A stretch of DNA of 42,795 nt from Pectinatus cerevisiiphilus (GTDB taxonomy: Bacteria; Bacillota; Negativicutes; Selenomonadales; Selenomonadaceae), in NCBI RefSeq assembly GCF_004341685.1, contig NZ_SMAA01000019.1:1-42795 (forward strand), read 5' to 3'. Shown piece after piece: positions 1-42,795 of the stretch; positions within the stretch are counted from its first letter, which is position 1, and each line of letters opens with the position of its first letter. Below the pieces are notes generated by a model. That model saw nothing but the letters and a program-made list of their open reading frames with translations. It searched no databases and was not told the origin of the DNA. Both the position numbers and the translations under genes were made by a program.

Positions 1-85
1 CTGGCAGGCTTATTTACAGGTTAGCACATTAGGGTTCACCGCTTAAGCTCTCTGGAACCACGCGACTATCGCGTGGTTTTCTTTT
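1..85 (+). ncRNA. 3' end of a structured RNA, possibly large SRP RNA (partial)
   Basis: This G/C-patterned stretch has no open reading frame and runs directly into a factor-independent terminator, so it looks like the 3' end of a small RNA that starts before the window. The segment CTGGCAGGC followed by GTTAGCACATTAGGGTTCACCGC could be the 3' strand of the Alu-side helix of a Firmicute-type large SRP RNA, whose 5' strand (GTGCTA..GGGG..GCGGTGCCC-like) would lie upstream. The 5' half is not visible, so the name is a guess. 6S RNA or another leader RNA remain possible. Confidence 0.3.
58..85 (+). terminator. Intrinsic terminator of the left-edge RNA
   Basis: A perfect 7-bp stem, CCACGCG/CGCGTGG with a 5-nt loop, is followed by a T-rich tract (77-85). 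The T tract lies on the plus-strand side only, so it ends transcription coming from the left edge. Confidence 0.75.
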
Positions 86-89
86 ATAC

Positions 90-383
90 AAAAAAGCCTT
101 TCGTCTCTTTGTAAGAGACGAAAGGCTTTGCTTTCGCGGTACCACTCAAATTTACACCGCTTAAAATAGCGGTATACACTTTTACAGATACGCATCATAT
201 AAAATACGATGTTATATCTTTCCGTTTTAACGGCCGGATCCCGTCTGCACCTACTTTACATCATTTCAGGCAGCTGCTTCAAGGCGAGTTCATACCTAGT
301 TAAACTATTGCTTTTCACCACCCAGCAACTCTCTGACAGTTTTTGCAGGTACTACTATTCCTTTGCAACGCATTTTTCGTATG
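90..383 (-). promoter_or_regulatory. T-box tRNA-sensing leader, serving a gene left of the window
   Basis: Read on the minus strand, the RNA carries the standard T-box landmarks in order: AGAGAGTTGCTGGGTGGTG (Stem I distal region), AGTAGGTGCAGACGG (Stem I 3' side), the T-box core GAGTGGTACCGCG (135-147), and a long terminator stem (94-110 with 113-129) followed by a T run. It would read through when the cognate tRNA is uncharged. The likely specifier follows the GAA of the Stem I internal loop and reads AUG at 262-264, which would mean methionine, but the register is uncertain. The regulated gene is beyond position 1, probably an aminoacyl-tRNA synthetase or amino-acid gene. Confidence 0.9.
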
Positions 384-389
384 CTTAAT

Positions 390-418
390 ACAATAGCACA
401 TGCAACTGATTTTGACAA
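390..418 (-). promoter_or_regulatory. Sigma-A promoter of the T-box leader
   Basis: Minus-strand -35 TTGTCA (413-418) and -10 TATTGT (390-395) are separated by 17 bp, placing the transcript start near 383, just ahead of Stem I. Positions 420-534 between this promoter and the end of fucO hold nothing else I can support. Confidence 0.6.
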
Positions 419-534
419 GCGTTTTTGTATACAAATTTACAAAAAAGTTTAAAATAATGGCTGTTAATATCAGTCTCTACCTAATAATGCCACTATTTAA
501 AAAAAATATTAAAATGTTGTTTCATGACCGAAAA

Positions 535-1692
535 TTACAAAATAGATTTATAAATATCTTCTATTTCTTGCAGTGATACATCACGGGGATTACCCGGCGT
601 GCAGGCATCAGCGATAGCCGATTTAGCCAGGAATGTTATATCTTTTTCTTTGACACCAAGTTCACTGAGCTTTTTCGGAATACCGACATCCGTGCTGAGT
701 TTTTCAACGGCAGCAATGCATTCTTTACGGGCTTGCTCTATACTCATGCTTTTTGTCTTTTTTACGCCCATTGCTTTAGCTATAGCACGATACTTTTCGC
801 CAGTAGCTTCTGCGTTAAATTTAAGTACCGGAGCAAGCAGCACAGCACAGGCCACACCATGCGGCGTATCATAAACGGCACTTAAGGGATGCGCCATAGA
901 GTGCACTATACCAAGGCCAACGTTAGAAAATCCCATACCAGCTATATACTGACCAAGCGCCATTTCGGCACGGCCGTTAATATCACCTTTGACAGAATCA
1001 CGCAAAGACCGGGAGATTATTTCAATGGCTTTCAAATGCATCATATCCGTAAGTTCCCATGCTCCCTTTGTTATATAACCTTCGATGGCATGTACCAGTG
1101 CGTCCATCCCTGTGGCAGCACAGAGTTTTGGTGGCATAGAGGCTGTCATATCAGGATCTATAATAGCGACTACAGGAATATCATGGGGATCAGCGCAGAC
1201 AAATTTACGATTTTTTTCTTCATCGGTAATAACATAGTTGATTGTCACTTCGGCAGCGGTTCCCGACGTCGTGGAGACTGCAATGATAGGCAGCGCTTTA
1301 TGCTTAGTTGGTGATGCTCCTTCAAGGCTTCTAACATCGGCAAATTCTGGATTCTTAATGATTATGGCAATAGCTTTGCTTGTATCTATCGAACTACCAC
1401 CGCCGACAGCTACTATAGCTTCCGCGCCATAATTTTTACAACATTCCACGCCTTCAGTAACATTGGTGATAGTCGGGTTTGCCTTTATCTTATCATATAT
1501 TTTATAAGTAATACCGGCTTCATCCAGCACAGCGCACACCTTGGTGGCCACTTTAAATTTCAACAGGTCTTTATCAGTAACTAACAAAATCTTTTTAAAG
1601 CCACGTCCTTTTATTTCACTGGCTATTTCTTTTATGGCACCTCTGCCGAAATAGGAAGTCTCATTCAATATTGTTCTACATACCATTACCAA
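535..1692 (-). CDS. fucO: Lactaldehyde reductase / 1,2-propanediol oxidoreductase (iron-dependent alcohol dehydrogenase)
   Basis: A 385-residue group III iron alcohol dehydrogenase that matches E. coli FucO from end to end as I remember that protein: the N-terminal ILNET..FGRGA, NPEFADVRSLEG, INYVITDEEK and GEKYRAIAKAMGVK blocks are shared. The NAD-binding GGGS motif is at residues 97-100. The iron ligands by alignment are D197, H201, H264 and H278. It reduces lactaldehyde to 1,2-propanediol with NADH, as at the end of fucose or rhamnose fermentation. No fucose or rhamnose genes are next to it, and it appears to be transcribed alone. A GGAG lies just before the start; the second Met (MVCRT) could also be the start. 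Substrate range in this family is broad, so the physiological aldehyde is inferred. Confidence 0.85.
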   Translation of the reverse strand: MVMVCRTILNETSYFGRGAIKEIASEIKGRGFKKILLVTDKDLLKFKVATKVCAVLDEAGITYKIYDKIKANPTITNVTEGVECCKNYGAEAIVAVGGGSSIDTSKAIAIIIKNPEFADVRSLEGASPTKHKALPIIAVSTTSGTAAEVTINYVITDEEKNRKFVCADPHDIPVVAIIDPDMTASMPPKLCAATGMDALVHAIEGYITKGAWELTDMMHLKAIEIISRSLRDSVKGDINGRAEMALGQYIAGMGFSNVGLGIVHSMAHPLSAVYDTPHGVACAVLLAPVLKFNAEATGEKYRAIAKAMGVKKTKSMSIEQARKECIAAVEKLSTDVGIPKKLSELGVKEKDITFLAKSAIADACTPGNPRDVSLQEIEDIYKSIL

Positions 1693-1769
1693 AACCCCTC
1701 TCCAAAATAAAAAAATTCTTAAAAATGAGAATACAACACAAATAAGTTACAATCAACTCAATTACAGAT

Positions 1770-1798
1770 AGTATAACGCAAATGCATTTGTATATCAA
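1770..1798 (-). promoter_or_regulatory. fucO promoter with a palindromic spacer
   Basis: Minus-strand -35 TTGATA (1793-1798) and -10 TATACT (1770-1775) have a 17-bp spacer. The spacer contains the perfect 12-bp palindrome CAAATGCATTTG (1779-1790), a plausible operator for an unidentified regulator. Confidence 0.55.
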
Positions 1799-1899
1799 GA
1801 TAATAGACAAAATAAAATGACAATTCTTGCTAGTGTGATTAAGAATAACTTAAATTGCCAATATCTAATCTCTTTTTTGCATAGGCAATATTTAATAAA

Positions 1900-1940
1900 A
1901 CAGTTACTGTCTTGTCATGTGTAAAATTATCTGTTATACT
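1900..1940 (+). promoter_or_regulatory. nad operon promoter with candidate NiaR operator
   Basis: -35 TTGTCA (1912-1917) and -10 TATACT (1935-1940) are separated by 17 bp. A near-perfect palindrome, ACAGTTACTGT (1900-1910), abuts the -35 box. Because niaR is the last gene of the operon, this is the natural candidate for its repressor site; the match to a NiaR consensus is not verified. Confidence 0.6.
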
Positions 1941-2013
1941 GCATGTTGATATCTGGAACAGCAGATAAATAATTTCTGCCAAAATTTTGACAGTCAAAAT
2001 TGGAGAGAAACCG

Positions 2014-2916
2014 ATGATTAACGATGAGGAATTAACAGTACTAAAAAAACAAAGAGATGCCGTCATTCTGGCGCATTACTATGCTGCACCAGAAGTACAG
2101 GACATTGCTGACTATGTGGGTGATTCTTTTTATTTAAGCAAAGTTGCCGCGGGCATAAAATGCCGTACAATAATTTTTGCCGGAGTAAGGTTTATGGGAG
2201 AATGTGCTAAAATACTCAATCCGCAAAAAGATGTATTGATGCCTGACGACAGAGCCGATTGCTTTATGGCACACATGATTGATAATGAATTTATTAAAAA
2301 ATGCCGTGAAAAATATGATGATCTTGCTGTTGTTTGTTATGTCAATTCGACCACGGAAACCAAAGTATACTCGGATGTGTGTGTGACCTCCTCTAATGCC
2401 GTAAACATTGTGAGAAAATTACCCAACAAAAATATTTTGTTTATTCCCGATAAAAACCTGGGTCGCCATGTGGCAATGCAGGTACCGGAAAAACATTTCA
2501 TCTTTAATGACGGTTTCTGTCCAATTCATGAACATATGCGTGCTTCTGAAATTTCTACCCTAAAAAAACTGCATCCTCAAGCTAAAGTTCTCGCCCATCC
2601 CGAATGCAATGAAGATGTCATAAAACTGGCAGATTATATAGGCTCTACGAGCGGTATATTAAATTATGCAGCCAAAAGTGATGATAAAGAATTTATTATA
2701 GCTACTGAAATCGGCATAAGACATAAATTAATGCGTGCAAATGCAGAAAAAAATTATTATTTTCCGGAAACAGTGCCGAAGTGTTTGAATATGAAATTGA
2801 ACACTTTAGACAGTGTTATCAAAGTGCTGAAAAACGGTGGCAATGCTATTCAAGTTGATGAAAAATTAGCAGGCCCAGCACGCAAAACTTTAGTTAGAAT
2901 GTTGGAATTGGCATAG
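2014..2916 (+). CDS. nadA: Quinolinate synthase
   Basis: NadA condenses iminoaspartate with dihydroxyacetone phosphate to give quinolinate, using a [4Fe-4S] cluster. The start at 2014 (MINDEEL) is preferred over an upstream TTG at 1987 because GGAG (2002-2005) sits 8 bases before this ATG. The protein is 300 residues, the short form of the family. The three cluster cysteines are recognisable as C83 (DRADCFM), C169 (NDGFCPIH) and C257 (VPKCLN). The HYY near the N-terminus, the GVRFMGE block and the GSTSG block (about residue 210) are also typical. First gene of nadABC-niaR. Confidence 0.95.
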   Translation: MINDEELTVLKKQRDAVILAHYYAAPEVQDIADYVGDSFYLSKVAAGIKCRTIIFAGVRFMGECAKILNPQKDVLMPDDRADCFMAHMIDNEFIKKCREKYDDLAVVCYVNSTTETKVYSDVCVTSSNAVNIVRKLPNKNILFIPDKNLGRHVAMQVPEKHFIFNDGFCPIHEHMRASEISTLKKLHPQAKVLAHPECNEDVIKLADYIGSTSGILNYAAKSDDKEFIIATEIGIRHKLMRANAEKNYYFPETVPKCLNMKLNTLDSVIKVLKNGGNAIQVDEKLAGPARKTLVRMLELA

Positions 2917-2937
2917 GTAATGAGGAGGAACATACAA

Positions 2938-4107
2938 ATGTTAAAAGAAAAATATGATTTAATAATAGCGGGCTGCGGTGTAGGCGGACTTTATACAGCA
3001 CTGAACATGCCGCGTGAAAAGAATATATTGATAATAACGAAAAGCGATGTTTTAAGCAGTGATTCAATGCTGGCACAGGGCGGAATATGTGTCCTGCATG
3101 ATGCCAATGACTACGACGCTTATTTTGAAGACACGATGCGGGCAGGCCATTACGAAAACAGGAAAGAAAGCGTTGATTTGATGATCCGTTCCAGTCGTGA
3201 CATTATCAACAACTTGTTGGAACTTGGTGTGCGGTTTGAAAAAAATAGTGATGGGACACTTAAGTATACACGTGAAGGTGCCCATTCACGGCCGCGTATC
3301 TGTTTCCATGAAGATGTTACGGGTAAAGAAATCACTACCGTTTTGCTGGAACATGTAAAAAAACTGGCCAATGTGGAAATCATGGAATATACAACTATGA
3401 CGGATATACTAGAAGAAAATAATATCTGTACCGGTATAAAAGCGATAAAAGATAATAAAGAATTTATCGTGAAGGCTCCGTATGTTGTCATGGCTACGGG
3501 TGGAATCGGCGGCCTTTATGAACATTCAACCAATTTCCCGCATTTAACAGGAGATGGTTGTCGTATTGCGAAAAAGCATGGGGTTGAGCTTGAACATATG
3601 GATTACGTACAGATCCATCCCACCAGTTTATACAGTAAAAACAAAGGACGTAGTTTTCTTATCTCTGAATCGGCACGAGGTGAAAACGCTATTCTTTTAA
3701 ACAACAAAGGCGAACGTTTCGTCAATGAACTGCTGCCGCGTGATGTAGTGTCTAACGCTATTTATAAAGAAATGGAAAAAGAAGGAAGTAAACATGTCTG
3801 GATGTCCTTCGAAAAAGTACCGAAAGATGTCATCAAAGAACATTTCCCGCATATTTACGAAAAATGTATGGAAGAAGGGTATGACATCCTGAAAGAACCT
3901 ATTCCTATAGTACCGGCACAGCATTATTTTATGGGTGGCGTACACGTGGACAGCAATTCTGAAACAACGATGCATAATCTTTTTGCCGTAGGGGAAACAA
4001 GCTGTAACGGCGTCCATGGTAAAAACCGCTTAGCCAGCAACAGTTTATTGGAAAGCCTCGTCTTTGCCAAGCGCGCAGCGGCGGAAATAAGCAAAAGAAT
4101 AAATTGA
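2938..4107 (+). CDS. nadB: L-aspartate oxidase, short form
   Basis: A flavoprotein that oxidises L-aspartate to iminoaspartate for NadA. AGGAGG (2923-2928) points to the ATG at 2938 rather than one at 2920. The FAD dinucleotide fold starts at once (GCGVGG, residues 12-17), followed by the SxxAQGG segment and the conserved catalytic and FAD-binding blocks (HSRPR, HPTS, ARGENAILL, NGVHGKNRLASNSLLE). At 389 residues it lacks the C-terminal helical domain found in the ~530-residue enzymes such as E. coli NadB; it ends just after the FAD-closing block, so this is a natural short form or an old C-terminal loss. Reoxidation in an anaerobe presumably uses fumarate or a quinone rather than oxygen (inference). 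Confidence 0.93.
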   Translation: MLKEKYDLIIAGCGVGGLYTALNMPREKNILIITKSDVLSSDSMLAQGGICVLHDANDYDAYFEDTMRAGHYENRKESVDLMIRSSRDIINNLLELGVRFEKNSDGTLKYTREGAHSRPRICFHEDVTGKEITTVLLEHVKKLANVEIMEYTTMTDILEENNICTGIKAIKDNKEFIVKAPYVVMATGGIGGLYEHSTNFPHLTGDGCRIAKKHGVELEHMDYVQIHPTSLYSKNKGRSFLISESARGENAILLNNKGERFVNELLPRDVVSNAIYKEMEKEGSKHVWMSFEKVPKDVIKEHFPHIYEKCMEEGYDILKEPIPIVPAQHYFMGGVHVDSNSETTMHNLFAVGETSCNGVHGKNRLASNSLLESLVFAKRAAAEISKRIN

Positions 4108-4121
4108 AAGAAGCGTATATA

Positions 4122-4973
4122 ATGAACAAGATTACCATGCAGCTTACCGCCGATAAGTACATCCGGCTTGCTCTGGAGGAAGATATAAACAGCGAGGATA
4201 TTTCTACTAATGCAGTTATGCCAATACCCCAAAAAGCTTCCGCTGAATTGATCTGCAAACAGGACGGCGTGCTTGCCGGGCTCGATATTTTTGAACGTGT
4301 TTTTCATCTGTTAGACGAAACAACAGTGGTAAAATTTTATGCTAAAGATGGCGACCATGTAAAAAGCGGTGATAAAGCAGCCGATATAACAGGTGACGCC
4401 CGGGTCATCCTCTCAGGCGAAAGGACTGCACTCAATTATTTACAACGCATGAGCGGTATTGCTACATATACCGCCGCGGTGGCAGCTCTGCTCAAGGGCA
4501 GTAAAACAAAACTGCTTGATACCAGAAAGACCACGCCTTGCATGCGTATTTTTGAAAAATATGCGGTTCGGGTAGGTGGTGGTTTTAACCATCGCTATAA
4601 TTTGTCGGACGGTATTTTACTAAAGGATAATCATATAGGTGCTGCGGGAAGTGTAGGTGCTGCGGTTGCTGCCGCGCGAAAATATGCTCCGTTTGTACAT
4701 AAAATAGAAGTCGAGGTTGAAAATCTGGCAATGGTAAGGGAAGCTTTAGCAACAGGAGCCGATATCATAATGCTAGATAACATGCAGCCCGATGAAATGA
4801 AAAAAGCAATAGAAATAATTGATGGACGTGCCGAAACAGAATGCTCAGGCAATATAAACAAGGAAAATATTGAAAAGATATTGTCTGTTGGTGTAGACTA
4901 TATATCAAGCGGAGCCTTGACCCATTCCGCCCCTATTTTAGATTTGAGCCTAAAACATCTGCATGTGCTATGA
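4122..4973 (+). CDS. nadC: Nicotinate-nucleotide pyrophosphorylase (quinolinate phosphoribosyltransferase)
   Basis: NadC converts quinolinate and PRPP to nicotinate mononucleotide, CO2 and PPi. The ATG at 4122 (MNKITMQ) follows an AAAGAAG; an upstream TTG at 4104 would overlap the nadB stop and adds nothing conserved. Characteristic blocks are LALEEDINSEDIST near the N-terminus, SGERTALNYLQRMSGIAT, LDTRKTTPCMR, and GGGFNHRYNLSDGILLKDNH with the substrate-binding Arg/Lys/His residues, then IEVEVEN and DIIMLDNM. About 283 residues, normal for the family. It completes the three-step aspartate-to-NaMN route in one operon. Confidence 0.95.
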   Translation: MNKITMQLTADKYIRLALEEDINSEDISTNAVMPIPQKASAELICKQDGVLAGLDIFERVFHLLDETTVVKFYAKDGDHVKSGDKAADITGDARVILSGERTALNYLQRMSGIATYTAAVAALLKGSKTKLLDTRKTTPCMRIFEKYAVRVGGGFNHRYNLSDGILLKDNHIGAAGSVGAAVAAARKYAPFVHKIEVEVENLAMVREALATGADIIMLDNMQPDEMKKAIEIIDGRAETECSGNINKENIEKILSVGVDYISSGALTHSAPILDLSLKHLHVL

Positions 4974-5038
4974 TCTCTCATGCACAGGCAGAGCATTTAT
5001 GACTGCGCATTTCACCGACTAAAGAGGGAGGAAAAATA

Positions 5039-5584
5039 ATGACTGGTAAAGAACGCAGAAAAATCATTATAGAAGCTATAAAAAATTCCAATGAACCTTT
5101 ATCTGGAAGTGCGCTGGGTAGACTAACCGGGGTTAGCAGACAAGTGGTTGTACAGGACATAGCATTGCTGCGGGCACAGCATTATCCTGTAATTGCAACG
5201 AACAGAGGCTATATTTTTAGTGATGTCCACAAGTTCACCCGCATTTTAAAAATGCAGCACAGCAACGAACAAACAGAAGACGAATTGAAAACCATTGTCG
5301 ATTTGGGCGGGACAGTAGTCGATGTCATGATAAACCATAGAGTATATGGCAAGATGACCGCCCGTCTCAACATCCGCAGCCGGCGTGATATAAATAATTT
5401 TATGCAGGACATAAAATCAGGGAAATCTACTCCCTTGATGAACATAACATCAGGTTATCATTTTCATACTGTATGTGCAGATTCACAAGAAGCACTTGCA
5501 GATATACAGGCTGCTTTGCAGAAAAAAGGATATTTGGCAGAGATACTGCCCTATGAGCATGTGCTGAGCAACCATGCAAAGTAG
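5039..5584 (+). CDS. niaR: NiaR-type transcriptional repressor of NAD synthesis (HTH_11 + 3H domain)
   Basis: A 181-residue protein with an N-terminal winged helix (about 4-60; the recognition region reads LTGVSRQVVVQDIALLR) and a C-terminal 3H domain. H74, E82, H141 and H143 have the same spacing as the metal ligands I recall for Thermotoga TM1602, the structural prototype. The family senses nicotinic acid and represses nad and niacin-uptake genes. AGGGAGGAAAA precedes the ATG. It lies 65 bp downstream of nadC in the same direction, so it probably represses its own operon through the palindrome at 1900-1910. NadR-type regulators have a different architecture and can be excluded. Confidence 0.92.
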   Translation: MTGKERRKIIIEAIKNSNEPLSGSALGRLTGVSRQVVVQDIALLRAQHYPVIATNRGYIFSDVHKFTRILKMQHSNEQTEDELKTIVDLGGTVVDVMINHRVYGKMTARLNIRSRRDINNFMQDIKSGKSTPLMNITSGYHFHTVCADSQEALADIQAALQKKGYLAEILPYEHVLSNHAK

Positions 5585-5750
5585 TTTTCTGGTAATAAAA
5601 CCATAAAATGTCCAATTTTGTGGATGCTTGTTTAAAACTGTATATGGTTTAACGCTTACATTTATTACACATTAGTGGTGTAATAGCTAAATATATTAAA
5701 TTATTGTGCTCTACTACCAAAAGTTTATTAAAAAATTGTGCTTACATACA

Positions 5751-5780
5751 TTGACTTGTTTAGGCAGCACATGGTAGAAT
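5751..5780 (+). promoter_or_regulatory. Promoter of the amino-acid ABC transporter operon
   Basis: -35 TTGACT (5751-5756), 18-bp spacer, -10 TAGAAT (5775-5780). The start would be near 5787, leaving only about 25 nt before the leader terminator stem. Upstream, a perfect hairpin with arms TATTACAC/GTGTAATA (5663-5685) has no T tract and could be an operator or the niaR 3' hairpin. Confidence 0.55.
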
Positions 5781-5786
5781 GAACCC

Positions 5787-5851
5787 AATAATTAAGGATG
5801 TATGGAGCAAGGGCGCTCATTCCCCAAATAAGGGAATGGGCGCTTTTTTTT
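5787..5851 (+). promoter_or_regulatory. Transcription-attenuation leader with strong terminator and 9-codon ORF
   Basis: The leader forms a 12-bp stem, GCGCTCATTCCC (5813-5824) with GGGAATGGGCGC (5832-5843, one G-U), followed by eight T residues, about 65 nt before the first transporter gene. A mini-ORF (5802-5831) with codons for MEQGRSFPK and an AAGGA-like motif covers the 5' arm and stops in the loop. Translation of it could block the terminator. No known aptamer class is recognisable in the 25 nt before the stem. Terminator certain, mechanism inferred. Confidence 0.6.
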
Positions 5852-5915
5852 ATAAATTTTAGGTAAATCCCTAAATAGGGCTTTGTCTATCTTCTACTGC
5901 AAAGAGGTGGCTGTT

Positions 5916-6653
5916 ATGTTTAACATATTTGATCTAAAAAAGAGCTATGGTAAAACAGAAGTGTTGAAAAGTATAACAATGCGGATTGATGACGGTGAAG
6001 TCATTTGTATTATTGGTCCCTCTGGTTCGGGGAAAAGTACTTTTCTGCGGTGCCTAAATCTGTTAGAAGAGCCTACTGGCGGACAAATTTATTATAACGG
6101 AACAATACTTGATAATACGCTTGACAGTAAACGGCTGCGCAGAGAAGTTGGCATGGTTTTTCAAAAGTTCAATCTGTTCCCCATGTTTACCGTGCTGAAG
6201 AATGTTATGTATGCACCGATGCATGTAAAGCATACTGGTAAAAAAGAAGCGGAAAAAATAGCGCGTAATCTCTTGGAAAAGGTAGGTTTAGGCAATAAGG
6301 CTGCTGCTTACCCAGCACAGCTTTCCGGTGGACAGCAGCAACGTGTAGCTATCGCCAGAGCACTTGCCATGCAGCCTAAAATGCTGCTTTTTGACGAACC
6401 GACTTCGGCACTTGACCCAGAACTGGTGAACGAAGTACTGAATGTAATGAAAAACCTCAGAAAAGAAGGAATGTCTATGGTTGTAGTAACACATGAAATG
6501 GGGTTTGCTAGAGATGTTTCTGATCGGGTCGTATTTATGGATAAGGGATTTATTGTAGAGGAAGGACGCCCTGCCGAAATCTTCAATCATCCCAAGCAGG
6601 AACGCACACAGCAGTTTTTGAACAGGGTGCTTGGAGGTGTGAGCTATGAATAA
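5916..6653 (+). CDS. Polar amino-acid ABC transporter, ATP-binding protein
   Basis: A 245-residue ATPase of the GlnQ/HisP type that powers uptake from the periplasm. Walker [10 protein letters not shown] is at residues 34-42; the Q-loop (FQKFNLFP), signature LSGGQQQR, Walker [13 protein letters not shown] and the switch His in [10 protein letters not shown] follow in order. The start at 5916 (MFNIFD) is set by GAGGTGG at 5904-5910; an upstream TTG at 5883 lacks a site. The stop overlaps the permease start by 8 bases, so the two are translationally coupled. The substrate cannot be read from the ATPase. Confidence 0.93.
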
Positions 6654-7359
6654 TTTACTTTCGCAACTGCATTTTGCTACAGCAGCAGAATATCTTGTCC
6701 CATCTCTGATACATGGTATCGGTGTAGTCTTAGAAGCTACTTTTTTCGGTTTTATTTTAGCCACTATTATTGGTATTTTTATCGCTATCGGCCGTCTTTT
6801 CGGCTGGAAAATCGTAAAGGCTTTTTTATATGTTTTTCTAGAAGTTATCCGTGGCACGCCTTTACTGGTACAGCTCGTTTATATTTACTATGTGGTGCCG
6901 CTTATCATTAACTTATTTGCCGCCATGCTGGGTTACAAGACAGATGTGCAGATAGACCCTCTGGTAGCTGGTATCGCAGGGTTGGCTATTAATTACGGTT
7001 GTTATATGTCAGAAGTTATCCGCGCTGGTATCGTCGCCGTCGATAAAGGACAGATGGAAGCTGCCCTCGTCTTGGGATTTGGCCGGTATGAAGCATTGTT
7101 CCGGATAATAATGCCGCAGGCACTGCGCAGTATTATTCCTTCATTGGGCAATTACCTCGTCATGATGATTAAAGACACATCCCTGCTGGCATACGTTGCC
7201 GTAAACGAACTTTTACTGCGTACACAGACTTTTGCTTCACAGACCTTTTACACGATTGAAGCTTATACTTACCTAGCGCTGTTTTATCTTATTTTAAGCG
7301 TTCCTTTATCGCACTGTATTAAATTCATCGAATATAAACTTTCTTCCTCAAATCGGTAG
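6646..7359 (+). CDS. Polar amino-acid ABC transporter, permease (HisM/GlnP type)
   Basis: A 237-residue inner-membrane permease with about five hydrophobic segments. The family hallmarks are the N-terminal [13 protein letters not shown] block, [11 protein letters not shown] (the RGTPLLVQ motif of this family), and the EAA loop [24 protein letters not shown] that contacts the ATPase, followed by [12 protein letters not shown]. It overlaps the ATPase gene by 8 bases and precedes the binding-protein gene by 41 bp, so the three form one importer. Only one permease is present, so it probably acts as a homodimer. Confidence 0.92.
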
Positions 7360-7400
7360 TTATTATTTTATAAATAAGTAATCTGAAAGGCTGGTTTATT

Positions 7401-8297
7401 ATGACAAACTCCTGTAAAAAGCTTTTTATTCTAACCATGTTGGTATTATCTTCACTTTTCCTTCTCGCCGGATGCGGCTCTGATGAGGAAAAACCTGCGA
7501 CGGATTCATCCGCTGCAAGCTCCTCCGGAGATGGAAATACGTTGGCCAAAATACGTGAAAAAGGCGTATTAGTAGTAGGTTCCTCCAATGACGCACCATT
7601 TGCCTATATGGATACAAAGACCAATAAGTTTTCCGGTGTTGATTCTGAAATTATTACCGAAATAGCCAAGCGGCTCGACATCCCCAAAGTAGAAATGAAA
7701 CAAGTCCCCTTTGAAAATCTACTGGTAGAGCTAGGAAACGGCTCAATTGACATGGTCACAGACGCTATGTACATTAAACCAGAACGTTTGCAAAAAGCAT
7801 TATTTACCAATATCTGGTATTCAGAAGGGGAAGCCGTAGTTGTAAAAAAGGATTCTGATATAAAAAGTAAAGCCGATCTCAAAGATAAGGTCATCGGCGG
7901 CCAAAAAGGAATGACCTTTCTGGACGTTGCCAATAAATGGAAAGATGCAGGCGAAGTGAAGGATGTCAAAGTTTTCAACAGTCAGGCAGAACTAATGATG
8001 GCTGTCAACACGGGCAAGATAGATGCTTGTATAACAGATGGTATCGTTGCCGGCTATACGCTCAAACAAAATTCTTCACTTGATTTGCGCATATTAAGCC
8101 CATATACACCAGAAGCCTCAGGCCAAATAGGTGCAGCAGTACGCTTTGGTGATAAAGACTTACTCGATGCGGTAAACGGTGAATTAGAAAAAATGCGCAG
8201 CGATGGAACCCTCAAAAGTATTCTTGAAAAATACGGACTACCGGAAGATTATATGATATTATCTGCCGACAAAGCTAAAACACAAAATATAAAATAA
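7401..8297 (+). CDS. Amino-acid ABC transporter substrate-binding lipoprotein
   Basis: A 298-residue family 3 solute-binding protein. The signal peptide ends in a lipobox, LLAGC, with lipidated C25, followed by a Ser/Ala-rich linker and then LAKIREKGVLVVGSSNDAPFAYMD, the usual start of the fold. The two-lobe motifs (GVDSEIITEIAKRL, LGNGSIDMVTDAM, RLQKALFTNIWY, KIDACITDG) are present. In an outer-membrane-bearing host it would face the periplasm. The SAM-controlled metI-patB operon follows, which hints at a sulfur amino acid (cystine or methionine) as substrate, but this is positional inference only. Confidence 0.9.
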   Translation: MTNSCKKLFILTMLVLSSLFLLAGCGSDEEKPATDSSAASSSGDGNTLAKIREKGVLVVGSSNDAPFAYMDTKTNKFSGVDSEIITEIAKRLDIPKVEMKQVPFENLLVELGNGSIDMVTDAMYIKPERLQKALFTNIWYSEGEAVVVKKDSDIKSKADLKDKVIGGQKGMTFLDVANKWKDAGEVKDVKVFNSQAELMMAVNTGKIDACITDGIVAGYTLKQNSSLDLRILSPYTPEASGQIGAAVRFGDKDLLDAVNGELEKMRSDGTLKSILEKYGLPEDYMILSADKAKTQNIK

Positions 8298-8360
8298 ATA
8301 AATTTCTTCTCTCCCCTTATGGTGCAGGCGCTGCTTGGTGCCCAAACCATAGCGAAAATG

Positions 8361-8404
8361 AAATTGCAGAGTGGACACCTTGAGTGTTTGCTCTGCAATT
8401 TTTG
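8361..8404 (+). terminator. Terminator of the ABC transporter operon
   Basis: Arms AAATTGCAGAG (8361-8371) and CTCTGCAATTT (8391-8401) enclose a second short pairing (GGACAC/GTGTTT), and the stem runs into T residues. Confidence 0.8.
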
Positions 8405-8466
8405 TCGTGCAATGGTAATAAAAAATACGCTGGCACAATTTATTTTCAATAATGGTAAATATAAAA

Positions 8467-8495
8467 TTTACATTTGACACATTTTACTTTATAAT
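8467..8495 (+). promoter_or_regulatory. Promoter of the SAM riboswitch transcript
   Basis: -35 TTTACA (8467-8472), 17-bp spacer, -10 TATAAT (8490-8495). A TTGACA at 8474-8479 is too close to this -10 to be its partner. Start near 8502, immediately before the aptamer. Confidence 0.65.
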
Positions 8496-8506
8496 AGACA
8501 CATATT

Positions 8507-8655
8507 ATCTCTTATTTAGAGTGGTCGAGGGACTGGCCCGATGACACCCAGCAACCGGCGTTTACGCAAGGTGCTAATTCCTGCAGGAGTAATCCTGAAA
8601 AATGAGAGGATGAGTCGTTAAAGACCCTTCTTCTTAGAAGGGTCTTTTTTATTTT
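8507..8655 (+). promoter_or_regulatory. SAM-I (S-box) riboswitch with terminator
   Basis: All S-box landmarks are present: GAGTGGTCGAGGGACTGGCCC, GATGACACCCAGCAACC, AAGGTGCTAATTCCTGCAG and the closing AATGAGAGGATGAG, which pairs with CTCTTATT at the 5' end. The terminator stem AAGACCCTTCT/AGAAGGGTCTT (8621-8645) with a T run follows 10 nt later. High SAM should terminate transcription ahead of metI-patB. Confidence 0.97.
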
Positions 8656-8676
8656 TATTATAAAGGAGCATTATTT

Positions 8677-9810
8677 ATGAATTTGGAATCAAAGATTGTC
8701 CATATAGGTATAAATTCTGACAAAAAAACCGGAGCGATAAGCACACCTATTTATAATACGGCTTCTTTTGCACACCCTGCCTTGGGGAAAAGCACTGGTT
8801 TCGACTATACCAGAAGCAAAAACCCGACACGCCAAGTAGTCGAAGACGGCATCGCTCTTTTAGAAAACGGCAGCGATGGATTCGCCTTTTCTTCCGGAAT
8901 GGCCGCCATAACAACGGTGCTGATGCTTTATAAGACAGGCGACCATATTATTTTGGCAGACGATTGTTACGGGGGTACATATAGATTGTTTAATAAACTT
9001 TTTACCAATTATGGCATTAGCTTCTCCGTTGTGGACACCAGCTCAGCGAAACTAACTGCAGCAGCCATAAAAGAAAATACAAAGGCAATATTCATCGAAA
9101 CGCCCACCAACCCAATGATGAAAATCACCGATATAGCCGCACTTGCTGGTATTTGCAAAGAGCATAATATGCAGCTCATCGTCGATAATACATTTTTAAC
9201 ACCATATTTTCAACGTCCCCTTGAATTAGGTGCAGACATTGTTGTCCATAGCGGCACCAAATACTTAGCCGGCCACAATGACCTTCTATGCGGTGTAATT
9301 GTGACACGCGAAAATACCATCGGCGAAAAAATACGCTTTCTCCAAAACGCCACCGGAAATATGCTTAGCCCCAATGACAGCTGGTTGTTGATAAGAGGTT
9401 TAAAGACACTGGGACTGCGGATGGAAAAACACAATGAGAACGCTGGTAAGATAGCGAAATGGCTCAGTACCCAGCCCCATATAACCAATGTATATTATCC
9501 AGGGCTCTTAACCCATCCCGGCAAGAAAATACACGATAAACAGGCCTCTGGCTGTGGCGGTATAATTTCTTTCGCTGTTGACGACGCAGCTCGGGTACCC
9601 CAAATATTAAGCCGCGTTAAATTTATCCAATTTGCAGAAAGCCTGGGCGGTGTAGAAAGCCTAATTACCTTTCCTGCATGTCAAACCCATATGGATATTC
9701 CGCTAAAAATACGGCAACAGCTCGGCATTACCGATAAATTATTGCGGCTCTCAGTAGGAATAGAAAACAGTCAGGATATAATTGATGATTTGCAACAGGC
9801 ATTACAGTAA
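8677..9810 (+). CDS. metI: Cystathionine gamma-synthase / O-acetylhomoserine thiolyase
   Basis: A 377-residue Cys/Met-metabolism PLP enzyme. It joins an activated homoserine with cysteine to make cystathionine. The PLP lysine is K195 in HSGTKYLAGH. The closest remembered sequence is Bacillus subtilis MetI: STGFDYTRSKNPTRQ, AFSSGMAAI, YGGTYRLF, FIETPTNPMM and FAESLGGVESLITFPA all match that group. The start is set by AAAGGAG at 8662-8668. It is the first gene after the SAM riboswitch, and the pairing with patB mirrors the B. subtilis metI-metC operon. Cystathionine gamma-lyase activity (MccB-like) is the alternative, but SAM control argues for methionine synthesis. Confidence 0.9.
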   Translation: MNLESKIVHIGINSDKKTGAISTPIYNTASFAHPALGKSTGFDYTRSKNPTRQVVEDGIALLENGSDGFAFSSGMAAITTVLMLYKTGDHIILADDCYGGTYRLFNKLFTNYGISFSVVDTSSAKLTAAAIKENTKAIFIETPTNPMMKITDIAALAGICKEHNMQLIVDNTFLTPYFQRPLELGADIVVHSGTKYLAGHNDLLCGVIVTRENTIGEKIRFLQNATGNMLSPNDSWLLIRGLKTLGLRMEKHNENAGKIAKWLSTQPHITNVYYPGLLTHPGKKIHDKQASGCGGIISFAVDDAARVPQILSRVKFIQFAESLGGVESLITFPACQTHMDIPLKIRQQLGITDKLLRLSVGIENSQDIIDDLQQALQ

Positions 9811-9831
9811 AAATGAATAGGAGACAAATAA

Positions 9832-11022
9832 ATGAGTTTTGATGAAATAATAGACAGAAAAAATAATTTTTCAGCAAAGTATGATGAATTAGAACAGAAA
9901 TTTGGGCGCAATGACCTTATTCCACTGTGGATCGCGGATATGGATTTCAAGACGGCAGCACCAATTATAGAAGCAATCAAAGAACGAGCAGACCAAGGGA
10001 TTTTTGGTTATACTTCACGCCCAGATTCATACTATCAGTCCGTTTGCGATTGGTTTGAAAAATACCATGACTGGCGCCCAGAACCACAGCTTATGCTGCA
10101 CAGCTTGGGTGTAGTGGTTTCCTTGAGCCTGCTCATCCAAAATTTCACATGTCCCGGAGATAAAATAATCATTCAGACGCCAGTGTATTATCCATTTTTT
10201 GATGTGATCCGAAAAAACGGCCGTATTTTAGTAGAAAATCCGCTTCTAAAGGTCAATGGGCATTATGAAATGGACTATGCTGATTTTGAAAAACAAGCCC
10301 GCAATGGGGCAAAATATTTTCTGCTTTGCAGCCCGCATAATCCGGTGGGACGAGTATGGACTAAAGAAGAACTGTCCCGCATAGGTGAAATCTGCCTAAA
10401 GTATGGCGTGCGCATAATTGCTGACGAAATACATGCGGATATTGTCTTTCCTGGACATAAACACGTATCAATAGCAAGTATCTCCGAAGCACTTCAGCAT
10501 AATACGATTACCTGCATAGCGCCAAGCAAAACCTTTAATTTAGCTGGTTTACAAGCTTCGTTAGTTATTTTCCCCAACATGGAGGAACGCAATAAGTTTG
10601 ACAACATTCTCGGCGTCTTAGATATAAAAAGGAACAGCTGTTTTAATTTGGTGGCTGTCGAAGCAGCATACAGGCATGGCAGGGAATGGCTGGAAGATGT
10701 CCTAAAATACATTGAGGGTAATTTTAAATATATCAATGAATTTTGCAAAAAAAATATCCCAGAAATAAAACCTAATTACCCTGAAGGCACATATCTGGTT
10801 TTGCTGGACTGCCAAGGGCTCGGCCTTGATAAAAAAGCTCTCCATGACTTTATGGTAAATAAAGCAAAGCTGGCTCTTGACGACGGATTTTGGTTTAGTA
10901 ATGTATTGGCCCAGCACATGCGCCTCAATGCTGCCTGCCCGCGACAGATATTGGTAAAAGCATTGCAGCAGTTAGCAGATGCTATACATGTGCTGCGCAC
11001 GCAAAATGACAAGAAAATATGA
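9832..11022 (+). CDS. patB: Cystathionine beta-lyase (MalY/PatB family C-S lyase)
   Basis: A 396-residue fold-type I PLP enzyme that cleaves cystathionine to homocysteine, pyruvate and ammonia. The N-terminal PLWIADMDFKTAAPI, FGYTSRPDSYY, VYYPF, SPHNPVGRVW and DEIHADIVF blocks are those of MalY/PatB, and the PLP lysine lies in APSKTFNLAG. It starts 21 bp after metI with an AGGAGAC site. The two genes give the complete transsulfuration step from cysteine to homocysteine. It replaces the MetC-type lyase used by Bacillus, so it is the functional analogue rather than an orthologue. Confidence 0.9.
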   Translation: MSFDEIIDRKNNFSAKYDELEQKFGRNDLIPLWIADMDFKTAAPIIEAIKERADQGIFGYTSRPDSYYQSVCDWFEKYHDWRPEPQLMLHSLGVVVSLSLLIQNFTCPGDKIIIQTPVYYPFFDVIRKNGRILVENPLLKVNGHYEMDYADFEKQARNGAKYFLLCSPHNPVGRVWTKEELSRIGEICLKYGVRIIADEIHADIVFPGHKHVSIASISEALQHNTITCIAPSKTFNLAGLQASLVIFPNMEERNKFDNILGVLDIKRNSCFNLVAVEAAYRHGREWLEDVLKYIEGNFKYINEFCKKNIPEIKPNYPEGTYLVLLDCQGLGLDKKALHDFMVNKAKLALDDGFWFSNVLAQHMRLNAACPRQILVKALQQLADAIHVLRTQNDKKI

Positions 11023-11143
11023 GTTGGCAACCCCTTTACCGTATGCACATAAATAAAGTAAATCTGCCAACTCTTAAAATAATATCACCATACCTTAAAA
11101 ATATATTTATAACATCCTTCCAAATGTTTCCAATTTTAGCCGC

Positions 11144-11190
11144 AAAAAAAGCTTATGGCCGCTGTAAAAGCAGTCATAAGCTTTTTATTT
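11144..11190. terminator. Bidirectional terminator between patB and the convergent secreted-protein gene
   Basis: A stem of AAAAAGCTTATG and CATAAGCTTTTT with an inner GCTG/CAGC pairing is flanked by A and T runs on both sides, so it can serve both converging genes. Confidence 0.8.
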
Positions 11191-11212
11191 CTATTTATTG
11201 GTTGCTGTCAGC

Positions 11213-11872
11213 TTATTTATCGCTGTCAGCACTATTGTCATTATTATCACCATGCATTGAACCCAATGCTTGGTGCAGGCTTGCCTTATCTACTCCCAAA
11301 GAGCTAGCTACATCCTGCCAAGTATTATTTATTTTCTTCATTGCTATTACATCATTGATAGGTTTTGAAGAAAGTTTAGCTAATTCAGCGGCCATCATAA
11401 TATCACGGCCTTGATAGCCCTGTTTAGACAAATTGGTCACTGCGGTTTTATCTGCACCAGTACGCTGGACTATGCTATCAATAAATAAATCCTGTTGTAC
11501 TTGTTTAAGCTGGTCTTTTGTGACATTTACTTTTCCCATGACATAATGCCATGTTGTATCCGCAGTCTTAAGGCTAATGACACTGTCTAACGACTTACCA
11601 CTTGCTTTAGCTATAAGGGCAGCATGGATAACATCTTTCTGGCTATAACCTTTTGCTTTGTAATTGGTGAAATCCGTTTCACTGATGTTCAATTCCTTTT
11701 CTATTTCCGCAAGCACGCCTTTATTAGCATGCCCCATTCCCTGATGAAAAGCAGGGCCGTCGTGTGGGCCATCAACTGCAGCAGCAGAAGTCAATGCCGG
11801 AAAAGCTGTTCCAAATGTCATAACTGTACCAACAACAAGTGCGCCTATTCTCTTCTTTGAAAAATTAATCAT
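11213..11872 (-). CDS. Secreted protein with a duplicated ~65-residue helical domain, function unknown
   Basis: The start at 11872 (MINFSKKR) is chosen because GGAGG lies 9 bases upstream; an ATG 9 bases further up almost touches that site. The 219-residue product has a signal peptide (positively charged N-terminus, GALVVGTVMTFGTAFPAL, then ALTSAAA). The mature part holds two related units: KGYSQKDVIHAALIAKASGK..VISLK..DTTWHYV and QGYQGRDIMMAAELAKLSSK..VIAMK..NNTWQDV, each followed by a GV/NV-x-K helix. The C-terminus is acidic and polar (HGDNNDNSADSDK), and the N-terminus of the mature form is His/Gly-rich. I do not recognise a named family. It is transcribed alone and probably lives in the periplasm. 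Confidence 0.75.
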   Translation of the reverse strand: MINFSKKRIGALVVGTVMTFGTAFPALTSAAAVDGPHDGPAFHQGMGHANKGVLAEIEKELNISETDFTNYKAKGYSQKDVIHAALIAKASGKSLDSVISLKTADTTWHYVMGKVNVTKDQLKQVQQDLFIDSIVQRTGADKTAVTNLSKQGYQGRDIMMAAELAKLSSKPINDVIAMKKINNTWQDVASSLGVDKASLHQALGSMHGDNNDNSADSDK

Positions 11873-12127
11873 TCTTACCATCCTCCAAGTATATTTTCGA
11901 TCAATATGATTCCCTTGATTTATCTTTATAATACAGGTGAATTTTGACAAAAATAAGGCAAAAGTAAAATTTATTTGTGACAATTACTTTTATTTTTTAA
12001 ATATATACTAGGATTCTTAAAACTTGTCCATTTTTCAAAGGAAACAGCGCATATGGTAACTGCAAATTTATAATTTATATTAAGCTTTTAATAAACAGCT
12101 TTTATATAAAATTATCCGCGCTATTTA

Positions 12128-13243
12128 TCAAAATAGTTTTTGATAAATACTTAATACCGTATCTCGGTCAAGCGGCACATAATTATTGGCCATAAGCCGT
12201 CCCTGTTTTTGCATAACGATATCAGTATAACTTTCTAAATCTTTTTTTACTACACCGTATTCATGCAGGTTTTTTCGCTGCATAATATTTTCCAGCAATC
12301 CTTCCAATTCTACAAAAACCATACTGGGCGTGCAGCCAAGCAGCTTTGCCAAGAGTTGTTTTAGCTGACAGAGCGCACCATCCTGACGTATACTCGCATA
12401 GGTTTTATATACTTCGATAAAAAAAGCATAGTTTGATTCGCCATGCGGTACATGCCGTGCTGCTCCCAAGGGGTAGGAAAGCGCATGTACAGCAGCGCAA
12501 CCGGCATTACCAAAAGCGATACCTGCATAAGTGCTCGCCGCAAGAAAATCCTTAAGCAATGTCGGGATAATATTTTTCCCTTCGGTCGCAATTACCTTAT
12601 AACCGGCAATGATTTTTTCTATAGCCCCAACGGAAAAAACACGAGTAAAATCCGTAGCTTTAGGCGAAGTATAGGATTCTATTGCATGAATGAGGGCATC
12701 CATAGAACTAGTAGCAAAAAATTGATATGGCAGATTTTGCAACAATTCGGGAATTAGAATAGCTTCATCCGCAAAAAGGGCATCATTGGCAAGACCAAGC
12801 TTAGTTTTATTCTTAGTGAGTTCCAGTATCGAAATATTAGTCATTTCACTGCCTGTACCACAGGTGGTCGGAATAAGGAAAAGTTTCTTATCCTTCTGCG
12901 GCAAAATTTCACCGGCAAATAATTTATCTACAGGTGAGTATTCTTTCAGGGCAAAAAGTTTAGCCGCATCAAGAATCGTGCCGCCACCGATTGCAAAAAT
13001 TCTATTGATTTTTTGGTTGCCTATGCTTTGGCGAATATCCTCAATCATCGTATCAGTTGGTTCTCCGGTAACATATTGTCTATAATCAATAACCACCGCA
13101 TCTGCAAATGCATTAGGGAAATTACGCTTGCGCATATTACCACTGACAAGAACAAGGTCTTCTTTGCCAATATGATAAGCTGTGCAAAATTCATCTGCTG
13201 AAGAGCAGGTAACAATTTTAGGTTTAATTAAAAAATTATTCAT
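12128..13243 (-). CDS. 4hbD: 4-hydroxybutyrate dehydrogenase (iron-dependent)
   Basis: A 371-residue iron alcohol dehydrogenase that reduces succinate semialdehyde to 4-hydroxybutyrate with NADH. It follows the Clostridium kluyveri 4HbD pattern closely as I remember it (GEPSD/GEPTD, IGGGT, IPTTCGTGSEMTNIS, ALIHAIESYTSPKA, YAGIAFGNAG, NNYV near the end). NAD-binding GGGT is at 86-89; metal ligands by alignment are D182, H186, H253 and H267. It lies 118 bp downstream of gabT in the same direction, and a hairpin fills the gap. With gabT it forms the GABA to succinate semialdehyde to 4-hydroxybutyrate branch. The CoA-transferase and dehydratase needed beyond that are not in the window. Confidence 0.88.
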   Translation of the reverse strand: MNNFLIKPKIVTCSSADEFCTAYHIGKEDLVLVSGNMRKRNFPNAFADAVVIDYRQYVTGEPTDTMIEDIRQSIGNQKINRIFAIGGGTILDAAKLFALKEYSPVDKLFAGEILPQKDKKLFLIPTTCGTGSEMTNISILELTKNKTKLGLANDALFADEAILIPELLQNLPYQFFATSSMDALIHAIESYTSPKATDFTRVFSVGAIEKIIAGYKVIATEGKNIIPTLLKDFLAASTYAGIAFGNAGCAAVHALSYPLGAARHVPHGESNYAFFIEVYKTYASIRQDGALCQLKQLLAKLLGCTPSMVFVELEGLLENIMQRKNLHEYGVVKKDLESYTDIVMQKQGRLMANNYVPLDRDTVLSIYQKLF

Positions 13244-13262
13244 TTTCTCTCCAAAGTATATT

Positions 13263-13307
13263 TATCCGGTACCTGTCTCTTATCGCAATAGAAACAGGCA
13301 CCGGATA
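13263..13307 (-). other. Intergenic hairpin between gabT and 4hbD
   Basis: Arms TATCCGGTACCTGT (13263-13276) and ACAGGCACCGGATA (13294-13307) form a stable stem without a T tract on the minus strand. It may stabilise the upstream gabT message or set the ratio of the two gene products. Confidence 0.55.
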
Positions 13308-13361
13308 ATTATTTTCATATTATAATCTACAAACCCAGGGATTGTTCAGAAATAAAACTTA

Positions 13362-14747
13362 CTACGCAAGGCGAGCCTGTTCCACTTCTTCACAGCCTGT
13401 ACATTTCGCAATAGCTGCTTCAAATATATCAAGCCCTGCTTCAAGCTGCTGGTCACTTATCACCAACGGAGCGAGGAAACGTATAACATTGCCATGCACG
13501 CCGGCATTTTCCAGCAACAAACCATGCTGCGCAGCTTCCGCTATAAGCTGGCTGACGAGCGGTGCGTCTGGTTCTTTGGTGGTACGATCTTTGACAAATT
13601 CAATGCCAATCATACCACCCATACCACGTACATCACCTATTACAGCATATTTTTCCATCCATGCATGATAACGTGCCATAACTTTTTTACCAATTTCAAT
13701 AGAGCGTTTAGCAAGATTGTCACGCTGCATTATTTCTATAACCTTTAAGGCCGCTGCACAGGCAAGTGGATTACCGCAATAGGTACCACCGATTACACCG
13801 CCTGGTACAGACTGCATAATTTCTTCGCGTGCAGTAATACCACTAAGCGGTACACCGGCAGCAATGGATTTTGCCATTGCGATAATATCAGGCTGCACAC
13901 CGGTTTCCTTCCAATATTCAGTTGCAAACATGCGTCCAGTACGGCAAAACCCACATTGTACTTCATCCGCGATCAACAAAATTCCATATGTGTCGCAAAT
14001 TTTGCGAACAGCTTTTACCCATTCCAAAGGTGCCGGAATAAAACCACCTTCACCTTGGAGCGGTTCAACTACAATTGCCGCCACATGTTCAGGGTCAGAG
14101 CAATCATTGAATGTTTCATGCAGTTTTTCTATATAATAATCAATTGCCTTTTCTGCTGGCATCCCTTCCGGTCTACGATATACATAGGGGAATTCGGCAC
14201 GATATACGCCGTCAGGGAATGGTCCCATGCCTTTGGCATAAGCTTTTTTGGCAGTCATAGACATGGTCAATAATGTACGACCATGAAATGCACCGGAAAA
14301 AACAATAATATTCGGTCTCTTGGTGAAAGCCTTCGCGATCTTCACCGCATTTTCATCTGCTTCAGCACCACTGTTGGCAAAGAATGTACGTCTTTTATCA
14401 CCTTTTACCGGTGAAAGTGCATTTATGGTTTCTGCGAGTTTGACATAACCTTCATGTGTGACAACATTAAACATACCATGAAAATATTTATCCGCTTGTT
14501 CTTTTACCGCAGCTACTACTTCGGGATGGCTGAAACCAATGTTGAGCACACCGACACCGCCGATAAAATCTAAAAAGCGGTTGCCATCGAGATCTTCAAT
14601 GATCGCGCCTGCCCCCTGTTTGATTACTACTGGGTAACCACAACGTATAGCACTAGGAACAGCTTCATTTCTTCTTTTTATAACTTGAGCCGACTTTGGT
14701 CCCGGTAAACAATCTGTAATTATTTCAGGCATTGCATCTTTCAACAT
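13362..14747 (-). CDS. gabT: 4-aminobutyrate aminotransferase
   Basis: A class III PLP aminotransferase that moves the amino group of GABA to 2-oxoglutarate, giving succinate semialdehyde. The start at 14747 (MLKDAMPE) sits 8 bases after AGGAGG; an ATG two codons earlier is too close. The 461-residue protein carries NSGAEADENAVKIAK, FSGAFHGRT, VVEPLQGEGGF, LLIADEVQCGFCRTG and the PLP lysine K293 in AMAKSIAAGVPLSG. The motif set is typical of bacterial GabT; a related ornithine or putrescine enzyme is less likely given 4hbD next door. The C-terminal tail has a TGCEEVEQARLA extension. Controlled from a promoter at 14861-14889 and a leader hairpin. Confidence 0.88.
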   Translation of the reverse strand: MLKDAMPEIITDCLPGPKSAQVIKRRNEAVPSAIRCGYPVVIKQGAGAIIEDLDGNRFLDFIGGVGVLNIGFSHPEVVAAVKEQADKYFHGMFNVVTHEGYVKLAETINALSPVKGDKRRTFFANSGAEADENAVKIAKAFTKRPNIIVFSGAFHGRTLLTMSMTAKKAYAKGMGPFPDGVYRAEFPYVYRRPEGMPAEKAIDYYIEKLHETFNDCSDPEHVAAIVVEPLQGEGGFIPAPLEWVKAVRKICDTYGILLIADEVQCGFCRTGRMFATEYWKETGVQPDIIAMAKSIAAGVPLSGITAREEIMQSVPGGVIGGTYCGNPLACAAALKVIEIMQRDNLAKRSIEIGKKVMARYHAWMEKYAVIGDVRGMGGMIGIEFVKDRTTKEPDAPLVSQLIAEAAQHGLLLENAGVHGNVIRFLAPLVISDQQLEAGLDIFEAAIAKCTGCEEVEQARLA

Positions 14748-14775
14748 GGGCATATCCTCCTAAAAAACCAACATA

Positions 14776-14842
14776 ATAAAAAACTGTACGCTGCGGAGCA
14801 GATATTATCCAATCGGATCAACTGGCTCCATTGCCGTACAGT
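14776..14842 (-). promoter_or_regulatory. Terminator-like multi-branched hairpin in the gabT leader
   Basis: Read on the minus strand, ACTGTACG (14835-14842) pairs with CGTACAGT (14783-14790). Inside it, GGAGC pairs with GCTCC and ATCC with GGAT (loop GATT), and six T residues follow at once (14777-14782). This is the form of an intrinsic terminator lying within the ~107-nt gabT 5' leader. No opposing gene needs it, so it probably attenuates gabT. No known aptamer is recognised. Confidence 0.6.
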
Positions 14843-14860
14843 CATGTTTGATGTACCTAT

Positions 14861-14889
14861 ATAATAGCCTGGCCGCAAACGCGGCGCAA
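14861..14889 (-). promoter_or_regulatory. gabT promoter
   Basis: Minus-strand -35 TTGCGC (14884-14889), 17-bp spacer, -10 TATTAT (14861-14866), start near 14854. The -35 is weak, as expected for an activated promoter next to a PucR-family activator. The spacer contains an inverted repeat, GCCGCAAACGCGGC (14873-14886 region), a possible operator. Confidence 0.5.
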
Positions 14890-14926
14890 CGGGATGAGAA
14901 ACTAATTTTTTACTGTTTATTTGTAC

Positions 14927-14955
14927 TTTACGCACAAAAGTTTTTACTGTATTAT
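14927..14955 (+). promoter_or_regulatory. Promoter of the PucR-family regulator
   Basis: -35 TTTACG (14927-14932), 17-bp spacer, -10 TATTAT (14950-14955), 25 bases before the start codon. Divergent from the gabT promoter, about 40 bp away. Confidence 0.5.
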
Positions 14956-14979
14956 GTAAATAAAAAGGGGAGGCTTAAA

Positions 14980-16155
14980 ATGTCCATTCAGTTAAAAAAG
15001 CTCTTTGCGGAAACAGCAGAAGTTTATCAATTGAAATTGCTGGCTGGAACAGCCGGACTCGACAATGAAATAATATGGGTGCAATATACTGAGGATATTG
15101 CCACGTCTAATTTTCTGCGGGGAAATGAGCTGATCATTACAACCGGCCTTTGCAGCAACGACAAAACATGGATAGGCAATTTCATTGAAGAACTTATCGC
15201 GAGAAAATCAGCGGGACTTATTGTTAACACGGGAAAATACATACAACCACAAGAATTAGATGAGAAGATTATCAATCTTTGTAATATACACAAGTTTCCT
15301 TTGTTTATTATGCCATGGCATATACATTTAGCAGATATTATGCAGGATTATTTAAATAGATTATTTTTAGCCACACAGGAAGATAATAATATAACCGAAC
15401 TCATCCGCACCGCTGTTTTTGAACCAGAAAAAATAAAACGATGCGAAAAAGAATTTGAATTACACGATTTACTGAAAAAATCTTTTTATATGGTAGTGTT
15501 CAACTGGCAAAATACCACCGTAAATAAAAAATGGGAAACATTTTTACTTTTACAGAGCAGAACCTTGTTTAACCAGATGAAGTTAGATTATATTATCTTT
15601 TGGCAAAAAAATATGCTTATAATGATGATTTTTTCGGTACAGAAAGAATTATTGGAAGAAATTACAACAAAAGCTTTTAGTATTTATGATAAGGCATTAC
15701 CACATAATAAAACGCGTTGCGGTGTAAGCTCCTATTATGGAAACATCTTTAGAGCCAGTGATGCTTTCCATGAAGCGATGATGGTGGCTGCCATTCCACC
15801 GGCAGTGCTGCATGAAAAGAGAACGGCTTTTTTTGATGAACTAGGTGCATATCGACTGCTTTTCGCGGCCAATGATAAGGAACTATTAAAGAAAATACAC
15901 GACTCTTTGCTTGCTGCACTGCTTGAGCATGATAAAAAACACCATTCCCAATTATATGATACACTGCGTATTTATCTTTTCCATAATAACAGCCTAAAAA
16001 TAACTGCGGATATAGCATTTACACATCGCAATACGATAAACTACCGTATGACAAAGGTACGCAGCATACTTGCCTGCGATCTTGATGACGCAGTGACGCG
16101 TTTTAATTTAATGATGGCCTTTTATATCGCTGATTATTTGAAAATGGCAGTTTAA
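14980..16155 (+). CDS. PucR-family transcriptional regulator of the GABA locus
   Basis: A 391-residue regulator. The ATG at 14980 (MSIQLKKLF) has AGGGGAGG 5 bases upstream; earlier in-frame starts lack a site. The N-terminal ~125 residues match the PucR domain (purine catabolism regulator-like: KLLAGTAGLDNEIIWVQYTEDIATSNFLRGNELIITTG). A middle GGDEF-like/CdaR region follows, and the last ~60 residues are the HTH_30 domain (LRIYLFHNNSLKITADIAFTHRNTINYRM). Members usually activate adjacent catabolic genes in response to the substrate. Divergence from gabT-4hbD makes GABA or a derivative the likely signal (inference). Confidence 0.85.
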   Translation: MSIQLKKLFAETAEVYQLKLLAGTAGLDNEIIWVQYTEDIATSNFLRGNELIITTGLCSNDKTWIGNFIEELIARKSAGLIVNTGKYIQPQELDEKIINLCNIHKFPLFIMPWHIHLADIMQDYLNRLFLATQEDNNITELIRTAVFEPEKIKRCEKEFELHDLLKKSFYMVVFNWQNTTVNKKWETFLLLQSRTLFNQMKLDYIIFWQKNMLIMMIFSVQKELLEEITTKAFSIYDKALPHNKTRCGVSSYYGNIFRASDAFHEAMMVAAIPPAVLHEKRTAFFDELGAYRLLFAANDKELLKKIHDSLLAALLEHDKKHHSQLYDTLRIYLFHNNSLKITADIAFTHRNTINYRMTKVRSILACDLDDAVTRFNLMMAFYIADYLKMAV

Positions 16156-16207
16156 TTTACAGGGAATTTATAGTATACATTTGCGATAGTTAATGTGGTA
16201 CATAATC

Positions 16208-16237
16208 TTGACAAAACAATTATATATGTACTATCAT
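16208..16237 (+). promoter_or_regulatory. Promoter of leuCDB
   Basis: -35 TTGACA (16208-16213), 18-bp spacer, -10 TATCAT (16232-16237). The ~145-nt leader to leuC contains an AATACT/AGTATT stem but no T-box, no terminator and no recognised riboswitch. Confidence 0.5.
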
Positions 16238-16388
16238 AGCATACAGACTGGTTTACATTTTTACAAAAAAAATACTCTGGCAAAAGTATTGATGAAAGCT
16301 GCTGGCTTAGCAATTTTCGTAAAACATGAAATAGAAAACATATTGGTGAGGAAAATAAAATATCGCCTAATAAAATGGAGGAGTTTTT

Positions 16389-17648
16389 ATGGGAATGAAT
16401 ATGACAGAAAAAATTCTCGCTACCCATGCGGGACTGAAAGAAGTAGCAGCTGGACAGCTAGTAACATGTAAACTCGACATGGTATTGGCAAATGATGTCA
16501 CTGCACCGCCTTCCTTCAAAGAATTTGAAAAAATTGGCGGACCAGTTTTTGACAATACAAAAATTGTTCTTGTGCCGGATCATTTTACACCTAATAAAGA
16601 TATTAAATCAGCGGGGCTTTCTAAGGCTGTGCGTGATTTTGTAAATAAACATAACATCATAAATTATTTTGAAGTCGGCAGAGGCGGTATCGAACATGTA
16701 ATTCTGCCGGAAAAGGGCATCGTAGCACCGGGTATGCTGACTATCGGCGCAGACTCGCATACATGCACTTATGGGGCACTCGGTGGTTTTTCAACAGGCG
16801 TAGGCACTACAGACCTGGCGGTGGCTCTTGCTACCGGCGAAGCATGGTTCAAAGTACCAGAAGCCATAAAAGTTAAACTGACCGGAACTAAACCTGCGGG
16901 TATAACAGGCAAAGATGTAATGCTCACGCTAATCGACATGATCGGTGTGGACGGTGCGCTTTATAAGACATTGGAATTTTCCGGTGAAGGCGTACATTCC
17001 CTTTCTATGGATGATCGTCTCACTATCGCCAATATGGCTATCGAAGCCGGCGGCAAAAACGGCATATTCCCTGTCGATGAAGTGACATTGGCCTATATTA
17101 AAAACAGGGTTAAAAAACCTTATACTATTATTGAATCTGATGCCGATGCAAAATATTGCAGAACCGTGACAATAAATCTAAATGAACTTGTACCAGTTGT
17201 CGCTTTTCCCCATTTACCGGGAAATACAAAAAAAGTGGACGAAATTGGTGATATAAAAATAGACCAAGTCGTAATCGGTTCCTGTACAAATGGACGTATT
17301 GAAGATATGCGTATTGCAGCGCAGATCCTAAAAGGCCATACGGTGCATAAAGATGTACGCTGTATTGTCATACCGGGTAGCCAACAAGTTTATAAAGAAT
17401 CTATAAAGAAAGGCTATATAGATATCTTTATCGATGCCGGTGCAGCTGTCAGTACCCCTACCTGCGGGCCGTGCCTTGGCGCACATATGGGAATCCTTGC
17501 AGCGGGCGAACGCTGTGTTTCAACGACAAACCGTAATTTCCGCGGTAGAATGGGTCATGTAGACAGTGAAGTTTATCTAGCCGGGCCACAGGTAGCAGCA
17601 GCCAGTGCCATCCTGGGAAAGATAGCCCAGCCAAAAGATCTACAATAA
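16389..17648 (+). CDS. leuC: 3-isopropylmalate dehydratase, large subunit
   Basis: The 419-residue aconitase-like subunit that isomerises 2- to 3-isopropylmalate together with LeuD. The length is that of the ~420-residue archaeal/clostridial branch, shorter than the ~466-residue enterobacterial form. The [4Fe-4S] cluster cysteines lie in [11 protein letters not shown] and [26 protein letters not shown] and [10 protein letters not shown] are further family blocks. GGAGGAG precedes the ATG at 16389. Followed 70 bp on by leuD. Homoaconitase and dimethylmalate dehydratase share this fold, but leuB in the same operon supports the leucine role. Confidence 0.92.
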
Positions 17649-17718
17649 TATTGCAATGACAAAACAATAAAAAAAGAAAATATAGCTGTTCGGCTTTATA
17701 ACATAGAAGAAAGGTACG

Positions 17719-18222
17719 ATGAATATGGCATTGACAGGAAAAGTATGGCGGTATGGCGATAATATAGATACGGATGTCATCATCCCAGCGCGTTATCTGA
17801 TGTCCTTTGATCCACAGGAATTGGCATCACATTGTATGGTTGATATTGATAAAAGCTTTGCAAAGAATGTACAGAAGGGCGATATCATTGTCGGCGGTAA
17901 AAACTTTGGTTGCGGTTCATCGCGTGAACATGCGCCTGTAGCGATAAAGGCAAGCGGTATTCCAGTTGTGATAGCAGCTAGTTTTGCCCGTATTTTTTAC
18001 CGCAATGGTATCAATATAGGACTCCCCTTACTGGAAATAGGCAAGGATGTAGAAAAAATAAGTGCCGGCGACAAACTCAGCGTCGATACAGCTACTGGTG
18101 AGATAAAAAATATTACAACGGGGGACGTTTTCCATGCACACCCTCTCCCAGGATTTGTTGAAGATATAGCCAAAGCCGGTGGACTTATAAACTACATCAA
18201 GGAGAAGAGAAAAAATGCCTAA
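17719..18222 (+). CDS. leuD: 3-isopropylmalate dehydratase, small subunit
   Basis: A 167-residue swivel-domain subunit that forms the heterodimer with LeuC. The diagnostic motifs are [35 protein letters not shown] and [12 protein letters not shown] start at the second Met (17725) is possible. Its last 8 bases overlap leuB, so leuD and leuB are translationally coupled. The size matches the clostridial small subunit. Confidence 0.92.
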
Positions 18223-19282
18223 GCAAATTGTTGTTATCCCCGGTGACGGAATAGGCAGCGAAATAACAGCTGCTGCCGTCGCTGTCTTGCAAAAAATAGA
18301 TAAAAAACATGGACTTGATCTGGCCTATTCTTATTATGATGCTGGTGGAACAGCTTATGATAAATTTGGTGTGCCACTTCCTGACGATACGTTAAACGCA
18401 GCCAAAAATGCTGACGCGGTACTTTTCGGCGCAGTTGGCGGAGATAAATGGGATGATGTTGATCCCCAGCTCCGCCCTGAAAGAGCTATCTTAGGTTTAC
18501 GTAAGGGACTCGGCCTATATGCTAATCTCCGGCCTGTACAGACAATGGATGAATTGATCGCCTATTCACCGCTGAAACCGGATATTGTCCGCGGCACTGA
18601 TGTGTTGATCGTCAGAGAGCTTATCGGCGGCATATATTTCGGCGATAAATGCGAACAAGAAACTTATAAAGGAACGGTTAGAGCTTGGGACCTGGAAAAT
18701 TACAGCATTCCTGAAGTGGAAAGAATTGTTGACTTAGCTATGCAGGCTGCTATGAAGCGCAAAGGGAGGGTAACTTCCGTTGACAAAGCTAATGTTTTAG
18801 CTACTTCACGTCTGTGGCGCAAAACGGCAACAAAAATAGCGGAAAAGTATCCAGCAATAACGCTGGAACATATGTATGTAGATAATTGTGCGATGCAGTT
18901 GGCGATAAAGCCAACACGCTTTGATGTTATCGTGACAGGTAATCTGTTTGGTGATATTTTAAGCGATGAAGCAGCAGTATTAGGCGGTTCTATTGGCCTT
19001 ATGCCATCGGCAAGCATTGGTAAAGAAACCAGCCTTTACGAACCGATTCATGGTTCCGCACCTGATATTGCAGGCAAAGGCATTGCTAATCCTTTGGGCA
19101 CAATCTTGTCAGCGGCATTGTTATTGCGCTATTCCTTTAATGCCGAAGCGGCTGCTGTTGATATTGAAAATGCAGTCAAAAAAGCTTTGGCTGACGGGTA
19201 TAGGACAGCTGATCTCTTTAGTGATGGCTTCAAAAAAGCTAATACCGCCGATATGACACAGGCTGTCTTAGCCAATATATAA
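18215..19282 (+). CDS. leuB: 3-isopropylmalate dehydrogenase
   Basis: A 355-residue beta-decarboxylating dehydrogenase that oxidises 3-isopropylmalate to 2-ketoisocaproate (after CO2 loss) with NAD. Family blocks in order: [45 protein letters not shown] (substrate Arg residues), [27 protein letters not shown] (catalytic Lys), [32 protein letters not shown] (metal Asp residues) and the NAD loop [27 protein letters not shown] lies just before the ATG. leuA is absent from the window, so the operon holds only steps two and three of leucine synthesis. Confidence 0.95.
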
Positions 19283-19398
19283 TGAAAGTTACGTTGAATC
19301 CTCTTAACTTTAATAATTCTATAAAATAGTCTTTATTGGGCATAAAACATTAATCCTTTCTTTTGAGTGTAGAAACTTTAATTGTAATGGATTTTTGC

Positions 19399-19466
19399 TT
19401 TTATGCTCTTTTTTTGTAAAAAAATAATGTTGAAGTAAGCTTGAATTTTCGCTTACCCCAACATTT
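19399..19466 (-). repeat. 68-bp hairpin repeat, copy 1 (terminator of the TonB receptor gene)
   Basis: In minus orientation it starts AAATGTTGGGGTAAGC, folds back with GCTTACTTCAACATT, runs into TTTTTTT and continues ACAAAAAAAGAGCATAAAA. Copy 2 at 29660-29727 has the same length and about 66 of 68 identical bases, including the tail beyond the stem. The position behind the receptor gene and the T run make it a working terminator. Confidence 0.75.
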
Positions 19467-19557
19467 AATATAAAACTAACCTTCATTTATGCTAACGTAT
19501 TTATCAAAATCTACATGGTTCTATATAGCTTATCTCACATTTTCAGAGAATTTTGGG

Positions 19558-21657
19558 TTAAAAAGTATATTCTACACCTAATGTATAATTCCGTCCCGGC
19601 ATAGTGTAAAATTCATCTCTTCCGCCCCAGGCAGCCTGTGTCATTTCCCCGTACCATTTATTGAAAAGATTGTTAATTTTAAATGTTACACGAGTCTGCT
19701 TGTCAGGGGAATAATTGAAGGACAGGTTGGTCACAGCGTACCGATTGGTAGGCCAACCGGGATAATCGTAATTATTGACATATTTCTGTCTGACAAAGTA
19801 TCTTCCGTCTAACGCCATATCCAATTTGTTAATGCGATGATCAACCATCCATGTCAATACAGTCCGTGGTTCATATCCTTTAGCAAAATTATCTGCGTAA
19901 TATTGGCCATTCTGCGGGATATTATCATGCAGGAATTGAGACCAGCCTACCGAAACCTGTGTATTGTTCCCAATCTGTTTAAATATCTGCAGGTTCCAGC
20001 CAGCGGCATCTTCACTACCATAATTGACCCATTGGCCGTCTTCATCCATACCGATGGCATCTTTCCCTTTTCTGTTCCATAGGTTAAAGGTCATGTAGTT
20101 ATTTCCTTTTTCATTGAACGCATGGATATAACCGATTTCGCTGTTCCATCCTTCTGATGGTTTAAGTTTGATATTACCAAATTCATTGTCATTCAGCTGG
20201 GAAATACTAGGAATGACGAAGAAATCACTACGTCCGATATAAAATGTATCTTTACGTGTCGGATAGAAGGTCAACTTAAAGGCCTTGCTTGTATGGCTGG
20301 CAAATTTGGGAAGTCCATAACCATAGTATGGTTTATTTTCATCTTTAGACATTTCTGCTTCAGTATCCGCTGTGTAACGTCCCATATAATTAGGCCGGTC
20401 ATGGCGCAATCCTGCGGTCAGTTCTATTTTGGGACTAATTCTAAATGTATTATTCCAGAATAAAGAAGTGTTTTCCATCTTCAAGTTTTCAACAGATACG
20501 GTGATCTCTCTTTCAAAAGGACCCCAGAATGGATCTGGTGGATCGTCAATAGGAATGGACAATTGATAAGAAGTTGACGCCTTGTCTCTCGGCTTCATAA
20601 GGGAATGCTCAATGCCCAAGACACCTTGGTACCTTTTTGACTGATAGGTAACAGTATCATTTAGAAATTGATAGGAATAACGACTATACCAGAGATTGGC
20701 ACCTGTATCCAATCCCCCTTTTGTTTCCACCATGTTATTACGGAAGGTAAAACTGTTTTTCCAATGGTCTGAAAAAGTATGGTCATAAGAAAAAGTAAAG
20801 TCTACTGCATGGTACTTTCCATCTGTTACATTTTCATGATACCACCAGTCATAATTGGTAAAATAATTGGTGTTGTCATTAGCAAGCAGACGAAATGTAT
20901 TATTTTTATCTGGCGAATAGTTTAGGTTAATACCGTAAACCGACTGATGTTCTTTGCCCGGCCATACAAAACCATGGGCATCTTTAACATTATTTCCCCG
21001 GACATAGCGGTTGAAATACAACTGATAATTCAGTTTTCCTGTATTTCCTTCACTGCTGATCTTATAATTATTAGACTGATAACTTCCCGTAGAAATAGAT
21101 AATGAATTTTTATTTTTGAATTTTTTCTTCGTGATAATATTAATGACTCCGCCTTTAGCACCGGAACCATATAAAACAGTACCGCCGTTACGGAGTACTT
21201 CTATCCGTTCAATACTATCCATGTTTTTAATCATGGAAGCAAAAATATACCCGCCTTCTCCGGCTCCCATCAGATCGGATACCTTTACACCGTCAATTAA
21301 AAGGATGATATCTTTACTGCCATTAATGCGGATGCCATTCAAATTCTGATCCATGTTGGAGGCACCATAGCTCAAAAGTTGGACACCTGGAACCACCCGC
21401 AATACATCTTCCAAACTTTGCGCATTCATATCTTTAATCTGCTGTGCAGTAATGACAGTCATATCGGCAGGTAGTTTTTTGACATCTTTCTGCACTTTCG
21501 TGGCAGTGACAGTCACAGGCGCCAGGTCATAGGACTGAACTTGATCATTAGCAGGTTGAGCAGATGGAGCGCCTTCCATCCATGCAGAGGCTGGTGGATA
21601 CATAGACGCAATTAAAATACCACAACAAACAATGGCTCTCTTGTAAAATTTTCCCAT
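19558..21657 (-). CDS. btuB: TonB-dependent outer-membrane receptor, probable cobalamin transporter
   Basis: A 699-residue receptor; the start at 21657 (MGKFYKRA) follows GGGAGG by 8 bases. It has a signal peptide, a TonB-box-like segment (APVTVTATKVQ), a plug domain (VITAQQIKDMNAQSLEDVLRVVPGVQ, IRINGSKDIILLIDGVKV, ERIEVLRNGGTVLYGSGAKGGVINIITKK) and a C-terminal beta-barrel ending in the aromatic GVEYTF, which directs outer-membrane assembly. Two cobalamin riboswitches upstream imply a cobalamin or cobinoid substrate. The protein is longer than E. coli BtuB (about 614), and sequence alone does not exclude a siderophore. It lies one base after a 51-codon ORF. Its presence shows the host has an outer membrane. 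Confidence 0.85.
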   Translation of the reverse strand: MGKFYKRAIVCCGILIASMYPPASAWMEGAPSAQPANDQVQSYDLAPVTVTATKVQKDVKKLPADMTVITAQQIKDMNAQSLEDVLRVVPGVQLLSYGASNMDQNLNGIRINGSKDIILLIDGVKVSDLMGAGEGGYIFASMIKNMDSIERIEVLRNGGTVLYGSGAKGGVINIITKKKFKNKNSLSISTGSYQSNNYKISSEGNTGKLNYQLYFNRYVRGNNVKDAHGFVWPGKEHQSVYGINLNYSPDKNNTFRLLANDNTNYFTNYDWWYHENVTDGKYHAVDFTFSYDHTFSDHWKNSFTFRNNMVETKGGLDTGANLWYSRYSYQFLNDTVTYQSKRYQGVLGIEHSLMKPRDKASTSYQLSIPIDDPPDPFWGPFEREITVSVENLKMENTSLFWNNTFRISPKIELTAGLRHDRPNYMGRYTADTEAEMSKDENKPYYGYGLPKFASHTSKAFKLTFYPTRKDTFYIGRSDFFVIPSISQLNDNEFGNIKLKPSEGWNSEIGYIHAFNEKGNNYMTFNLWNRKGKDAIGMDEDGQWVNYGSEDAAGWNLQIFKQIGNNTQVSVGWSQFLHDNIPQNGQYYADNFAKGYEPRTVLTWMVDHRINKLDMALDGRYFVRQKYVNNYDYPGWPTNRYAVTNLSFNYSPDKQTRVTFKINNLFNKWYGEMTQAAWGGRDEFYTMPGRNYTLGVEYTF

Positions 21658-21658
21658 C

Positions 21659-21814
21659 TTACAAATACCTCCCTTTATTGTCCGTTGCCACAGTATTCTT
21701 CCCAATAATAGTGCTTGTTGTCATATTACCGTCAGCATCCAGCAATAATGTTAAAAGATTCTTTTGGTAAAATTGTAAATTGTTTTCTTTTGGGGTTTCT
21801 TCTATTCTATTCAT
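21659..21814 (-). CDS. Small ORF coupled to the TonB receptor, 51 residues, unknown
   Basis: This reading frame (MNRIEETPKENN to NTVATDNKGRYL) ends in TAA exactly one base before the receptor ATG (TAAGATG), and the receptor ribosome-binding site lies inside it. Its ATG overlaps the stop of an 18-codon ORF (ATGA). It has a central hydrophobic LLTLLLDADG and no signal peptide. No family is recognised. It might be a real small protein, a translational-coupling leader or the tail of a decayed gene. Confidence 0.45.
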   Translation of the reverse strand: MNRIEETPKENNLQFYQKNLLTLLLDADGNMTTSTIIGKNTVATDNKGRYL

Positions 21815-21867
21815 GCGGGTATATGCACACCTACCCTGCCCGTTGTATACTTGTAGTTCATAATCAT
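21811..21867 (-). CDS. 18-codon leader ORF upstream of the 51-codon ORF
   Basis: ATG at 21867 follows GAGAGG by about 9 bases; the product would read MIMNYKYTTGRVGVHIPA and its TGA overlaps the next ATG. A further 6-codon ORF (21942-21962, MSSCKT) with a perfect AGGAGG lies upstream. The chain suggests regulation of translation, or remnants of a broken gene. Confidence 0.35.
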   Translation of the reverse strand: MIMNYKYTTGRVGVHIPA

Positions 21868-21989
21868 ATAGATAACCTCTCTTTAATAAATTTATTAATA
21901 AATATAAGTTCGTTTATTTGGTACCATTGTGGATAGAAAAGCTATGTTTTGCAGGAACTCATCGACAATCCCCTCCTAAGTACATTTAT

Positions 21990-22037
21990 ATAAAAAATAA
22001 AAAAACCGCCGTATGGTTTTGCCGATACAGCGGTTTT
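21990..22037 (-). terminator. Terminator of the receptor-proximal cobalamin riboswitch
   Basis: Minus-strand arms AAAACCGCTGTAT (22025-22037) and ATACGGCGGTTTT (22002-22014) around GCAAAACC, followed by T and AT-rich sequence. It lies downstream of the second aptamer and 330 bp before the receptor start. Confidence 0.85.
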
Positions 22038-22099
22038 CTGTTCGACGGATAAATGCAGCTCATTTTCCCGATAAAAGGGATAACTTTAATAGACCTTTT

Positions 22100-22330
22100 C
22101 ATACACATTTTTGTGATGACTCGGTCTGGCTGTATTTATCCGCCCGTCTTTCGCAGGTTTATGTGGATGCTAAAAACAGTTGGTGCTCCGGCTCGGTATC
22201 AACGTTCACCTGCCCCTTTGCAAGAGGTTCCTTTTAGGATTGCTAGATGAACTACACCTCACGGTTGCGGGACAGCTCCGGACTTGCGCCGGCTTTCCCA
22301 TAAAAATTCTTTGTAGAATTACCTATTTCC
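22100..22330 (-). promoter_or_regulatory. Cobalamin riboswitch 2 (receptor-proximal)
   Basis: On the minus strand GGGAAAGCCGGCGCAAGTC, CGGAGCTGTCCCGCAACCGTGAGG and a B12-box-like GAGCCGGAGCACCAACTG (22177-22194) follow the consensus order of the cobalamin aptamer. GAAAGACGGGCGG beyond the B12 box may supply the kissing-loop partner. The boundaries are approximate because the outer closing stem is not obvious. Confidence 0.85.
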
Positions 22331-22361
22331 CATTAATTTCTTTATTAACTTGTCAGTAAAA

Positions 22362-22394
22362 CAAAAAAGCCTCCATCCACAATAGATGAAGGCT
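22362..22394 (-). terminator. Terminator of the distal cobalamin riboswitch
   Basis: Minus-strand arms AGCCTTCATC and GATGGAGGCT (22369-22394) and a T6 run (22362-22368). It separates the two aptamers, so transcription must pass it before the second sensor is made. Confidence 0.85.
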
Positions 22395-22500
22395 GTAACA
22401 GCACATTTCGTTTACAGCAGTAAAAAAATACTGCCAGTACGAAATCTCCTCCCCATCGCTCGTAGGTATATAAGCATCAATGATGCTAACGGTGATTGTC

Positions 22501-22652
22501 AAACAGGCAGTTCTTCTGGCTCGGATTCATCGCTTATCGCACCTTCTCAGGAAAATTCCCAATGGCATCTTACGGTTTGCTCATCCTCACAGCGGCGGGA
22601 CCGCTCCGGTTTTATACGGATTCCCTATTAAGTCCTTGCGGACGCCTGTTCC
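22501..22652 (-). promoter_or_regulatory. Cobalamin riboswitch 1 (distal, transcribed first)
   Basis: A clear aptamer on the minus strand: GGAACAGGC (22644-22652) pairs with the closing GCCTGTTT (22501-22508); between them lie TTAATAGGGAATCCG, AACCGGAGCGGTCCCGCCGCTGTGA and the B12 box GAGCCAGAAGAACTGCCTG. A terminator follows at 22362-22394. Confidence 0.95.
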
Positions 22653-22701
22653 ATATAGACATAATAATACAGGTAAGATTACATAAATTTTACCTCTACA
22701 C

Positions 22702-22730
22702 ATACTAACACTTTAAAAATCCACCGTCAA
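22702..22730 (-). promoter_or_regulatory. Promoter of the tandem-riboswitch/TonB receptor transcript
   Basis: Minus-strand -35 TTGACG (22725-22730), 17-bp spacer, -10 TAGTAT (22702-22707), start near 22695. No convincing second promoter lies between the two riboswitches, so both appear to be on one RNA of about 1 kb before the receptor gene. Confidence 0.6.
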
Positions 22731-22808
22731 TATATAATGGTACGTATTATTTAGTAATCAGAGCAGTAATTTATAACTATATTATTAAAAGTCATTTACT
22801 AATATTTA

Positions 22809-22838
22809 ATATTTAGTATTTATGTTAATACTAAATAT
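22809..22838. repeat. Perfect 12-bp inverted repeat in AT-rich spacer
   Basis: ATATTTAGTATT and AATACTAAATAT flank TATGTT. It lies in AT-only sequence upstream of the riboswitch promoter, with no T tract. It may be an operator or a footprint of a mobile element; nothing else is visible in 22740-22890. Confidence 0.6.
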
Positions 22839-22891
22839 GTATTTATAATCTTATTACTAAAGATTTCGCAACCTGTAAAAACAAAAAAACG

Positions 22892-22985
22892 ATTTTCCTA
22901 CTGCTCTTGTACCATCTTGAATTTCTCATAACCCCAACCATTGACGATGAGCCATTTTATAACCTCAACTATTGATGATGAATCC
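22892..22985. mobile_element. Two adjacent orphan ISL3-type ends
   Basis: Positions 22892-22953 match the end of the ISL3-family remnant at 31223-31284 in 57 of 62 bases, ending in CATAACCCCAACCATTGACG. A second, diverged copy of that end (ATAACCTCAACTATTGATGA, to 22985) follows directly. No transposase accompanies them, so they are scars of one or two lost elements. Confidence 0.7.
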
Positions 22986-23001
22986 TTTTTTGCATAACAA
23001 A

Positions 23002-23028
23002 AAACCGACAGAAAATTTCTGCCGGTTT
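23002..23028 (-). terminator. Terminator of the tRNA-Ala pair
   Basis: Minus-strand AAACCGGCAGAAA pairs with TTTCTGTCGGTTT and runs into a T tract, about 50 bp after the last tRNA. Confidence 0.8.
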
Positions 23029-23080
23029 ATCTTTAATTTATAGGTTTAGTCATCGCGCCCTATAAATTTTTTATTCATAA

Positions 23081-23156
23081 TGGTGGAGACGAAGGGAATC
23101 GAACCCTCGACCTCTTGAATGCCATTCAAGCACTCTCCCAACTGAGCTACGTCCCC
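23081..23156 (-). tRNA. tRNA-Ala (anticodon GGC)
   Basis: A 76-nt cloverleaf with encoded CCA (23081-23083). The acceptor stem GGGGACG/CGTCTCC contains the alanine identity pair G3-U70. The anticodon loop is ATGGCAT with anticodon GGC (23121-23123), and the T arm reads GAGGGTTCGAATCCCTT. It reads GCC and GCU codons. Confidence 0.96.
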
Positions 23157-23168
23157 ATATTAAAATTT

Positions 23169-23244
23169 TGGTGGAGATGAAGAGGATTGAACTCTCGACC
23201 TTACGGATGCGAACCGTACGCTCTCCCAGCTGAGCTACATCCCC
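23169..23244 (-). tRNA. tRNA-Ala (anticodon CGC)
   Basis: A 76-nt cloverleaf with encoded CCA (23169-23171), acceptor GGGGATG/CATCTCC again with G3-U70, anticodon loop TTCGCAT with anticodon CGC. It is transcribed before the GGC tRNA with a 12-bp spacer. It reads GCG only. Confidence 0.95.
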
Positions 23245-23278
23245 ACAATTTGTCGAAGACCTCTTGACACTGCATATT

Positions 23279-23307
23279 ATTATAGGGCATTCCAATATCA
23301 AATGCAA
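23279..23307 (-). promoter_or_regulatory. tRNA operon promoter
   Basis: Minus-strand -35 TTGCAT (23302-23307), 17-bp spacer, perfect -10 TATAAT (23279-23284), start near 23272, about 28 nt before the first tRNA. Confidence 0.65.
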
Positions 23308-23453
23308 GAAAAATATTAAGCCATACCATAAAACATAACCTGAATATTTTACTATAAAAATTTATAACATCGCTTCTTATTTTAAGAGTTGACATCACTC
23401 CCAAAGAGAATTATCATTTTAACTATTATTTATATCTAAATTTAGGTGATGTG

Positions 23454-24425
23454 ATGAAAACTGTGCATAAATTCAATAAATTACTATACTTTTTCTCTGG
23501 ATTTCTTATTGGTGCTTTTATTGTTATAAACATTATTGGGATGATCGCTGGCAATACACTTTATGTGATGTTAAACAATAAGCAACAGGTTGATGATCTA
23601 GTACCTGCATTGGCTAATCATTCACAAAATGTGGATAGGATCAGAGAAATGGAGGCAGCAAAAAAATGGGAACGAGCAGAAGTAACTACCCAGGATGGTT
23701 ATCAACTCGTTGGTACGTATATAAAGAATCCTGTAAACACTGATAAAGCAATCATCATACTACATGGTTTATATCAAAATAGAGCTATGTCAATGGATTA
23801 TGTGCCACTTTACCAAAAATTAGGCTTTAATATCCTTTTAGTCGATTTACGCGGTCACGGGCAAAGTGGTGGACAAATGACCTGGGGCAAAAAAGAAACA
23901 GGTGATATCGACAAATGGATGGATTATCTAAAAAATATTAAAAACAATAATAAAATAGGCATACATGGTGTTTCCCTGGGTGGTTCCTATGCATTGCTGC
24001 ACAGTGGATCAAATGCACCTATAAAAGCTGATTTTTATGTGGAAGATAGTGCTTATGATGATTTGGCACATATTTACCGCGAAAAATTGCGAGAATTTTT
24101 TCAACTACCGCGGGATAATCTTGTTATTGGCGTTTTATGGCGTTATTGCCAGCTATCAATGTATTGGCATACTAAAGAAACAATGGCTGATTTATCACCT
24201 ATCAGAGCAGTAGTTAAAGCACAAGCCCCTATTTTATTTTTGCACAGTGGTGCCGATACACTTATACCGGAAAAATCTTTGCAGAAGTTATACAAAGCAA
24301 CTCCTTCGTATAAAGAATATTATGTCTTTCCTAATGCTGCACATGCTGTTTCCATCAGTAATAACCCTGAAGAATATTTTGCTGTAGTCCATAAATTCCT
24401 TAAAAATATCAATTTATCCAATTAA
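23454..24425 (+). CDS. Membrane-anchored alpha/beta hydrolase
   Basis: A 323-residue serine hydrolase; the ATG at 23454 follows AGGTGAT. An N-terminal hydrophobic stretch (LLYFFSGFLIGAFIVINIIGMIAG) probably anchors it in the inner membrane with the catalytic domain outside. The fold begins near AIIILHGLYQNR (oxyanion region), followed by LLVDLRGHGQSGG, the nucleophile elbow GVSLGG, the acid in HSGADTLIP and the base in NAAHAVS, so the triad is complete. It resembles the YqkD-like hydrolases of Firmicutes. The substrate is unknown. It is probably monocistronic. Confidence 0.8.
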   Translation: MKTVHKFNKLLYFFSGFLIGAFIVINIIGMIAGNTLYVMLNNKQQVDDLVPALANHSQNVDRIREMEAAKKWERAEVTTQDGYQLVGTYIKNPVNTDKAIIILHGLYQNRAMSMDYVPLYQKLGFNILLVDLRGHGQSGGQMTWGKKETGDIDKWMDYLKNIKNNNKIGIHGVSLGGSYALLHSGSNAPIKADFYVEDSAYDDLAHIYREKLREFFQLPRDNLVIGVLWRYCQLSMYWHTKETMADLSPIRAVVKAQAPILFLHSGADTLIPEKSLQKLYKATPSYKEYYVFPNAAHAVSISNNPEEYFAVVHKFLKNINLSN

Positions 24426-24852
24426 TTTCATTTTTATTCACGGTAAATATCAAAAAAATAGCCAGGGGCAATTTGTAGTCATTAAATGATAGCAAGCTAC
24501 CATTGACATCTATATGTAACCTTCCATGAAGATGCGAATCATACAATAGATAAGGCAATTGTCTACAATTTAATACAATAGGAAACTGGTAATTAATACA
24601 TTTAAATTACTTAGTATTGGAAGTAAAAATATTAGTCTTAAACCAAAACGTTATATGATTAGCTTAAATACCGAAAAATATATAGAGGACTTTATGCAGA
24701 TTTAAGTTTCAATAAAAAAAATTATTAGGTTTTATTTTCTATTGGAATTTAAGTTCATACGTTTGTCTTAATCCCCTATAATATAAGGCTTGCCATATGT
24801 ATTTTTAAATGGTAAACTATATGAGATATAAGCATTTTTTGGGGGATATAAA
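24426..24852. other. 427-bp intergenic region with the murA promoter
   Basis: A candidate promoter for murA is -35 TTGCCA (24790-24795), 17 bp, -10 TAAACT (24813-24818); a TATAAT at about 24776 is a second possible -10. On the minus strand a start-less open stretch of about 60 codons (roughly 24410-24605, containing LLYDSHLHGRLHIDV) looks protein-like but matches nothing I know. Nothing else is visible. Confidence 0.4.
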
Positions 24853-26118
24853 TTGGAAAAATTAGTCATAAACGGCGGTAAAAGACTTTGTGGCCGCGTT
24901 AAAATAAGCGGCGCAAAAAATGCTGTTTTACCTATTATCGCTGCAACGCTATTAGGACAAGATCATCCTTGTGTTCTGGAAGAAGTTCCTAGCCTGGATG
25001 ATGTGGAAACCATCTCTGAAGTTTTAAATGAACTTGGTGTTGCTGTAAACTTTGACGAAAACAGTCATACCTTTACAGCCGACAGTACCAATATAGCTTC
25101 ATGCGAAGCACCATATGAACTCATCCGTAAAATGCGGGCTTCTTTTCTTATTATGGGTCCGTTACTCTCCCGTTGTGGTCACTCCAAAATTTCCCTACCC
25201 GGTGGCTGCGCAATAGGTACACGCCCAATTGACCTTCATCTCAAAGGATTTGAAGCACTCGGTGCACAAATAGAGATAGGTCATGGTTTTATTAATGCCA
25301 CCGTTCCCGATAAGCTGCGTGGCGCTAAGATTTATTTGGATTTCCCAAGCGTCGGCGCAACAGAAAATATCATGATGGCAGCATGCATGGCAGAAGGAAA
25401 AACGCTCTTAGAAAATCCTGCCCAGGAGCCTGAAATAATTGACCTGGCTAATTTTCTTAATATGATGGGCGCTAATATCCGCGGAGCCGGCACTAACGTT
25501 ATCAAAATTGAAGGCGTTAAAAAGCTCACAGGCTGCGATTATACTATTATCCCTGACCGGATAGAAGCAGGAACTTATATGGTAGCCGCAGCTATGACAA
25601 GAGGTGATATTTATATAGAAAATGCCATCAGTGAACATTTAAAACCCGTCATAGCAAAACTTTCTGAAGCTGGTGCTGAAATTATCGAAGATGTAAAAGG
25701 CATTCGCGTAAGGAACGACAAAAAACTTAAAGCTGTCGATATAAAAACAATGCCTTATCCCGGTTTCCCGACAGATATGCAGGCACAATTCATGGCTATG
25801 CTTACTATCGCCGAAGGAACCGGTTTAGTGACTGAAACTGTATTTGAAAACAGGTTCATGCATGTTGATGAACTAAAACGAATGGGCGCCAACATAAAAA
25901 TAGAAGGGCGTACCTCTGTCGTTGAAGGGGTAAACCATCTGCTTGGCTGTCAAGTAAAAGCGACAGACTTACGGGCAGGTGCAGCTATGGTTTTAGCGGG
26001 ACTCGTGGCCGATGGTGAAACAAAAGTCGGATATATCCACCATATCGACCGTGGATATGACAATCTTGTCGGTAAGCTATGCAGTCTCGGCGCAAATATA
26101 AAGCGCATAAACGATTGA
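24853..26118 (+). CDS. murA: UDP-N-acetylglucosamine 1-carboxyvinyltransferase
   Basis: MurA transfers enolpyruvate from PEP to UDP-GlcNAc, the first committed step of peptidoglycan synthesis, in the cytoplasm. The start is TTG at 24853 behind GGGGGAT; the N-terminus [20 protein letters not shown] aligns with the family start. K22 and N23 (GAKNAVLP) and the catalytic C119 in [11 protein letters not shown] are present, so the enzyme should be fosfomycin-sensitive. [15 protein letters not shown] and [15 protein letters not shown] are further signatures. 421 residues, normal length. Firmicutes often carry two copies (MurA and MurZ); which one this is cannot be decided here. Confidence 0.95.
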
Positions 26119-26143
26119 ACTAATAAAATAACTTTTTCATTAA

Positions 26144-26181
26144 ATCCGCTCTTATGAAATGCTCTTTCATACAGAGCGGAT
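26144..26181 (+). terminator. Long hairpin after murA, probable terminator
   Basis: ATCCGCTC pairs with GAGCGGAT, and inside them TATGAAA pairs with TTTCATA, giving an almost fully paired 38-nt hairpin. No strong T run follows on either strand, so termination is less certain than the fold. Confidence 0.45.
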
Positions 26182-26267
26182 AAGTATTAGTATCCAAAAT
26201 ACATGCAATATTAAACATAGATTTTTGCAAGACAATTTCATTATTTTTTTTGTAAAGGACGTAAGAA

Positions 26268-27356
26268 ATGATTCCCCTAGACAAGCCTGTAAAACTTTCA
26301 CATTTAACATTAAAAAATCCGTTCATCCGTTCAGCAGTACATAGCTTTTTAGGTTCGGCAGACGGATTTATGACAGATTTAGAATATCAAATGTATGAAG
26401 AGCTTTCCAGTAACAATCTTGCCCTTATAATAAGTGGGCATTGCTGTGTCCTTGCTGGCGGCCTCGCTAATAAAGAACAAATACGTATAGATGATGACAA
26501 ATATATCAGCCAATTTAGTAAGGCTGCAACCCTAATACACAAAAATCATTGTTTATTTATGCCGCAAATAAGCCATGCCGGTCCACGTGCCATCGATACA
26601 ACAGAATTTTTCGATGTCAGCGCAGGTGCCTTACCTAAAAACCATTATGCGAAGGAACTATCACTCGAACAAATCGCTACCATACGTACCGCTTTCGCCA
26701 ATGCTGCTTATCGTTTAAAGCAGGCCGGTGTTGACGGTGTCCAATTGCATGGTGCCCACAGTTACCTCCTCTCGCGTTTCATAGATAAAACCTTTAACAA
26801 GCGCAATGATGAATACGGTGGCAGTATTGAAAACCGTTTCCGCCTATGTGCGCAAATCATAAAAGATATTAAAGAAAAATGTGGAAAAGATTTTCCTGTA
26901 GCAATAAAAATAAACAATGATACGAATACAGACAATGACGATTATGCCACGGATATGCAGTATGTCATAAATAAGTGCCATGAACTTGATGTCGAATTCA
27001 TCGAATGGAGCGGCGTTGATTTTATTAACCAACCACGCACAAGCTCATTATATTACTTTGATCGAATCGCCAACTTTGCCAAAGATGCCCCATTACCTAT
27101 GAGTATAGTAGGCGGTATCAAAAGCGTCGATGATATAAATAAGGTTCTAAACAGTGCCATTCCGCTCATTTCCCTGGCGCGTCCACTAATTTGTGAACCG
27201 GATATATTAACTAAATTTTCCTTGGAAAAAGCGCAAAAATCAGTTTGCCTTTCCTGTAACCGTTGTTTTGCTGTTCCTCACCTGCATCACGGCGTACGCT
27301 GTGTCTTGCATTGGCGAAACATCCGCAAACAACAGCAACAACAAAATCTAAAATAA
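26268..27356 (+). CDS. NADH:flavin oxidoreductase, Old Yellow Enzyme family
   Basis: A 362-residue FMN barrel protein. The OYE features are PVKLSHLTLKNPFIRSAVHS at the N-terminus, PQISHAGPRA, GVDGVQLHGAHSYLLSRFIDKTFNKRNDEYGGSIENRFR (substrate His/catalytic region) and the phosphate-binding LARPLI. A CxxCxxC cluster, CLSCNRC, and a later Cys near the C-terminus recall the iron-sulfur site of 2,4-dienoyl-CoA/enoate reductases, but the long FAD/NADPH domain of those enzymes is missing. It is likely to reduce activated double bonds; the substrate is unknown. GGAC..TAAGA precedes the ATG. No operon partner. Confidence 0.82.
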   Translation: MIPLDKPVKLSHLTLKNPFIRSAVHSFLGSADGFMTDLEYQMYEELSSNNLALIISGHCCVLAGGLANKEQIRIDDDKYISQFSKAATLIHKNHCLFMPQISHAGPRAIDTTEFFDVSAGALPKNHYAKELSLEQIATIRTAFANAAYRLKQAGVDGVQLHGAHSYLLSRFIDKTFNKRNDEYGGSIENRFRLCAQIIKDIKEKCGKDFPVAIKINNDTNTDNDDYATDMQYVINKCHELDVEFIEWSGVDFINQPRTSSLYYFDRIANFAKDAPLPMSIVGGIKSVDDINKVLNSAIPLISLARPLICEPDILTKFSLEKAQKSVCLSCNRCFAVPHLHHGVRCVLHWRNIRKQQQQQNLK

Positions 27357-27368
27357 AAATAACAACCT

Positions 27369-27410
27369 AAAAACCCCGTTTTGAAAACCAAATTTTCAAA
27401 GCGGGGTTTC
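27369..27410. terminator. Terminator between the OYE gene and the threonine-synthase-like gene
   Basis: AAACCCCG...CGGGGTTT with a TTTTGAAAA/TTTTCAAA inner stem. It lies between convergent genes and can serve both. Confidence 0.75.
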
Positions 27411-27458
27411 ACTATCTATTATATTTCAACTGTCTACTTATCTTTTAATATACATAAA

Positions 27459-28559
27459 TTACCATGGTTCGGACTTTAATCCAGCACCGCATATTGGGAT
27501 AAGGCATTTGCCGGTCATACCAAACCTTTCACAATAAAGCCGATATGCTGCGTAACTTATTACCGTCGTATGTTCGCAAAAAATTCCCTTTGCCGCCAAT
27601 TTACCACGTGTTGGCAAAATCATTTCTTCCGGTACAGCAATTACCTCTATATTGTATTTATAAATATATTCCAGTATTTCCTTCCCACGCATAGGTACAC
27701 CCACAGCAATGCCTTCTGCAAGTGTTGGCTTTATCTGCACTTTTGCAGGAACAGCGGACTTATTTTTCACAGCTTCTACAAAAGGATCACAGCATTCACT
27801 TTGTACTGCAATAATTTTAGGCATTTTATCAATAATGCCCGCGGCAAGGAATTCTTCAAGTGCTTTTACCACACCAATCAACAATGTACCATTACCGAGA
27901 GGGACAATAATATTTTCTGGAATTTTTTTTAATTGTTCATATACTTCATAAATATAAGTCTTAGTTCCTTCATAGAAGAATGGATTATATACATGGTTGG
28001 CATAATATCTGCCTTCTTTTTTCACTTTTGCCCTGCACACATCTGCACAGTCATCCCGTGATCCCTGTATAACATCACAAATAGCCCCATGTGCCCGGAT
28101 CATTCCTATTTTTTTAGGAGAAGTATTATGCGGTACAAATATTTCACATTTTATACCGGCCCTGCCACAATATGCAGCTACACTATCGCCTGCATTACCG
28201 CTGGAATCCTGTACAACACTTTTTACCCCAATACTGCGGCAATGTGAAATCAAAACTACCGCACCACGGTCTTTAAAGGACAACGTTGGCATATAATAAT
28301 CCATCTTAAACAAAACATTTTTATCAAAATTGATAATAGGTGTCATACCTTCACCAAGGGAAATATCACGCCAGGAATCATCTTCAATTGGCATAAACTC
28401 CCTGTACCGGAAAATACTCCAAGTTTCTTTATCAACCTTAGCTAAATCAAACTTAGGAGCCTCATAATCAAGCTTCCAGAGTCCCCCGCATTTATCACAT
28501 TTAGGTTTATAAGTTGCAGCACTTTCTCTATGCCCACAGTCCGAACACACAAAATCCAT
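27459..28559 (-). CDS. thrC: Threonine synthase-like PLP enzyme
   Basis: A 366-residue fold-type II PLP enzyme starting at 28559 (MDFVCSDCG), 7 bases after GGAGGA. The N-terminus has a zinc-ribbon-like pair, CSDC..CDKC. The PLP lysine lies in TLSFKDRGA, followed by QDSSGNAGDSVAAYCGRAG (cofactor-binding Ser/Asn) and the phosphate loop PLGNGTLL. This is the archaeal/clostridial-type ThrC form, which converts O-phosphohomoserine to threonine. Related cysteate synthases and 2,3-diaminopropionate enzymes share the layout, and no homoserine kinase or dehydrogenase is adjacent, so the substrate is probable rather than certain. Confidence 0.75.
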   Translation of the reverse strand: MDFVCSDCGHRESAATYKPKCDKCGGLWKLDYEAPKFDLAKVDKETWSIFRYREFMPIEDDSWRDISLGEGMTPIINFDKNVLFKMDYYMPTLSFKDRGAVVLISHCRSIGVKSVVQDSSGNAGDSVAAYCGRAGIKCEIFVPHNTSPKKIGMIRAHGAICDVIQGSRDDCADVCRAKVKKEGRYYANHVYNPFFYEGTKTYIYEVYEQLKKIPENIIVPLGNGTLLIGVVKALEEFLAAGIIDKMPKIIAVQSECCDPFVEAVKNKSAVPAKVQIKPTLAEGIAVGVPMRGKEILEYIYKYNIEVIAVPEEMILPTRGKLAAKGIFCEHTTVISYAAYRLYCERFGMTGKCLIPICGAGLKSEPW

Positions 28560-28965
28560 ATAAATTCCTCCATTTAGCCGATAACTATCCGTCCTGTGCC
28601 CTTCTCTATGCAAATTCCCTTAATATTTTTTAAATTAAATATCGCACCGTCTATTATTCTAAAGCGACAGCACCTCAAGACAAGCACATAAATAATTAAA
28701 CGGATCCTTTATATTTATTATAACATAAAAAGCTTCCCATAAAGTGCATCATGCCAATGAGTAATGTAGTCTATGATTTTATTGCATAATACTATCTATT
28801 TAGTATATTCTAACTGTCATATTATATTGCTGTATTGTTATTCTTATTTGTCGTTTTAATATATATAGCAAATTTAACCGACTTAAAACACTTATTTGTA
28901 TTGACTATACTAACCGATTAATGTTATTTTAAGGTAAATAGATAAATTCTAAAGGAGGTTCCATT
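28560..28965. other. Divergent intergenic region
   Basis: On the minus strand, -10 TATAAT (28717-28722) with a weak -35 ACTTTA (28740-28745), 17 bp apart, could serve the threonine-synthase-like gene. On the plus strand, TTGACT (near 28902) with a TTATTT 17 bp on could serve the secreted-protein gene. No T-box or riboswitch is visible in either leader. Confidence 0.4.
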
Positions 28966-29622
28966 ATGTCTAGAATACATTTTAAAATACTAACACTTTT
29001 CGCCGTCGTCATCCTGTGCCTGAGCGCAACTGCTTTTGCTGCTGATAAAACAACAGATGTCAGTGAAGTTTCTCATGCCGAATTTTATCTAGGAAATGAA
29101 AAATCTGAATATCCTTTTGTTAGGACAGCTGATTTTGATGCCAGCTATAAAATAAATAGAGATATCGAAAATTATCTTGCTGACATGCGTGCTGCCTTTG
29201 ACAGTGCTGCCAATGTTACCAGCAAGTTCGAGTATAAGCTCTGTTATGAAGACAGCAAAACAGTTTCCCTGACGTTCAATGAATATCGTTACTATGACCG
29301 CGCAGCACATGGTGATTACAAAATTCATGGTGTTGTATACAATAAAGAAACGGGGGACAAAGTTCCATTGGAAAACTATCTCAAGATCACTCCCCAGCAG
29401 CTTCAAGAATTAATAGATAATAATACCGCAAAAGTTTATGGTGGTGATGGTAATGCCCTTCTTTCTGCCAGCGATATCAACAAAATCAAATATATTTCGG
29501 CTGACTATTACCTTACCAACCGCCCAGACGGAATGTATATAGGTATTATATATCCCCCTTATGAACTTGCACCTTGGTCTACAGGCATAATCAATATTCT
29601 CGTGCCTATGCCCAAAGGATAA
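28966..29622 (+). CDS. Secreted DUF3298/RsiV-like protein
   Basis: A 218-residue exported protein: basic N-terminus, hydrophobic core ILTLFAVVILCLSATAFAA with an AFA|A signal-peptidase site near residue 25. The mature part has the alternating pattern of the DUF4163/DUF3298 architecture (YEDSKTVSLTFNEYRYYDRAAHGDYKIHGVVYNKETGDKVPLENYL), shared with RsiV and PdaC extracellular domains. AAGGAGGT precedes the ATG. No membrane anchor or sigma factor is adjacent, so it is not an anti-sigma factor; a periplasmic role is all that can be inferred. Followed by the 68-bp repeat, which acts as its terminator. Confidence 0.7.
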   Translation: MSRIHFKILTLFAVVILCLSATAFAADKTTDVSEVSHAEFYLGNEKSEYPFVRTADFDASYKINRDIENYLADMRAAFDSAANVTSKFEYKLCYEDSKTVSLTFNEYRYYDRAAHGDYKIHGVVYNKETGDKVPLENYLKITPQQLQELIDNNTAKVYGGDGNALLSASDINKIKYISADYYLTNRPDGMYIGIIYPPYELAPWSTGIINILVPMPKG

Positions 29623-29659
29623 ATAAGAATAAAATATTAACAAAAACCGGTTCTATACT

Positions 29660-29727
29660 AAATGTTGGGGTAAGCAAAAATTCAAGCTTACTCCAACATT
29701 ATTTTTTTACAAAAAAAGAGCATAAAA
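29660..29727 (+). repeat. 68-bp hairpin repeat, copy 2
   Basis: It starts AAATGTTGGGGTAAGC, folds with GCTTACTCCAACATT, then TTTTTTT and ACAAAAAAAGAGCATAAAA. It matches copy 1 (19399-19466) at about 66 of 68 positions, including the tail that is not part of the stem. It lies 38 bp behind the DUF3298-like gene and 15 bp before the IS30-family element. Confidence 0.75.
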
Positions 29728-29741
29728 CAAAAAAAGGTTAG

Positions 29742-30943
29742 TTGTAAAATGAAATTAAACAAATAAGAAAAAAATAATCCACAGTGATATACCTGTGTTA
29801 GAATGGATTTACCACAAAACATTCACAAAGGAGAAATCACTATGGATCAATCCCATTCTAACATATATGCAAATTCTCGTAAACATGGTAAGCACTTATC
29901 TCTTGACGAGCGTGGTATTATTCAAGCTTTACACCATCAGGGAATGTCCCTGCGCAGCATCGCTGCTGAGGTTGGCTGTGCTCACACTACAGTCATGTAC
30001 GAACTGCGCCGCAGTACACCGCAGCGCAGAGGCCGTCGCGGCCGGATTCCCATATACACGGCAAAACGCGGGCAGGATGTTTACAACAAACACCGCAAAC
30101 ACTGCCGCAAACCATACAAACTGGACAGTGATTCATGTGAAGCGTTTATTCAATGGATGTCCAGGCAGGTTCGTACAAAACGATGGTCTCTGGATATGTG
30201 TGTTGGTTATGCAAAACTCCATCAAGTGTTTGCGGCAGAACAAATACCTTGTACCAAGACCTTGTATAATATGCTGTGGGCTGGCAAGCTACCGCTGACA
30301 CTGTTTGATGTACCACATGCTCTTTCACACAAGCAGCACCGCAAATGGAACCGAAAAATAGGCGCATACTCGGCCGCAGCATTGATGAACGTCCTGATGT
30401 TGTCGCTGCGCACGAAGAGTTTGGTCATTGGGAAGCTGACACCGTTGTTGGCAGACGTCAGGGCAGGGAATCTGTTGTGTTTACCATGGTAGAATGTATC
30501 ACTGACCACTATATCGCCATTAAAATTTCCGGCAGGAATAGTGCTGGTGTCAGTGAGGCTATGAATCAGCTTCACAAGTTATACGGTGAACGGTTTGCGC
30601 AGGTATTTAAAACTATAACTGCAGACAACGGTCCTGAATTTCAGAACTTTTCGGCTGTCGAGGCATGGGGAACAAGGGTTTATTTTGCCCATCCCTACAG
30701 TTCATGGGAACGGCCACGCAACGAACGACACAACGGTATGCTGCGTGCATACATTCCCAAGGGTAAGTCCATTGAACACTACACAGATGAAGAAATCTTA
30801 TCTTTTGCAGATGATCTTAACAGTCGTCCAAGGCGTGTGCTCGGTTACCATTCACCAGAAGATCTCTTTGATTCTTTTTTAGATCATGTATATGCTTGTT
30901 AAGATTTATTTTTAATGATTTTTTGTTCAATTTGCTATTGCAA
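29742..30943 (+). mobile_element. IS30-family insertion sequence
   Basis: About 1.2 kb, bounded by imperfect inverted repeats: left TTGTAAAATGAAATTAAACA (from 29742) and right, in reverse, TTGCAATAGCAAATTGAACA (from 30943). The ends agree at roughly 70 percent of positions; exact termini and the target duplication are not established. It carries one broken transposase. Confidence 0.7.
29842..30902 (+). pseudogene. IS30-family transposase, frameshifted
   Basis: The ATG at 29842 follows AAAGGAG. The N-terminal half carries the HTH_38 domain (LSLDERGIIQALHHQGMSLRSIAAEVGCAHTTVMYELRR). The C-terminal half is the integrase-like core with D in FGHWEADTVVG, D in TADNGPEF and E in NERHNGMLRAYIPKG. 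The halves lie in different frames: the switch is a -1 step at the A5 run 30354-30358, where the HRKWNRK frame must become KNRRILGRSIDERPD. IS30 transposases are normally a single frame, so an indel in the A run is the simplest view; programmed slippage on the A run is possible. Confidence 0.85.
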
Positions 30944-31284
30944 TTTACGTAAAAATGAAAAACAGTTTTATAAAAGAATATATAAATGGCTTTTTTTAGT
31001 AGAAAAATATGGTATAGATAGATTCCTTGCCATGGCAAAAACTGTCAGACAGTGGCTCCATCCAATAAAAAGAGCTATTTTAACAGGTTACACAAATGGT
31101 TATACTGAAGGCTGTAATAACAGGACTAAGGTTTTAAAAAGAATATGTTTCGGTGTCAGGAACTTTAAGAGATTCCATAATAGATTGATGTTTATTGCTA
31201 ATTGTAAAAAAGCAGCAGGATAATTTTCCTACTGCCCTTGTACTATCTTGAATTTTTCATAACCCCAACCATTGACAATGAACC
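30944..31284 (+). pseudogene. C-terminal remnant of an ISL3-family transposase with its right end
   Basis: The frame to 31223 ends with LTGYTNGYTEGCNNRTKVLKRICFGVRNFKRFHNRLM, the conserved tail of DDE_Tnp_ISL3 transposases. No start or 5' domain is present: the frame runs out at the right end of the IS30 element. The 62 bp after the stop (31223-31284) are the element end, with CATAACCCCAACCATTGACA, and recur at 22892. The left half of the element is not on the other side of the IS30 copy, so a deletion accompanied or followed its insertion. Confidence 0.8.
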
Positions 31285-31302
31285 TAAATATATTGAAATA
31301 AT

Positions 31303-31336
31303 AAAAGGCCATCACACTAAAATGCAATGACCTTTT
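31303..31336 (-). terminator. Terminator of the chemotaxis receptor gene
   Basis: Minus-strand AAAAGGTCAT pairs with ATGGCCTTTT and runs into TATTATTT. Confidence 0.65.
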
Positions 31337-31364
31337 ACTATTTTGTTCATAAGTTATTAAAACA

Positions 31365-33317
31365 TTATAATTTAAATTGACGTACTGCTTCCTGTAGCTC
31401 TTGTGCCATTTTCTTCAGTTTTTCACTCGAAGAATTTATTTCTTCCATTGAGGCTGCCTGTTCTTGCGTAGCCGCGGAAACAGTCTGTGTTTCATCAGTA
31501 GATTTTTTCATCAATGTATCTATTTGAGCCATCGACGCTGCAACATTTTGTCCATCATCAGCTAAACCTTTTATAACAGATGAAACATTTGCCACCTCAT
31601 CAGAAAGATCTGTAACCATTTTCATGATAGCATCAAAGTTTGTACCGGCTTCTTTTATAGCTCCCATGCCATTTTTTACTTCATCAGTGCCTACCTGCAT
31701 ATCTGTAACTGCTTTTTGTGTATCATTTTGTATTTCACTAATCATTTCAGCTATTTTAGTAGCCGCTTCCTGTGACTGCTCAGCAAGTTTCCTTACCTCA
31801 TCTGCTACAACTGCAAAGCCCTTGCCTTGTTCACCGGCTCTTGCCGCTTCAATAGCCGCATTAAGTGCCAACAAATTGGTCTGGCCTGCTATTCCCAAAA
31901 TAGTATCCACTATCTGTCCTATTTCTTTTGACCGTTCTCCCAAATTTGCCACCGACCCCGCAGAAGCATTAACTGTTTTTTCAATGTCCTGCATCTTTGT
32001 TATAACATTTTGCACAGAACTCCCACCGGCTTTAGCGGTATCTACTGTTTTGCGAGAGTAATCAGTCACATCAGCCGTCTTTTTAAACACATCTTCTATA
32101 TGTTTCGACATATTTTTTACCACTTCTGCCGAATCATTTAAAAGTTTATAGCTATGCTCACTGTTTTGTGCTACCCCTGCTATTGAATTGGCAACCTGAT
32201 CTGCCGCGAGAGCAGTCTGTGATGCCCCTGTAGTAAATTGCTCTGCCGAATCAATTAACTGGGTTGAATTAGTCTGGACATGCTTTACCAAATTTCTTAA
32301 ACTATCAATCATCTTATTAAAAGCCACTGCCAGTCGTCCTATTTCATCCTTTGCATCAGCCTTTAATTTTTGGTCAAGCTTACCATCCGCGATCTGTTCC
32401 GCCAACGCCTGCATCTCCAAAATAGGTTGTGTAAATTTACGTGCGATAACATAGGAAATCCCTGCTACAACAAGTAACACAAAAATAATAAAACCTATCA
32501 TGGTAAAGAGAAGCGTATGTGTTTTTTGCGTTATAAATGAATAAGGAGTTTCCAGACAGATTACCCATCCCGTACGTTGATCATATATGTAACTGACAAC
32601 TTGCTTGCCAGACTGTCCATCAATTATATCTACTCCACTTGTCTTATTGTCTAAGGCATTTTTTATAAAAGATAAATTACTGCGGTCTTCCTGTTTTTTA
32701 ACAAGTTCCTCATCAGGATGTGCTATTATCTTTCCTTCCTGGTCGACAATATAAGCTACACGTCCATCTTTAGAAAGATTCGTCACAAATTCACTCATCT
32801 TCGTTAGTGGCAGTGACCCTTGCATTACACCAATAACATTATTACCGGCATCACGTATTGGCGTCATAAGGTTAACTACAAGCCTTTCTGAGTTTTTACT
32901 GAAAACAACACCTGAAATAGCTTCATCATTACCTTTCAACGCATCTTGGAAAAAAGGACGTTCCCAGATATTTGCCGGTTTAATATCATCTCCCCTGACT
33001 ACTTGATTTCCTTTCGCATCATCAAGAGAAAATGAATTGGGATTCATTTTCGAGGCTTCTGTCAAAAAAACTTTTGTTTGTGCCAGATCATAAGTTTTTA
33101 CTGCTGGATTAGAAGCAACTGTCTTCAATACAAGAAAAGTTTTATCTAAATATTCTCCCATCTGTATCTGGATTTGTTTTGTCATATCATTGCATTGCGA
33201 GATTGTCTCTTGCTCCAGTGTGTTGCTCAAGTGTCGCATTGACACTGCCGCTACAATAAGCAGCGGAATAAAACTCATCATCAGCATAATTGCCATAACC
33301 TTTTTTCTTAAAGACAT
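31365..33317 (-). CDS. Methyl-accepting chemotaxis protein with periplasmic Cache domain
   Basis: A 650-residue transducer; the start at 33317 (MSLRKKVM) follows GGGAGGT. TM1 covers about residues 8-27. A ~245-residue periplasmic dCache_1-type sensor follows ([69 protein letters not shown]). TM2 is near 275-297, then a HAMP domain ([25 protein letters not shown]). The cytoplasmic signalling hairpin tip reads [36 protein letters not shown]. dCache receptors often bind amino acids or small acids; the ligand is not predictable here. No che genes are nearby, so it works with machinery encoded elsewhere. Confidence 0.93.
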
Positions 33318-33416
33318 TAAACTACCTCCCTGTATAATATATAAATTTTCCCACATTTCTATATTATCATGTTAATTGAAAAATACAAGTTATATATATA
33401 TTATGATAGTTAGAGA

Positions 33417-33455
33417 AAATGCAGTATAAACATAAATATAGCTTATACTGCATTT
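33417..33455. terminator. Terminator between the MFS and chemotaxis receptor genes
   Basis: AAATGCAGTATAA (33417-33429) pairs with TTATACTGCATTT (33443-33455); T residues on both outer sides. It ends the sugar-acid operon on the minus strand. Confidence 0.75.
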
Positions 33456-33478
33456 TTGCAATTTATGCTATTTAATTT

Positions 33479-34807
33479 TTATTGCTTTTCTACTCGAATA
33501 GGTTCTATCTTTCCTAATACAAAAATAAAATTAAGAATTGCAATCAATAGTAAAAATGCTGAAAATAGCAAAGCAAATTCAAAATGTCCAGTATAACCAA
33601 CAATAAATCCTGTTATTATAGGACCTACCACTCCACCAAAATTTGATATACAATTTTGAATTCCCGCAACGATACCAGTCATATTTCGTGGGGCGATTTC
33701 ACTTGGAATTGCCCAAACTTGTGAAGCTGCAACAACTGTACCAGATTTTGAAATGCATAATAATATTAACGCCACTATTAGAGACTCCGATACAGCTGCA
33801 AAACCAATAAATGCGGCCATAATCAAACCGATACATAAAAATAATTTTCTTGTTTTAGTCAAAGACATTTTCCCTGATGAATGCACTCTATCTGACAAAT
33901 AACCTGCTAGTATTTCTATAATCGCACCACATAAAAGTGGTAATGAAGCTGCAAACCCCATTTGGCTGAAACTAAGACCTCTGTCCTTCATTAGATACAT
34001 AGGAAGCCATGTAATGAAAAAATAAGAATTATAATTTATCATGAAAAATCCTATACACATAGCAATTACATTTCTATAGCGCAATAATTGCCACCATTTT
34101 AAAGGCATCGTCTTATCTTTCTCTTTTACTTCTTCTCCATCATGTATATAATCTAATTCTAGCTTATTTACACCTTTATGATCAGCTGGATCATCTTTAA
34201 AAAAGAACCACCACGCTATAGACCACACTATCCCAATAATTCCTAAGACAGCAAATGTTTCTCTCCAACCAATAGAAATCATCAACCAAGTTAAAACAGG
34301 AACACCAAAAGCACCTCCAAACTTTTGCCCACTATCAAATATTCCGCCCACTGTAGCTCTTTCACTTTTTGGAAACCATTTACGTGTAATTGCTGCGTTA
34401 CTCGGATATGCTCCTGCTTCGCCTATCCCCAAAACCATACGCAATCCCATTAATGATTTAAAACCTGTTGCTATGCCAGTTAAACCTGTTGCAATTGACC
34501 ACCAAAGAACAGATAATCCCAATGCCTTACGTTGCCCTATTTTTTCAGAAACAAATCCCGCTGGAATTTGTAATAACGCATAACATAGAAAGAATGCAGA
34601 CATCAACATCCCCATTTCTTGTGTCGTTACATGTAAATCTTGCATTATATGCGGTGTTGCTATAGCTAAAGTAGTTCTATCTAAAAAATTTATAGCAATT
34701 GCCGCCCACATCAATCCAGCTATTACCCAACGCATTTTTGTTTTCTTATATATTTTTGATGCTTCAAGGGTAGTATAATTTTCTGCTGTAATTTTATCAT
34801 TTTCCAT
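33479..34807 (-). CDS. MFS sugar-acid transporter (anion:cation symporter family)
   Basis: A 442-residue, 12-helix permease. The motifs IAINFLDRTTLAIA in TM1, GFVSEKIGQRKALG between TM2 and TM3, RMVLGIGEAGAYPSNAAITRKWFPKSERATVGGIFDSGQKFGGAFG and the FITWLPMYLMKDRG loop are those of the ACS family (GudP, ExuT, DgoT, GarP), which import hexuronates, glucarate and galactonate with protons. AAAAAGGAGAA precedes the ATG. It is last in the sugar-acid operon, after a 226-bp gap with two hairpins, and probably imports the substrate of that pathway. Confidence 0.87.
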   Translation of the reverse strand: MENDKITAENYTTLEASKIYKKTKMRWVIAGLMWAAIAINFLDRTTLAIATPHIMQDLHVTTQEMGMLMSAFFLCYALLQIPAGFVSEKIGQRKALGLSVLWWSIATGLTGIATGFKSLMGLRMVLGIGEAGAYPSNAAITRKWFPKSERATVGGIFDSGQKFGGAFGVPVLTWLMISIGWRETFAVLGIIGIVWSIAWWFFFKDDPADHKGVNKLELDYIHDGEEVKEKDKTMPLKWWQLLRYRNVIAMCIGFFMINYNSYFFITWLPMYLMKDRGLSFSQMGFAASLPLLCGAIIEILAGYLSDRVHSSGKMSLTKTRKLFLCIGLIMAAFIGFAAVSESLIVALILLCISKSGTVVAASQVWAIPSEIAPRNMTGIVAGIQNCISNFGGVVGPIITGFIVGYTGHFEFALLFSAFLLLIAILNFIFVLGKIEPIRVEKQ

Positions 34808-34862
34808 AAGTATTCTCCTTTTTACTTTCCTTGTAAAATGATTTTGTAATAATGATAATTAT

Positions 34863-34892
34863 CTGTATTTTTATTAAAAGTTTAAAATACAG
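34863..34892. repeat. Inverted repeat upstream of the MFS gene
   Basis: CTGTATTTT (34863-34871) and AAAATACAG (34884-34892) form a perfect 9-bp inverted repeat in the leader of the transporter gene. Possible operator or mRNA-stabilising hairpin. Confidence 0.45.
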
Positions 34893-34928
34893 TATTGACA
34901 TTTTTATATATAAATTCAGTTTTTTTTA

Positions 34929-34959
34929 TAAATAAGGCCGTTTGAAACGGCCTTATTTA
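34929..34959 (-). terminator. Strong hairpin between the iron-dehydrogenase and MFS genes
   Basis: TAAATAAGGCCGTTT pairs with AAACGGCCTTATTTA around one base. The minus-strand side continues TATAAAAAAAA rather than a T run, so it may be a partial terminator or processing hairpin that separates the transporter from the enzyme genes. Confidence 0.5.
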
Positions 34960-35033
34960 TAAAATTATCGAAAAAATACGCCTTTCTCAATAATATAGCC
35001 TAATTTTTTTTAATTATTATCAGCCTTATAATG

Positions 35034-36182
35034 TTACATCACCTTTTTGTAAATATAACGTATATCATCCAAAGATAATTTTTTACAATTATTAACTAAC
35101 AATCGCGTTTGTTGGCTGCCTGCTTGAACAAGAAAATCCAAGTCGCTATCTTTTACGCCAAATTCTTTTAAACTTATCGGTATATTTGTAGCTTTAACAA
35201 CCTCAGCTATTTCACTTATTATATGTTCAGCTTTTTCATCTATTGATTTACTGGAAAGTTCCGGATAAACAGCATCACAAAGCTGTGCCAACCTATCTGC
35301 ACATGCATCTTTGTTAAATGCCATTACATGGGCAAATAAAATTGCATTAGATACTCCATGCGCTATATGATACTTTCCGCCCAATGGGTAAGAAAGTGCA
35401 TGGACTGCTGTAGTGCCGGAGCCGGTAATTGCCACACCACCATAAAATGCGCCTACCATCATTTCACTTTTTGCTTCCATATCATCTGCATTATTATAAG
35501 CTTTTCTAATGTTGTGAAAGATCTTACGTGCCCCTTCTTTTGCATAGGTGTCACTCAATACTGTGGCCTTTTTTGAAGTAAAACATTCCACTACATGGGC
35601 TAAAGCATCTACACCAGTTGACGCTATAATTTTCGGTGGTAATTTAGCTATCATATTTACATCAAGTATCACATAATCAGGAATCATACAATTATTTACA
35701 ATTCCCTGCTTTGATTCCTGTTCCGGAATAGCCACAATCGCATTGCATGTTGCTTCTGAACCTGTACCACATGTCGTAGGTACCATTATTGTTTTAATAT
35801 GTTTTTTGGCAATACTGCTGTCCTTCAATAAATCTCTTAATGTATAGTCTGCACCCACAATAATGCTGGCAAGCTTTGATGCATCCATAACGCTACCACC
35901 GCCGACACCTATTATGAGGTCAATCTTTGCTTCACCTATTTCAGCTATTACACGTTCAATATCGGCTACAGCTGGTTCTGCTGTCAAATCATCAATCACT
36001 TTATATGATACAGTTGCGCATATTTTTTCCACTGTTTCGCACAAACCGGCACCACGCACACCTTTATCAGTAAAAATTAATATATTTTTAGCCTGTTCTA
36101 TATTAATAATTTCTGATATTTGATTAATACAACCTTGTCCCGCATGGATAACTGACGGAACTGTCAATTGGCATTGTTTCAT
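35034..36182 (-). CDS. Iron-dependent alcohol dehydrogenase of the sugar-acid operon
   Basis: A 382-residue group III dehydrogenase. The start at 36182 (MKQCQLTVPS) follows TTGGAGGA; an ATG 7 codons upstream is less well placed. GGGS is at residues 95-98 and the metal ligands by alignment are D192, H196, H261 and H275. VPTTCGTGSEATCNAI and HALSYPLGGKYHIAHGVSNA are typical. It is the third iron dehydrogenase in this window but is clearly different from both others. In the operon it would interconvert an aldehyde or keto group with an alcohol of a sugar-acid intermediate; the direction and substrate are not known. Confidence 0.85.
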   Translation of the reverse strand: MKQCQLTVPSVIHAGQGCINQISEIINIEQAKNILIFTDKGVRGAGLCETVEKICATVSYKVIDDLTAEPAVADIERVIAEIGEAKIDLIIGVGGGSVMDASKLASIIVGADYTLRDLLKDSSIAKKHIKTIMVPTTCGTGSEATCNAIVAIPEQESKQGIVNNCMIPDYVILDVNMIAKLPPKIIASTGVDALAHVVECFTSKKATVLSDTYAKEGARKIFHNIRKAYNNADDMEAKSEMMVGAFYGGVAITGSGTTAVHALSYPLGGKYHIAHGVSNAILFAHVMAFNKDACADRLAQLCDAVYPELSSKSIDEKAEHIISEIAEVVKATNIPISLKEFGVKDSDLDFLVQAGSQQTRLLVNNCKKLSLDDIRYIYKKVM

Positions 36183-36227
36183 TTTTATTCCTCCAAAACA
36201 CATTGTAATAATTTTACTTTTAACAAT

Positions 36228-37205
36228 TTATTTATTCCATCTAGGATGTTCATAAGCCTTAGGATTGCACACTTTCTCCCATTTTTCTCCTCTTATTATT
36301 GCAGCTACACCTTCAGCTGCCATTGTTGCCACACCTGATGCGGCTTCCCTTGTTTGTCCTGCCATATGTGGTGTAACAATGATATTGTCACATTTGAACA
36401 ACGGATCATCTGCACTAATCGGCTCATTAACGATGACATCTGTCGCAGCACTATAAATCCAATTCTCATGCAAAGCTTTACATAATGCACTTTCATTAAC
36501 AATACCTCCGCGAGCACAATTAATAAGTATACCCGTAGGTTTCATTATTTTTAATTCAGCTTCACCTATCATATTTTTAGTTTGTGGTGTTAACGGTGTA
36601 TGAATAGAAACAACATCTGCTTCTTTTAAAATGTCATGAATATCCTCTTTATATCCATATCCTTGTTTTTCAACTGCTTCTTTTTTTACAAATGGGTCAT
36701 AAATAATTACATTCATGCCTATCGCCGATGCCATCTGTGCAAGAATTCCACCTATATGTCCACAGCCAATAAGTCCTAATGTTTTTCCTAAAAGTTCATA
36801 CGCTTTATACGCACTTCGTACAGCAAAATTTCCTTTACGCATTTCTTTATCACAATGTACCATGTCTTTTGCACATGCAAACATCATTGCCATAGCATGT
36901 TCAGCTACTGAACGTGTATTAGCACCAGGGGCAATAACTACAGGTATTCCCAATTCGGTTGCAGCTTCTACATCAACATTATCGACACCGACTCCCGGAC
37001 GACCTATCACCTTTAATTTTTTGCATTTAAGCATGGTTTCTTTATCAATAGAACCGATTCTGATAATAACCCCTTCCGCATCGATCAGTTCTGGCAACAT
37101 ATCTACAGGTTCACCACTATTGGTTATAACCACATCCAGTCCTGCTTTTTCCAATACAGCCATACCATCATCATGCAATCTATGTGAAATAACTACTTTT
37201 GCCAT
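36228..37205 (-). CDS. D-isomer-specific 2-hydroxyacid dehydrogenase
   Basis: A 325-residue NAD-dependent dehydrogenase of the SerA-like group. It has an N-terminal catalytic half (IGRPGVGVDNVDVEAA, GANTRSVAEHAMAMM), a Rossmann motif GLIGCGHIGG, the catalytic Arg in NCARGGIVNE, and the catalytic His in VTPHMAGQT. It lacks the C-terminal ACT domain of true SerA, so phosphoglycerate dehydrogenase is unlikely. The context suggests reduction of hydroxypyruvate, glyoxylate or a 2-keto sugar acid. The gene starts 15 bp after the aldolase gene in one operon. Confidence 0.85.
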   Translation of the reverse strand: MAKVVISHRLHDDGMAVLEKAGLDVVITNSGEPVDMLPELIDAEGVIIRIGSIDKETMLKCKKLKVIGRPGVGVDNVDVEAATELGIPVVIAPGANTRSVAEHAMAMMFACAKDMVHCDKEMRKGNFAVRSAYKAYELLGKTLGLIGCGHIGGILAQMASAIGMNVIIYDPFVKKEAVEKQGYGYKEDIHDILKEADVVSIHTPLTPQTKNMIGEAELKIMKPTGILINCARGGIVNESALCKALHENWIYSAATDVIVNEPISADDPLFKCDNIIVTPHMAGQTREAASGVATMAAEGVAAIIRGEKWEKVCNPKAYEHPRWNK

Positions 37206-37220
37206 TATCCATTGCTCCTA

Positions 37221-38099
37221 TCAATACAAAGTAAATACTTTCTTTAATGCTTCAACTATAGCCGGATTTGTACAATTTGACGGTTCCCTTGCCGGGCCAA
37301 CCTTATTGCCAAGCATATTAGCCGCTAATTTTACTACAGAGTTAGGATTCCCCATCTGCATCACATTACGGAAAGGACGTATTTTCTTCTGTGCTTCATT
37401 AGCCTTTGCTAGATCACCGGTGGCCCAGTATTTATAAATACTTACCATTAATTCAGGAAATACATTGGAACATCCTGATATGGCACCTGCTCCTCCTGCC
37501 ATAAGCGTCCATAAAATAAGTGAATCACTGCCTGCCAAAACTTTAAGGCGTGGATCCGTATTTTCAATATATTTAAGGGTATTATCAAAATTACCGCTGC
37601 TGTCCTTTATACCGATAATATTTTCATGTGCTGCCAATTTTTTAACTGTCTTAAAATCAATATTATTGCCTGTTCTTGCTGGTATATTATAAAGAAGAAT
37701 TGGCATATCTACCGCATCAGCCACCGCACTATAATGCCTGTAAAGATCATCCTGCGAAACTGCGACAAAATAAGGTGAGATTATTGATAACACATCCACG
37801 CCTAATTCTTTTACTTTAAGTGATAATTCAATCGTTTCTTTAGTAGTTACACATCCTGTACCAGCATAAACTGGTACTCTGCCATTTACTGCCTTTACGG
37901 CAGTCTTTATTATTGCCAATTTTTCTTCATTGCTGAATGCATAAAATTCTCCATTCGTACCCAAAGGAAATATACCGTTGACGCCTGCATTAATTAACTT
38001 ATCAATAAATGCCGCATAGTTTTCTGGAGCAAATTTTTCATCTTCTGTGAGTGTTGTTAAAACAGGTGTAATAATACCTTGTGGTTCTATTTTTTTCAT
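37221..38099 (-). CDS. DapA/DHDPS-family aldolase
   Basis: A 292-residue class I aldolase barrel. The Schiff-base lysine is K165 (GIKDSSG), with Y137 and R142 in LLYNIPARTG and the GTNGE pyruvate-carboxylate loop at 47-51. True dihydrodipicolinate synthase is possible, but its place inside a sugar-acid operon favours a catabolic role: a 2-keto-3-deoxy-acid aldolase or a decarboxylating dehydratase, splitting a keto acid to pyruvate plus an aldehyde. The aldehyde could be handled by the neighbouring dehydrogenases (inference). Confidence 0.82.
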   Translation of the reverse strand: MKKIEPQGIITPVLTTLTEDEKFAPENYAAFIDKLINAGVNGIFPLGTNGEFYAFSNEEKLAIIKTAVKAVNGRVPVYAGTGCVTTKETIELSLKVKELGVDVLSIISPYFVAVSQDDLYRHYSAVADAVDMPILLYNIPARTGNNIDFKTVKKLAAHENIIGIKDSSGNFDNTLKYIENTDPRLKVLAGSDSLILWTLMAGGAGAISGCSNVFPELMVSIYKYWATGDLAKANEAQKKIRPFRNVMQMGNPNSVVKLAANMLGNKVGPAREPSNCTNPAIVEALKKVFTLY

Positions 38100-38123
38100 T
38101 ATAAATACCCTCCGATTAAATTA

Positions 38124-39134
38124 TTATTTATTCAAAATATCTGCAAATTTTACTTTTGCCATCTGCGCCCCAAGTTCTAAAGCCGCTGTCATACTCTTAC
38201 TATTGGCTATCCCTTTGCCCGCAACAGGAAAGGCAGTTCCATGATCCACTGAAGTCCGTATACAGGGCAACCCCACTGTTACATTGACGCCGCTGTCAAA
38301 TCCCAACACTTTGATTGGTATATGTCCCTGGTCATGATACATAACGACAACAATATCAAATTCGTTAAGATTTGCTGCCCTGTGAAACACGCTGTCTGGT
38401 GGTAATGGGCCTGTGACATTGTAACCCTTACGACGCGCCTGTTCGACTGCCGGAACAATTTCTGTTTGATCCTCAGTACCGAAAAGACCACCTTCACCAC
38501 AATGCGGATTGAGACCTGCTACAGCTATTCGTGGTTCTTTGATTCCCATTAATCCTAGTGCATCATAGGCTAAATCAATAACTTTGCTTATCCGTTCCTT
38601 CTTTACCAATGCTGGTACACGGTTGATCGCAACATGTGTACTGACATGAATAACTCTAAGCTTGGGACTTGTCAGCATCATAGAAAAATCTTTCTGTCCC
38701 ATCAACGCCCCTAAAATTTCTGTATGTCCCGGATAATGTACTCCACCTAAATTAAGTGCCTCCTTATTGAGTGGTGCTGTGACTATAGCGTGCACTTTTC
38801 TTTGCATGGCATAATCAACAGCTTTTTCTATATATTCATAAGCGGCTTTGCCTGCACGTCCATCTACCTTTGCAAATGGCAAATCCTCTGGTAGATTATC
38901 AAGGTCAACTATATCAATAATTCCATATTCAGTACCACCCTCATTAATACTTTTGATACTTCTGCATCTCAGATCAGCACCAATTATCTTAACGGCTCTT
39001 TGCATTATTTTTTTATCGCCAAAAACAATAGGACAAGCTTGCTGATATATTTTCTTATCCATTAAAGCCTTCACGATAACTTCTGGTCCTACTCCCGCAG
39101 CATCTCCCATAGTAATACCCAAAACAGGTTTCAT
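38124..39134 (-). CDS. pdxA2: PdxA2-type 4-phospho-sugar-acid dehydrogenase (decarboxylating)
   Basis: A 336-residue member of the PdxA family. The metal-binding His residues lie in YPGHTEILG, VIHVSTHVAINRVP and MYHDQGHIPIKVLGFDSGVN; MGDAAGVGPEV and GLNPHCGEGG are further signatures. PdxA itself serves vitamin B6 synthesis, but the PdxA2 branch paired with a DUF1537 kinase oxidises 4-phospho-D-threonate or -erythronate, which loses CO2 to give dihydroxyacetone phosphate. The start overlaps the kinase stop by 4 bases (ATGA), so the two are coupled, strongly supporting the PdxA2 role. Confidence 0.87.
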   Translation of the reverse strand: MKPVLGITMGDAAGVGPEVIVKALMDKKIYQQACPIVFGDKKIMQRAVKIIGADLRCRSIKSINEGGTEYGIIDIVDLDNLPEDLPFAKVDGRAGKAAYEYIEKAVDYAMQRKVHAIVTAPLNKEALNLGGVHYPGHTEILGALMGQKDFSMMLTSPKLRVIHVSTHVAINRVPALVKKERISKVIDLAYDALGLMGIKEPRIAVAGLNPHCGEGGLFGTEDQTEIVPAVEQARRKGYNVTGPLPPDSVFHRAANLNEFDIVVVMYHDQGHIPIKVLGFDSGVNVTVGLPCIRTSVDHGTAFPVAGKGIANSKSMTAALELGAQMAKVKFADILNK

Positions 39135-40441
39135 TCAGCTATCCCTCCAATGTTCCGTTCTAAAATTTCATTGTTTCTTATCACATCAATAGCTTTCGCA
39201 AAAATTTCCGACTTTCCAAAAGCACCTGCCTTCGTAACAACAAACATACCATCGCATGTCCCACACAACATCCCCAATGGTACACCACTGTCTATTTCCT
39301 TTATTATTTCTATAGTATCAGCACCTATAGCTCTACAAATATGAACAGCTGTATCCCCACCAGTCAAAATCATGCCAGCCAATTTTTGTAAGTCCAGCTG
39401 TGCTACTATATCCGCTAAAAAACAGGCGGTACGCTCACTAACTTCCTCCATTTTTAAACCATACTGTTTGCCTGTCCACAAAGCTTTCTTTACATCTTTG
39501 TCATCCATTGCCGCTGTTATTAGCACATCTTCTTGTTTTGCCAGCAACTTTTTTATTGTTTTAATTATGCCCTCCTTTTTTTCTTTTGACTCTGCTAATA
39601 TTGATAATATATCCAATTTGACAGCCCTAATATTTTTATTAGACACTGCATATTTTATTTGTTTCTGGGTAATATGGCTCACGCTCCCTGCCACTATCAA
39701 AACAGGCCCTTCTCTTCGCATTATTGAAGTACCATAATCACACTGCCAGCCATAAAAATCACTTAAATATTCCGCTAAGCCTGCTGACCCAACCCATAAA
39801 ATATTTTTATAAGCACTTAACGCTTTCATTAATTGCCTAAAGTCGCTTTGCTTGGCTGCATCACAAACTATCCATTTTATATTATCAGCGATTAATGCAT
39901 CTATCCTTTTTTTAATACATTTTTCACCTTTATCAATAACCAGCAATTCCAGTAATCCTACTTTCTCATCAACCTGTTGTTGCAAAATTGCTGGTATATA
40001 AGAATTATGAATTGGAGTTTTAGGTGCATGTGCCATCTCTGTATATTCTAAAGGTATCCCATCTAGCAAATGATAACCACCTATTGTAATACGGTTATTT
40101 TCTGGATAAGCCGGCGCAATAATTACAATCTCTGGTTTTAAAATATCTGCGGCAGCCTTTATTTCTATTCCTACATTACCACGCATTGTCGAATCTATTT
40201 TCTTATACACACAAGGAATTTTTTGTTTGGCTATTTCAGTGCAAATAGCTTTCACTTTGTTATAAGCTTCTTCCGGTCTTAAATTTCTGCTATCTGAATC
40301 AATTACAAGAACATCTGATTTACCCACATTCAATTTATTTATATTAAGCTTTACATATGAGCACATATTTCTTTTAGCAAATTGTACTGCTGTGTCATTA
40401 GCTCCGGTTAGGTCATCAGCAATAACAGCTAATTTTGTCAT
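39131..40441 (-). CDS. Four-carbon acid-sugar kinase (DUF1537 family)
   Basis: A 436-residue kinase starting at 40441 (MTKLAVIADDLTGANDTAV) after AGGTGATAGG. The N-terminal substrate domain has ADDLTGANDTAVQFAK and KKIDSTMRGNVGIEI; the C-terminal nucleotide domain has AGSVSHITQKQ and MILTGGDTAVHICRAIGADTIEI. The family phosphorylates D-threonate, L-threonate, D-erythronate or 3-oxo-tetronates at O4. Coupling to PdxA2 points to a DtnK-like D-threonate kinase, though the stereochemistry cannot be read from sequence. First gene behind the sigma-54 promoter. Confidence 0.88.
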   Translation of the reverse strand: MTKLAVIADDLTGANDTAVQFAKRNMCSYVKLNINKLNVGKSDVLVIDSDSRNLRPEEAYNKVKAICTEIAKQKIPCVYKKIDSTMRGNVGIEIKAAADILKPEIVIIAPAYPENNRITIGGYHLLDGIPLEYTEMAHAPKTPIHNSYIPAILQQQVDEKVGLLELLVIDKGEKCIKKRIDALIADNIKWIVCDAAKQSDFRQLMKALSAYKNILWVGSAGLAEYLSDFYGWQCDYGTSIMRREGPVLIVAGSVSHITQKQIKYAVSNKNIRAVKLDILSILAESKEKKEGIIKTIKKLLAKQEDVLITAAMDDKDVKKALWTGKQYGLKMEEVSERTACFLADIVAQLDLQKLAGMILTGGDTAVHICRAIGADTIEIIKEIDSGVPLGMLCGTCDGMFVVTKAGAFGKSEIFAKAIDVIRNNEILERNIGGIAE

Positions 40442-40478
40442 CCTATCACCTACTTTGCAATCTATATATTTAATATTA

Positions 40479-40495
40479 TGCAAACACCGTGCCAA
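40479..40495 (-). promoter_or_regulatory. Sigma-54 promoter of the sugar-acid operon
   Basis: On the minus strand TTGGCACGGTGTTTGCA matches the -24/-12 consensus (TGGCACG-N4-TTGCA) at every key base; the GG and GC elements are correctly spaced. The start would be near 40468, 27 bases before the kinase ATG. The adjacent divergently placed activator gene encodes the GAFTGA motif needed for sigma-54. Confidence 0.92.
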
Positions 40496-40528
40496 TTCTT
40501 ATATCCTTATATTTTAAGGGTTGAAAAA

Positions 40529-40577
40529 AATACGCATCATTTTATGTTGCTATTTGCAACGCAAAATGATGCGTATT
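40529..40577 (-). terminator. Terminator of the sigma-54 activator gene
   Basis: Minus-strand AATACGCATCATTTT and AAAATGATGCGTATT with an inner GTTGC/GCAAC pairing form a ~20-bp stem, then seven T residues. It isolates the sigma-54 promoter, only 34 bp further on, from read-through of the activator gene. Confidence 0.88.
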
Positions 40578-40590
40578 AAAACATCGTGCA

Positions 40591-42471
40591 CTATATTTTC
40601 TTCAATCGTCTCCATAAGGTAGTACGATGTATTCCCAATCTTTTTGCAGCTCTTGTATAATTGAAATTTTCTTCTTCCAAGGTTTTTTGCAATAGATTGT
40701 TTTCCATCTGCGTTAAATCCCCAATATCCTTATTCTCTTTCTCTCCAATTTTTGCATTCATTCTATCGTCATCTTCACAAGCATCTCTAACATCAGCTAT
40801 TGTTATAACATTTCCCGCTGTAAGCAATAATATCCGTTCCATCATATTAGCGATTTGTCTGATATTTCCAAGCCAGTCGAATTTTACCAGATAATCTACC
40901 GCTTCTTTTGTAATATCTGTAACACGTGGATTTTTATCGTGCATACTAGTCAAAAAGTGTTTTATTAAAAGGGGAATATCTTCACGCCGATCTACTAAAG
41001 TCGGTATATGGATACGTAAAATATTGAGTCGATAATATAAATCATTTCTAAAGCTGCCTTCCGTGACCATTGTCGCCAAATTTTTATTTGTCGCGGCAAT
41101 AATTCTTACATCAACAGGAATAACCGCTTCTCCGCCAAGCGGCATAACTTCTCTTTCCTGTAATACGCGTAAAATACGTGATTGAAGAGGTAATGGCATT
41201 TCTCCTATTTCGTCCAAAAACAATGTCCCACCATGCGCCAATTCAAACATTCCTTGCCTGCCACCTCGTCTAGCTCCGGTGAAAGCACCTTCGACATAAC
41301 CAAACAGTTCTGACTCCAGCAGATTTTCAGGTAACGCCGCACAATTAATAGCAACGAAAGGCCCTTGTGCCCGCACACTTAAGTTATGGATACTTTGGAC
41401 AAGCATCTCTTTACCCGTTCCTGATTCTCCTGTAATTAAAATAGTAGACTCTGTTAATGCATATTTAACTGCCTTTCTTTTCATACTCAGGCAGGCTTTC
41501 GATTTCCCTATTATGTCACTAATGTTATATTTTGCGACCAAACCTTTTGCCGAAAGTTTTTTACGAATATTTCTTTCCAATTTCTGTACCTCAGAAATAT
41601 TCTGTAAATTATAAATATAACCTTGGTTATTATCTCGTACAGCGATGGAAGCCCTCCGTACAGTATATTGTTTTTCAAAAATCTTTACTAATTTATCTTT
41701 TCCGTTTATTTGCACTGTAGATAATTCAGGAAAAATATCTTCAACAAATTCTCCTTTTACATCAAAACAAGATTTTTTAAATATTTTTTCTGCTACCGGA
41801 TTTAATATCGTAATCCGTTTATCTTGATTCACTGCGACTATGCCGTCATGTGATTCATCAACAACGGCTCGAAGTTGTTCAGTTTTTTTCTGTTCTGCCC
41901 GTCGTATTGAAGCAATTAATATTGCTGTTTGCAATGCCCTATATATAGATTCTTTCCCCGATTGGATCAAAGTGCTTTTTATACCATATTTAGCAGACAT
42001 TTTAACCGAAATGGCATCACCGACAACTAATTCTACTCCGTTCATCACCGCAGCTTCCATTTTAGGAGCTGCTTCATTAGAATTTTGTAAAAGAATCTCC
42101 GTAAGATTTATATGTAATATTTTTCCTAATTCATCACAACCATATATCATATTGCCAAACCCAGCAATAGCTATATTTTCAGGATATTTACCAACTTTTA
42201 ATAGAGCTTGCAGTATATCTGCAACTGTCACTTGAATATAAACAATTGGTACATCGACTTTTTTTTCTATTAATGAGGCTGTTCCTCCCCTGCTGACAAT
42301 AACTTCTATCCCGTTATCTGTCGCCTGCTTAACTAAGGTATCAGCTTCTTGCAAATCAGCTTTAACTACGTGGAACAAATTTTTTCTATCAGAAAATTTT
42401 TCATCAATTACTGTTAATGCCAGTTCCGCTAAATCTGAAAATGGCGCTACAAATAATACCTGTGCCTCCAT
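40591..42471 (-). CDS. PrpR-type sigma-54-dependent activator
   Basis: A 626-residue enhancer-binding protein. Residues 1-190 form a PrpR_N sensor domain ([44 protein letters not shown]), followed by a PAS domain (about 195-300; [29 protein letters not shown]), the AAA+ domain (Walker [15 protein letters not shown] loop, Walker [12 protein letters not shown]-finger region) and a C-terminal Fis-type HTH ([21 protein letters not shown]). AGGAGGA precedes the ATG. It is transcribed in the same direction as the operon but ends in a terminator, and should activate the sigma-54 promoter at 40479-40495 when a sugar acid or derived metabolite binds. Confidence 0.93.
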
Positions 42472-42489
42472 GAGATATTGTCCTCCTTA

Positions 42490-42519
42490 TTATTATGATA
42501 CCCTACAAGCTAATGTCAA
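42490..42519 (-). promoter_or_regulatory. Candidate promoter of the sigma-54 activator gene
   Basis: Minus-strand -35 TTGACA (42514-42519), 18-bp spacer, -10 TAATAA (42490-42495), about 10 bases before the ribosome-binding site. It lies next to the end of the IS256-family element, so the -35 may partly derive from the insertion. Confidence 0.4.
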
Positions 42520-42555
42520 TAGTAGTTCGCAAAATCTAAGGTAACTCCGAAGCAA

Positions 42556-42795
42556 TTAAGCAACCGATTTTTGTCTTTTTTCTTTGACCTGTTGTAGTGT
42601 GTTCGGATTAATATAGCAACGACTCGTTGACCAGTCTTCACTATATTCGATCAGATATGTTACAACTAGTCGAATATAAGAATCCATACTGGGAAAAATT
42701 CCTACAACGGTTGTCCGTCGGCGAATTTCCCGATTGAGCCGCTCAAGCATATTGGTAGAAGCAATTTTACGGAAATCTATTGGTGCAAAACTATA
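42556..42795 (-). CDS. IS256-family transposase, C-terminal part (cut by window edge)
   Basis: The frame continues past the right edge. The visible end, IDFRKIASTNMLERLNREIRRRTTVVGIFPSMDSYIRLV, is the conserved C-terminal region of mutator/IS256 transposases (the TTN-LERLN-EIKRRT-VVGIFP pattern). The stop at 42556 is followed by about 50 bp in which the element terminus should lie; I cannot fix the inverted repeat without the other end. Whether the full gene is intact is unknown. Confidence 0.88.
   Translation of the reverse strand, partial: YSFAPIDFRKIASTNMLERLNREIRRRTTVVGIFPSMDSYIRLVVTYLIEYSEDWSTSRCYINPNTLQQVKEKRQKSVA

Follow-up and report, generated by a model that had tools for sequence, protein, structure and literature searches.

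RESULTS

A leader with two cobalamin aptamers in series

The window analyzed here is a stretch of 42,795 nucleotides from Pectinatus cerevisiiphilus, whose genome (G000) is 2.63 Mb in 47 contigs with 12 cobalamin matches. The features of interest lie on the minus strand, where the order is a promoter-like site, a canonical cobalamin aptamer (the distal aptamer), a terminator-like hairpin (T1), a second cobalamin aptamer (the proximal aptamer), a second terminator-like hairpin (T2), and the open reading frame (ORF) of a TonB-dependent receptor (Table 1). The window also has matches to a T-box leader (111-377, minus strand) and a SAM riboswitch (8509-8608, plus strand).

A covariance search with Rfam RF00174 (gathering cutoff, 31.5 bits), which the preliminary description of this locus had proposed as a check, places both segments above the cutoff, and each covers model positions 1 to 189. 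The distal aptamer, described there as clear, scores 92.6 bits (E = 7.5e-22; 22664-22489), and the proximal aptamer scores 46.4 bits (E = 1.2e-8). The claim of a second cobalamin aptamer therefore stands, but its extent is 22342-22161 and not about 22100-22330. Its B12 box is diverged, as had been stated, and the two aptamers are 52% identical, in agreement with the view that they are not recent duplicates of each other. Both hairpins are followed by T runs, as expected for a terminator after each aptamer, with folding energies of -16.6 kcal/mol for T1 (41-nt stretch) and -21.1 kcal/mol for T2 (51-nt stretch). A terminator scan detected T1 and missed T2, whose stem is bulged close to the loop.

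A single promoter upstream of both aptamers had been suggested, and a match to the consensus is indeed found at 22730-22702. Because promoter-like matches in the scanned region number 3, compared with 5.3 in shuffled sequences, the site itself is weak evidence. The gap between the aptamers is 146 nt. A promoter within it would make the aptamers separate transcripts, but the promoter scan found no promoter-like match between them on the minus strand. No ORF of 25 or more amino acids lies wholly inside the gap; a 49-codon frame with a TTG start overlaps the 3' end of the distal aptamer and T1, with no Shine-Dalgarno sequence seen. We infer that both aptamers are in one transcript, so that two complete riboswitches share one leader without an ORF between them. 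Each would have its own expression platform: that of the distal aptamer is supported, and T2 is present behind the proximal aptamer, with no link between the two found. The existence of two riboswitches in series, beyond chance, is confirmed.

The downstream gene encodes a TonB receptor, as the preliminary description had it, with Pfam Plug and TonB_dep_Rec_b-barrel domains. Its best NCBIfam match is the B12 receptor family TIGR01779, at 111.9 bits. Because this is far below the cutoff of 599.7, the designation "B12 receptor" would be drawn from the riboswitches.

Table 1. Features of the tandem leader and the receptor gene
Feature	Position	Strand	Remarks
Promoter-like site	22702-22730	-	TTGACG-17-TAGTAT, TG before -10; consensus match only
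Distal aptamer	22489-22664	-	Canonical cobalamin riboswitch; RF00174
Distal P13 region	22443-22497	-	AATCACC (22497-22491) pairs GGAGATT (22449-22443); outer stem proposed
Distal P13 inner hairpin	22466-22452	-	CCTACGAGCGATGGG; strict-pattern motif
Antiterminator strand	22448-22457	-	GATGGGGAGG; partner CCTTCATC at 22392-22385
Terminator T1	22362-22394	-	Hairpin 22394-22368 and T run
Proximal aptamer	22161-22342	-	Variant subtype; RF00174; B12 box CGGAGCACC, accessory hairpin CCTCTTGCAAAGGGG
Proximal P13 candidate	22138-22168	-	ATCC (22168-22165) pairs GGAT (22141-22138); outer stem by analogy
Proximal inner P13 hairpin	22157-22143	-	CCTGCGAAAGACGGG; motif pattern
Proximal L13	22146-22143	-	CGGG; assigned by analogy
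Long hairpin H2	22044-22143	-	Between proximal aptamer and T2; folding prediction
Terminator T2	21992-22037	-	Hairpin 22037-22002 and T run
Six-codon ORF	21942-21962	-	MSSCKT; strong Shine-Dalgarno sequence; by eye
18-codon ORF	21811-21867	-	MIMNYKYTTGRVGVHIPA; next start overlapped as ATGA; by eye
51-codon ORF	21659-21814	-	MNRIEETPKENN...; like fusion-gene start MNRIKNTAKNNH...
TonB-dependent receptor, 699 aa	19558-21657	-	Pfam Plug and TonB_dep_Rec_b-barrel

The distal switch has the anatomy of a repressing riboswitch

The inner P13 motif, in its strict pattern, stands behind 49 of the 60 aptamers examined. The strand GATGGGGAGG of the distal P13 region is predicted to act as an antiterminator by pairing with the 5' arm of T1. 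When RNA up to this arm is folded without P13, the predicted pairing is 0.77 in the window and 0.75 in a paralogous leader on contig C2 of the same genome (see below), and it falls to 0.00 in both when the outer P13 stem is imposed. Imposing only the inner hairpin lowers the overall upstream pairing of the T1 arm from 0.79 to 0.29 in one leader and from 0.74 to 0.15 in the other. In these folding models, antiterminator pairing and P13 are mutually exclusive. The loss of pairing under an imposed P13 arises partly by construction, given a folding program that does not admit pseudoknots and two helices that overlap or cross. The outer P13 stem costs approximately 7 kcal/mol, a payment that would fall to the ligand and the kissing loop. 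Across six homologues, 95% of antiterminator cells are paired, with no double-sided changes, and the pairing of T1 is kept, with double-sided changes in 4 of 12 pairs; for all tested helices jointly, 24 of 500 shuffles had an equally high number of double-sided pairs. As modeled, this P13/antiterminator arrangement is that of a known repressing corrinoid riboswitch and fits an OFF switch. For L5 we adopted the consensus UCCCG (PMC10653944). A candidate covariation between L5 and L13, distal versus proximal, was rejected, since the CCGG...CCGG loop is not L5 and the pattern failed in other aptamers.

The proximal aptamer and its platform

The platform after the proximal aptamer is long, reaching down to about 22040, and it has no GAGGNGATT-like stretch, which comes after P13 in most other aptamers. 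The inner P13 stem of the proximal type is preserved through a double-sided change in G003, a genome of the same genus as the window. Within the proximal aptamer (three sequences), covariation is not above that of shuffles, 169 of 500 of which are as high.

The preliminary description had taken both switches to be OFF switches. The distal switch fits this, with an antiterminator at 0.77 that excludes P13, but for the proximal switch no antiterminator against T2 stood out when the window and the C2 paralogue were folded, and imposing P13 left the state of the T2 5' arm unchanged in both (0.70 to 0.71). One candidate was the helix ATACAGC:GCTGTAT, which is conserved in both paralogues and is top scoring in the window and second in C2; because its pairing is 0.00 to 0.02 in every ensemble, we do not claim that it switches T2. 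For related aptamers at other loci, RNAalifold analysis of nine platforms indicates that the strand CTGCCTG of the B12 box is able to pair with CAGGC, an invariant sequence located ahead of the terminator. An ON-switch reading of these platforms built on that pairing was rejected, as its next step is not conserved. The platform after these aptamers is strongly conserved across families (A6, nine loci), including the invariant CAGGC that can pair with the aptamer's own 3' strand.

By score, the proximal aptamer belongs to neither of two other Rfam cobalamin families. With AdoCbl-II (RF01689) it scores 18.9 bits (C19:22240-22316; cutoff, 36.5), and with AdoCbl (RF01482) it also scores 18.9 bits (C19:22171-22324; cutoff, 50). 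In six genomes, neither family has a match over its cutoff.

Paralogous leaders and an autotransporter-TonB fusion gene

The same genome contains a second tandem pair, on contig C2, in the identical order and with a gap of 144 nt compared with 146 nt in the window. The two leaders can be aligned over about 1 kb. Identity is 0.46 upstream of the aptamers, 0.87 in the distal aptamer, 0.91 in platform 1, 0.81 in the 23-nt spacer before the proximal aptamer, 0.885 in the proximal aptamer, and 0.89 in platform 2. It is 0.845 from T2 to the first small ORF, 0.60 in the next 63 columns, 0.79 in the region of the second small ORF, and 0.57 in the last 100 columns. Based on these values, the proximal unit is conserved like the distal unit and exceeds most of the downstream leader in identity, and the 23-nt spacer offers little contrast for this argument. 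The C2 paralogue has both terminators (-17.0 and -16.0 kcal/mol).

The proximal unit is not retained everywhere. A third copy of the leader (L061, C2:76 kb) has kept the distal switch, while the proximal aptamer and T2 are deleted, leaving a trace of a P2 arm. In the G004 leader (L057, G004:C1:861 kb), all of the proximal unit except its 3' part is gone; by eye, the proximal core there is swapped for an inverted repeat and some of the 3' platform is retained. In G003, a lone hybrid aptamer (L058) resembles the distal type in its 5' part and the proximal type in its 3' part. Among the genome contigs searched with the proximal-aptamer motif, the only match is in Pectinatus frisingensis MB174 (Negativicutes).

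The C2 leader leads into a gene of ~1,750 codons in which an autotransporter barrel is joined to a TonB receptor (Pfam domains of the intact fusion paralogue: Autotransporter, 642-887; Plug, 1058-1160; TonB_dep_Rec, 1281-1713). In the window, both small leader ORFs have counterparts, by eye, in the two paralogous leaders, and the 51-codon ORF, which stops one base ahead of the ATG of the plain receptor, resembles the start of the fusion gene. We read it as a probable remnant of that start, and the leader together with the start of its old gene may have been copied in front of another receptor.

Two intact fusion paralogues of ~1,750 amino acids are present in this genome, at G000:C2:61755-66998 (L042:2-4999, minus strand) and at 70620-75878 (L101:4618-9879, minus strand). 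Frames of at least 1,400 codons that span autotransporter and TonB parts occur in 17 of 120 genomes of the class. The 31 genomes surveyed below contain six fusions (two in G000 and one each in G004, G022, G027, and G029), all a few kilobases downstream of cobalamin riboswitches, with a tandem pair in five of the six cases.

Placement of the proximal aptamer in a variant clade

In a sample of 60 aptamers, which is not random but consists of those at the loci studied here plus aptamers cut by hand from genome regions, six lack both CCACTG and GAAGG, and all six are variants: the proximal aptamers of the window and of C2, the lone G003 copy, and one each in G003, G004, and G027. When 380 genomes of the class are searched with a model of the window type (R1), at least three loci score >170 bits, each of them from Pectinatus, and the next best among the matches listed is G222, at 75 bits. 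The model of the other type finds at least 14 loci at E values up to 1e-12 in at least 13 genomes; the locus counts from these model searches are lower bounds. The RNAalifold structure underlying model R2 differs from the cobalamin fold.

In a tree, 17 variants form one clade without any canonical member (support, 0.999), and outside Pectinatus the variant nearest to the window type is that of G278 (support, 0.80). The accessory motifs of canonical aptamers are absent from most of the clade. Most variants share a CCTCTTRC-type hairpin and a changed B12 box; L125v is an example without the hairpin. The accessory hairpin and B12 box of the window's proximal aptamer are the same in G003 and close in G278. 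Because neither type's model clearly separates the other type from canonical aptamers, it is the tree, together with these shared letters, that supports a single clade. Trees of 150- to 200-nt RNAs can cluster sequences by common deletion, but this clade also shares the letters of its accessory hairpin and B12 box.

Mixed pairs recur in related bacteria

The 31 genomes contain at least 168 cobalamin matches, at least 167 of them over the cutoff. At least 10 same-strand pairs with a gap of <600 nt occur in 6 of these genomes, compared with a chance expectation of 0.16; all these counts are lower bounds. The statement in the preliminary description that tandem arrangements are uncommon for B12 agrees with the literature, in which tandem cobalamin riboswitches make up <1% of such untranslated regions (PMC2258182) and 26 cobalamin doublets are reported in a review (PMC9481103), but near relatives of P. 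cerevisiiphilus are rich in them.

Not every pair is mixed: those of G022, G029, G027:C18, and G027:C28 are two canonical aptamers, and the last has a variant 600 nt upstream. Conversely, 14 of the 17 variants, from several Negativicutes families, lie within 1 kb of a same-strand canonical aptamer, a neighbor count restricted for L124 and L128 by flanks of ~1.5 kb. The three lone variants are in G003:C8, G301, and G157, the latter two viewed within about 1.5 kb only. The order seen in the window, canonical then variant, occurs at five other loci (L120, L123, L125, L126, and L129) with gaps of 140 to 324 nt, where the gap of L125 is approximate since its variant, below the RF00174 gathering level, was cut by hand. 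A terminator-like hairpin is present in the gap of all five, and the gap of L129 additionally contains a 41-codon frame. Further arrangements are variant then canonical and canonical-variant-canonical. The latter is found on one strand at L120, L123, L126, and L129. At L121, a 178-codon ORF lies between the variant and the canonical aptamer. Back-to-back divergent cobalamin riboswitches occur at G003:C40:58851/59196 and G004:C1:1001256/1001681.

Among the genomes searched with the fusion protein, a same-strand fusion lies downstream of nine variants (G000 C2, G004, G027, two in G280, G286, G290, G295, and G306); except at G000 C2, the distance is large enough for other genes to lie in between; in this tally, G052, G193, and G301 could not be assigned. 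A TonB receptor without an autotransporter part follows the variants of the window and of G278. No match to the fusion protein was found near the variants of G003:C8 and G157, and G003:C43 runs off its contig. Because the divergent subtype in related bacteria also tends to adjoin an ordinary one, the canonical/variant pair has the look of a design used repeatedly in Negativicutes, in most cases before genes for surface uptake. Neither the repeated occurrence of the variant clade in series with canonical aptamers nor the whole-leader paralogue in the same genome had been noticed in the preliminary description.

DISCUSSION

Taken together, these observations make it probable that the leader is a serial transcription-attenuation device built from two unlike corrinoid riboswitches in front of a plain TonB receptor. 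In the mechanism that we propose, the distal aptamer would bind its ligand, which from the family would be of the adenosylcobalamin type, and the bound state would stabilize P13 and block the GATGGGGAGG:CCTTCATC antiterminator, so that T1 halts transcription. Transcripts that pass T1 would meet a second decision, made by the variant aptamer, its P13-like element, the long hairpin, and T2. The leader itself would be a copy of one that precedes an autotransporter-TonB fusion gene and would here control a plain receptor. Against this serial reading stand the negative result at T2, where folding revealed neither an antiterminator nor an effect of P13, and the loss or reduction of the proximal unit in L061, L057, and L058.

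Tandem cobalamin doublets are already published, and a 2025 survey lists cobalamin among the tandem classes with experiments (PMC12452182); what sets the window apart is a second switch of another subtype. In the open-licence papers searched, the passages covered describe neither mixed-subtype pairs nor this variant, and mixed-subtype pairs do not appear in the descriptions of doublets in PMC9481103 and PMC2258182. The window resembles the pseudo-cooperative doublets of those two papers in having two complete cobalamin riboswitches, a terminator after each, and no gene between them. It differs from them in combining two subtypes, in the recurrence of this combination across families, and in a second switch that may be either ON or OFF. 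In the repressing riboswitch of Priestia megaterium metE (PMC10653944), the 3' strand of P13 also serves as an antiterminator by pairing with the terminator's 5' arm, as predicted for our distal switch, but the partner of the metE riboswitch in that leader is a SAM riboswitch (PMC9600662) and not a second corrinoid switch. The SAM-I/AdoCbl tandem, a NOR gate, likewise has serial switches with independent control of one gene, although it combines two ligand classes rather than two subtypes of one class (PMC9481103).

The simplest account of the pair is that both aptamers read the same ligand and both are OFF switches, which would give a steeper response. This is the published interpretation of same-class doublets with separate platforms (PMC9481103; PMC2258182), and the Negativicutes cobalamin riboswitches assayed so far are mostly promiscuous among corrinoids (PMC9600662). 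Since look-alike pairs exist (e.g., L092 and L094), tandem leaders in these bacteria need not combine two subtypes. However, the second aptamer of the window is of another subtype and not a duplicate, and its platform lacks the usual stretch after P13. We consider that this account has a substantial chance of being correct, somewhat short of even.

Alternatively, the canonical and variant aptamers could read different corrinoid forms, with the same or the opposite sign; for the variant, the ligand might be one with another upper ligand, cobinamide, or another cobamide. The altered B12-box segment of the variant clade, the absence of CCACTG and GAAGG from its first-seen members, and its recurrence beside canonical aptamers across families all point in this direction. 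There is also precedent for activation, since the corrinoid riboswitch of Alkalihalobacillus halodurans cobT activates transcription (PMC10653944); there, however, P13 itself excludes the terminator, and in the window no overlap between P13 and T2 was found. The P6 accessory region is highly variable among these riboswitches (PMC9600662), so that a change there need not alter the ligand. A reading with two signals is a genuine, if minority, prospect.

Decay of the proximal aptamer to a relic, with T2 acting as a constitutive partial terminator, would suit the low Rfam score (46.4), the loss or reduction of the unit at three related loci, and the lack of any detected coupling to T2, but this reading is improbable given that the aptamer is 88.5% identical between paralogues (like the distal aptamer at 87%, versus about 0.6 in two leader stretches), that its accessory hairpin and B12 box are common to G003 and nearly the same in G278, and that its inner P13 stem is preserved in G003 by a double-sided change.

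Returning to the serial leader of two unlike riboswitches, same-class tandems are usually read as devices that steepen a response, and in the loci described here a second switch of a different subtype is found again and again before surface-uptake genes, autotransporter-TonB fusions among them. A bolder proposal, which we regard as rather unlikely in its full form, is that in Negativicutes the second subtype and the canonical aptamer make up a two-input gate for corrinoid uptake at the cell surface, in which the variant reads a different corrinoid and may be an ON switch. Two natural single-switch versions, the paralogue L061 and the lone variant L058, are ready-made controls for such comparisons. 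If the ligands or signs of the two switches differ, the leader would be a natural logic gate inside one riboswitch class and would give a handle on what the double-barrel autotransporter-TonB proteins import. If the bolder proposal is true, synthesis of the uptake protein would require both a shortage of the coenzyme and the presence of the right substrate.
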